From: Kiritimatiellia bacterium
GTDB lineage: Bacteria; Verrucomicrobiota; Kiritimatiellia; RFP12; UBA1067
Length of the DNA: 37,659 nucleotides
Reading direction: 5' to 3'
NCBI GenBank assembly: GCA_017514235.1
Contig: JAFWKK010000027.1
Span: 1-37,659, forward strand
Of the stretch, positions 1 to 37,659 are shown piece by piece (the stretch's first letter is position 1; each line of letters opens with the position of its first letter). The notes beneath the pieces were generated by a model. The model did not search any database and was not told the origin of the DNA. It was given only the letters and a program-made list of their open reading frames with translations. The position numbers and the translations under genes were made by a program.

Positions 1-2432
1 GACCAGTAGCCGCCGTACGAACCGGCATCGAAGAGCGAAGTCTTGTAGCCCCAGCCAACACAGGGGAGAAAGATGCTGTTGGAGGCGTAATCGCCCCTGC
101 CGCGAACGACATAGCCGTCTACGCCGTTCTGCGTCGTCAACGTCCAGTCGCACTTGCTGACGAGATCGTCCATTTCCTGTCGCGTCGGCATGCGCCAGTC
201 CCCGCCCCACTGCACGTGCGCCGCGTCATGCTCGGGAGCAAGCACGCCGTCGCTCGTAATCCACCCGGCGCCTTTCAATTCCGACTCGCGCTTGCCGCAT
301 GTGTAAATCGCGGGGTTCTCCCCGAAGAAATCGAAGTCGAACGTCGTTCCGGTCGGACGACGCCCCTCCGTGTCGCCCCACCAGAAGTAGAGGCCGAAGT
401 CCTCCGGGCTGTCCGCGCCGATGTTCTTGTCGGCCCAGTACGGTCCGCCCTCCCAAAGCTGCTGGCCTTCGGGCCGCGGAGGAGGAGTTTCGCCGAAGAA
501 AGCCTCTGCCTCAGTCCCGCCCGAGCCGGCCGTCGCAACGATGGTTAGCGTCTTCTCGTACTTGAGCTTCGCGTCGATCATGTCCACGTAGAGCGTATAG
601 GCAGTCGCGCCGGGCGCCGCCGTCACGTCGGAGACGAGAGTCACCCACGAAATCGCCGTCAGCTCCTTGCCGCCCACGGTGCCAGACACCGTGACGGCGT
701 CGCCGCTCTCAAGCTTCACCGTCAGCTTGTCCCTTGTCTTCGTCAGGCCCGAGTCCGCGTCCTCCTTCGTGAACGTGAACGTCTTCCCGACGAGCTCGGC
801 GAGCGCCTTCCCCTTCTTAACCAGGTTCGGCTTCTTCTGCGCGGCGAACGTTCCCTTCGAGTTTGCCGCCTCGACGAGCGAAAGGCCGGACGACTCCCGC
901 TCCTTCACCGTCACCGTGCCCGGCTTGAACGTCTTGGAGCCGACCTTGATGGCCGGCGAGAACGTCGCCTTGGAGGCCGTGCAGCTCTTGTACTTCGCGG
1001 CGAACGGGTAAGCCTTGCCCTTGTAAGTGACCTTGCCGGACACCTTGCCGGTTGAGCCGACGGTGAACTTCAGGTACGACAGCGCCTTCCCGTCGGGCTT
1101 CGCCGTGCCGTAGAACGTGCCCTTCGCCCAGGACGGGACGGAGACCGTGAACTTCACATTTTGCGTTATCTTGTTGCCTGCCGCGCTCGTTACCGTCACT
1201 TTTGCCGTGTAGGCCCCGGGGACTGTCCCCACACCGGTTATCACTCCGGTCGTCTTGTCAATCTCGAGCCCCTTAGGCAGGCTCTTCGCCGTCACGGTCG
1301 GGAGCGACGCGGACGATATGCCGAGCGCGAGCGAGAACGACTTGCCCGCCGTAACCTTGGCGGGAGTCTTGGCGAGCTTCGCGGTCGCGGACGAGAACTT
1401 GAGCGCCTTCTTGTCCGAAGACTTCGAGACGAACTTCGCGTAGACGGTGGTGTCCTTCGCCGGCATCTCGTACTTCACCGACGCCTTGCGGTTGTCGTAG
1501 CCCTTCGGGTTCAGCGCCTTCTTGCACGACTTGTCCTTGAACCACCCGGCGAACACGTAGCCGCTCTTGGCCTTCGCCTTCAGCGTCGCCTTCGCGCCGA
1601 CGACATATGTTCCGCCGCCCGTTGCCGTGCCGTACTTCGTGCTGTTGGGCTTAAGGGTGAGCTTGTGGATAGTTTTCTCCTCCTCAAACGTCAGCTGGCT
1701 TACGTCAATGCCAGACGCCTCAAGCAGAGCCTTCACGCGCTCCGCATCGCCCGGCTCCACATGCACCGTCGCAAGGCTGTCGCAGCCGGAGAACGCAGCA
1801 TCCCCGATGCCCGTGACGCTGTTCGGTATCGTCACGCTCGCAAGCCCGCTGCAGCCGTAGAACGCACAACTCTCGATGCTCGTGACGCTGTTCGGTATCG
1901 TCACGCTCGCAAGCCCGCTGCACTCCATGAACGCACTACTCCCGATGCTCGTGACGCCGCCAGGCATTGTCACGCTCTCAAGACCGTCGCAGCCGGAGAA
2001 CACACCATTCCCGATGCTCGTCACGCCGCTCGGTATCGTCACGCTCGCAAGGCCATGGCAATCAGCGAACGCATAATCCCCGATGCTCGTGACGCTGTCC
2101 GGCATCGTAACGCTCGCAAGCTCGCTGCAGCCGTAGAAAGCATAATCCTTGATGCTCGTGACGCCGCTCGGTATCGTCACGCTCGCAAGGCCGTGGCAAT
2201 CAGCGAACGCATAATCCCCGATGCTCGTGACGGGGTGCCCGCCAAGCGTGGGCGGGATCGTTATTGCGCCGGACGTTGAGGCAGGGATGGCAGTACTGCC
2301 ATCATCATTGTAAATCTCCGCCTCACCGCCCACGACGCGATACGTCCACGTAATGCCGCCGACCGTTTCCGTCTCGGCAAAAAGCATTCCCGCCGCAATC
2401 GCGGCAAGCAGGGTTGATGTAAGTTTCTTCAT
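1..2432 (-). CDS. BspA-like leucine-rich-repeat surface protein with FISUMP-like region, partial
   Basis: A single open frame runs from the ATG at 2432 to the left edge, giving at least 810 residues with the C-terminus outside the window. An N-terminal Sec signal (MKKLTSTLLAAIAAGMLFA) is followed by seven near-identical 23-residue LRR_5/BspA repeats (about residues 64-222; core AFxxCxxLASVTIPxxVTSI). An InlB B-repeat-like strand follows (SGYVFAGWFKDKSCKKAL, about 288-306), then an Ig-like domain (about 355-422). Near residue 745 there is a WRMPTRQEMDDL motif typical of the Fibrobacter succinogenes major paralogous domain. The protein is probably exported and displayed on the cell surface, as BspA-like adhesins are. 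The start is supported by GGAGG 8 nt upstream and a good promoter at 2471-2500. The adhesion role is inferred from the family only. Confidence 0.88.
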   Translation of the reverse strand, partial: MKKLTSTLLAAIAAGMLFAETETVGGITWTYRVVGGEAEIYNDDGSTAIPASTSGAITIPPTLGGHPVTSIGDYAFADCHGLASVTIPSGVTSIKDYAFYGCSELASVTMPDSVTSIGDYAFADCHGLASVTIPSGVTSIGNGVFSGCDGLESVTMPGGVTSIGSSAFMECSGLASVTIPNSVTSIESCAFYGCSGLASVTIPNSVTGIGDAAFSGCDSLATVHVEPGDAERVKALLEASGIDVSQLTFEEEKTIHKLTLKPNSTKYGTATGGGTYVVGAKATLKAKAKSGYVFAGWFKDKSCKKALNPKGYDNRKASVKYEMPAKDTTVYAKFVSKSSDKKALKFSSATAKLAKTPAKVTAGKSFSLALGISSASLPTVTAKSLPKGLEIDKTTGVITGVGTVPGAYTAKVTVTSAAGNKITQNVKFTVSVPSWAKGTFYGTAKPDGKALSYLKFTVGSTGKVSGKVTYKGKAYPFAAKYKSCTASKATFSPAIKVGSKTFKPGTVTVKERESSGLSLVEAANSKGTFAAQKKPNLVKKGKALAELVGKTFTFTKEDADSGLTKTRDKLTVKLESGDAVTVSGTVGGKELTAISWVTLVSDVTAAPGATAYTLYVDMIDAKLKYEKTLTIVATAGSGGTEAEAFFGETPPPRPEGQQLWEGGPYWADKNIGADSPEDFGLYFWWGDTEGRRPTGTTFDFDFFGENPAIYTCGKRESELKGAGWITSDGVLAPEHDAAHVQWGGDWRMPTRQEMDDLVSKCDWTLTTQNGVDGYVVRGRGDYASNSIFLPCVGWGYKTSLFDAGSYGGYW
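1765..2240 (-). repeat. 69-bp tandem repeats coding BspA-type LRRs
   Basis: Seven in-frame 69-bp units encode 23-residue leucine-rich repeats. Adjacent units are very similar at DNA level (GATGCTCGTGACG recurs every 69 bp), so the array could expand or contract by slippage or recombination without breaking the frame. Confidence 0.85.
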
Positions 2433-2470
2433 CTGCCAACCTCCATGACAACAATACGACATTGGAATTA

Positions 2471-2500
2471 TTTATACAACACTTCCCGCGCCCGTGTCAA
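2471..2500 (-). promoter_or_regulatory. Sigma70-type promoter of the BspA-like gene
   Basis: On the minus strand, TTGACA (2495-2500) and TATAAA (2471-2476) are separated by 18 bp. The predicted transcription start is about 30 nt before the ATG at 2432, leaving room for the GGAGG ribosome site. Confidence 0.65.
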
Positions 2501-2784
2501 ACGCCAGTTGCCAAAAAAGAAGGCGAATTTGATGCAAAATCGCCAATGTGATCGGCGATTTGGCGCGAAAAACCACTTAGAGACAATCAACTTCTGAACA
2601 AGAAGACAAACAAGCGGCCGCCGCGTGCGCTCGGAAAGTGTCTAGGCGCACCTGAGCTATTCTTCGTCAAGCACCGAACGAGAATTTTCCGCATATGATT
2701 CTCATTTTAACCTGTACCTAAGTGACCATGCGGAACGGGAGCAATGTCGGGAGGCAGGGAGGTGACGCAGGGAGACTGAAAATT
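2501..2784. other. Divergent intergenic region with one inverted repeat
   Basis: No gene is seen between the BspA-like gene promoter and the acyltransferase promoter. The stretch holds an 8-bp inverted repeat, AAATCGCC (2537-2544) and GGCGATTT (2554-2561), which could be an operator. It is less likely to be a terminator because both flanking genes point away. Confidence 0.4.
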
Positions 2785-2793
2785 TGGTATAAT
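2785..2793 (+). promoter_or_regulatory. Extended -10 promoter of the acyltransferase operon
   Basis: TGGTATAAT preceded by TT; no convincing -35 is present. The ATG at 2803 lies 9 nt after the -10 box, so the mRNA would have almost no leader. Confidence 0.65.
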
Positions 2794-2802
2794 TCGTCGA
2801 AC

Positions 2803-3795
2803 ATGTCGCGCAAGACCCGAAAGCTGAAGAACAAGCTGCTTGTGCCGGTCGAATGGCTGGGCATCGGGCTGGGACTGTGCGTCCTGCCTTGGCTGCCGCG
2901 CGCTTGCATGTTCCGCCTGTGCGACTGCATTTCCCGCGTGATGTATCTCCTTGACCGGCGCGGCAAGCGCCGCGCCCTCGCGAACCTGCGGATCGTCCGC
3001 GGGGCGCGCCCTCCGCTCGAAGGCCTGTTCGCCTTCGACCCCGACAAGGTAAGCTACAATCCGACGCGGACCGAAGAGCTGATCATCCGCCGTTCCTACC
3101 GCAACATGACGCGCACCGTCGGCTATGCGTTCTGGACTTGCCGGCGGGCGAAGGAGCGCGCGGCCGCGACGGGCGTGATGTGCGACGAGGGGAAGCGGTT
3201 CCTCGCCGAGAACCGTCCGGCGGTGACGGTGTCGGGACACATCGGCTGCTGGGAGATACTCTCCCAACTGGCGTTTCTCGAGGGCCATCCGATGATGTCC
3301 GTCGCCAAGGACATCGGCACGAACGGGATGACGGCGCTGCTGATGCGGGCGCGGCGGTCCATCGGGCAGGAGATAGTCCATGCCGACGGCGCGTTCAAGC
3401 CGCTCATGCAGGGGCTTAAGGACGGCAAGTCGCTTGGGCTGCTCGTCGACCAGAGCGTTTCGCCGAAGCACGGCGGCATCTGGGTGCGTTTCTTCGGCAT
3501 GCCGATGTCGGTGTCGGCGGCGCCGGCGTTCTTTGCGGCGAAGGGGAAGGTGCCGATAGCCGTGGCATGGTCCCGTCCGCTGAAGGACGGTCGCTTCCGC
3601 TGCGAGGTGACGGACACGATCGCGGCGTCCGAAGCGCGCGACGTGTGGGCGACGACGCAGCGGTGCACCGACGACCTGGCGCGGATAGTGCGCCGCCACC
3701 CTTCCTGCTGGGTGCTGAACTACAACTTCTTCAGCAACTGGCCGCGTCCGGAAGACCTGGAGACGCTGGCCGCGAGGGAGGCGAAGGCGAGATGA
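2803..3795 (+). CDS. LpxL/HtrB-family lipid A acyltransferase
   Basis: A 330-residue protein of the lysophospholipid acyltransferase family that adds secondary acyl chains to lipid A precursors at the inner membrane. It has a hydrophobic N-terminal helix (about residues 13-32), then the catalytic HX4E motif in SGHIGCWE (His146, Glu151). Further on it has the family signatures LLVDQS and FFGMPMSVSAAPAFFAAKGKVP (here given as its key blocks FFGMP and AFFAAKGKVP). I chose the ATG at 2803 over an upstream in-frame ATG at 2722 because the -10 box at 2788-2793 lies between them. The stop overlaps the next gene's start by 4 bp (ATGA), so the two are translationally coupled. The exact acyl donor and position cannot be read from sequence. 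Confidence 0.88.
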   Translation: MSRKTRKLKNKLLVPVEWLGIGLGLCVLPWLPRACMFRLCDCISRVMYLLDRRGKRRALANLRIVRGARPPLEGLFAFDPDKVSYNPTRTEELIIRRSYRNMTRTVGYAFWTCRRAKERAAATGVMCDEGKRFLAENRPAVTVSGHIGCWEILSQLAFLEGHPMMSVAKDIGTNGMTALLMRARRSIGQEIVHADGAFKPLMQGLKDGKSLGLLVDQSVSPKHGGIWVRFFGMPMSVSAAPAFFAAKGKVPIAVAWSRPLKDGRFRCEVTDTIAASEARDVWATTQRCTDDLARIVRRHPSCWVLNYNFFSNWPRPEDLETLAAREAKAR

Positions 3796-4925
3796 AGGTT
3801 CTGCAGGTTCTTCCGGCCCTGGAGCAGGGAGGCGTAGAGTGGGACGCGGTAGAGCTCGCGCTGGAGCTGCAGTCGCGCGGCGTTGCGAACGGCGTGGCGT
3901 CGGCCGGCGGGAGCCTGGTGGCGAAGCTCGAAGCGGCCGGCGTGCGCCATCACGCGCTGCCGCTGGCGACGAAGAATCCGCTGAAGATCGTCGCCAACGC
4001 CCGCGCGATCGCCCGGCTCGTCGCGGAGGAGGGATACGGTCTCGTCCATGTGCGCTCCCGTGCGCCGGCGTGGAGCGTCCGCCTTGCCTCGCGGCGCGCG
4101 CGCTTCCCCTGGCTGGCCACGTACCACGGCGTCTACGGCACGAAACCGGCGCTGTTCAAGCTGCCGTACAACCGCGTGATGCTCGCCGGGGCGAAGACCG
4201 TGTGCGTCTCGGACTTCGTGCGGCGGCATGTCGAGGCCACGTACCGTCCGCCGGAAGGCCAGCTCGTCACAATTCACGACGGCGCGGACGTATCGCGCTT
4301 CTTCCCCGGCGCCGTGACGGCCGAGGCGGCGGCGGGCTTCCGCCGGTCTCTCGGGTTTGACGCGGACGCGCCCCTGGTGGTGATGGCGGGGCGGCTTACG
4401 CGCTGGAAGGGCCAGCACATTCTCCTCGCGGCGGCGGCGCGCATGAGGCACGAGCGCTTCGGGATACTCTTCGTCGGTTCCGACCAGGGGCGGACCGAAT
4501 ACTCCGCCGAGCTGAAGGCGCTTGCAGCCGCACTGCCCCCGGCAAGGCGCGTAGCATTTCTCGAAAAGAGCGACGACATGCCGCTCGTGTTTGCGTCCGG
4601 AGACGTCGCCGTCAACGCCTCAAGCGGCCAGCCCGAGGCGTTCGGGCGCGTCATACCCGAGGCGCAGGCGATGGGCAAGGTCGTCGTAGGCACGGCTCAC
4701 GGCGGCGCATGCGAGACCATCGAGGACGGCGTGACGGGGTTCCTCGTGCCGCCTGGCGATGCCGACGCGCTCGCGGCGCGGCTGGACGCGGTCTTCGACA
4801 TGGACGCCGCCGCGCGCGCCAGGATGCAGGAGGCGGCGGTGCGCTCGGTTGCAGAGCGCTTTTCGGTAGCCGCGACCTGCGACAAGACGCTCGCCCTATA
4901 CCGTTCGCTCGCGAAGCCCGACTAG
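3792..4925 (+). CDS. GT4-family glycosyltransferase (GT-B fold)
   Basis: A 377-residue glycosyltransferase that starts inside the acyltransferase stop (ATGA overlap). The N-terminal acceptor domain begins MKVLQVLPALEQGGVEW. The C-terminal donor domain has GRLTRWKGQHILLAA and the EX7E motif (Glu282 in EAFGRVIPE to Glu290). It then has GFLVPPGD, all typical of GT4 enzymes that use nucleotide sugars. Coupling to a lipid A acyltransferase suggests a lipopolysaccharide core or lipid A sugar transfer, similar in role to WaaG-type enzymes; this is inference. It ends 10 bp from the convergent HD gene, with no clear terminator in between. Confidence 0.88.
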   Translation: MKVLQVLPALEQGGVEWDAVELALELQSRGVANGVASAGGSLVAKLEAAGVRHHALPLATKNPLKIVANARAIARLVAEEGYGLVHVRSRAPAWSVRLASRRARFPWLATYHGVYGTKPALFKLPYNRVMLAGAKTVCVSDFVRRHVEATYRPPEGQLVTIHDGADVSRFFPGAVTAEAAAGFRRSLGFDADAPLVVMAGRLTRWKGQHILLAAAARMRHERFGILFVGSDQGRTEYSAELKALAAALPPARRVAFLEKSDDMPLVFASGDVAVNASSGQPEAFGRVIPEAQAMGKVVVGTAHGGACETIEDGVTGFLVPPGDADALAARLDAVFDMDAAARARMQEAAVRSVAERFSVAATCDKTLALYRSLAKPD

Positions 4926-4935
4926 AGCCTGGCAC

Positions 4936-5730
4936 TCACGAAGGCCGCGTCGCCTGCACGCCGGCAAGCGCTGCGGCGGCGAGGTCGCAGAGCCGGTCCA
5001 CGGCGGGCGAGTCGGTAAGGCGATGCAGGAAGCGGCGGCGGTATTCGAGATGGCCGCGATCTTGGCAAAGCCGCCGTGCCGTCGCGAAGTGCAGCCCACA
5101 GACCATCCAGCCGACCTGGATCAGCACGAAGTCCGAAAGCGATCGAATGTTCTGGTAGTCCACCGGCAGGCCGCGCTCTATGCAGTCCACCACCTCGGGG
5201 CTTGGCGGCGCCGAGACAGACAGGTTCCAGAACGCCCGCGAGTCGCCGCGCCAGTCGGTATGCTCAACCTGGTCCTCCAGCACGCGGAAGATGTCGAGCT
5301 TGTCGGCGTCGCGGACCGTGTGTGCGGCGACTTCGGTAAGGCGGTCCATCCCCTCCGGCAGGTCGCGCCGGTTGTGGTAGAGCACGGCGTTCAGGACAGC
5401 CGAGGAGAATCCCGGCGCGGCGCCTGACAACCAGGCGCGGTCGCGCACGATGTCATGGCTGAAGACCGCATGGTCAACGGAGTCGGCGTCGCGGAAGGTG
5501 TCGAATCGCCGCAGCTGCTCGTAGCGCCCGGTGTCGTGCAGGAGCGCGGCGGCAAGCGCGGCCTTGCGTTCCTCGTCCGAGAACCCCTCGCCCGCCGCGA
5601 TCGCCTCGGCGTTCCTGACCACGAACGCGGTGTGGGTGCGCTTCAGCTGCATCATCGGCGGCAGGCGTCCGTCCGGCTCGCGGAACGTGTCGACATAGGC
5701 GTCGTATGCCTTCTGAAGGGCGTCGAGCAT
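4936..5730 (-). CDS. HD-domain phosphohydrolase
   Basis: A 264-residue HD-superfamily protein. The metal-binding pattern is visible: His in KRTHTAFVV, the HD pair in LLHDTGRYEQ, further histidines in SHD and VLYHNRRDL, and a late Asp in VRDADKLDIFR. Such proteins hydrolyse phosphomonoesters or nucleotides; the substrate is not recognisable here. It lies 15 bp downstream of purE and is probably co-transcribed, which could hint at a nucleotide-related role, but this is only context. Confidence 0.8.
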   Translation of the reverse strand: MLDALQKAYDAYVDTFREPDGRLPPMMQLKRTHTAFVVRNAEAIAAGEGFSDEERKAALAAALLHDTGRYEQLRRFDTFRDADSVDHAVFSHDIVRDRAWLSGAAPGFSSAVLNAVLYHNRRDLPEGMDRLTEVAAHTVRDADKLDIFRVLEDQVEHTDWRGDSRAFWNLSVSAPPSPEVVDCIERGLPVDYQNIRSLSDFVLIQVGWMVCGLHFATARRLCQDRGHLEYRRRFLHRLTDSPAVDRLCDLAAAALAGVQATRPS

Positions 5731-5745
5731 CCCGTGCGGCCTTGT

Positions 5746-6240
5746 CTAGCCTCTGATGCGCTCGTTCGCGGCGGCGACCTTCTCCCTGAGGGCGGCCTTG
5801 TGCTGGTGGAACCTGGCGCGGAGGGCGGGGTCGGCGGTGCCGAGTATCTGCACTGCGAGAAGCGCGGCGTTGGTCGGGCCGGCGCTGCCGCAGGCCACCG
5901 TGGCGACCGGCACACCGCTCGGCATCTGAACCGTGGCGTACAGAGCGTCCAGCCCGTTCAGCGCGCCGCCGGCGATCGGGATGCCGATGACCGGCAGCAC
6001 GGTGCCTGCGGCCAGAACGCCGCCGAGGTGCGCGGCGCCGCCTGCCGCGGCGATGATCACCTTGAGCCCGCGGTCTTCCGCCGTCTTCGCGTATTCCAGC
6101 GCGACGTCGGGAGTGCGGTGCGCCGAGATGACGCGCGTCTCGTAGCCGACGCCGAACGAGTCAAGCGTCTCGCACGCCTTCTTGACGAGCGGCCAGTCAG
6201 AATCCGAACCCATTACGATGCCAACCTGAACATTCTCCAT
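5746..6240 (-). CDS. purE: N5-carboxyaminoimidazole ribonucleotide mutase PurE
   Basis: A 164-residue class I PurE, the usual length. It converts N5-CAIR to CAIR in de novo purine synthesis in the cytoplasm. The signatures are [12 protein letters not shown] near the N-terminus, ISAHRTPD, and [11 protein letters not shown] (usually AAHLPG, so Pro to Gly here). LPVIGIPI and the [11 protein letters not shown] substrate loop follow. The start has AAAGGAT about 8 nt upstream and a promoter at 6269-6279. No purK gene is next to it; the partner here is the HD gene. Confidence 0.95.
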
Positions 6241-6268
6241 TGGAACGATCCTTTCTTTCCTGCCGAAT

Positions 6269-6279
6269 ATTATACCAAA
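6269..6279 (-). promoter_or_regulatory. Extended -10 promoter of purE
   Basis: TTTGGTATAAT on the minus strand, 28 nt before the purE ATG. It sits in the 45-bp gap behind the xer stop, so purE has its own promoter and a leader with a ribosome site. Confidence 0.65.
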
Positions 6280-6285
6280 CCGGCG

Positions 6286-7254
6286 TCATCGGCGGACGCT
6301 GGCGCGCGGGTGGGCCTTGGCGTATTCGTCCTTCAGCCGCTCCACTGAGACATGGGTGTATATCTGCGTCGTGGAGAGCGAGGAATGGCCCAGCATCTCC
6401 TGGACCGAGCGCAGGTCGGCGCCTGCGTCGAGGAGGTGCGTTGCGAAGCTGTGCCGCAGCTTGTGCGGCGTGATGTCCGCCGGAAGGCCCGTTTCCGCGA
6501 GATAGCGCTTCATGCGGCGTTCCGCGAACCTTGCGGAGAAGCGTCCCATGCGGTCGGTGAGGAACACGGCGGCGCTGTCGGCGGCATGCGCCTGATCTAT
6601 CGCGGCGGCGGTCCGGCGGAGCCGCTGCAGGGCCTCGACGGCGGCGCGGCCGAGAATGACGAGGCGGTCCTTGGAGCCCTTGCCGGTGACGATCAGCGTA
6701 CCGCGCCGGAAGTCTATCTCGCCCCACGTGACGGACGCGACCTCGCTGATGCGGCAGCCGGTGGAATACAGGGTCTCGAACAGGGCGGAGTCGCGGTGCG
6801 CCGGGTACTCGGCGACAAGGCCGTCGCGCAGGTCGCGCAGGGGCTGGGAGAGGAAGCGCGCCGCGTCGCCGACGGACAGGACCTTCGGCAGTGTCTTCGC
6901 CCGCCTAGGTCCGCGCAGGAAGGCGAAGGGATTGTCGCCGAGGACGCCCTCGCGCTGCAGGAAGCGGCAGAACGTACGCGCCGCGGCCAGCTTCCGGCGG
7001 ACAGTCGCGCCGGCGGCGGACGCTCCGCCCGTAACGAACGCGGACAGGTAGCGGCGCGCCACGTCCTCGGTGAGTTCCGCCCAACGGTACGGCGGTTCGG
7101 CCGTCTCGCCCCAGGCGGACGAGACGAGCTGCGCGAGATCGGTCGCATAGCCTTCGACGGTGTGTCCGGAGACGTTGCGCTCGGCAGTCATGGAGCGCAT
7201 GAAGCGTTCCAGCAGCGGGTCGGCCGCCGCCGCCTTATTCGGCTTCGGCGCCAT
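6286..7254 (-). CDS. Tyrosine recombinase XerC/XerD-like
   Basis: A 322-residue tyrosine recombinase with a SAM-like N-terminal core-binding domain (about residues 11-115). The C-terminal catalytic domain is complete: Arg168 (GCRISEV), Lys192 (TGKGSKDR), His264 and Arg267 (HKLRHSFATH), His290 (GHSSLSTTQ) and nucleophile Tyr299 (QIYTH). The C-terminal AHPRA matches housekeeping XerC/XerD proteins that resolve chromosome dimers at dif, rather than phage integrases. The start at 7254 lies 20 bp inside the end of topA; longer versions would run deep into topA. A xerC/codV gene near topA is also known in Firmicutes, which supports a housekeeping role. Confidence 0.88.
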   Translation of the reverse strand: MAPKPNKAAAADPLLERFMRSMTAERNVSGHTVEGYATDLAQLVSSAWGETAEPPYRWAELTEDVARRYLSAFVTGGASAAGATVRRKLAAARTFCRFLQREGVLGDNPFAFLRGPRRAKTLPKVLSVGDAARFLSQPLRDLRDGLVAEYPAHRDSALFETLYSTGCRISEVASVTWGEIDFRRGTLIVTGKGSKDRLVILGRAAVEALQRLRRTAAAIDQAHAADSAAVFLTDRMGRFSARFAERRMKRYLAETGLPADITPHKLRHSFATHLLDAGADLRSVQEMLGHSSLSTTQIYTHVSVERLKDEYAKAHPRASVRR

Positions 7255-9754
7255 CGTCCGTCCGCAGGCCCAGTTCCGCGGCCCTTTCCGCATAGTTCGG
7301 GATCTGCTCGCGGTAGGTCGCGACGACGCGCCTGAGCGCCGACGTCTGGCGCGGCGAGAGCGAATGGCGGCGGGCGAACTGCTCGGAAAGCGACTTGACG
7401 AACGTCTTGTCGTCGTAGACCTTCTTGCCGCGCTTTGACGCGGGGCGCCACTCGGTGACGCTCCTGAGCATCTGCAGCAGCGCCGGCACGGCGGGATCGG
7501 ACTCCTCGCGCCCGAAGCCGCCGGGCACGAACTCGACCAGCCGGGCGCGCAGCTCGTCGCAGTCCTCCAGCATGCCGGCGTTGTCGCCGACCGTCTTCGC
7601 AAGGATCGAGAACTGCTTCATCGACAGGCCCTTGCCGTGATCGACCTGCTCGCGCAGGGAGCGGAGGAACGGATTCGAGTCCAGCCCGGGGATGCGGTCC
7701 ATCGTATCGAAGCAGATGCGGACCAGCTCTGGGTCAGCGCGCTTGATTACGGACGCGCCTGCGCCGAGGCCGGCCTCGCGGAGCTTGGCTGAGGCATCCG
7801 GTATCTGGTCGGCGTAGAGCGACACCATCCGCACCAGGAACTCGAGCTGCCTGGCGGAAAGCGGACGCTTGCCCTCGGCGGCCTGCGCCTTGACGCTGTC
7901 AACGAACGCCTTGTCGTCGTAGATGCGGCGGCCGACCTTCTTGGACGGCTTCCACTCGCGGACGTTGGAGAGCAGGTCGAACAGAAGCTCGAACTTCGCG
8001 GGGTCGGGCGGCGGCTCGGCGCAGCCGTCCAGCTCCTTGGTGAACGTCGCGTAGAACTCGGAGAGCATCTGGTTCATCGGCTCGCCCTGTTCCTCGACCT
8101 TGTCGAGCTCGGCCTCCATGCGCGACGTGTAGCCCACGCTGAAGAGGTCGCCCAGCTTCTTGACCAGCCAGTCGCAGACCAGTATGCCGCGCTCGAGCGG
8201 AATGAGCTTGCGCTTCTCGGTCTTGGCGTAGTCTCGCGCCTTCAGCGTCTCGATCGTCGCCGCGTAGGTGGACGGGCGTCCGACGCCGTTCTCCTCGAGC
8301 GCCTTCACGAGGGACGCCTCGGAATAGTGGGCGGGGCCCTTCGTCTGCTTCTCGTCCGCGAGCCAGCGCTCGGCATGAAGCGCGTCGCCGGCCCGCACGT
8401 CCGGCAGGTACGCCACCTCGTCGGTGTCCTCTTCCTCCTCGTCGTTAGCCTTCTTCTTCTTCAGCGAGAGCTTCATCACGCGCAGGAACCCGTCGAAGTC
8501 CACCGTCGTCGCCGACGCGGTGAACACGTAGTCGTGGGCGAGCGCCGGCTTGCGCGCGGCGATCGACACCGTCCTGACCGTAGTCTTCGCGTCCGCCATC
8601 TGGCTCGCCGCGAACCTGCGCCACACGAGGTCGTAGAGCTTCAGCTCGGCGGGCTCCAGCCCTGCGGCGGACGGCACGAGCGCTATGTCCGTCGGGCGGA
8701 TCGCCTCGTGCGCGCCCTGCGCCCCGGCCTTGGACTTGAAGCGGTTGGGCGTCGCCGGCACGTAGTCCGGGCCGTATTCGCCCAGTATGAACTCCTTCGC
8801 GGCGGCGCTCGCCTGGTCCGACACGTTCACGGAGTCGGTTCGCATGTAGGTTATGAGGCCGCGCTCGTAGAGCTCCTGGGCGATCTTCATCGTCTTGCCG
8901 GGCGAGAACCCGAGCACGCTTGACGCCGCCTGCTGCAACGTCGACGTGGTGAACGGGGGCAGCGCGTGGCGCGTCTTCGGCTGGGACGCGAGGTCGGAGA
9001 CGACGAGCTCCGCGTCTGCGAGGTCAAGGAGGATGTTGTTCGCCGACTCGCGGTCGCCTATCTCGGGCTTCTTGCCGTCAAGGCGGGCCAGGCGAGCGAC
9101 GAACGTCTTGTCGTCGGACGGCTTCTTCGCCTCGACGCCCATCAGGAAGTACGTCTCGGGCTTGAACGCGTCGATCTCGCGCTGGCGCTCGACGAGGAGC
9201 CGCAGCGCGACGGACTGCACGCGGCCGGCCGACAGCGAGCGGTTGTTCGGGCAGTTGATGTTCTTCCACAGCAGCGGCGAGACCCTGTAGCCTACAAGGC
9301 GGTCGAGGATGCGCCGCGCCTGCTGCGCGTCCACGAGCGGCATGTCGATGCCGCGCGGCTCGGCGATCGCCTTCGTCACGGCCTGCCTGGTGATCTCGTT
9401 GTAGGTGACGCGGCGGAACGGCTTGTCGCCCGCGACGGAGCCCAGCACCTCCTGCAGGTGCCATGCGATGGCCTCTCCCTCGCGGTCCGGATCGCTTGCA
9501 AGATACACTTCCGACGCGGCCTTCACCGCGGCCTTCAGCTCGGACACCACCTTCTTCTTGCCGTCGGATATGACGTATGTGGGCACGAACTCCCAGCGCC
9601 CTGGCCCCTTCTCGACGATGCGTATTGCGCCCGACTCCTTCGGCAGGTCGCGTATGTGGCCGACTGACGACTTGACCGTGAACTCTTTTCCGAGGTACTT
9701 CCCTATCGTCTTCGCCTTCGCCGGAGACTCCACTATAAGCAGTTTCTTCGCCAT
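7235..9754 (-). CDS. topA: DNA topoisomerase I with an unusual C-terminal repeat region
   Basis: An 839-residue type IA topoisomerase that relaxes negative supercoils. The N-terminal Toprim domain starts KKLLIVESPAKAKTIGKYLG; the catalytic Tyr303 lies in GLITYMRTDSV. Domains up to about residue 580 look standard. The C-terminus has none of the usual tetracysteine zinc ribbons. Instead residues about 583-832 hold three related segments of about 75-85 residues; the first and third share EW(K/R)P, YDDK(A/T)FV, LS(A/P)RQ and QIP. The start is 4 nt after the OstA-like stop, with AGGGG upstream, so the gene is in an operon with it and with xer. Confidence 0.93.
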   Translation of the reverse strand: MAKKLLIVESPAKAKTIGKYLGKEFTVKSSVGHIRDLPKESGAIRIVEKGPGRWEFVPTYVISDGKKKVVSELKAAVKAASEVYLASDPDREGEAIAWHLQEVLGSVAGDKPFRRVTYNEITRQAVTKAIAEPRGIDMPLVDAQQARRILDRLVGYRVSPLLWKNINCPNNRSLSAGRVQSVALRLLVERQREIDAFKPETYFLMGVEAKKPSDDKTFVARLARLDGKKPEIGDRESANNILLDLADAELVVSDLASQPKTRHALPPFTTSTLQQAASSVLGFSPGKTMKIAQELYERGLITYMRTDSVNVSDQASAAAKEFILGEYGPDYVPATPNRFKSKAGAQGAHEAIRPTDIALVPSAAGLEPAELKLYDLVWRRFAASQMADAKTTVRTVSIAARKPALAHDYVFTASATTVDFDGFLRVMKLSLKKKKANDEEEEDTDEVAYLPDVRAGDALHAERWLADEKQTKGPAHYSEASLVKALEENGVGRPSTYAATIETLKARDYAKTEKRKLIPLERGILVCDWLVKKLGDLFSVGYTSRMEAELDKVEEQGEPMNQMLSEFYATFTKELDGCAEPPPDPAKFELLFDLLSNVREWKPSKKVGRRIYDDKAFVDSVKAQAAEGKRPLSARQLEFLVRMVSLYADQIPDASAKLREAGLGAGASVIKRADPELVRICFDTMDRIPGLDSNPFLRSLREQVDHGKGLSMKQFSILAKTVGDNAGMLEDCDELRARLVEFVPGGFGREESDPAVPALLQMLRSVTEWRPASKRGKKVYDDKTFVKSLSEQFARRHSLSPRQTSALRRVVATYREQIPNYAERAAELGLRTDDGAEAE

Positions 9755-9758
9755 GCCC

Positions 9759-10244
9759 CTATTTCCCGATCTTTTCCTTCATCCCCTTCAGTTCGCCCAA
9801 GCCGCCCCGGTTCGGCGACGAAATCTCCGCCTCGAGGACCTCCACCTGCTCGGACTCCGTCCAGAACTTTATCTTCTTGCCGCGCACCACGCGCGGCCCG
9901 TCCGGATGCTCTTCGCGCACTTCGGCGGGGACGCCGTCGCCGGCGTACAGCACCACCATGCCGGGATCGCGGTAGTACGACGCCTTCGCGCCGTAAGCCC
10001 GCCGCGCCTCGTTCGTCATCGCGACGCTGCCGATGGCGACGATGCGCTTCAGCTCGTTGGTCCCGTCCATGAACACATAGGCGCGGTCGGCGTGAAGCTG
10101 GTACTTCCCGTCGTCGACGAACACGTTGCCGCTGAAGTAGGCGAAGCCTTCCTTGCGGTCGTAGTAGGTGCTCGCCGAAGTGATCTTCGCCGAGCCCTGC
10201 GTGGCGGCGGCGGCCGCCAGTACGATTGCCATGAGCAAACTCAT
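9759..10244 (-). CDS. LptA/OstA-like periplasmic protein
   Basis: A 161-residue protein with a short Sec-type signal (MSLLMAIVLAAAAATQGSA) followed by an OstA/LptA-type beta-jellyroll segment: ITSASTYYDRKEGFAYFSGN, then VFVDDGKYQLHADRAYVF. Family members bind lipopolysaccharide in the periplasm and bridge the inner and outer membranes. The protein is somewhat short and its tail (EISSPNRGG) is not recognised, so it could be an LptA paralogue rather than the sole LptA. It starts 7 nt after its -10 box, so the mRNA is probably leaderless. An internal ATG at 10233 is possible. Confidence 0.75.
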   Translation of the reverse strand: MSLLMAIVLAAAAATQGSAKITSASTYYDRKEGFAYFSGNVFVDDGKYQLHADRAYVFMDGTNELKRIVAIGSVAMTNEARRAYGAKASYYRDPGMVVLYAGDGVPAEVREEHPDGPRVVRGKKIKFWTESEQVEVLEAEISSPNRGGLGELKGMKEKIGK

Positions 10245-10251
10245 GCGCAGT

Positions 10252-10260
10252 ATTATACCA
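10252..10260 (-). promoter_or_regulatory. Extended -10 promoter, leaderless start
   Basis: TGGTATAAT on the minus strand with 7 nt between the box and the ATG at 10244, which places the transcription start at or next to the start codon of the OstA-like gene. Confidence 0.65.
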
Positions 10261-10272
10261 CAAACGACAAGC

Positions 10273-11016
10273 CTATTGCGAGTCCGCCTTGGCGTGATGC
10301 TTGCGGTAGATCGCCACCGCCTGCGACACGATGTCGGCGCAGCGCCCGCGCACGCCCCAGTATATCGCCGAAAGCTGCGGGTCGGTCCAGTCGTCGAAGC
10401 CGGTCACGGACTCGATCCTCCGCATCTCCGCCGGATCCATGCGCAGCTCGTCCCAGGCGTTGCGGGCGCGGACGTCCTCGACGGTCTCGCGCCACTTGAC
10501 GCGGTAGTGCGCCGCCGCCGAGTCGATGTCGGCTCCGATCTTGATCTCGAACATCCAGGCGAGCTCGCGGCAAAGCTCGGGCGAGTCGGGGTTGAGCGCG
10601 AGGCCCTCGTCGCGGAGCAGCCGAAGTCCGGCCTCCACCCAGCGCCAGCGGTCTTCCGGAGTGGACATCATCACCGAAACGTTGTATGCGAGGTTCCACG
10701 CGGCGTAGCTCCACACCTCCGGAGTGTGAGGCTCCATGAACGTCAGCGCGCTCGCCAGCTGCGCCATCTCGACGTAGCGCCCTTCCTCCTGGAGGCGGTC
10801 GGCGCGGAACCAGATCACCTCGGCGGCGATCGACCGCAGCCCGCCGAGCGCGGCGAATGCGCCCTCGGCCAGCACCGGCGACTGCGGACGCCGCGACGCC
10901 AGCAGCAGCTGGCCGCCGACGGCCAGCGCCGCCAATGCCGCGAAAGCCGCCGCGGGCAGCAGCCTTGCCTTCGCGCCGCCGCCTTGCCAAGTCGGCATGT
11001 TGCCAGCCAATGCCAT
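10273..11016 (-). CDS. Conserved membrane-anchored TPR-like protein of unknown function
   Basis: A 247-residue protein with one N-terminal membrane helix (about residues 18-40) and a soluble helical part with TPR-like spacing: AEVIWFRADRLQEEGRYVEM, MEPHTPEVWSYAAWNLAYN, RDEGLALNPDSPELCRELAW. Similar uncharacterised proteins occur in PVC bacteria as far as I recall. The start at 11016 follows GGGAGG and lies 19 bp after the barstar stop, so the gene may be the third member of the RNase/barstar transcript. No function is assigned. Confidence 0.7.
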   Translation of the reverse strand: MALAGNMPTWQGGGAKARLLPAAAFAALAALAVGGQLLLASRRPQSPVLAEGAFAALGGLRSIAAEVIWFRADRLQEEGRYVEMAQLASALTFMEPHTPEVWSYAAWNLAYNVSVMMSTPEDRWRWVEAGLRLLRDEGLALNPDSPELCRELAWMFEIKIGADIDSAAAHYRVKWRETVEDVRARNAWDELRMDPAEMRRIESVTGFDDWTDPQLSAIYWGVRGRCADIVSQAVAIYRKHHAKADSQ

Positions 11017-11035
11017 TTGCGAGCCTCCCGCCTGT

Positions 11036-11311
11036 TCAGTCCTCGAACACGACGTCGAGTCCGGGCGTCTCCGCCATCGCGTCGGCGCAGACGGCGCGCA
11101 GCCCCTTGGCCGCCGCGCCGGCATTGCGGAACACGATGCTCCAGCTGCCGCCGAACTCGGTCAGCACGTCGTAGAAAGCGTCGAGGTTGCGTCCGTAGTG
11201 CGCAGGCAACGGCAGCTGCTCCGCAAGCGCGGCGTGAAGCCGTGCCGCGCTCCGCACACCTGCGAGATCGACGGCGAAACGCCGCCGGGCCGGCGTATTA
11301 GACTTCTTCAC
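11036..11311 (-). CDS. Barstar-family ribonuclease inhibitor
   Basis: A 91-residue barstar-like protein, the usual size, with the family pattern FAVDLAGVRSAARLHAALAE, then LPAHYGRNLDAFYDVLTE. Barstar binds barnase 1:1 and blocks its active site in the cytoplasm. The start overlaps the stop of the barnase-like gene by 4 bp (ATGA), so the inhibitor is made by coupled translation right after the enzyme. This arrangement protects the producing cell before export. Confidence 0.9.
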   Translation of the reverse strand: MKKSNTPARRRFAVDLAGVRSAARLHAALAEQLPLPAHYGRNLDAFYDVLTEFGGSWSIVFRNAGAAAKGLRAVCADAMAETPGLDVVFED

Positions 11312-11832
11312 TTGACCTCCTTGAAAGTCTTGTAATGGTCATCCGTGTAGTAGATTCGCCGCCCTTCCTGCGTGAAGACGAGGCGCTTGGCGCCCCTAGG
11401 CCGTCCCTTGGTGTCTATGTCGCATTCCCTGTAGCTTCCGCCCTTGAGGCTCGGCAGGCGCCGTTCGTAGTTGCCGAAGCGGTCTCCGCCGATGGACTTC
11501 CCCGGCGCGTACGGCTCAAGCGGACCGCCCTGCCAGCCCAGCGCGCGCGCGGCGCTCTTCGTGATGAAGTTGCGCGGCAGCGCGCCCCTGAACTGGCGGA
11601 CGTAGGCGGCCACTTCTTCCTTGCTGGTGTATTCGCCGTCCCGGACGACCTTCGGCTGCTCGGCCACGAGCGTCGGCCCTGAGGAGACCGACTGAACGCG
11701 CGCCTCCGACACTGCCGACGGATAGCCGCCGCGGAACGACCTGTGGACCGTCACCCCGCCGCCGCCAAGCGAGCAAAGCGCGACGGACAGGGAAAGCAAG
11801 ATCGAAATCAGGCTGCGTTCATGGACTTTCAT
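11308..11832 (-). CDS. Secreted barnase-like ribonuclease (N1/T1 family)
   Basis: A 174-residue precursor. Residues about 1-25 form an export signal, and residues 70-174 match barnase closely: RNFITKSAARALGW, APGKSIGGDRFGN and IYYTDDHYKTF. The catalytic residues fit barnase spacing: Glu136 (YRECDID), Arg146, Arg150 and His166. The enzyme cuts single-stranded RNA after guanine. An alternative upstream ATG exists, but the start at 11832 lies 7 nt after the -10 box, so I prefer it. The exported enzyme could serve for RNA scavenging or competition; sequence alone does not decide this. Confidence 0.9.
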   Translation of the reverse strand: MKVHERSLISILLSLSVALCSLGGGGVTVHRSFRGGYPSAVSEARVQSVSSGPTLVAEQPKVVRDGEYTSKEEVAAYVRQFRGALPRNFITKSAARALGWQGGPLEPYAPGKSIGGDRFGNYERRLPSLKGGSYRECDIDTKGRPRGAKRLVFTQEGRRIYYTDDHYKTFKEVK

Positions 11833-11839
11833 GAAACAC

Positions 11840-11848
11840 ATTATACCA
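11840..11848 (-). promoter_or_regulatory. Extended -10 promoter of the RNase/barstar operon
   Basis: TGGTATAAT on the minus strand, 7 nt before the ATG at 11832, predicting a leaderless mRNA. Confidence 0.65.
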
Positions 11849-11915
11849 TATTTCACGGCCTTCGCCGGACGGGCAGTTAGGAGCGTGAACGATTGATGTC
11901 GGCTTTAGGAGTGGC

Positions 11916-11928
11916 GGGGACAGGCCCC
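11916..11928. repeat. Imperfect GGGGACAGGCCCC element
   Basis: A degenerate copy of the palindrome GGGGACWGTCCCC followed by TGTGTCGCC, as in the copy at 12516. It lies between divergent genes, just upstream of the chagasin promoter. Confidence 0.6.
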
Positions 11929-11954
11929 TGTGTCGCCTTGTTTCCGCGGCATTT

Positions 11955-11963
11955 TGGTATAAT
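11955..11963 (+). promoter_or_regulatory. Extended -10 promoter upstream of the chagasin gene
   Basis: TTTTGGTATAAT; the first ATG (11971) follows 7 nt later and would open a 38-codon frame, while the protein start used by the chagasin gene is at 12020. Confidence 0.6.
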
Positions 11964-11970
11964 ACGTGGC

Positions 11971-12087
11971 ATGAAAACCGGTTGCGAAACTGATGCAGGG
12001 CCAAGGGAAAGGATTCAAGATGAAGATGCTGTTGCGGCGGTTGGCGTTGGCGCTGGCGGCGTTTGCGGGGATTGGCGCCATGGCTGA
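11971..12087 (+). other. Possible leaderless upstream ORF (38 codons)
   Basis: The ATG lies 7 nt after the -10 box, like the leaderless gene starts elsewhere in the window. The frame overlaps the chagasin start in another phase. The peptide is of odd composition and unrecognised, so it is either a regulatory upstream ORF or a chance ATG. Confidence 0.25.
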
Positions 12088-12460
12088 GGTCAAGGACGGG
12101 ACGACGTTCTGGCTCGGCACCGTGCCGAAAGAGCTCGTGGCCGAACGGCGCATGGGCGAGTCCGTTAGCTTCTCGCTGGAGGAGAATGCGTCGACAGGCT
12201 TCAAGTGGGAAGTGGAGTACAACACGAACGAGTGCACGGTCGTGCTCAAGCACCGCGGCGGCGACAAGGGGGCGACATGCGGCGCACCCGGCCTGCTCGA
12301 CGTCGCCGTGACGAGCCGCATCCGCACGCCGGCGCGCGTGGATTTCCGCTATCGCCGCCCGTGGGAGAAGGACGTTGAGCCGTGGAAGGCCCTGCGGCTT
12401 GTCGTCAACTCCGCCAGCGAAGAAAAAATTGGGGAACCTCCAATTCGGTGCGCGTTATAG
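12020..12460 (+). CDS. Chagasin/I42-family cysteine protease inhibitor
   Basis: A 146-residue secreted protein with a signal peptide (residues 1-22, ending AMA). The three inhibitory loops of the chagasin family are present in order: NASTGF (56-61), GAPG (88-91) and RRPW (112-115). These inhibitors block papain-like cysteine proteases; in bacteria they act in the periplasm or outside the cell. The start at 12020 is backed by GGGAAAGG about 8 nt upstream. The last 15 residues look like an added tail with no family match. The gene could protect the cell against host or self proteases; this is inference. Confidence 0.82.
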   Translation: MKMLLRRLALALAAFAGIGAMAEVKDGTTFWLGTVPKELVAERRMGESVSFSLEENASTGFKWEVEYNTNECTVVLKHRGGDKGATCGAPGLLDVAVTSRIRTPARVDFRYRRPWEKDVEPWKALRLVVNSASEEKIGEPPIRCAL

Positions 12461-12515
12461 AGGTGCGTTGCATGAGGGACGTGGATGACAAGGTCTTCCG
12501 CGTCACGGTTTCTTT

Positions 12516-12528
12516 GGGGACAGTCCCC
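12516..12528. repeat. GGGGACAGTCCCC palindrome
   Basis: A perfect 13-bp palindrome (odd centre) followed by CGTGTCGCCCTG, shared with the copies at 11916 and 13819. It lies in the 168-bp gap between the chagasin and ATPase genes, where no gene is seen. Confidence 0.75.
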
Positions 12529-12597
12529 CGTGTCGCCCTGCGGCCTGCAGTTAGCGGTGCGGATATAAAGTTGTACTTTGCATCTGCGTCGACGATT

Positions 12598-12606
12598 TGA
12601 TATAAT
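12598..12606 (+). promoter_or_regulatory. Extended -10 promoter of the AAA_14 ATPase
   Basis: TGATATAAT. Five nt later an ATG opens a six-codon frame (12612-12632, MKGVKK) whose stop overlaps the ATPase ATG (12629) as ATGA, so the hexapeptide could couple translation to the ATPase. Confidence 0.55.
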
Positions 12607-12628
12607 GCCCGATGAAAGGTGTGAAAAA

Positions 12629-13789
12629 ATGATAAAGAGAGCCATAGAGCCGTATGTGCGGAAGCTCGCGAAGGAGTTTTCCGTCGTTAGCATCATGGGG
12701 CCGAGGCAGACTGGCAAGACGACATTGGCGAAAAGTATATTCTACAATTACGAATATGTGAATCTTGAGGATCCCAATGTCAGGCGTGCCGCAGAATACG
12801 ACGGAGCGACATTCCTCAAGAACCATCCGGCGCCACTCGTAATCGACGAGGCGCAGTATGTGCCGGAACTTCTCAGCCATATCCAGGTCATTGTCGATGA
12901 AATGCCGAAGCGCAAGGGGCTATATGTCATAACGGGATCGCATCAGCCGAGACTGCGGGAAGGGCTTGCCCAGTCCCTTGCCGGTCGCGTCGGCATCTGC
13001 CACCTTTTGCCGCTTTCGCTGGCAGAGCTGAAGAACTCGGGAAACGCCTTGGATGATCGCGACGACTTGCTGTACAAGGGCCTCATGCCGCGCATATATG
13101 ATGAACGCATTGATCCTATGGATCTGTACGCCAACTACGTCGCGACATATCTGGAGCGGGATGTGAGCCAGATTGTTCAGCTTAGGGACAGGCGGCAGTT
13201 CGGGCTTTTCCTCCGTCTGCTGGCGGGCCGTGTCGGGCAGATGTTAAAGTACGATGCGCTCGCCGGAGATGTCGGTGTGTCCGCAGTGACGATCAAGAGC
13301 TGGGTCTCTGTCCTGGAGGCAAGCTATGTGGCCTTCACCGTCCCATGCTACTACAGAAACTATGGCAAGCGGTTCGTCAAGGCCCCCAAGCTGTATTTCT
13401 GCGACACGGGACTGGTATGCTATTTGCTCGGGATAAGAGGACCGGAAGTTGTGGCAAGAGACCCCGCGCTTGGCCACATATTCGAGAATCTTGTGATGTT
13501 GGAGGCGTTCAAGGCCCGTTTTGCAAAAGGCCTTCCCCCCGACATTTATTTCATTCGCGACCAGAAGGGGCGCGAAGTGGACTTGGTGGTTGAGACGGGC
13601 CGAGATCTCGGACTCTACGAAGTCAAGTCTGCCCGGACGTACTCCGCCGATTTCGCGGCCAATCTCAAGGCAGTGAGAAGCTACATCCCAGAAGTCAGCA
13701 AAATTGGCGTAGTGTATTCGGGGAAGAATTTGTTGGGCGGCGAAGTGGATTACTTGAATTTCACCGAAGTCGGAAGTGTTTTCGCGTAA
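12629..13789 (+). CDS. AAA_14/DUF4143 ATPase
   Basis: A 386-residue P-loop protein. Walker A is GPRQTGKT (24-31), and Walker B is LVIDEAQ. The middle part carries the helical HTH-like segment usual in these proteins. The C-terminal DUF4143 domain has a nuclease-like PD-(D/E)XK pattern, GREVDLVVE then LYEVKSAR. The family is common in host-associated bacteria and archaea; its role is unknown, with defence or DNA transactions often suggested. I chose the ATG at 12629 because the alternative at 12605 overlaps the -10 box. It converges on the esterase across 43 bp. Confidence 0.88.
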   Translation: MIKRAIEPYVRKLAKEFSVVSIMGPRQTGKTTLAKSIFYNYEYVNLEDPNVRRAAEYDGATFLKNHPAPLVIDEAQYVPELLSHIQVIVDEMPKRKGLYVITGSHQPRLREGLAQSLAGRVGICHLLPLSLAELKNSGNALDDRDDLLYKGLMPRIYDERIDPMDLYANYVATYLERDVSQIVQLRDRRQFGLFLRLLAGRVGQMLKYDALAGDVGVSAVTIKSWVSVLEASYVAFTVPCYYRNYGKRFVKAPKLYFCDTGLVCYLLGIRGPEVVARDPALGHIFENLVMLEAFKARFAKGLPPDIYFIRDQKGREVDLVVETGRDLGLYEVKSARTYSADFAANLKAVRSYIPEVSKIGVVYSGKNLLGGEVDYLNFTEVGSVFA

Positions 13790-13818
13790 AATCTTAAATC
13801 GGCGAACCATCAATCTTT

Positions 13819-13831
13819 GGGGACAGTCCCC
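13819..13831. terminator. GGGGACAGTCCCC palindrome between convergent genes
   Basis: A perfect palindrome directly after the ATPase gene and touching the esterase stop (13833). It can form a short stem in both RNAs and may act as a bidirectional terminator, but there is no U-tract. It belongs to the dispersed family also seen at 1218, 12516, 35619 and 37183. Confidence 0.4.
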
Positions 13832-13832
13832 T

Positions 13833-14969
13833 TCATTTCGCCCTGTTGCCCTTGAGGTATTTCCTGAGGTTCTCGTAGAGCCACGTGCGCGTCTCGGGCT
13901 TACGGGAGAGTATCTGGCAGTGCGTGTAGGGCTCAAGCCGGGCGGCGAACGGCACGCCCGCCGCCGCAAGGCCGTTCGTGAGCGTCACGTAGTTCTGCGT
14001 GGCGACGATGCCGTCCGAGCCGACGGACTCCGGAGGCGTTTCCTTTGATCCGACAAGTTTCCAGAGCGTCGCATAGGGCTCAGGCTGGCCGTCCTTCGCG
14101 CGCTTGAACGTTCCGGACGTCTTGACGCTGCCGGTCTCCCCGTACAGGCAGATGGTCGGCGGACATTTGCCGTTCAACAGCGTGATCGGCGAGTGTTTCG
14201 CGAGTCGTCCGACGGACTCGCGGACATCCTCCAGCCCGTACAGTCCGCCAGACAGGCCGCAAAGCCATCTGAAACAGTCCACGAACGTCCCATACCGCAT
14301 CTTCCAGTCCTGCACTGCCACAATGAACTCGGGGCTTGCGATGTCGCTTGGCCCGCAGTCGCTGAAAACGCAGGCGATGGGAACGACATGCCTGAGGCCT
14401 AGGCCGAGAACGAATGGGTTCGCACCGTCGTACGCATAGAGAAGCGAGAGGTGTCCGCCCGCCGAATTGCCGCCTATCGCGATGCGCGGGATGGAGATTC
14501 CCGCTGCCCTCGCGATATAGGGGATTTGCGAGACCATCGCGTCGATGTCCGCAAGCATTTCCGAGAAAGTGTGCATTCCTCCGCGTTTGGCGTTGCAGAG
14601 CACATAGTTCATCGATGCCACGATGAACCCCTGTTCGGCCATTTCGGCGAACATAGCGACGCGCCGCGACTTGTTGCCGTGCATCCACGAGCCGCCGTGG
14701 ACAAAGAGGTAGAACGGCGCAGTCCACTCGATCTCGCCGACATTCCCCGGCAGGTAGAGGTCGTACGTCTGCGCGACGTCCGCATGCGCGGCCCCTGCCC
14801 CCACCTGCCGTCCGCCGTACGGAAGGTCATGGCACACGTGCGCCTTCGTGCACGAGGGAATCTTCGCGGGGGAGAGCAGAAGCGGCGGCATGTCAGCATA
14901 GCCGACGAAAACATAACCGGCCGAGAGCGCCGCCGCGAGAAATACGACATGACATGCTGTCTTTTTCAT
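13833..14969 (-). CDS. Secreted alpha/beta-hydrolase esterase
   Basis: A 378-residue exported hydrolase. After a signal peptide (MKKTACHVVFLAAALSAGYV) the alpha/beta fold shows the oxyanion motif HGGSW and the nucleophile elbow GGNSAGG. A candidate catalytic His sits in YTHCQI near the C-terminus. This pattern fits the BD-FAE/hormone-sensitive-lipase-like carboxylesterases that remove acyl groups from small esters or plant polysaccharides. The start at 14969 lies 7 nt after the -10 box (leaderless); longer frames run through that promoter and are unlikely. The substrate is unknown. Confidence 0.82.
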   Translation of the reverse strand: MKKTACHVVFLAAALSAGYVFVGYADMPPLLLSPAKIPSCTKAHVCHDLPYGGRQVGAGAAHADVAQTYDLYLPGNVGEIEWTAPFYLFVHGGSWMHGNKSRRVAMFAEMAEQGFIVASMNYVLCNAKRGGMHTFSEMLADIDAMVSQIPYIARAAGISIPRIAIGGNSAGGHLSLLYAYDGANPFVLGLGLRHVVPIACVFSDCGPSDIASPEFIVAVQDWKMRYGTFVDCFRWLCGLSGGLYGLEDVRESVGRLAKHSPITLLNGKCPPTICLYGETGSVKTSGTFKRAKDGQPEPYATLWKLVGSKETPPESVGSDGIVATQNYVTLTNGLAAAGVPFAARLEPYTHCQILSRKPETRTWLYENLRKYLKGNRAK

Positions 14970-14976
14970 GGGACGT

Positions 14977-14985
14977 ATTATAGCA
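14977..14985 (-). promoter_or_regulatory. Extended -10 promoter of the esterase
   Basis: TGCTATAAT on the minus strand, 7 nt before the ATG at 14969. Confidence 0.6.
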
Positions 14986-15078
14986 CATCTCGCATCCGCC
15001 GCTTGAATGTTTGGGGAAACGGAAATCGCATCCGCCGGCATCATGGCCGTCAGACAGCGACATGCTTTGCAAGATATT

Positions 15079-15087
15079 TGGTACAAT
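15079..15087 (+). promoter_or_regulatory. Extended -10 promoter of the 753-residue protein gene
   Basis: TTTGGTACAAT. The first ATG follows 7 nt later at 15095; the main gene starts at 15184, giving a leader of about 90 nt. Confidence 0.55.
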
Positions 15088-15094
15088 ATGCGCC

Positions 15095-15145
15095 ATGAAA
15101 GGCGATTGTCAAATCTTCGGTAACCTTTTGCCGCGGAGCGTGTAA
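15095..15145 (+). other. Possible leaderless leader peptide (16 residues)
   Basis: ATG 7 nt after the -10 box; the frame MKGDCQIFGNLLPRSV ends 38 nt before the 753-residue protein gene. It could be a leader peptide that controls the gene, or a chance ATG near the transcription start. Confidence 0.3.
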
Positions 15146-15183
15146 ACAGGGCGTAAAACGACAACAGGAAAGGGAGTGCGGCC

Positions 15184-17445
15184 ATGATAAACGCAGTCAG
15201 CGAGCAGTTCAACAAATTCGTCAGCTTCGCCCAGGAGCAGATCGACAGGGGCGAAAGGAAGGCCATCGCGACCAAGGGCGATGTCCTGGTCGGCGGCGGC
15301 ACTCCGCTCGAAGAGCGCAGGATATCGACGACGGACAACGGCGACTTCGTCTGCAAGTCCATCTTCCGCGGACGGGACACCAAGAAGGTCAACAACGAGG
15401 TGCGGGCCCTGTTCATGAAGACGATCGCCGAAATGTTCGGCGGCGAGCGCAACATCCCCGAAAGCGTCAAGACGGCGATGCTTCTCAAGGACTACGGCAA
15501 GGGCAAGCCCCTCACCGCGCGCCGCATCATCGAAGTCAGGGACGCGATAGCTGGCCTCGGCCGCGCCAACTGCTTTGACAAGGCCAACGACCCGGACGGC
15601 CAGCTCGCGAAGAAGGCCATCGCCGCCGGCTACACGCGACTTGATTTCGGCAGGCTCAACACTGCGGCCAACCTCCTGGTCGCAACGAAGGGCCTGAGCT
15701 GCAAGGAAGCGATGGAGCAGGTCATTGACAAAGATTCTGCCGCCAACCGCGCCATGAAGGCCGGCTCGCTCTACATGAAGAACGCCGCGTCCTTCGCCCG
15801 CGGAGTGGGCTTCCACGAGCATGTCGCCCTGGACGATGCGCGGAACAAGGAGCTTGCGGAGTTCAACGCATCGGAAGAGTCGGCGGCCCAGCTCTCCGAA
15901 ATCGCCGACAACCTCGAGTACAAGTACAGGAACATCCTGCACGACGCCGACGACCTCCTTGTCGCGGCAAATCTGCCGCCCGAGACGCTCGCCAGCCTGC
16001 GCACGGCCGTAGCGGCGGTTGCGGACAAGTTCAAGGGTGTCTCGACCGACATCGCTTGCGGCGCGCTAAAGGGCAGGGAAGAGATCGACAAGCGGCTGTT
16101 CCATGTCAGCCTCGGCGAAATCAACACCGAAGTGCAGAACATCGTCACCAGGCTGCGCGACGCCGCCAGCCAGAATCCGGCGATCGAGGAATTCAGGCAG
16201 TACCTCGCCGAACACTTCAAGGATGCCGGCTTGTCGTACGACAAGCTCGTAGCGACATACAAGCATGCCGTGGCGCGCGAGATGACCGGCCCCGCGGAGA
16301 TGAAGCTCCGCGCCGCCGCCGCAGACGCAGGCCTCGCGACCGGCACGCAGGTTTCGATCCCGAAGGCGATAATCGGCGACCTCTATGCGTTCCTCGACGT
16401 CAGCCCCTTCACCCAAATGAGGAAACTGGAGAGTTTCTGCGGCCATCTCGAGCAGTACGGCGACGCGAACCTCCGCTTCAGCGACGAGCAGAAGGCCAGC
16501 CTCAAGGCGCTTGTCGAGAAGACCTTCGGCAGCGGCCCCAAGGCCGACAAGGTGCTCAACCGCCTCGTCGAACGGTTCGAGACGGCGTTCTTCGCCGAAC
16601 AGATGCTCTCGCCGACGGACTTCGGGAAGGAGCCGCCCAAGCATCCCGACTTCATCTTCAACTACATCATGAAGAACCCCGAGATGCTCCATGCGTTCGA
16701 CCCCGGCTTCAAGCTCGACACGAAGGAGGATGCAGAGGCCGTCAAGCGCGCCATCAAGGAACTGATGCTCGCCGACCTCAACGCGAAGCTCGCGGACCCG
16801 GACACCGCCAAGATGACCAGCCTCTCCTCCGGCCTGATGCCCCAGGCGGTGCGCGAGTACAACGTCGGCTACGTGACGTTCAACGGCGGGCTAATTCCCA
16901 ATGCGGAGCTCGGCACCAAGTTCCCGCAGCTCCATGCGGAATCCGACACCCCCATGCGCAAGGGCTATGCCGAGTTCCTCGAAAAGAAGTTCGACGCCGC
17001 CCACAAGAAGATGCGCCAGACGGTGTCGTTCGCCTGCGGCATGGCCAACGGGCTCGGCGGGACGATCGACAGCATGATCGAGTACGGCGGGGAGAAGAGC
17101 AACATAAGGGGCGTCTCCCGCGAAGAGCTCAGGGGCAAGGGCGTCATAATGTCGTCCGCCAGCTTGCTGCCGGAAGAGAACTACAACATCAAGATCGAGG
17201 AGAGCGGCGACGTGAAGATCACCCTCACGCACTTCGTCCGGAACAAGGTCAACAACGTCATCACCGAGGACGGAATATACAGTCCCAGGATCCTCCTCAG
17301 CCAGCCGAACGACGCCCCCGTCGTCGGCGCCACGAAGGTCGTCGTGACGATGACCGTCAGGAACGCGTCCGACGCGGAGCTCGGCGACGCGATGCCCGAG
17401 TTCACCATCGACGACATCCGGCAGGAGGAGCAGTACGATGCTTGA
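15184..17445 (+). CDS. Large protein of unknown function (753 residues), helix-rich
   Basis: I do not recognise this family. The start is supported by AAAGGGAGTG just upstream. There is no signal peptide and no membrane helix. Most of it looks alpha-helical (for example residues 65-500, with many Ala/Glu/Lys-rich stretches). A more conserved-looking core follows (LMPQAVREYNVGYVTFNGG, about 555-573). The last 80 residues look beta-rich (NYNIKIEESGDVKITLTHF; KVVVTMTVRN). Residues 2-29 match the N-terminus of the 100-residue protein at 19558-19854 at 12 of 28 ungapped positions (F..F..FAQ.....G..KAIA). That suggests a shared targeting or secretion signal. It could be an exported effector-like protein; this is inference. 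Confidence 0.8.
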   Translation: MINAVSEQFNKFVSFAQEQIDRGERKAIATKGDVLVGGGTPLEERRISTTDNGDFVCKSIFRGRDTKKVNNEVRALFMKTIAEMFGGERNIPESVKTAMLLKDYGKGKPLTARRIIEVRDAIAGLGRANCFDKANDPDGQLAKKAIAAGYTRLDFGRLNTAANLLVATKGLSCKEAMEQVIDKDSAANRAMKAGSLYMKNAASFARGVGFHEHVALDDARNKELAEFNASEESAAQLSEIADNLEYKYRNILHDADDLLVAANLPPETLASLRTAVAAVADKFKGVSTDIACGALKGREEIDKRLFHVSLGEINTEVQNIVTRLRDAASQNPAIEEFRQYLAEHFKDAGLSYDKLVATYKHAVAREMTGPAEMKLRAAAADAGLATGTQVSIPKAIIGDLYAFLDVSPFTQMRKLESFCGHLEQYGDANLRFSDEQKASLKALVEKTFGSGPKADKVLNRLVERFETAFFAEQMLSPTDFGKEPPKHPDFIFNYIMKNPEMLHAFDPGFKLDTKEDAEAVKRAIKELMLADLNAKLADPDTAKMTSLSSGLMPQAVREYNVGYVTFNGGLIPNAELGTKFPQLHAESDTPMRKGYAEFLEKKFDAAHKKMRQTVSFACGMANGLGGTIDSMIEYGGEKSNIRGVSREELRGKGVIMSSASLLPEENYNIKIEESGDVKITLTHFVRNKVNNVITEDGIYSPRILLSQPNDAPVVGATKVVVTMTVRNASDAELGDAMPEFTIDDIRQEEQYDA

Positions 17446-17456
17446 CCCGGGCCGGA

Positions 17457-18110
17457 TCAGGGATGCGCTTTCGCCGCGGTGAAGCGGGCGCGGCGGCGAA
17501 CGCGCGAACCGGCGCGGACAGCTTTCATGCAGCATTCGAGGGGAGAGCTTTCGGCGCACAGGCGGCCGATTCCGGCCGCGGTCGCCTCGAATGTGTCGCA
17601 AGAGTCGGCGCTGAGCCCGAAGTCGCCGCCCGTACTGATTGCGTCTTGGTTGGCGGCGAGGAAGCGGAACTGCCAGTTGTACTTCGAAGACTGGTGCGCG
17701 ATCCTGTCCCGGACGTCCTTGCGCGTGAACGAGCGGGAGGCGTTTTCGAAGCCGTCGGTGAGTATGGCGAAGACTATCCCGTCCGGGCGCTCCGACTCGG
17801 GCATCGCGGCGAACTTGCGTCCTAGCTCGTCGATGCCGATGCAGATCGCATCGTACAGCGCGGTGCATCCGTCGGTCGTGTATCTCTCGAGCGTCTGGGG
17901 CGCTCCGTCGTTGAGGTCCGCGGAGTCGACGAGATGTTTTACATCCGAGTCGAATTGCCACACGTCCAGCAGCGTCTTGTCCTCTTCGCTCTTGAGCCCG
18001 CCGAAGAAATTCTTGAGCGACTCGATCGTGGCGGAGCGAATGGATTCCATCGATCCGGACGCGTCAAGTACGAGCGCGACGTGCATGTAGCTCTTGATTT
18101 CTGCGTTCAT
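17457..18110 (-). CDS. Von Willebrand factor A domain protein
   Basis: A 217-residue cytoplasmic VWA protein. The metal-ion-dependent adhesion site is intact: DASGS (Asp16, Ser18, Ser20), the Thr in TTDGCTALYD, and the Asp in FAILTDGFENAS. VWA proteins of this compact type bind partners through a divalent metal and sit in many systems, from chelatases to tellurium resistance. The start has AAAGGAA 8 nt upstream. A TATACT box at 18175-18180 would give it a promoter divergent from the next gene. The basic tail (VRRRARF) may be an extension. The partner is unknown. Confidence 0.85.
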   Translation of the reverse strand: MNAEIKSYMHVALVLDASGSMESIRSATIESLKNFFGGLKSEEDKTLLDVWQFDSDVKHLVDSADLNDGAPQTLERYTTDGCTALYDAICIGIDELGRKFAAMPESERPDGIVFAILTDGFENASRSFTRKDVRDRIAHQSSKYNWQFRFLAANQDAISTGGDFGLSADSCDTFEATAAGIGRLCAESSPLECCMKAVRAGSRVRRRARFTAAKAHP

Positions 18111-18174
18111 GTCAGTGTTCCTTTCTTTTGTCCTGGTGCCTGGCCCGAAACGCCCGGGCTTTCAAGGCGCTGGC

Positions 18175-18261
18175 AGTATAGTATAAAAACGCCGGCAAAA
18201 ACCGTCGCGCGGCGAAATGTCCATTCCCGATGGACGCGGCGTTTTCCTCCTGTGGTATAAT
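18175..18261. promoter_or_regulatory. Divergent promoter region: VWA gene and helical regulator gene
   Basis: On the minus strand TATACT (18175-18180) serves the VWA gene. On the plus strand TGGTATAAT (18253-18261) lies 6 nt before the ATG at 18268. The two transcripts start about 90 bp apart and could share an operator. Confidence 0.5.
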
Positions 18262-18267
18262 ATGTGC

Positions 18268-18939
18268 ATGCAGATGACCGATGGCATGGAAGTTGATTTT
18301 CCGCCGATTCCGCCGCCGCCGCCGATGACGGACGTTCAGCGGGAAACGGCGGAGGCGCACATCGCGGCGGCCATCGTCCGCGAGCGCGAGAAGCGCATGG
18401 TGCGCAACGCGATGGCGGCGGCGCTTGTCCCAGCGTGCGTGGCGGAACCTGACGCGTGTGGGGGCATGGAAGAGTGCGCCATGCCGGGCGAGCGGCAACG
18501 GCTGAAGAAGAGAGCGCTGGCGTCGGACGACTTCAAGAAGATCTGCGAGCTGCCCGACGGCAAGCCGCGTCCGCCGAACCTCCACTCTGCCAACCTTTCG
18601 TTCGCGGCGCGCGTCATAATCTTGGTGCGCGACAGGTTCTCGAACAACGCCCCAGCCGTCTACAAGGCCGCGTACCTGAGCCGCAAGACGTACTCGGCGA
18701 TAATATCGGACGAGAACCACGTCGTCTCGAAGCGGACTGCCGTGCAGCTGGCGTTTGCGCTTCGCCTGTCGCGCGCCGAGGCCGACCTGCTGCTGCACGC
18801 GGCCGGCTACCACCTTTCCCGCAGCGTCGTGGAGGACATGATCTTCGACGCCTGCCTTGAGGCGAAGATATACAGGCTGGAGGACGTGAACAGCCTCTTG
18901 ATCGCCCATGACCGCCGTCCGTTCTCTCCGCAATGCTGA
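18268..18939 (+). CDS. Helical, HTH-like protein of unknown function
   Basis: A 223-residue protein. The N-terminal half is a proline-rich stretch (FPPIPPPPP) and a charged helix. The C-terminal half (about residues 110-220) has a repressor-like helical pattern: AAYLSRKTYSAIISDENHVV, then VQLAFALRLSRAEADLLLHA and a DMIFDACLEAKIYRLEDVN stretch. I recall this C-terminal domain from many Firmicutes proteins, where it follows macro or other domains and looks like a lambda-repressor-like fold. The start is leaderless (6 nt after the -10 box). Its stop overlaps the phosphatase start, so the two are co-translated. A regulatory role is an inference. Confidence 0.72.
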   Translation: MQMTDGMEVDFPPIPPPPPMTDVQRETAEAHIAAAIVREREKRMVRNAMAAALVPACVAEPDACGGMEECAMPGERQRLKKRALASDDFKKICELPDGKPRPPNLHSANLSFAARVIILVRDRFSNNAPAVYKAAYLSRKTYSAIISDENHVVSKRTAVQLAFALRLSRAEADLLLHAAGYHLSRSVVEDMIFDACLEAKIYRLEDVNSLLIAHDRRPFSPQC

Positions 18940-19442
18940 TTGCCGCGATGGAAGACATGAAGATACTCTTTGTCTGCCACGGGAACATCTGCCGCAGTCC
19001 GATGGCGGAATACGTCATGAAGGACATGCTGGCGAAGGCCGGTCTCTGCGGCGTCACGGTCGAGTCCGCCGCGCTGCACACCGACGAGCTCGGCAACGAC
19101 ATTCACTCCGGCACGAGGCGCGAGCTGACGAAGCACGGAATCCCGTTCGCGCCGCGCCGCGCATGGCTTCTCTCGTCCGGAAAGCTCCGCGAGTACGACC
19201 TGGTCGTCGGCATGGACGCCGCGAACATGCGCGACTTGCGGCGCCTTGCTGGCCCGGCGGACGCGCATAAGCTCCGCAGGCTCCTTGATTTCGCCGGCGT
19301 GGACCGCGACGTCGCCGACCCCTGGTACACCGGCGACTTCGAGGCGACATACGCCGACATCGTCGCCGGCTGCTCCGCATTGCTGGATGCATTGCGCCGG
19401 CGCCTAGCCGAGCCGCCGCTAGCCCCTGCCGTTTTGACGTGA
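18933..19442 (+). CDS. Low-molecular-weight protein tyrosine phosphatase
   Basis: A 169-residue LMW-PTP. The P-loop CX5R is VCHGNICRSP (Cys15, Arg21 from the first ATG) and the general-acid loop is DVADPWYTGDFEATY, both canonical. It removes phosphate from tyrosine or related residues. The start is ambiguous: ATG at 18933 overlaps the upstream stop, while 18948 and 18957 give versions nearer the usual N-terminus (MKILFVCHGN). Coupling to a DNA-binding-like protein, rather than to a tyrosine kinase or capsule locus, is unusual. Confidence 0.9.
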   Translation: MLIAAMEDMKILFVCHGNICRSPMAEYVMKDMLAKAGLCGVTVESAALHTDELGNDIHSGTRRELTKHGIPFAPRRAWLLSSGKLREYDLVVGMDAANMRDLRRLAGPADAHKLRRLLDFAGVDRDVADPWYTGDFEATYADIVAGCSALLDALRRRLAEPPLAPAVLT

Positions 19443-19480
19443 AGGGCCAATTGCAAAGCCTCTTCTTGCCATGATTTTCA

Positions 19481-19510
19481 AACCACTAAATACACCAAAT
19501 ACACCAAAGT
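19481..19510. repeat. 9-bp-period repeat (TACACCAAA)
   Basis: AACCACTAAA then TACACCAAATACACCAAAG: a short degenerate tandem of a 9-bp unit, related to the ACACGAAAT elements at 19936, 20687, 33264, 35552 and 37120. It lies in the 115-bp gap between convergent genes. Confidence 0.6.
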
Positions 19511-19557
19511 TCCGCGCCAAGTCCGAAGGGTGCTTTCGGGGCCCCGCAGATTATCTG

Positions 19558-19854
19558 CTATGCTATGGCCTGCGATAGTTTGTAGTCGACAACGGTCGGG
19601 ATGTCCTGCGTAAGGTCAATTACGAGACGCTGCGTGAACGAGGCCGAGCCGAAGAGCACCGGGGCGTCCTGGCTCGACTGCGGCGCGGCCAAGTCGGCCG
19701 AAATCGTCTGCGTGATCGTCGCGGTCTTTCCGTCTTCGGACATCTGCTCGTCTACAGCGGCGATGGCCTTCTCGTCGCCCGCTTCGAGGCTCTTCTGCGC
19801 GAACTCCGCGAAGTTGCGGAATACGTCGTTGTAGCTGTTTATTCCCAGAGCCAT
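19558..19854 (-). CDS. Small protein sharing its N-terminus with the 753-residue protein
   Basis: About 98 residues from the ATG at 19854 (an earlier ATG at 19863 sits directly on the AAAAGGA ribosome site, so the second is better spaced). Residues INSYNDVFRNFAEFAQKSLE and GDEKAIA align without gaps to the start of the 753-residue protein at 15184. The remainder is beta-rich (TATITQTIS; TQRLVIDLTQDI) and has DAPV, also present near the end of the large protein. No signal peptide, no membrane helix, no known domain. It may be a small paralogue, chaperone-like partner or substrate of the same system; inference only. Confidence 0.65.
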   Translation of the reverse strand: MALGINSYNDVFRNFAEFAQKSLEAGDEKAIAAVDEQMSEDGKTATITQTISADLAAPQSSQDAPVLFGSASFTQRLVIDLTQDIPTVVDYKLSQAIA

Positions 19855-19935
19855 GTTGTTCATCCTTTTCCCCGAAGTGAAATTCTGCCTTGTCTACACG
19901 CCGCACAGCGAAAGGTTACAAACATTCTTCCGATT

Positions 19936-20006
19936 TGGCGGCGGCAAATCCGTCGCGGGGGATTAACCACGAAATACACGAATAAGCTTTGACCCTTTTG
20001 AGCCCC
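19936..20006. repeat. Dispersed intergenic repeat, copy 1
   Basis: GCGGCAAATCCGTCGCGGGG then ATTAACCACGAAATACACGA, followed by GCTTTGACCCTTTTGAGCC. The same blocks recur at 20687-20787, and parts recur at 33264, 35552 and 37120. Confidence 0.75.
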
Positions 20007-20016
20007 TGCTCCGCCG

Positions 20017-20331
20017 TCAAAGGACTGCGGCGGCACGTTCTGGAACAAATTCGGGAATAAGCTTCTTGATCTTCGACCATACACCGCCGGAGGCTACGCC
20101 GAGATCATAGTTCGACTGAAGGTTCAGCCAGAACTGCGGCTCCATCTTGAAGTACTGCCCGAGACGGAGCGCCGTGTCGGCGGTTATGGCACGCTTGCCG
20201 CGCACTATCGCGTTGATGCGCGGCGCCGGGACATGCAGATCCAGCGCCAGACGAGTCTGGCTGATGCCCAACGGCACAAGGAACTCCTCCTGGAGGATCT
20301 CGCCCGGATGTATCAAGTTTCTGTTGCGCAT
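20017..20331 (-). CDS. higA: HigA-family antitoxin (XRE-type, VapI-like)
   Basis: A 104-residue HTH protein with the HigA signature: HPGEILQEEFLVPLGISQTR, LALDLHVPAPRINAIVRGKR, and DTALRLGQYFKMEPQFWLNL. It neutralises the HigB toxin and represses the operon. The start at 20331 has a strong AGGAGG ribosome site (TAAAGGAGGTAACT) and lies 10 bp after the higB stop. The toxin-first gene order is the normal one for higBA. Confidence 0.92.
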   Translation of the reverse strand: MRNRNLIHPGEILQEEFLVPLGISQTRLALDLHVPAPRINAIVRGKRAITADTALRLGQYFKMEPQFWLNLQSNYDLGVASGGVWSKIKKLIPEFVPERAAAVL

Positions 20332-20341
20332 AGTTACCTCC

Positions 20342-20620
20342 TTAATGATAGTCCACAATTTCAACATTCTCGGCGTTAGTTCCGCTCCAGCTGAAACATA
20401 CGCGCCATTGGTCGTTGATGCGCACGCTCCACTGACCGGCTCTGTTCCCGCGAAGCTGCTCAAGCCTGTTCCCCGGCGGCACTCGAAGCGTCTCAACCAT
20501 CGTTGCAGCCGCCAGCATGTCAAGCTTGCGCAGCGCCACACGGGCAATCGACGCAAACCTCCGGTTCTCGCCTGTCTCGTACAGCTCCTGCGTATCCTTA
20601 CACTTGAACGAAGAAATCAT
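20342..20620 (-). CDS. higB: HigB-family toxin (RelE/ParE superfamily mRNA interferase)
   Basis: A 92-residue HigB toxin: MISSFKCKDTQELYETGE, then RKLDMLAAATMVETLRVPPG, and the C-terminal strands QWSVRINDQWRVCFSW. HigB cuts mRNA on the ribosome. It starts 6 nt after its -10 box, so the mRNA is probably leaderless; translation of the toxin without a Shine-Dalgarno site, against a strong one for higA, could help keep antitoxin in excess. Confidence 0.92.
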   Translation of the reverse strand: MISSFKCKDTQELYETGENRRFASIARVALRKLDMLAAATMVETLRVPPGNRLEQLRGNRAGQWSVRINDQWRVCFSWSGTNAENVEIVDYH

Positions 20621-20626
20621 GCGTAT

Positions 20627-20655
20627 AGTATATTACGCGCCGCGTAATATGTCAA
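20627..20655 (-). promoter_or_regulatory. higBA promoter with built-in operator
   Basis: On the minus strand TTGACA (20650-20655) and TATACT (20627-20632) are spaced by 17 bp, an ideal sigma70 promoter. The spacer is nearly filled by a perfect palindrome, ATATTACGCG - C - CGCGTAATAT on the plus strand (20630-20650). HigA bound there would block polymerase directly. Confidence 0.85.
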
Positions 20656-20686
20656 GGGGGTCAAAATAAATACAAAAGTGAAACTG

Positions 20687-20787
20687 GCGGCGGCAAATCC
20701 GTCGCAGGGGATTAACCACGAAATACGCGAAAAGTCGGATACTGTATCAACCGAGCCGTATCAATGAGCTTTGACCCTTTTGAGCCA
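20687..20787. repeat. Dispersed intergenic repeat, copy 2
   Basis: GCGGCAAATCCGTCGCAGGG and ATTAACCACGAAATACGCGA, then 33 bp later GCTTTGACCCTTTTGAGCC. It matches copy 1 at 19936 in the same block order. It fills most of the gap between the higBA promoter and the giant surface gene end. Confidence 0.75.
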
Positions 20788-20826
20788 TTCGGTGCATGTC
20801 CCCGGCGAGCCGCGGCCCGGTATTCC

Positions 20827-23800
20827 TCACTCTTCCGGGTCTGGCTCCGGCTCTTCCAACGGATCTTCTTCCGGGTCCCCGGGGATCGGGAACTCAATGA
20901 CGGCCCTGAAGAACTTGGCCGTGACATCGGTCGGGCTGAAGGTCGCGGTCACGGACTGCGTGACGGCCCCTTCGGCCGGTTCGGTGTCGAAGATCGAATC
21001 GCCATCGCTGATGTAGACTATCTCGTCCGAAATCAGGCTGAAGTCGTCGGCGAGATCATCCGTGCCATAGATATGGAGCACGCCGCTAATGAAGCCCAGC
21101 GGCGACTGGCGGTCGAGCCGCACCGTGATGGAGATGACGCCGTTGGTGACCGCAATGCCGGTGGCGCTGATGGTGCCGCCCGGATTCGCCGCATTGATGG
21201 AGCAGTTGAGCACCCAGCACTCGTACAGCTTGTCCGTGGCGGCGGTGTCATTGCCAAGGGCGTCGATGTCGCCCTGCGTGAAGCCGTTGGCCAAAAGCCA
21301 GTCGATGAGTCCTTGATCCGTGATTTCGTAGCCTTCGGGATCGTTGTAGCTCGGAGGGGTTGCGTACGCGACGACGTCTATGTCGAAGTCAGGCATCGTG
21401 TAGGTGAAGGACACGGCGTTCGTGGTCAAGAGGACGGAGTAGTCCTCGTCCTCGTGCTTCATGATTGTGACGGACGGCTCGTAGCCCTCGGCAAAGCCGG
21501 AGACGTTGATGACGAGGTTCGTGCCCGGAACGACTTTCTGCTCGTTCTCAACGCCCGTGACCGTCATGCCGTTCGCCGTCACGAAGACGGTCGGATTCCA
21601 GCATGCCTCGTAGACGTCGCAGTCAATGCCATTCATAACATCCGTGTCCTTCTTCACGTAGCAGTCTCCGGCATGGGCCGCATCGACGGAAACCTTGGCA
21701 CCGTTGACGAGCGAGACGCCGCGGGAGGAGGCCACGTTTCGCATCAGCCAGATTGTGGTAGCGGCACCTTCGCCGTCGTTCGCGACGAGCGTGACGCCGG
21801 TCCCGATCTGCGCGCTACCATGCGCCGTGGTGTTGATCTTGGCCTTCACGCCCTTGGCGACTTCAATGCCGCCCAGGAATTTCGTCGTGCCATAGTCGAT
21901 GGTCTTCACGAGGGCGTTCGCGGAAATCGTCGTCTTGTTGGTGATGGTGAACGACGCCGAGAGACTATCGTCGATGATGCTGATGCCACGGAACGTGACG
22001 TCGCCCAGAATCTCAAAGGCGCAGCCGATCGTCATGTCGTTTTTGTCCTTGCGCTCGTTGAAGAGGGCAAGGCCGTTCACGCTGAGCGAACCCGTCGCGC
22101 CGGAGGCCACGGACACGGCGCGTCCTTCGTCGCCGTAGAACTGCAGGATTGGCTGCGTCGCGTTGGCGGCACGGACGAGCGTGACGTTTGCGTTGCTGAG
22201 CACCAGCTCCTTGCAGCGGTCGGAGCCGAAGATGGCGGCCTGGGCGTCGTTCGTGAAGGTTACGACCGTGTCCTTGGTCGGGACGTAGCCGAAATCCCAG
22301 TTGTCCGCGGCGTTCCAGTTGCCGGAATCGCCGCCGATCCACGTCTCGGCCGTGATGGCGACAGCCGTATAGGTCTTGACCGTGCCATCCGTCGCGTCCG
22401 TCAGCGCCAGACCCGGAGCCGTAATGGCGTAGGTCGGCGCGGAGAGCGCCTCGTCGAACGCAATCGTGCCGGGCTCGGCGAAGGCGAAGGTCGCCGTCGC
22501 GGACGGCCCCATCACCTTGTAAGTGTTGCCGGCCGCGAGCGCGTCGTCCGCCACGAAGGTGGCGACATTGCCTTCGACCGTCGCGAAGTTCAGGCCGGGC
22601 GTCGCCATGCCATGATAGGACGCGACCGTAGCATCGCCCTTGTTCACGCCCTGCAGCGTGACCGTGCCGCTCTGATGCTTGAGGAACCGGCCGACCGTGG
22701 TCTCGCAGTCCGCGATGGTGGTGTTCAGGCCGACGTAGCCGACGATGGCACCGTATTCGGAATTCGACGAACCGGTCGTCATCGTGCCGTTGTTCTGGCA
22801 GTTGGAGATCGTCACAGCCGATCCACCCTGCGTGATCATGGCAATGCCGCCGCACTTGTTGTTGGCGAGCGAGGTCATGTTCACATTGTTCGTGCAGCTG
22901 TCGATCACCGTGCCGCTCGTGGTGTAGCCGGAGATGCCGCCGAAGCCCTTCGAGCAGGAGACCGTGCCGGCAAGCGTGGTCAGATTGCGCAGCGTCGAGC
23001 CATTGGCAACGCCGACGAAAGTCGCGCCAGATTCCTTTGTGCTTGCGGTCGTGTCTGCCGCGAAGCGGTCACCGGCGTACGCGATCTTGAGGTTGCAGAT
23101 CGTCGCCTGGTAGGCGGAGTTGAAGAACCCGCAGTAGTCGAGGCCTTCCGTTTCGCTGGCGGGATTCCCGGCCACGCCCACCATCTGGAAGTTCGACACC
23201 GTGAAGTTGCCGCCGTCATACGTGCCGCGGAAGGCGCCGTTCTGGAATTCATCGGTGTTGTAGATGTCCTTGCCGTTCGGAATGCCGATGCCGGGCCAGG
23301 GCGCGTCCATGGCGATGTCAGCGGTCTGGAGGAAGCAGAGACCAAAGCAGTTGGTGGTGTCCGCGACCATCGCCTGCAGGGCCTGAAGGGCCGCGAGGTT
23401 CGGAATCTCGAACGGATTCTCGGCGGAGCCGTCCTGGCCGGCGGTGGCCGTCTGAGGGAAGTACTTGGCGATGCCAGACACCCCCTCAAGCGAAATCGCG
23501 GAAGAACTCCCCGTGACGGAGACCTCGATGGTGCGGTAGCCCGTGTTGCCCGTCAGGACGACTTCAAGTCCCTCGGGCGCCTGGAACTGGTACTCGCCGT
23601 CCGCCGGCACAAGGGCCGCGCCGGCAACGCCGTTGGTGGTGAAGGATACGGAATCGAACCCTTCGCCCCACGTGAGCGTGTAGACCGACAGGGCCGGATC
23701 GAAGTCGGAAAGGACAAGGTCGTCCACGCTGCCCGTGCCGCTGAACGCGAGGCTCGTAATGGGGGCGCCGGCGCTGAGGGCGTAGAAGGTGTCCACGTCG

Positions 23801-24393
23801 TCTGCGGTCTTGCAGAGATCGGCGGCGTCGGTGCCGTCGCAGTAAACCTGGTATCCGGCGGCGGTGGCCTTGACCACGAGACGGTGCCACTCGTCAATGC
23901 CGATGGTCTTCGTGAGGACGAATTCCTGCGCCGTGCCGTCGGCGGCGTTCTTTGCGTAGACGCAGAGGTTGGTTTCGCTGCCGCTCTGGCTGATGCGCGT
24001 GTAGACGATAATCTTGGCGTCAGCGCCCGCTTCGGGCGCGGGGGTGCCTGCGGGGTAGGGAACCCCCTTCACCAGGATGTCGGCGTAGATGGTGGACGCG
24101 GAAGGCGCCGTCCGGTCGGACTGGAGATAGCGGACGATCGGGGCGTCGGTGTCGAAGGAAAGGACGTTCGTGCGGCTCGTCTTGTCGAAAGACGACGGAA
24201 GATTCGGCGACCGGGGGAGGTCGGCGACGCTCGCATCGGCCTCGATGACGGCTTCGACCAAGTTGCTCCAGCAGGCGTCCGCAAGCGGACTATCCCCTTC
24301 GAAGTCCGTGGAGCCGGGATAATACTCGGCCTGGGCAGGTGCGACGAGGCCGACCATGGCGGCGGCGACGGCAAGATGCTTCAGCGTATGCAT
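20827..24393 (-). CDS. Giant secreted/surface protein with LamG-like, GLUG-like and passenger-like regions
   Basis: An 1188-residue protein with a Sec signal (cleavage after APAQA, residue 22). Residues about 24-230 look like a LamG/concanavalin-type lectin fold. About 310-560 hold GLUG/beta-helix-like repeats (GTYDGGNFTVSNF; GGISGYTTSGTVIDSC). About 690 has the NWNAADNW motif seen in autotransporter passenger repeats. Residues 1028-1046 have a LIDWLLANGFTQGDIDAL motif, followed by AKFFRAVIEFP (about 1157). It ends in a Glu/Pro-rich tail. No membrane anchor or beta-barrel is visible, so how it attaches is unclear. Start: AAAAGGA about 8 nt upstream of ATG 24393. A role in glycan binding or adhesion is plausible but unproven. 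Confidence 0.85.
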   Translation of the reverse strand: MHTLKHLAVAAAMVGLVAPAQAEYYPGSTDFEGDSPLADACWSNLVEAVIEADASVADLPRSPNLPSSFDKTSRTNVLSFDTDAPIVRYLQSDRTAPSASTIYADILVKGVPYPAGTPAPEAGADAKIIVYTRISQSGSETNLCVYAKNAADGTAQEFVLTKTIGIDEWHRLVVKATAAGYQVYCDGTDAADLCKTADDVDTFYALSAGAPITSLAFSGTGSVDDLVLSDFDPALSVYTLTWGEGFDSVSFTTNGVAGAALVPADGEYQFQAPEGLEVVLTGNTGYRTIEVSVTGSSSAISLEGVSGIAKYFPQTATAGQDGSAENPFEIPNLAALQALQAMVADTTNCFGLCFLQTADIAMDAPWPGIGIPNGKDIYNTDEFQNGAFRGTYDGGNFTVSNFQMVGVAGNPASETEGLDYCGFFNSAYQATICNLKIAYAGDRFAADTTASTKESGATFVGVANGSTLRNLTTLAGTVSCSKGFGGISGYTTSGTVIDSCTNNVNMTSLANNKCGGIAMITQGGSAVTISNCQNNGTMTTGSSNSEYGAIVGYVGLNTTIADCETTVGRFLKHQSGTVTLQGVNKGDATVASYHGMATPGLNFATVEGNVATFVADDALAAGNTYKVMGPSATATFAFAEPGTIAFDEALSAPTYAITAPGLALTDATDGTVKTYTAVAITAETWIGGDSGNWNAADNWDFGYVPTKDTVVTFTNDAQAAIFGSDRCKELVLSNANVTLVRAANATQPILQFYGDEGRAVSVASGATGSLSVNGLALFNERKDKNDMTIGCAFEILGDVTFRGISIIDDSLSASFTITNKTTISANALVKTIDYGTTKFLGGIEVAKGVKAKINTTAHGSAQIGTGVTLVANDGEGAATTIWLMRNVASSRGVSLVNGAKVSVDAAHAGDCYVKKDTDVMNGIDCDVYEACWNPTVFVTANGMTVTGVENEQKVVPGTNLVINVSGFAEGYEPSVTIMKHEDEDYSVLLTTNAVSFTYTMPDFDIDVVAYATPPSYNDPEGYEITDQGLIDWLLANGFTQGDIDALGNDTAATDKLYECWVLNCSINAANPGGTISATGIAVTNGVISITVRLDRQSPLGFISGVLHIYGTDDLADDFSLISDEIVYISDGDSIFDTEPAEGAVTQSVTATFSPTDVTAKFFRAVIEFPIPGDPEEDPLEEPEPDPEE

Positions 24394-24459
24394 TGTGTTG
24401 GTCCTTTTGGCGGGGGAAAGGGCTTATTGACCTGTAAGCCTAATTCTCCTTGGGCAGAA

Positions 24460-24468
24460 ATTATATCA
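24460..24468 (-). promoter_or_regulatory. Extended -10 promoter of the giant surface gene
   Basis: TGATATAAT on the minus strand, about 66 nt before the ATG at 24393; this gene has a true leader with a ribosome site. Confidence 0.5.
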
Positions 24469-24518
24469 AAGAAAAAAGCTTGATGCGTCAATGCAGCCAA
24501 TCCGCCCGTTGCATGGCT

Positions 24519-24578
24519 TTGTCCTCCGTCTCTTGTCCTAAATCCTTTGTCCTCTGTCTTCTGTCCTCCGTCCTAGGC
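24519..24578. repeat. Degenerate 7-bp tandem (TGTCCTC type)
   Basis: Units such as TGTCCTC, TGTCTTC, CGTCCTA repeat about every 7 bp with interruptions. It is non-coding and lies between the giant gene promoter and the yafQ end, next to no other gene. The remaining 24579-24664 shows nothing recognisable. Confidence 0.6.
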
Positions 24579-24664
24579 GCACCAACATATTTCACAGAGT
24601 TGGTTTGGAATAACACGCGCCGTCAAAAAGAAACAGGAGGCATTATAAGACCAATCATAATTTT

Positions 24665-24955
24665 CTAAAACAGATCGCTATGCGACCCTGTGCGAGTTAG
24701 AGACAAAACAAGTTTGTCCTCAAAGATTCGGTAGATGAGCAGCCAATCTGGCGTGATGTGGCATTCGCGGAAACCGATCCAGTTGTTGCGCAAGGGATGG
24801 TCTTTGTTGCTGGGCGGCAAAGGTTCGCGTCGAGAGAGCTTTCCGATGATGTCATCAAGAAGGGTGATGTCGAGATTCCGCTTAATGGCGCGCTTGTAGT
24901 CGCGTTTGAATACGCTTGTCCATTCGACATTGAGCGGCGGCAGTTCGTCACTCAT
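24665..24955 (-). CDS. yafQ: YafQ-family toxin (RelE superfamily)
   Basis: A 96-residue mRNA interferase toxin. The diagnostic stretches are FKRDYKRAIKRN, KDHPLRNNW, GFRECHITPDWLLIYR and LTRTGSHSDLF. The His and Phe near the C-terminus (GSHSDLF) match the YafQ active site. It begins inside the antitoxin stop (4-bp overlap), so it is made by coupled translation. YafQ cuts mRNA within the ribosome. Confidence 0.93.
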   Translation of the reverse strand: MSDELPPLNVEWTSVFKRDYKRAIKRNLDITLLDDIIGKLSRREPLPPSNKDHPLRNNWIGFRECHITPDWLLIYRIFEDKLVLSLTRTGSHSDLF

Positions 24956-25248
24956 CGTTTCAACTCCGCCAAGGCCAAATCAAGGGGCATACCCTGCCTG
25001 TCGGGGTCGTTGCCGATTTCCTCTGTTTCTCGCATGGCCTCCAGTGTTTCCGGATTGTAGTTTGGCACACGTACATCAAATGGCAATCCGCCTACGCTTA
25101 CAGCTTTCTTCAGAAATATCTGTATGGCCGTGGTCATATTCATGCCAAGGGCGCGAAACAAGTCTTCGCTTTGCGTCTTCAATTCGCTATTCATGCGAAT
25201 ACTGAAGTTGACCCCTGCCGGAGTGGTTCTTTCTCGCGTTTGAATCAT
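24952..25248 (-). CDS. relB: RelB/DinJ-family antitoxin
   Basis: A 98-residue ribbon-helix-helix antitoxin: VNFSIRMNSELKTQSEDLFR, ALGMNMTTAIQIFLKKAV, GGLPFDV, then a flexible toxin-binding tail. It binds YafQ and represses the operon. The ATG at 25248 has AAGGGC about 8 nt upstream; a longer in-frame start lies upstream of the promoter and is rejected. Confidence 0.92.
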   Translation of the reverse strand: MIQTRERTTPAGVNFSIRMNSELKTQSEDLFRALGMNMTTAIQIFLKKAVSVGGLPFDVRVPNYNPETLEAMRETEEIGNDPDRQGMPLDLALAELKR

Positions 25249-25278
25249 ACCGAAGCCCTTTAATTGTTGACGGTGAAT

Positions 25279-25307
25279 ATTATAGCATAATCGCATTGTG
25301 AAATCAA
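25279..25307 (-). promoter_or_regulatory. Promoter of the relB-yafQ operon
   Basis: On the minus strand TTGATT (25302-25307), 17 bp, TATAAT (25279-25284) with the TGN extension. A leader of about 25 nt carries a ribosome site. Confidence 0.7.
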
Positions 25308-25411
25308 TGCGGGGCAATGAAAAACTCATTTATTAGATATGAATGTCTACATTGTTTGGCTAGAATTTAATAACCTCCCGCTATACCTAAACACATTGGT
25401 CATAATCCTTA

Positions 25412-25680
25412 GCGAATGGTTCTACGAAGATCGTTCGGACGTTACGCGGCAAAACAAGACGCTGTCGCTTCTCGTGTCACTCCCAAACGTGATCGTCACC
25501 TCGCATCAGGCGTTCCTGACGCACGAGGCACTTGCCAACATCGCCGAAACGACGTTCAAGAACCTTGACGACTATTTCGCGGGCGCACCGCTTGCCAATG
25601 AAATCTGCTACCGCTGCCTCGGCACGGGCGGAGCGGCCAAGTCGAACTGCCCTCGCCGCGCCAACGGCCGCTGCCACTGA
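25412..25680 (+). pseudogene. C-terminal fragment of a D-lactate dehydrogenase-like gene
   Basis: Only the last 85 or so residues of a D-2-hydroxyacid dehydrogenase remain: FYEDRSD, LVSLPNVIVTSHQAFLTHEA, and the tail CYRCLGTGG. The coenzyme-binding domain and most of the catalytic domain are missing; the sequence before 25412 (25330-25411) has no similarity I can see. Probably a remnant left by a deletion or a recombination event. An ATG at 25339 opens the frame but the protein would not be active. Confidence 0.8.
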
Positions 25681-25684
25681 CTTG

Positions 25685-25807
25685 AAGCCGGGCGTCGCCA
25701 TCGTGAGCTGCAACGATGGACTCCGCCCGGTCATCATGAAGCTTGAAGCGACCGACGAGAAATCGAAGATCGGTTACCAGCCAATCGAAAATAGGGTGTT
25801 GGCATGA
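25685..25807 (+). pseudogene. Fragment duplicated at 28967-29170
   Basis: A segment reading KPGVAIVSCNDGLRPVIMKL with EAT after it, in frame to a stop at 25807. The same segment, with a few substitutions, lies at 29068-29152. The family is not recognised. It is probably the 3' end of a lost gene, directly behind the lactate dehydrogenase remnant. Confidence 0.6.
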
Positions 25808-26094
25808 TTCACAATACTCACAAGGGGTTGATGGGGATGAAGAGGACGCACGCCTCGGACGCATGGCGCGTGGCGGCGTTTCTCGCCCTGTCCGGCGGCG
25901 GTAGGCGGGCGTGGCTCCGAGCGGAACGTTACCTTGCCATCATCGCGTTGTTCGCGCTTGGCGCTACTCTTGGTTCGCTTGCCGTGCCGAAGCTCGGAAT
26001 CCGGGCGATATGGTGTTCTTGCGTCCTTCTCGTGGTATCTTTCGCTTTGATGTTTGAGAAGCGAGAGCCGGAACCGGAATCCAAGACAGAGTAG
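25804..26094 (+). pseudogene. C-terminal fragment of a DUF1275 (YoaK-like) membrane protein
   Basis: A 96-residue frame with two hydrophobic stretches, ERYLAIIALFALGATLGSLA and IRAIWCSCVLLVVSFALMF, which resemble the last part of DUF1275 membrane proteins. A full member has about 220 residues and six helices, so this is about the last third. It overlaps the previous fragment by 4 bp. It might still be translated as a small membrane protein, but a remnant is more likely. Confidence 0.5.
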
Positions 26095-26107
26095 ATGTGG
26101 ACTTGTG

Positions 26108-26250
26108 GACTTCGAGCAATGGCCGCGGGAGTACTGCATCAATAGACAGACGGTGCTGAAAGAGCTGGGCGTAGAGGATTCAATCAACCGGGCCGCTGCC
26201 TCGCACGGCTAAGCCATCCGCACCGCCGTCGCTCGCGAACACGAGATGCA
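26108..26250 (+). pseudogene. Decayed partial copy of the HD-domain gene at 29293
   Basis: DNA closely follows 29491-29636 of the intact HD gene (DFEQWP, LKELGVEDSINRA, EHEM). At 26210-26212 the copy has TAA where the intact gene has TAC (Tyr), so it is dead in addition to lacking both ends. It shows that this area has been duplicated and then degraded. Confidence 0.85.
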
Positions 26251-26278
26251 GAATGCGACAAAAATTACGTGCCGCCCC

Positions 26279-26307
26279 TTGACAAAAGTTAGATGTCTAA
26301 CTATAAT
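26279..26307 (+). promoter_or_regulatory. marR promoter with MarR operator
   Basis: TTGACA (26279-26284), 17 bp, TATAAT (26302-26307): a consensus promoter. The spacer holds a perfect inverted repeat GTTAGA-TG-TCTAAC (26288-26301), the expected place for a MarR dimer to shut off its own gene. The ATG is 8 nt after the -10 box. Confidence 0.85.
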
Positions 26308-26315
26308 GTCCGGCC

Positions 26316-26771
26316 ATGAAATACGATGCTGTCATGTTGATGGGCCGGATTCACGATTTGACCCAGAAATGGCTGCGCGGCGAACTTGTCGCCGCTGGTC
26401 TTTCTGGCATTGTGCCGTCGCACGGCGACGTGCTGGCGCTTCTGTTCATGAAGGGCGAGGCGACCATGCATGAACTAGCCGCGTTCGCGCACCGTACGAG
26501 GCCGACGACAACCGTTCTCGTCGACAAGCTCGAGGAGGTGGGGCTTGTCCGCCGCGCGCAGTCCGAAGACGATGCGCGGAGCACAGTCGTCGCGCTGACG
26601 GCGGAAGGAGCGTCGCTGCGCGGAAGCTTCAAGGCCATTTCGAAGAAACTCGTCTTGCGCGTCTATTCGCCGCTTTCAAAAGACGAAGGCGAGATGCTCG
26701 AAAAACTGTTGAACAAGGTGTTGTCCAATTTAGAAGCCGCAAAGAACGCAGAGAACGCAAAGTCGATTTGA
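26316..26771 (+). CDS. MarR-family transcriptional regulator
   Basis: A 151-residue winged-helix repressor. Helices and wing are clear: GDVLALLFMKGEATMHELAA, RTRPTTTVLVDKLEEVGLV (recognition helix), RRAQSEDDARSTVVALTAEG (wing). It probably represses itself through the operator at 26288 and, with it, the cupin gene downstream. The last residues AAKNAENAKSI are encoded by a dispersed repeat (26736-26800), so the original C-terminus was likely changed by it. Start leaderless or nearly so. Confidence 0.9.
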   Translation: MKYDAVMLMGRIHDLTQKWLRGELVAAGLSGIVPSHGDVLALLFMKGEATMHELAAFAHRTRPTTTVLVDKLEEVGLVRRAQSEDDARSTVVALTAEGASLRGSFKAISKKLVLRVYSPLSKDEGEMLEKLLNKVLSNLEAAKNAENAKSI

Positions 26772-26800
26772 CTCTTTGCGATCTTTGCGCACTTTGCGGC
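26736..26800. repeat. Imperfect inverted repeat with 9-bp units overlapping the marR end
   Basis: GCCGCAAAG near 26736 pairs with CTTTGCGGC ending at 26800, and inner AACGCAAAG units pair with CTTTGCG units. The resulting long RNA hairpin begins inside marR and ends 30 nt before the cupin gene, so it may attenuate or protect the downstream message. Similar CGCAGAGAACGCAAAG elements are dispersed in many bacterial genomes. Confidence 0.7.
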
Positions 26801-26829
26801 AAAAACCAAAACACGAAAGGAACGAAGCA

Positions 26830-27279
26830 ATGAAAGAAATCAAGACAACGGCGGATATCGCCAACGCGACGGCCATCGACCTCGGCCCGCTCAAGGAGAT
26901 CAAGGATTATGTGCTTGAGCTTGGGCCGGACATTAAGATTCCAGGCAAGGTGTTCGGTGGTGCGGCGGTAAAGGCCGGCGGCGCAGATTTCTCGCTACAG
27001 GTGTTCGCTCCCGGAACTGAGGGTGGATTCTACCACACGCACAATAAACATGAGGAACTGTATTTCTTCCTTTCGGGAGAGGGCGAGTACCAGGTCGACG
27101 GTACGAACATTCCCGTGAAAGAGGGCTCGGTCGTGCGTGTCGCTCCCGCGGGCAAGCGTGCCGTCCGCAACACGGGTTCGACGCCGCTCACCATGCTCTG
27201 CGTCCAGTACCTGTCCGCCGCGCCGGGCAGCGTCACGCCCGCAGACGGAACGATCCTCGCCGAGCCGGTCAAGTGGTAG
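26830..27279 (+). CDS. Cupin-domain protein
   Basis: A 149-residue single-domain cupin. Motif 1 is visible as HTHNKHEELYFFLSGEGEY, with His, His and Glu as metal ligands; motif 2 (around APAGKRAVRN) has Arg where His is usual. Substrate unknown; such proteins serve as small isomerases, dioxygenases or sugar binders. The start has AAAGGAA upstream. It follows marR by 58 bp with no promoter seen, so MarR control is likely. Confidence 0.85.
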   Translation: MKEIKTTADIANATAIDLGPLKEIKDYVLELGPDIKIPGKVFGGAAVKAGGADFSLQVFAPGTEGGFYHTHNKHEELYFFLSGEGEYQVDGTNIPVKEGSVVRVAPAGKRAVRNTGSTPLTMLCVQYLSAAPGSVTPADGTILAEPVKW

Positions 27280-27451
27280 GCGTGTTGAGAATCGAGCGAC
27301 TACAAGCCTGTTGAATGGTAATTGAAAGCGCGTGGAGATTTCTCCGAAAGTTTGACATTCGTATGACATTTCCGTTTCTGAGAAATGTTACACTCTACAT
27401 CGCTTTGAGGCATGGTGTCTTGAGGCTCGACAATATGAAAGGAACAAATAG
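27280..27451. other. Intergenic region with two small palindromes, upstream of the Cys-rich lipoprotein
   Basis: GGAGA-TT-TCTCC (27334-27345) and TTTCT-G-AGAAA (27375-27385) flank TTGACA (27352-27357). No convincing -10 was found at 17 bp; TGTTAC at 27386-27391 is a weak one paired with ATGACA (27363-27368). This is a likely control region for the genes that follow. Confidence 0.4.
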
Positions 27452-27697
27452 ATGAAAAGCAAATTGATGACAATGGCGGGCATCGTGGCATTGGCGGCGA
27501 TGGCCTTCACGGGATGCTGCACGTGCAATGGAAAGAGCGCGTGCGCCTGCACGGACGGCAAGTCATGCGTCTGTGGCAATGCCTGCAACTGCGCGAAGGA
27601 GAAGGCCTGCGCGTGCGACAAAGGCAAGCCCTGCACCTGCTGCACGGACCACGCGAAGTGTGCCTGCGGCAAGACCGGCTGCAACTGCAAGAAGTAA
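27452..27697 (+). CDS. Cysteine-rich metallothionein-like lipoprotein
   Basis: An 81-residue protein. The signal peptide ends in a lipobox (AAMAFTGC), so the mature protein should be lipid-anchored. Of 81 residues 18 are Cys, mostly as CXC and CC (CTCNGKSACAC; CVCGNACNC; CTCC; CNCKK), which suggests thiolate metal binding as in metallothioneins. A ribosome site (AAAGGAAC) precedes the ATG. It lies 9 bp before a sensor kinase that also has a Cys cluster in its external loop. It probably binds copper, zinc or iron-sulfur outside the cytoplasm; the metal is not known. Confidence 0.8.
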   Translation: MKSKLMTMAGIVALAAMAFTGCCTCNGKSACACTDGKSCVCGNACNCAKEKACACDKGKPCTCCTDHAKCACGKTGCNCKK

Positions 27698-27706
27698 AAT
27701 CGCCCA

Positions 27707-28207
27707 ATGAAGCGAACCATTGCAATCATCACGCTGATTGGCCTGCCAGCGCTTCTCATCGCGCTGGCGGGCGTTCGCCTCGTCCTGCACGACCGCTCCG
27801 GCATCTGTTCGGCGGTCGCCAATCAGCCAGAGTGCACATGTGGGTGCCGGGAGAAACACGGACGCGCGAATGCGGAGGTCTCCGCACGCGCCGGACGCAT
27901 GGCGACCGAGGCGGGGGCGGCGATTCTGTTGCTGCTCATCATCATTCTGGGCGGAATGACGGGCCTCTTCGCCATCGATGCCTATCGCACGCGGCGGCAA
28001 TCGGCGGCGCACCGTGCGTTTGTGGCGGACATCTCGCACAAGCTGCGCACGCCGCTCACGGGACTCTGCCTGAATGCCGACCTTCTGAAGGAGCACAGAC
28101 TGCCGGAGGAGTCCGATAGACGCGACGCCATTGCGTCGATTGCGGAGAATTCCACCCAGTTGACGGATCTCGTGGAGAAGCTTCTTGATCATGTCGCGCG
28201 GTCTTGA
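27707..28207 (+). CDS. Sensor histidine kinase lacking the ATPase domain
   Basis: A 166-residue protein with two membrane helices (about 5-25 and 70-90) and a short external loop with Cys34, Cys43, Cys45 and Cys47. A HisKA dimerisation domain follows with phospho-acceptor His111 in ISHKLRTPL. The frame stops about 50 residues after the H-box; the HATPase_c domain is absent, and the response regulator begins inside the last codons. It therefore cannot phosphorylate itself. It is either a deletion remnant or a His-donor that needs another kinase. The external Cys cluster suggests metal or redox sensing. Confidence 0.8.
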   Translation: MKRTIAIITLIGLPALLIALAGVRLVLHDRSGICSAVANQPECTCGCREKHGRANAEVSARAGRMATEAGAAILLLLIIILGGMTGLFAIDAYRTRRQSAAHRAFVADISHKLRTPLTGLCLNADLLKEHRLPEESDRRDAIASIAENSTQLTDLVEKLLDHVARS

Positions 28208-28874
28208 AGTCCTTGTCGCCGAAGACGACCCCGTAATACGCCGTGCCGTGAAGGCGGCGCTCGCGAGCGAGGGCTACTCCGTGCGCGAGACGCCTGATGG
28301 CGCGTCGGCGCTCCGCGCGTTCGGCGAGAAGCGGCCCGACCTGGTCCTCCTCGACGTGATGATGCCGACGACGGACGGATTCGAGGTCTGCGCGCGAATC
28401 AGGGCCGTCGACGCGAGGCTGCCGATTATCTTCCTGACGGCGAGGTCGAGCGAGGACGACAAGGTCAAGGGACTCGGCCTCGGCGCCGACGACTACATCG
28501 TCAAGCCGTTCGGCGTCCGCGAACTTCTCGCGCGCGTCGCCGCCGTCTTGCGCAGGGCAGATTCCCGTACCCCCGAGACGATTCCGCTTGGTGCTGTACG
28601 CGTAGATCCGCGCAAGGCGTCCCTTGTCCATCCAGACGGAAAGTCCGTCGCGCTGACGGCACGTGAACTGCGTCTGTTGCTCCTCTTCGCGGCGCGTCCC
28701 GACGAAGTGATTTCAAGAGACGAACTTCTCAACTCCTGCTGGGGCCTTACCTACTATGGAACGACCCGAACGCTCGACCAGCACATCCTTGTGCTGCGGA
28801 AGAAACTTGGGCCTGAAGGCCGTCGCCTCATGTCCGTCCGCTCGCTGGGCTACAAGTTCGCCGCCTCTTTGTGA
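28191..28874 (+). CDS. OmpR/PhoB-family response regulator
   Basis: A 227-residue regulator. The receiver domain has the acidic pair in VAEDDP, phospho-acceptor Asp55 (LVLLDVMMP), Thr83 and Lys105 (DYIVKPFG). The C-terminal winged helix has VALTARELRLLLLFAARPDE and TRTLDQHILVLRKKLG. It starts 17 bp inside the kinase gene (an earlier ATG at 28185 is possible). Likely targets are the cysteine-rich lipoprotein gene and its own operon. It looks intact even though the partner kinase is not. Confidence 0.9.
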   Translation: MSRGLEVLVAEDDPVIRRAVKAALASEGYSVRETPDGASALRAFGEKRPDLVLLDVMMPTTDGFEVCARIRAVDARLPIIFLTARSSEDDKVKGLGLGADDYIVKPFGVRELLARVAAVLRRADSRTPETIPLGAVRVDPRKASLVHPDGKSVALTARELRLLLLFAARPDEVISRDELLNSCWGLTYYGTTRTLDQHILVLRKKLGPEGRRLMSVRSLGYKFAASL

Positions 28875-28966
28875 CTTTTAGGGGCCTTTTAGACTAATCA
28901 AAGAAGAAGGTCGTTGTTCACCTACGGCTTTGACTTAGGATTACAGCAGAAATTCTCTGACGGTTA

Positions 28967-29170
28967 ATGGCGCTGAGTGCCCTGAAAGAAGCGTTGTGTC
29001 AGCAGGAGGATGCGCTCGCGCACGGCGCGGGCAAGTCGCTCTTCTACTACGGCGACTGGATCAAGAAGCCCGGCGTCGCAATCGTGAGCTGCAACGACGG
29101 TCTCCGCCCCGTCATCATGAAGCTTGAAGCGACTGGCACGGAATCGAAAATCGACTGCGAGCGGCAATAA
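28967..29170 (+). pseudogene. Fragment of unknown gene, second copy
   Basis: The frame includes GKSLFYYGDWIKKPGVAIVS, then CNDGLRPVIMKLEA, nearly the same as the fragment at 25685-25807. No family is recognised and there is no ribosome site, so it is probably the 3' end of a lost gene. The rest of the 28875-29292 gap holds no gene; GATAAT at 29251 may be the -10 box of the HD gene. Confidence 0.5.
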
Positions 29171-29292
29171 GGTAGGATGACTTATGCGATAGGAGTTGTC
29201 TATGTAGATACGGTGCTATTTCCGATTACCCTATCGGCTCCGGATTGTGCGATAATATTCGCCGTTGACACCACAAGAAAGATAAGTCAGCC

Positions 29293-29871
29293 ATGACGGA
29301 ACCGAACGACAGACGCACAACTCATCTCACGCGCGACGCCGCGTGGGAGCTCTTGACGCGCTACAACAAGGATGCGTTCCACCTCCATCACGCCGAGACA
29401 GTTGAGAAGACGATGCGCTACTTTGCGCGTGAACTCGGATACGCCGAAGAAGAGGACTACTGGGGCATCGTTGGGCTGCTGCACGACATCGACTTCGAGC
29501 AATGGCCGCAGGAGCACTGCATCAAGAGCCAGACGCTGCTGAAAGAGCTGGGCGTCGAGGATTCAATCAACCGGGCCGTTGCCTCACACGGCTACGCCAT
29601 CTGCACCGACATCGCTCCCGAACACGAGATGGAGAAGATCCTCTATGCCGTGGACGAATTGACGGGGCTTCTCGGTGCCGTCGTGCTGATGTATCCCTCG
29701 AAAAGCGCGAAGGACCTGAACCTGAAGAGCGTGAAGAAGAAGTTCAAGGACAAGAAGTTCGCCGCCGGGTGCTCGCGCGACGTGATCCGGCGCGGGGCGG
29801 ACCAGCTCGGCTGGACGCTGGACGACCTCATCACGCGCACCATCGCCGCCGTCCAGACGTTTGAGACGTGA
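29293..29871 (+). CDS. HD-domain phosphohydrolase (HDIG-like)
   Basis: A 192-residue HD protein: HHAETVEKTMRYFARELG, then the HD pair in VGLLHDIDFEQWP, a His in ASHGYAIC and a late Asp in YAVDELTGLLGAV. It is probably a metal-dependent phosphohydrolase acting on a nucleotide; the substrate is unknown. A dead partial copy lies at 26108-26250. A GC hairpin (GGCGGCGCATCCGCC, 29899-29913) 28 bp after the stop could end transcription. Confidence 0.85.
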   Translation: MTEPNDRRTTHLTRDAAWELLTRYNKDAFHLHHAETVEKTMRYFARELGYAEEEDYWGIVGLLHDIDFEQWPQEHCIKSQTLLKELGVEDSINRAVASHGYAICTDIAPEHEMEKILYAVDELTGLLGAVVLMYPSKSAKDLNLKSVKKKFKDKKFAAGCSRDVIRRGADQLGWTLDDLITRTIAAVQTFET

Positions 29872-29927
29872 TTGAAAACAGTGCTATGGTGTTGAATCGG
29901 CGGCGCATCCGCCGCGTTTAACAGAGC

Positions 29928-31010
29928 ATGAACAGTGATAAAAAAGACGAGGGGCAGAATCGGACTCTTGCCGTCGGCTGGTTCGACAACGCCCCGTTCC
30001 GCACGATTTGCGTAAAGTACCTATCCCGCATCAAGAAGGTCTTTTTTGCATGGCCTGGCGTGACGGCAAGTCGCCCGATGGCGGAACGGACGTCTGAAAG
30101 AAAACAGCTCTTCTTCGCAGACATCGCCTAGTGCCGCAATGAGGGCATGGAACTGGACGCCATCTTTAATGCTAATTGCTATGGCGACATCGCCATCTCA
30201 AAGGCTCTCGCGGAACATGTCACCGAAGTACTGGGCGAAATGGGCCAGAAAGGTCTCTTCCCCGAACATCTGACAACGACATCTCCGTTTATCGCGACCG
30301 TGGTGCGGCGGCGCTTTCCCGAAGTGAAGATACGCCTGAGCGTCAACATGTACATTGAAAGCACGCAGTCGCTTTCCTACATGGAGGAACTCTTCGACTC
30401 GTTCTATGTCAGCATCGACAACCACCGCAACTTCGAGTATGTGCGTAAAATGGCAGACTGGTCCACAAGCCACGGCATGACACTTTGCGTCTACGCAAAT
30501 TCCGGATGCCTGCGGGACTGCCCATTCCGTCAGTTCCACAACAACCTGCACGGGCACAACCGCATGGGACAGTCGGTTGCGGGCGAGGAGTTCTCCTTTT
30601 CGGCGTTCAGGTGCAGGACGAACTACGAATGCGGCAGATACGCCGACTTCCTCAGGGCCAACTGGATTCGCCCCGAGGAGCTGCCGGAATACGAACGCCT
30701 TGCGGGCGTCGTGAAGCTCGCGACGCGCAGACATCCCGATCCGGAGGGCATCATACGCGCATACGCCACGTATTCGTACAACGGGGACCTGGCAAAGACA
30801 ATGGATCCCTTTTTCGACTTTCCTATCCCAATCGACAATGCGACGCTGGGGAAGTCGGCTCTGTGGCCGGTCATACGCGATTGTCCAGACGCGCACAACT
30901 GCCGTCGTTGCGGGAAATGCGATGCCCTCATGGACGAACTGTCGCACCGGTCAGGAAGGATTGGCGAATCTGCAGTGGCTCAGACGTTCGCCGGATTCTT
31001 CAAAGGCTGA
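29928..31010 (+). pseudogene. Peptidase-U32-like gene interrupted by an in-frame TAG
   Basis: One frame runs from ATG 29928 to 31010 but is broken by TAG at 30129-30131. The first part (67 residues, VKYLSRIKKVFFAWPG) and the second (from MELDAIFNANCYGDIAISKA at 30147, 287 residues) read as one protein. The second part has the U32-like pattern, with GCLRDCPFRQFHNN and more Cys (CRTNYECGRY; CRRCGKCDA) that could hold an iron-sulfur cluster, as in UbiU/UbiV-type relatives. TAG is a normal stop elsewhere here (for example purE), so recoding is unlikely. The second part may still be translated from ATG 30147 without its N-terminal strand. Confidence 0.8.
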
Positions 31011-31046
31011 ACTTGTCTGTTGTTTTCGCGATAGGGAAAAAGAAAT

Positions 31047-31070
31047 GGGTGCCGCAGACGATCGGCACCC
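31047..31070 (-). terminator. Intrinsic terminator of the DUF3793-flavodoxin operon
   Basis: GGGTGCCG (31047-31054) and CGGCACCC (31063-31070) form a perfect 8-bp stem. Read on the minus strand it is followed by ATTTCTTTTT, a U-rich tract, about 50 bp after the flavodoxin stop. Confidence 0.75.
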
Positions 31071-31118
31071 GACAGCCCCGGGAAGAAGGAAAAGCCGAAG
31101 CTGGAAATAGACGATAAC

Positions 31119-31547
31119 TCAAAGCGCGGCTTTGAGCGTCTCGACCCACGCGGCGATCTTGGAATCGGTCTGGTCGGCTTCGTTCGTGTCGTCGAGCTTC
31201 AGCACCTCGCCTACGAGCGTCGCGCCGGCGTCCTTTGCCGCAGTGGCGAGCGTCTCGGCCGCCACGCAGAAGGAATCCGCGAAGCCGACGGAATCGCCCA
31301 GACCGAAGGTCGCGACCTTCTTCCCGGCGAAGTTGGCCTTGACGCCGTCGAGCTGTGCGGCCCAGTCGTCCTGCAGGTCGCCGACGCCCCACGTGGAGGA
31401 GCCGAGCACGAGCAGTTCGGCGTCAAACGCCGCCGCGTCGCCCGCGTTGATGTTGAACGCCTGCGCATCCAGCGCCTTGGCGATCTTTTCCGCGACAGCC
31501 TCGGTCATGCCGGTAGTGCTGCCATAGATTACGTGTACTTTGTCCAT
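31119..31547 (-). CDS. Flavodoxin
   Basis: A 142-residue flavodoxin. The FMN phosphate loop is YGSTTGMTEAVAEKIAKAL; the isoalloxazine-binding loops are SSTWGVGDLQDDW and FGLGDSVGFADSF. It carries electrons in place of ferredoxin, often when iron is short. The start at 31547 has GGAAAGGA upstream. It lies 16 bp after the DUF3793 stop, in one operon, and ends before a terminator at 31047. Confidence 0.95.
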   Translation of the reverse strand: MDKVHVIYGSTTGMTEAVAEKIAKALDAQAFNINAGDAAAFDAELLVLGSSTWGVGDLQDDWAAQLDGVKANFAGKKVATFGLGDSVGFADSFCVAAETLATAAKDAGATLVGEVLKLDDTNEADQTDSKIAAWVETLKAAL

Positions 31548-31563
31548 GTTTGTTTTCCTTTCC

Positions 31564-32205
31564 TTAACTTGCCTTTCTGGCAGAGATTGCGTTGATGAAT
31601 TCTTCGACTCCGCGCGAGCGGTCGAGCACTTGGGCGGCGTTGGCTTCCGCGTTGGCGTAGAGCCGCATGCGGCGAAGCGATTCGTCCGCGCCACCGTACA
31701 CGCGCCACGCCCCATGGTGGACAGGAGTCGCGGGAATCCTTTGCATGAATCCAGCCACGTCCTTGAGCGGATAGCCGATAAATACGCCCACCTCGTGCGG
31801 AAGTTCGTACTCGGCCGCCCGGTCCACGAGGTGCGCAAGCATCCTCTGAAGCAACACGGCTTCCCCTCCCTGCGAAGTGTCCGCAGGATATCCCATCCGT
31901 GCCAGCCACCTGGCGTTGCGAGGCTCGGTGAGCGTGGCGGCGAGCGTCCGGGGATTGTAGAAGAGCACGAGCGAGCTGTCCTCCTGCACGTTCAGCTCCA
32001 CGTAGTCCAGGCCAAGGATGCAGTAGATGTCGCTGCGATACAGACACACGCGAAGTCCTTCGGAGTTCACGCCGGAATAGCAGTGCCTGACGCGCAGCAA
32101 CTCGGCGGGCTTGATGCCCTGCCGCACGGCCGCCGTCTTCACCAGCAGGAACTTCAGCAATTCCTTCCGGTGCGACTCGTCGATTCTGTTCGCTTCTTCC
32201 CTCAT
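31564..32205 (-). CDS. DUF3793 protein
   Basis: A 213-residue DUF3793 protein. Recognisable stretches are KPAELLRVRHC, VELNVQEDSSLVLFYNP and the conserved HEVGVFIGYPLKDVAGFMQ. The family has no known function but is often next to flavodoxin, as here, which hints at iron or haem economy. An upstream ATG at 32244 is in frame but overlaps the promoter (-10 at 32235-32240), so I prefer the ATG at 32205. Confidence 0.85.
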   Translation of the reverse strand: MREEANRIDESHRKELLKFLLVKTAAVRQGIKPAELLRVRHCYSGVNSEGLRVCLYRSDIYCILGLDYVELNVQEDSSLVLFYNPRTLAATLTEPRNARWLARMGYPADTSQGGEAVLLQRMLAHLVDRAAEYELPHEVGVFIGYPLKDVAGFMQRIPATPVHHGAWRVYGGADESLRRMRLYANAEANAAQVLDRSRGVEEFINAISARKAS

Positions 32206-32225
32206 GTGCCTGACATGCCTCAAAA

Positions 32226-32279
32226 AGTTAGCCAAGTATAACATAATCTCCCCCGCGCGGTCAATAGCCTTGGCTAACT
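32226..32279 (-). promoter_or_regulatory. Promoter framed by an 11-bp inverted repeat
   Basis: On the minus strand TTGACC (32259-32264), 18 bp, TATACT (32235-32240). AGTTAGCCAAG (32226-32236) and CTTGGCTAACT (32269-32279) are exact inverted copies, one overlapping the -10 box, one just upstream of the -35. Two sites about four helical turns apart suggest a repressor acting on both. An iron-responsive DtxR-type protein is a guess from the downstream flavodoxin. Confidence 0.65.
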
Positions 32280-32311
32280 TTCATGGAATTTGGGTGCGCC
32301 AATCTTTATGT

Positions 32312-32344
32312 GAGGTAAACGCACGGAAACCGTGCGTTTACCTC
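32312..32344. repeat. Perfect 15-bp-stem hairpin
   Basis: GAGGTAAACGCACGG, a 3-nt AAA loop, and its exact complement. No U-tract on either strand, so terminator action for the gene at 32482 is possible but not typical. The rest of 32280-32481 shows nothing more. Confidence 0.7.
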
Positions 32345-32481
32345 TGGAGGCGACGGCGCGAGGAAATTGCGACGCTGCTGAACTGACAATCGTAACAATC
32401 ACTGCGCAGAAGTTGGCCGTCATGCGGCACGACTCATGGCGTTCCACTCGTCCAGCTTCGACCAGAGTCAGATGGAAAGAA

Positions 32482-32961
32482 TCACGGAATCTTGATTCTT
32501 GAAAAGAGCCACTGGCCGTCGGTCTTTTCAAGGTGCGCAATGAACTTCTCGGCCTTCGGCTCGTGTCTCGGCCACATCGCCTCGGTCCCCGAGTAGTCGA
32601 TCAACCCCTCGACACTGGCTTCGGAACCGTCGACGCTGATTTCGAGTTCTTGGAACTCCACGGCGATCTTCGTAGCCCCGGATCGGAAAACCAGCAGACC
32701 ACCTGCGATGTCGTCGCGGGAATAGGATGCCTTGAGGCCGTGCTGAGGGTCGATGACCGCACACCCGTCCCTGAAGTGACGCGCCAGTGCCTGCGCCTTT
32801 CCCGCGCACTCCATCACAGACTCTCCCGGCTCCTTCGCCGCGAGCCTCTCGACATCGGCGAACACACGCTTGATCTGCGCCCGCTCGCTGTGCATGAAGA
32901 GCCACAGCGACACCGCAGCCACAAGGAGGACGGCGTAGACTATCGCACGGCGAACCGTCAT
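32482..32961 (-). CDS. Small membrane-anchored protein with an NTF2-like look
   Basis: A 159-residue protein: one N-terminal membrane helix (RRAIVYAVLLVAAVSLWLFM), then a soluble part of alternating helix and strand (LEISVDGSEASVEGLIDYSG; FIAHLEKTDGQWLFSRIKI) similar to NTF2/SnoaL-like folds. The soluble part would lie in the periplasm. The start has AGGGGA about 11 nt upstream and overlaps the stop of a short Tat-signal-like frame (32958-33038). No function is assigned. Confidence 0.65.
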   Translation of the reverse strand: MTVRRAIVYAVLLVAAVSLWLFMHSERAQIKRVFADVERLAAKEPGESVMECAGKAQALARHFRDGCAVIDPQHGLKASYSRDDIAGGLLVFRSGATKIAVEFQELEISVDGSEASVEGLIDYSGTEAMWPRHEPKAEKFIAHLEKTDGQWLFSRIKIP

Positions 32962-33038
32962 GAGCGCGTTTCCCCTATCGGCACCTTCGCACCCGCCAGC
33001 GTTCCAGCCATGAAATCCTTTCTCGACAGATTCATCAT
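32958..33038 (-). pseudogene. Remnant of a Tat signal peptide
   Basis: A 26-codon frame MMNLSRKDFMAGTLAGAKVP ending GETRS. The SRKDFM pattern followed by small hydrophobic residues looks like the start of a twin-arginine signal (SRRDFM), with one Arg lost. The passenger protein is gone. It is probably a leftover from a deletion, now overlapping the next gene by ATGA. Confidence 0.5.
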
Positions 33039-33041
33039 TTT

Positions 33042-33105
33042 TTACAACGCCTCCACCATCTTCACCAGCTCGGCGCGGATGCGCCCCTCTGTTTTAGACA
33101 CATGA
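33042..33105 (-). pseudogene. C-terminal gene scrap
   Basis: Just upstream of the Tat remnant, the minus strand reads EGRIRAELVKMVEAL then TAA, like the end of a normal protein, with an upstream part that enters a dispersed repeat. The family cannot be named. Confidence 0.35.
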
Positions 33106-33211
33106 TTTACAGAATTTACAGAATTGGGGGATAGGACAACGGGGCTTTTGCATTCCGCCCTCCAACTCGAATCTCCAACTTCCATAATTCTGTTAATCAT
33201 GTGTCTGAAAA
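33092..33211. repeat. Inverted pair of ACACATGATTTACAGAATT elements
   Basis: TTTTAGACACATGATTTACAGAATTTACAG-type element at 33092-33125 (a 9-bp TTTACAGAA unit repeated twice) faces its inverted partner at 33186-33211. They border about 60 bp with no recognisable content. Confidence 0.65.
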
Positions 33212-33263
33212 CCGGCTGATCATGTCAATCGAGTGCCGCGTTTATGGCATCCGCCTTGCGGAC

Positions 33264-33314
33264 GACCTTCGGTCGGGGGATATGCGGTGGATTAACCACG
33301 AAATACACGAAAAG
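33264..33314. repeat. Dispersed intergenic repeat, copy 3
   Basis: GACCTTCGGTCGGGGGATAT then GCGGTGGATTAACCACGAAA and TACACGAAAA. The same head (GACCTTCGGTC) is at 37120, and the tail ATTAACCACGAAATACACGA at 19936. It lies immediately after the end of the LamG-like gene at 33327. Confidence 0.75.
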
Positions 33315-33326
33315 TCCGCGGCATGC

Positions 33327-35402
33327 CTACCGCACCCTCAGCAACATGCCGTTGCGCGGGGTGACCGGCTCGAGCCAGACGGAGTCGATGGAGATGCAGC
33401 CCGTACCGGACTGCGTGTCGTTGAGGAACGAAAACACGTTTTCACCCGCCTTCAGCAGCTCGCGTGGGATAGCAAAAGGATGGTCCCTTTTCGTGCCAGG
33501 CGCGTCCTTCGTCGCGAGGCGTTCGCCGTTCAAGTCGATGCAAAGGCGCGTTCCCGTTCCACCGCCGTCGGGACCCGTGCGGAAGTGGAGAATCCAGTCG
33601 TATTCGCCCGCGAGCGACCGCGGCATCACCGCGTGCCAACATTCGCGCGACTTCGTGAGGTTGCCGATGCCCGTGTACGGCATCGCGCGCGGCACGTGGC
33701 GCATGTTGCCGTCCACCACGTGGTACTCGTTGGACACAGCCCCCTCGTGGCCGAAGTCCGTCCAGTCGTCGTCGCGCCTGCCCACCTGCCAACCGCCGCC
33801 GAGCGCCGCCGCGTCGAGCGTCACCACGCCCGTGCCGCTGTCGATGCGCGTGACGGTGAGCGTGTTCGTGCCGACCCTGAGCGCCGCCGCCCGCACGAAC
33901 CACCTCTGCGTCGCGCCCGGCTTGATCGGACGTTTGCCGAGCGACTTGCCGTTGACCGCCACGCCCAGCAGGCCCGCCGCCGAATCGCTCGTCGCCTTCC
34001 AGCGGAAGATCTGCGCTCGGCCGTCGTCGTAGCCGGCCTCGACCGGAAACTTGAACGTGACGGACACCCCGTTCGTGAGGCCACCGTTCGGCACGGGCCA
34101 CAGCTCGCCGTCCACGTCAAATCCGCCCTCCGGCGCCTTGTCGGCGGAAAGCTCCGTCGTCGCGTCGTTCTCTACGCCCACGCGCCACGTCTCCGCACGC
34201 GGCCAGCCGAGCGCCGCCAGGATCTCCTGCTCGGAAAGCGTCCGCTTCCAGCACGCGAACTGCTGGATGCTGCCCCTGAAGCACTTGTAATGGTTGTTGC
34301 CCGAACTGGGTGCGGGCATCGCGTATGTGCCGTTCTGAGGGGATTCCGTGCCGAAGCGCAAGAACGACCCGGGATTCGGCACGAGGTTCACCGAGTCCGC
34401 GTACGTCCGCGACATCCGCTTCAGAAGGCCAATGTCGGTGTTGCCGTCCGGCGTCGTCAATCCGTCCTTGACCAGGTACGCCGTCACCTTCTGGCCGTCC
34501 ACCGTCACAGCGAAGTCCACCCATCCGCAGCCGTTGGAGATTACGAAGCTTTCGCCCAGATCCCAGCTGCTGTTGTACGTGTGGACCTGGAGCTTGCGTC
34601 GCTCCGTGCTGGTCTCGGCCAGGCCGAACATCATGCCGCGCGAGGAGCCGTAGCCGAATCCGAGCAGCCACTGGGTGTCCAGCAGCGGCGCGGAGAAGTC
34701 GGGACGGAAACGGACGATCCAGGTGTAGTGGCTGTCGAAATCCTTAAGCGGCGTACCGCATGTCACGGCGCAGGGGGTGACATAGCCGAGCGTCTGCGCC
34801 TCGTTCGTCCACACGACGTCCTGCGGGAAGTAGAGCGTTTGCATCTGCCGCCCCACGCCGCGTCCGGGCAGGCGCACGAACTCGTTGGAGATGACGGGCT
34901 TGTGCCCCGCCGCGCCGTAGGAGCCGGTACTGAGCGCGACGGTGTTGAGGGAGTTGGTGATCTCGCCGACGTCGAGTATGTGGTTGCAGTTCGTGTCGAC
35001 CGCCATGCCGCGCATCCAGATGTGGGCGTCCGCGAACACGTCCTCGCTGCGCGCCGCCGTGAGGTCGAGCGGGTCGCTCGCCGCGCTCGCCGGAAAGAGG
35101 AAGAACCGCGCCGTGCGCCCCGACCGCGCGTCGTCTGGCAGACGGTTCGTGGCGGCGGTCGTGCCGGAGGCGATCGTGTCCAGCTGCTCGCTCTCCTTCC
35201 ATTGCGAGATGTCCGCGCCCTTGTCGGCGTCGTCCCACGCCACCCACAGCTCCTGCGCGGCATTGACGCCCGTGAACGCGAGCGTCGCCTCGCCGGGACC
35301 GTACACGGTCCCCTTGAAGCTGCTCACGAACACCGTTGCCGCCGGGAGCGTCGTGCTCACCGCAATCGCTGCCAATCCAATGACAAATGACATTCTCTTC
35401 AT
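33327..35402 (-). CDS. Secreted LamG-like surface protein with a calcium-binding-like loop
   Basis: A 691-residue secreted protein with a signal peptide (MKRMSFVIGLAAIAVSTTLP, cleavage near AAT). About residues 134-146 hold DTNCNHILDVGE, a dockerin/EF-hand-like calcium loop. About 210-410 form a LamG/concanavalin-like domain (YTWIVRFRPDFSAPLL to FRGSIQQFACWKRTLSEQEI). Two galactose-binding-like beta-sandwich regions follow (RWFVRAAALRVGTNTLTV; IPRELLKAGENVFSFLND), resembling the C-terminal domains of rhamnogalacturonan lyases. No catalytic domain is clear. It is probably a carbohydrate-binding surface protein; this is inference. Start: AAAAGGA upstream, promoter at 35438. Confidence 0.82.
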   Translation of the reverse strand: MKRMSFVIGLAAIAVSTTLPAATVFVSSFKGTVYGPGEATLAFTGVNAAQELWVAWDDADKGADISQWKESEQLDTIASGTTAATNRLPDDARSGRTARFFLFPASAASDPLDLTAARSEDVFADAHIWMRGMAVDTNCNHILDVGEITNSLNTVALSTGSYGAAGHKPVISNEFVRLPGRGVGRQMQTLYFPQDVVWTNEAQTLGYVTPCAVTCGTPLKDFDSHYTWIVRFRPDFSAPLLDTQWLLGFGYGSSRGMMFGLAETSTERRKLQVHTYNSSWDLGESFVISNGCGWVDFAVTVDGQKVTAYLVKDGLTTPDGNTDIGLLKRMSRTYADSVNLVPNPGSFLRFGTESPQNGTYAMPAPSSGNNHYKCFRGSIQQFACWKRTLSEQEILAALGWPRAETWRVGVENDATTELSADKAPEGGFDVDGELWPVPNGGLTNGVSVTFKFPVEAGYDDGRAQIFRWKATSDSAAGLLGVAVNGKSLGKRPIKPGATQRWFVRAAALRVGTNTLTVTRIDSGTGVVTLDAAALGGGWQVGRRDDDWTDFGHEGAVSNEYHVVDGNMRHVPRAMPYTGIGNLTKSRECWHAVMPRSLAGEYDWILHFRTGPDGGGTGTRLCIDLNGERLATKDAPGTKRDHPFAIPRELLKAGENVFSFLNDTQSGTGCISIDSVWLEPVTPRNGMLLRVR

Positions 35403-35437
35403 TCTCTACGTCCTTTTACAGATTGTCATGCGGCGGT

Positions 35438-35446
35438 ATGATACCA
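35438..35446 (-). promoter_or_regulatory. Extended -10 promoter of the LamG-like gene
   Basis: TTTGGTATCAT on the minus strand, 35 nt before the ATG at 35402. A 23-bp tandem array (35462-35530) lies directly upstream. Confidence 0.5.
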
Positions 35447-35461
35447 AATCGGCAGTTTAAA

Positions 35462-35530
35462 AGTCTACTGCGCCACTGATTAAAAGTCGATTACCAAATA
35501 GGTCAAAAGCCAACTACACTACCGATCAAA
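35462..35530. repeat. Three degenerate 23-bp tandem units upstream of a promoter
   Basis: Units of exactly 23 bp begin AGTC/AGTC/AGCC and end ATTAAA/GTCAAA/ATCAAA (35462-35484, 35485-35507, 35508-35530); the bases before unit 1 end in TTTAAA in the same phase. The spacing is close to two helical turns, so these could be stacked binding sites for a regulator of the LamG-like gene. Confidence 0.55.
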
Positions 35531-35551
35531 GGCAAACAACACACCCAACTT

Positions 35552-35740
35552 CGCGGCAAATCCGTCGCGGGGGATTCACCACGAAATACACGAAATACAC
35601 GAAAAGCTGGCCTGACGCGGGGACTGTCCCCAATCAGTCCGAGGTCTGTCCCCAAATTTTCCGGGGTCTGTCCCCAAATTTTCCACGTCACTCCTCACTG
35701 CAGACCGTATCACATCGACCGTATCACAAGGGACAGTCCC
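35552..35740. repeat. Dispersed repeat copy 4 with palindromes
   Basis: GCGGCAAATCCGTCGCGGGG, then CACGAAATACACGAAATACA, then GGGGACTGTCCCC (35619-35631), then two direct copies of GGTCTGTCCCCAAATTTTCC (about 35643-35684) and finally GGGACAGTCCC (near 35730). No gene is seen in 35403-35766. Confidence 0.75.
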
Positions 35741-35766
35741 TCGCGATTCCTCGCGACTCTGGCTCC

Positions 35767-37002
35767 CTATCCAAGGAGCCATTCCCGGGCAGTCACTACT
35801 TTGATTGTAACGCCGTCTTCCGAAATTGTGTCATGGTCGTGGTCGGTTATCAGCAGCAGGTCATTGCAACCTGTCTTCTTCGCGACGGAGATCAGCGGAT
35901 CAACCTCGCGCTTCCGCGTCTTTACGCCGTCTATGGTATATGCGACTTGGACGAACTGGACTATCTTTCCATGCTTCACGCGGCAGAAGTCGATGTCGCT
36001 CGTCTGGTCCTTGTAATAGTATATCTCCGCGTCGTCGTCCGTCCTCCGTCTCAGAAGCTCGAGATAGACGATGTTCTCAAGCCGCCAGCCAAGCTCCTCG
36101 TCCGAGCCGAGCACGCCGGTGAAGTACGAGATGAACGCCGGGTCCGACACATACAGTTTCTCGTTGCGTATGCGCTCCGCCGGCTTCGTCGAATAGCGGC
36201 GGACGAGCGAGACGAGGTACGATTCGACCAGGTATCCCATGTAGGTCTGCATTGTGTGCGCGCTCGCGATTCCGGCCTTCCGCGCCAGTCCGTCATACGA
36301 CACCTCCCGCGAAAACTGCTGCATCAGCACGTATGCCGCGTCAATGAACCGCTGCGCGTTCCTCACCTTGCGGCGGCCGAGAATGTCCCTGGATAGAATG
36401 AAATTGTACAATGCGGACACATATCCTCTTTGGTCGGACAGGGCGAACGTCTCTGGTAGTCCGCCGTTGAAAAAGTATTTCTTCCACGCCGCCTCCGAGT
36501 CGCCGCCGTTCCACGCGCAGTACTCCGCGTACGAAAAAGGGAACACCGATATGGGGACGTGTCGCCCCGTCAGATGCGTCGCAAGGTCACCTGTGAGGAG
36601 GCGGGCGTTCGAGCCGGTTATCACGACATGCTTGCCGATCCGCAGCAGCCTGTTCACAAACAGATGCCACCCCTCGACATTCTGTATCTCGTCAAAAAGG
36701 AAATGATCGACATTGCCATATACCTCGTAAACCGCCTGAAGAACGTCGTCCAACTCGGAAGCCTCGATCTTGGCGAGCACTTCGTCGTCAAAGTCAACGT
36801 ATCCGTACGCGACAGACGAATCCCTCATTGCCTTTCGGCAGACAACGGATTTCCCAGATCGCCTCATGCCAACGACCGCCTGTGCCAACGGACTGTTGAC
36901 TTCAACTTTTCCCATAGGCGCTCGCTCGAGCATCTTCTCTGCCTGAAGACGCTCAAGTTCAAGTTTCTGCTCCTGTATGGCCTTTTTCAGACTTCTGCCC
37001 AT
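35767..37002 (-). CDS. AAA_14/DUF4143 ATPase, second copy type
   Basis: A 411-residue P-loop protein of the same broad family as 12629-13789 but divergent. It has an N-terminal charged helix, Walker A GMRRSGKS, Walker B HFLFDEIQNVEGW, and sensor VVITGSNARLL. A C-terminal DUF4143 domain follows with SDIDFCRVKHGKIVQFVQVA, where the nuclease-like pattern is weaker than in the first copy. Role unknown. The start has a perfect AAGGAGG site, and a TGCTATAAT box lies 24 nt upstream of the ATG. Confidence 0.88.
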   Translation of the reverse strand: MGRSLKKAIQEQKLELERLQAEKMLERAPMGKVEVNSPLAQAVVGMRRSGKSVVCRKAMRDSSVAYGYVDFDDEVLAKIEASELDDVLQAVYEVYGNVDHFLFDEIQNVEGWHLFVNRLLRIGKHVVITGSNARLLTGDLATHLTGRHVPISVFPFSYAEYCAWNGGDSEAAWKKYFFNGGLPETFALSDQRGYVSALYNFILSRDILGRRKVRNAQRFIDAAYVLMQQFSREVSYDGLARKAGIASAHTMQTYMGYLVESYLVSLVRRYSTKPAERIRNEKLYVSDPAFISYFTGVLGSDEELGWRLENIVYLELLRRRTDDDAEIYYYKDQTSDIDFCRVKHGKIVQFVQVAYTIDGVKTRKREVDPLISVAKKTGCNDLLLITDHDHDTISEDGVTIKVVTAREWLLG

Positions 37003-37026
37003 GTCAATCCTCCTTGGAACACCGAT

Positions 37027-37101
37027 ATTATAGCATTTCCAGTCACCTTATTGCAATAACCCATACCACTTAATGCAATAAGCACCCCTCTATTGCAACA
37101 A
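37027..37101 (-). promoter_or_regulatory. Promoter with three TTATTGCAATAA-type sites
   Basis: TGCTATAAT (37027-37035). Upstream lie TTATTGCAATAA (37048-37059, perfect palindrome), TTAATGCAATAA (37070-37081) and TATTGCAACAA (about 37091-37101), spaced 20-22 bp. The first overlaps the -35 region, so a repressor or activator of the ATPase gene may bind here. Confidence 0.55.
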
Positions 37102-37119
37102 ACGCTATCGTAAGCTGAT

Positions 37120-37238
37120 GACCTTCGGTCAGAGGATATGCGGGGATTTAACCACGAAATACACGAAAAACGGGCCTGACGCGGGGACTGTCCCCAATCA
37201 ATCCCAGGGGGGTGCCTTCGGCCGGGTGATATGCGGTG
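37120..37238. repeat. Dispersed repeat copy 5 with palindrome
   Basis: GACCTTCGGTC, GGATATGCGG, TTAACCACGAAATACACGAA, then CCTGACGCGGGGACTGTCCC (palindrome 37183-37195) and a partial head GCCTTCGGCCGGGTGATATG (about 37214). The order GCCTGACGCGGGGACTGTCC after the ACACGAAA block is the same as in copy 4. No gene lies in 37003-37317; a CCCTTTTGACC piece near 37303 echoes copies 1 and 2. Confidence 0.75.
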
Positions 37239-37317
37239 CCCGTCACATCACTTTCCCAGCCGTCAAGCATATACAGTAAAACATATACGGAAGTGTCAGA
37301 CCCTTTTGACCGAGGGC

Positions 37318-37659
37318 TCAGAGCTCAAACTCTTTCTTGTTCTTCAGAATGGCGCCGTTCCGCGCGTCGACATCGACCTCGTACTCGTGAAAACCGGTCT
37401 TGAGTTCGATTTCGTACACCGGAACGCCGCCCTCATAGTCCAGCTTGCACTTCCGGACGGTTGCGGAGCCCGGCTGGAGTCCCGCCGCCTGAAACGCGAG
37501 GCGCTGCGCATCCTCGCGAGAGATCATCCCGGACGCACCAACCGCTGGCGCGGCGACTGGCACGGCGACAGGTGCAGATGCCGCAGGCGCGGGTGCGGGG
37601 GCGGCTAGAGCGGGCGCAGGCGCGGAAGCAGCGGGAGCGGGTGCGGCGGGCGCGGGCGC
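37318..37659 (-). CDS. PepSY-domain protein with Ala/Pro-rich linker, partial
   Basis: The frame is open to the right edge, so the N-terminus is outside the window. The visible 113 residues are an Ala/Pro-rich linker (about 47 residues, repeats of APAPAA) and a C-terminal PepSY domain: MISREDAQRLAFQAAGLQ, LDYEGGVPVYEIELKTG, FHEYEVDVDARNGAIL. PepSY domains occur in secreted or membrane proteins and are thought to inhibit proteases or bind ligands. The linker suggests the domain is tethered to the envelope. Confidence 0.85.
   Translation of the reverse strand, partial: APAPAAPAPAASAPAPALAAPAPAPAASAPVAVPVAAPAVGASGMISREDAQRLAFQAAGLQPGSATVRKCKLDYEGGVPVYEIELKTGFHEYEVDVDARNGAILKNKKEFEL

What the first reader, a model, noticed from the sequence alone, without database searches (positions are those of the whole stretch)
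15184..19854. Shared N-terminal motif in two otherwise unknown proteins: a possible undescribed system
The 753-residue protein (15184) and the roughly 98-residue protein (19558-19854) are unrecognised, yet their first about 30 residues align without gaps at 12 of 28 positions (IN....F..F..FAQ.....G..KAIA). Both lack a classical signal peptide. A common short N-terminus on a large and a small protein is what one sees for secretion or targeting signals, or for a toxin/effector and its partner. Between them lie a VWA protein, an HTH-like protein and a tyrosine phosphatase. Both proteins also carry DAPV ahead of beta-rich C-terminal segments, so the small one might be a cut-down version of the large one.
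Basis: partly seen in the sequence, partly recalled or inferred. Interest (0 to 1): 0.75.

Follow-up and report, generated by a model that had tools for sequence, protein, structure and literature searches.

The report
Likely injected-protein family in gut bacteria
Two unknown proteins share a start segment that marks a large family of proteins which ruminant-gut bacteria probably inject into other cells with a molecular syringe; the big one is a probable injected protein, and the small one looks like the two ends of another member left after an internal deletion.

Summary
The shared N-terminus is real. It is the start of a conserved ~125-residue N-terminal domain (motif GKPLTARRI); neither window protein has a Pfam or NCBIfam match over cut-off. 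In this order the domain is found in 75 of 162 genomes, 283 matches.

It tracks a non-flagellar type III secretion system (T3SS). The same 12 of 33 genera carry the domain, SctV-type hits and CesT-type chaperones. In the class, the only two domain genomes outside the order have the only two SctV-type hits there. In three genomes an orthologue of the 753-residue protein heads a translocon-like operon (SycD, SseC); a fourth has two copies, one there and one beside SctC/SctW/SctV and CesT. The window's own genome has this T3SS.

So the 753-residue protein is most likely a T3SS substrate. The 98-residue protein matches the first ~34 plus last ~64 residues of ~915-residue paralogues: probably an in-frame deletion derivative, not a partner. 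The large protein's C-terminal fold resembles uncharacterised giant-virus proteins. Secretion is untested.

The parts
15184..17445 (+). 753-residue probable T3SS substrate (here P_big)
   Evidence: ORF; full-length orthologues aligned from 15 other loci, 31-64% identity; orthologues inside T3SS operons
15184..15573 (+). conserved N-terminal domain, residues 1-130: helix F..F..FA, KAIA region, then MFGGE..IP..V..AM...DYGKGKPLTARRI
   Evidence: alignment A1, 30 sequences, 18 invariant columns; residues 23-63 mostly pLDDT < 50 in the model
16633..17445 (+). C-terminal alpha/beta domain, residues 484-753
   Evidence: AlphaFold2 pLDDT 89.6, pTM 0.88; Foldseek matches to giant-virus proteins
19558..19854 (-). 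98-residue family member (here P_small; 101 codons if read from 19863), a probable internal-deletion derivative
19753..19854 (-). P_small N-part: residues 4-37 of the 101-codon reading, matching the first ~34 residues of ~915-residue paralogues
   Evidence: phmmer domain 1 on L167, L168, L169
19561..19752 (-). P_small C-part: residues 38-101, matching the last ~64 residues of the same paralogues (69% identity to G104:C98)

Best explanation
The shared N-terminus is the start of a ~125-residue delivery domain of a multi-copy family of type III secretion substrates (effectors) in Kiritimatiellae-type gut bacteria. Inferred mechanism: residues ~1-20 act as the export signal; the flexible residues ~20-63 are bound by a CesT-type dimeric chaperone that hands the protein to the SctN ATPase and SctV export gate; the protein passes the needle and SseC/SctB-type translocon into a target cell, probably eukaryotic; the variable rest acts there. 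P_big is one such substrate, with a long helical middle and an alpha/beta C-terminal domain. P_small arose when an in-frame deletion of roughly 800 codons removed the middle of a ~915-residue family gene. Shown by calls: the family, its co-occurrence with T3SS and chaperone genes, operon linkage in relatives, and the two-ended match of P_small. Inferred: secretion, chaperone binding, target cell, and the deletion event itself.
For: Own genome: 4 further N-domain genes besides P_big; SctC, SctJ, SctW, TyeA and SctV over NCBIfam cut-offs, SctL and SctN over Pfam cut-offs (SctD and needle below cut-off); 11 CesT loci, of which two lie 49 and 76 bp from N-domain genes and a third lies inside the same cluster. 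Order, 162 genomes: domain and SctV-type hit both 59, domain only 16, SctV only 17, neither 70, Fisher 1.7e-14 (FlhA hit G041 removed, 15 below-cut-off SctV fragments counted in). With only the 61 genomes over the SctV cut-off: 48, 27, 13, 74, Fisher 8e-11. CesT in 73 of 75 domain genomes; counts correlate, Spearman 0.88. The same 12 of 33 genera for all three; two of these (g6, g29) have SctV only as split fragments. Class, 346 genomes: outside the order only G199 and G200 have the domain, and they have the only SctV-type hits; the other 15 hits score below cut-off at 578-631 bits, like G041. Operons: orthologue, 243-aa protein, SycD, SseC, SctB-like in 4 loci (SycD and SseC over cut-off in the one tested); orthologue beside SctC and CesT in a fifth. 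CesT-like gene within 300 bp downstream of 18 of 81 and upstream of 20 of 104 domain genes.
Against: In the window P_big has no chaperone or T3SS gene beside it. Of 19 P_big-family loci examined, 5 lie in T3SS operons (two of them copies in one genome), 1 is near a CesT gene and 13 show none in the flank held, some flanks being short. 16 of 75 domain genomes lack a detected SctV-type hit (27 if only over-cut-off hits count) and are no less complete on average (85% against 84%), though 14 of these 16 have CesT. 17 SctV genomes have no detected domain, and 19 CesT genomes have none. No background rate of CesT genes near random genes was computed. The statistics do not correct for shared ancestry. 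No secretion-signal predictor was run and nothing here shows export.
Confidence: 0.82

Rival explanations
1. The family, or at least P_big, is part of the T3SS machinery rather than an effector: for example a tip- or translocon-associated secreted protein, since some orthologues head the translocon operon where the needle-tip gene sits in other T3SSs (recalled).
For: Gene order P_big, 243 aa, SycD, SseC, SctB-like in 4 loci; one orthologue next to SctC.
Against: 1 to 17 domain matches per positive genome, on open frames from 145 to 1385 residues among those listed. Of the 16 relatives with both a family match and an export-gate hit, 8 show no match beyond the first ~240 residues of P_big. 13 of 19 P_big-family loci are not linked to T3SS genes in the flank held. 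A core part would be near-universal and single-copy.
Confidence: 0.13
2. P_small is not a relic but a working mini-protein, for example a decoy for the chaperone or a competitor at the export gate, kept because both ends of the parent are useful.
For: Open frame with coding-like codon score and a purine-rich GGGGAAAAGG just upstream; C-part dN/dS against three intact paralogues is 0.32-0.44, only somewhat above the 0.18-0.33 among those three. Another stub, in G113, also joins an N-terminal start to a family-like C-terminal tail (by eye).
Against: No short protein matching both halves was seen among the matches in 162 genomes; the other short frames match one half only, and the few alignments crossing the junction are weak and lie in long proteins. 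Another stub (G117) seems to join a CesT-like start to a family tail (by eye), which points to random end-joining in effector arrays.
Confidence: 0.25
3. The domain is not linked to secretion: a cytoplasmic housekeeping or defence domain that merely shares ancestry with T3SS-bearing genera.
For: Several P_big neighbourhoods without T3SS genes hold housekeeping genes by eye; genome counts share ancestry.
Against: Genus-level sets coincide for domain, SctV-type hits and CesT in the order; the pattern recurs in a separate family of the class and in bins labelled Victivallales, Desulfovibrionaceae and Mailhella (6 of 6 tested with SctV-model hits, 4 over cut-off; chosen for having the domain); CesT-like genes are directly adjacent to many members.
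Confidence: 0.05

Closest known systems
Class I (CesT-family) chaperone-dependent T3SS effectors
   Same: No Sec-like N-terminus, N-terminal region poorly ordered in the model, gene in part next to a CesT-family chaperone gene, co-occurrence with SctV, modular body
   Different: Members share a conserved ~125-residue N-terminal domain with a nearly invariant GKPLTARRI motif; N-termini of known T3 effectors are generally not conserved between effectors (recalled)
EspG/VirA effector fold (PDB 3pcr, 4fma, 3eb8)
   Same: Rank 1 and 19 of the 50 PDB rows listed for the P_big C-terminal domain, over 229-285 alignment columns; recurrent with the full model
Uncharacterised giant-virus proteins (Klosneuvirus KNV1 A0A1V0SI19, Bodo saltans virus A0A2H4UVC2, Satyrvirus, Edafosvirus, Tupanvirus)
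   Same: Similar fold over domain size: prob 0.97-1.00, E 9.5e-5 to 5.7e-3 (two of five at E below 0.001), TM 0.33-0.49
   Different: 7-13% identity; a pattern scan of viral contigs found no sequence relative; function unknown on both sides
T6SS MIX-type marker domains and polymorphic toxin N-termini (recalled)
   Same: Constant N-terminal delivery domain with variable bodies in one genome
   Different: Here linked to T3SS and CesT chaperones; immunity genes and T6SS were not tested

Membership tests
T3SS effectors (secreted substrates) | A non-flagellar T3SS in the same genome | tested here: met
   SctV, SctC, SctJ, SctW, TyeA over NCBIfam cut-offs; SctL, SctN over Pfam cut-offs in G000
T3SS effectors (secreted substrates) | Genomic linkage to T3SS or chaperone genes | tested here: met
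   For family and orthologues only: 5 of 19 P_big-family loci in T3SS operons, CesT-like adjacency 18 of 81 and 20 of 104; not for P_big in the window itself
T3SS effectors (secreted substrates) | N-terminal signal without Sec signal peptide | tested here: inconclusive
   No hydrophobic N-terminus in 30 of 30; no T3 signal predictor was available
T3SS effectors (secreted substrates) | T3SS-dependent export and entry into a target cell | not testable with these tools
   needs experiment
CesT-chaperone clients | Physical binding of the N-terminal region by a CesT-type chaperone | not tested
   only gene adjacency and count correlation
EspG/VirA family | Same fold | tested here: inconclusive
   weak recurrent matches, not specific; Pfam scan of P_big showed no such family at E 0.1
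EspG/VirA family | Rab-GAP finger residues and activity | not tested
   no residue-level superposition was made
Polymorphic toxin systems | Cognate immunity gene next to each toxin | not tested
   -
Flagellar export substrates | FlhA rather than SctV in the genome | tested here: not met
   the one FHIPEP hit of G000 scores 859 bits for SctV (cut-off 692) and 618 for FlhA (cut-off 772)

The most novel reading that the evidence does not exclude
A whole, undescribed T3SS effector superfamily, marked by one conserved N-terminal delivery domain, is used by uncultured gut bacteria (Kiritimatiellae, Victivallales, Desulfovibrionaceae) to manipulate gut protists such as rumen ciliates; its bodies include a fold shared with giant viruses of protists, and it has moved between unrelated bacteria living beside the same eukaryotic targets.
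Probability: 0.3. Interest if true: 0.85.

Novelty: new variant of a known kind. Interest (0 to 1): 0.66.

Why it matters
T3SS gene and transcript abundances in the rumen correlate with methane yield in sheep, and the authors write that T3SS genes their software assigned to Sharpea and Akkermansia likely belong to unidentified ruminal species (PMC5549432, passages only). Here uncultured Kiritimatiellae-type genomes, whose named relatives are mostly ruminant-gut MAGs, carry a T3SS together with a large, coherent set of candidate substrates that can be recognised by one domain. That turns 'who owns such systems and what do they inject' into a sequence search, and gives chaperone/substrate gene pairs to test. 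My searches for print on T3SS with Kiritimatiellae listed 5, 0 and 0 papers; I saw passages of two of the five, and those passages describe no such effector family.
Full report
What was checked. The 753-residue ORF (15184-17445, +) and the small ORF (19558-19854/19863, on the minus strand) were confirmed. The alignment of the two N-termini gives 12 identities in 28 columns, reached by 0 of 5000 shuffles; a 30-sequence profile without the small protein scores it 31.5 bits, against 12.0 for the best of 20,000 shuffles. With the six closest P_big-type rows removed, the remaining 24-row profile finds both P_big (141 bits) and P_small (31.5 bits). DAPV is not a shared feature: it is in 1 of 16 P_big-type proteins.

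A family. In the window's genome (G000; the window is G000:C16:1-37659) the N-terminal domain occurs in four more genes: three in a cluster on contig 26 and one on contig 19. Alignment A1 (30 sequences) shows 18 invariant columns, among them all of GKPLTARRI but its K, which is nearly invariant. P_big and P_small have no Pfam family at E 0.05 or better (one row at 0.059) and nothing above an NCBIfam cut-off; PHROG gives nothing for P_big and E 0.013 at best for P_small. Among 75 loci from named genomes (the best 80 of 198 stretches kept, records of the window's own or a very near genome possibly left out) the titles are MAGs, where a source is named mostly ruminant gut, labelled uncultured bacterium, Kiritimatiellae, Lentisphaerae, Verrucomicrobia or Victivallales, with a few labelled Desulfovibrionaceae, Desulfovibrio or Mailhella. 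A pattern scan of viral contigs gave no relative.

Link to a T3SS. PF00771 hit 22 of 59 relatives, G000 included. The G000 protein is SctV by NCBIfam (859 bits, cut-off 692; FlhA 618, cut-off 772); of six such proteins tested, five are SctV and one, G041, is FlhA. The contig-43 locus of G000 also encodes SctC, SctW, TyeA, SctJ, SctL and SctN over curated cut-offs, with SctD and a needle-like protein below cut-off, and a CesT protein. In the order (162 genomes) the domain is in 75 and an SctV-type hit in 76 after removing G041; both 59, domain only 16, SctV only 17, neither 70 (Fisher 1.7e-14, not corrected for kinship). Fifteen of the 76 are fragments below cut-off, not tested one by one; with only the 61 over cut-off the table is 48, 27, 13, 74 (Fisher 8e-11). 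CesT is in 92; 73 of the 75 domain genomes have it, and 14 of the 16 without SctV do. By genus, the same 12 of 33 carry all three; in two of them (g6, g29) SctV is seen only as split fragments. In the class (346 genomes) the domain is found outside the order only in G199 and G200, one genus of another family. These two carry the SctV-type hits there: G199 is over the cut-off with 881 bits, G200 is a partial hit of 1.7 bits per position. The other 15 hits outside the order are full-length but below cut-off (578 to 631 bits; 0.86 to 0.93 bits per position in the five computed, 0.89 for G041), so I take them as FlhA without having run the FlhA model on them. Of six genomes behind Desulfovibrionaceae, Desulfovibrio, Mailhella and Victivallales loci, six have SctV-model hits, four over cut-off. 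These six were chosen because they have the domain, and binning errors are possible.

Operon evidence. A second copy in the same contig, and orthologues in G030 (L070/L093), G035 (L069/L090) and RGIG2266 (L092), head a run of a 243-aa protein, SycD, SseC and a 613-aa protein. In L070 these were tested: SycD TIGR02552 127 bits, cut-off 104.8; SseC PF04888 75 bits, cut-off 30.2; the 613-aa protein a weak SctB match below cut-off. In RUG14463 (L067/L084) a CesT gene (49.5 bits) precedes a 1236-aa gene and the orthologue. Over 19 P_big-family loci, 5 are in T3SS operons, 1 is near CesT and 13 have neither in the flank held; the window is of the last kind. Across the family, of 129 non-redundant domain ORFs, 81 had 700 bp or more downstream and 104 upstream; a CesT-like gene lies within 300 bp downstream of 18 of the 81 and upstream of 20 of the 104 (home-made profile, no random-gene background; 9 of 9 examples passed Pfam's cut-off). 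G000 has 11 CesT loci, and none of 14 control genomes has one.

What P_small is. Its residues 4-37 match the N-terminus, and residues 38-101 the last 64 residues, of ~915-residue family proteins (L167, L168, L169 from G104, G108, G139; best E 7.5e-21 for the C-part, 69% identity to G104:C98). No short protein matching both halves was seen elsewhere in 162 genomes. The simplest reading is an in-frame deletion of roughly 800 codons. The parent allele itself was not found, so the event is inferred. Comparable stubs, judged by eye: in G113 a family N-terminus runs into the kind of C-terminal tail seen in the contig-19-type members; in G117 a CesT-like start runs into a family tail; in G031 a short N-terminal stub lies beside a P_big orthologue. 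The C-part is not obviously decaying (dN/dS 0.32 to 0.44 against three intact paralogues, which among themselves give 0.18 to 0.33), so a function is not excluded.

Mechanism and limits. The family pattern (constant N-terminal domain, variable body, many copies, CesT neighbours, T3SS co-occurrence by genus, translocon-operon linkage in some genomes) fits T3SS effectors better than a machine part or a housekeeping protein. Export, chaperone binding and the target cell are inferred. Rumen protists are a plausible target: type III and other secretion systems of Gammaproteobacteria have been suggested to play a role in resistance to protozoal predation (PMC8941083, passages), and rumen T3SS genes, part of them from unidentified species, correlate with methane yield (PMC5549432, passages).

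Noticed in passing
L013:7762-10584 (G000:C19): 940-residue protein just downstream of an N-domain gene with GDRHWDN and later IDNDASF, resembling PI3/4-kinase-like active sites (motif recalled); Pfam E 0.04 at best, no NCBIfam row, PDB sequences E 0.17 at best.
   Followed up: partly
G000:C44:14249, C66:31212, C60:12514, C29:2416, C19:224, C26:42946: Six further CesT-family loci besides the three near N-domain genes and two in the T3SS locus; each may mark another effector of the same genome.
   Followed up: no
L070:16514-18943; L174:13874-16322: Four tandem small proteins (168-203 aa in L070) after the translocon-like genes, related in two pairs, with needle-like (PF09392) matches far below cut-off in two of the L174 copies; possibly multiple filament or needle subunits.
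   Followed up: partly
L100, L101, L115, L127, L129: Domain genes on contigs binned as Desulfovibrionaceae, Desulfovibrio or Mailhella, L100 and L115 with a CesT-like gene next to them; possible horizontal transfer with a T3SS, or misbinning.
   Followed up: partly
L171:7229-7528; L179:11629-11832; L172:6999-7214; L073:2553-2780: Short stubs made of an N-terminal start and/or a C-terminal tail of family members or a CesT-like start (by eye); effector arrays seem to shed middles often.
   Followed up: partly
L012:8406-12941 (G000:C26): 1511-residue protein carrying the paralogue C-terminal module at residues 1060-1209 and, by eye, a divergent N-domain-like start.
   Followed up: no
L067:6118-9825: 1236-residue protein with a DUF3626 match between a CesT gene and a P_big orthologue; candidate effector.
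   Followed up: no
window 20830-24393 (-): 1188-residue protein with a hydrophobic N-terminus and no Pfam family at E 0.05; the + strand ORF at 20764-24483 is its antisense.
   Followed up: partly
window 20017-20620 (-): HigB-like toxin and HTH antitoxin pair, both over Pfam cut-off.
   Followed up: no
window 17457-18939: Divergent pair: VWA-like protein (-; PF00092 just below cut-off) and a protein with an HTH-like C-terminus (+) that has a weak phrog_4031 match; no link to the finding.
   Followed up: no
L174/L175 (G131:C7): One genome with two P_big orthologues on one contig, one beside SctC and one heading the translocon-like operon.
   Followed up: partly
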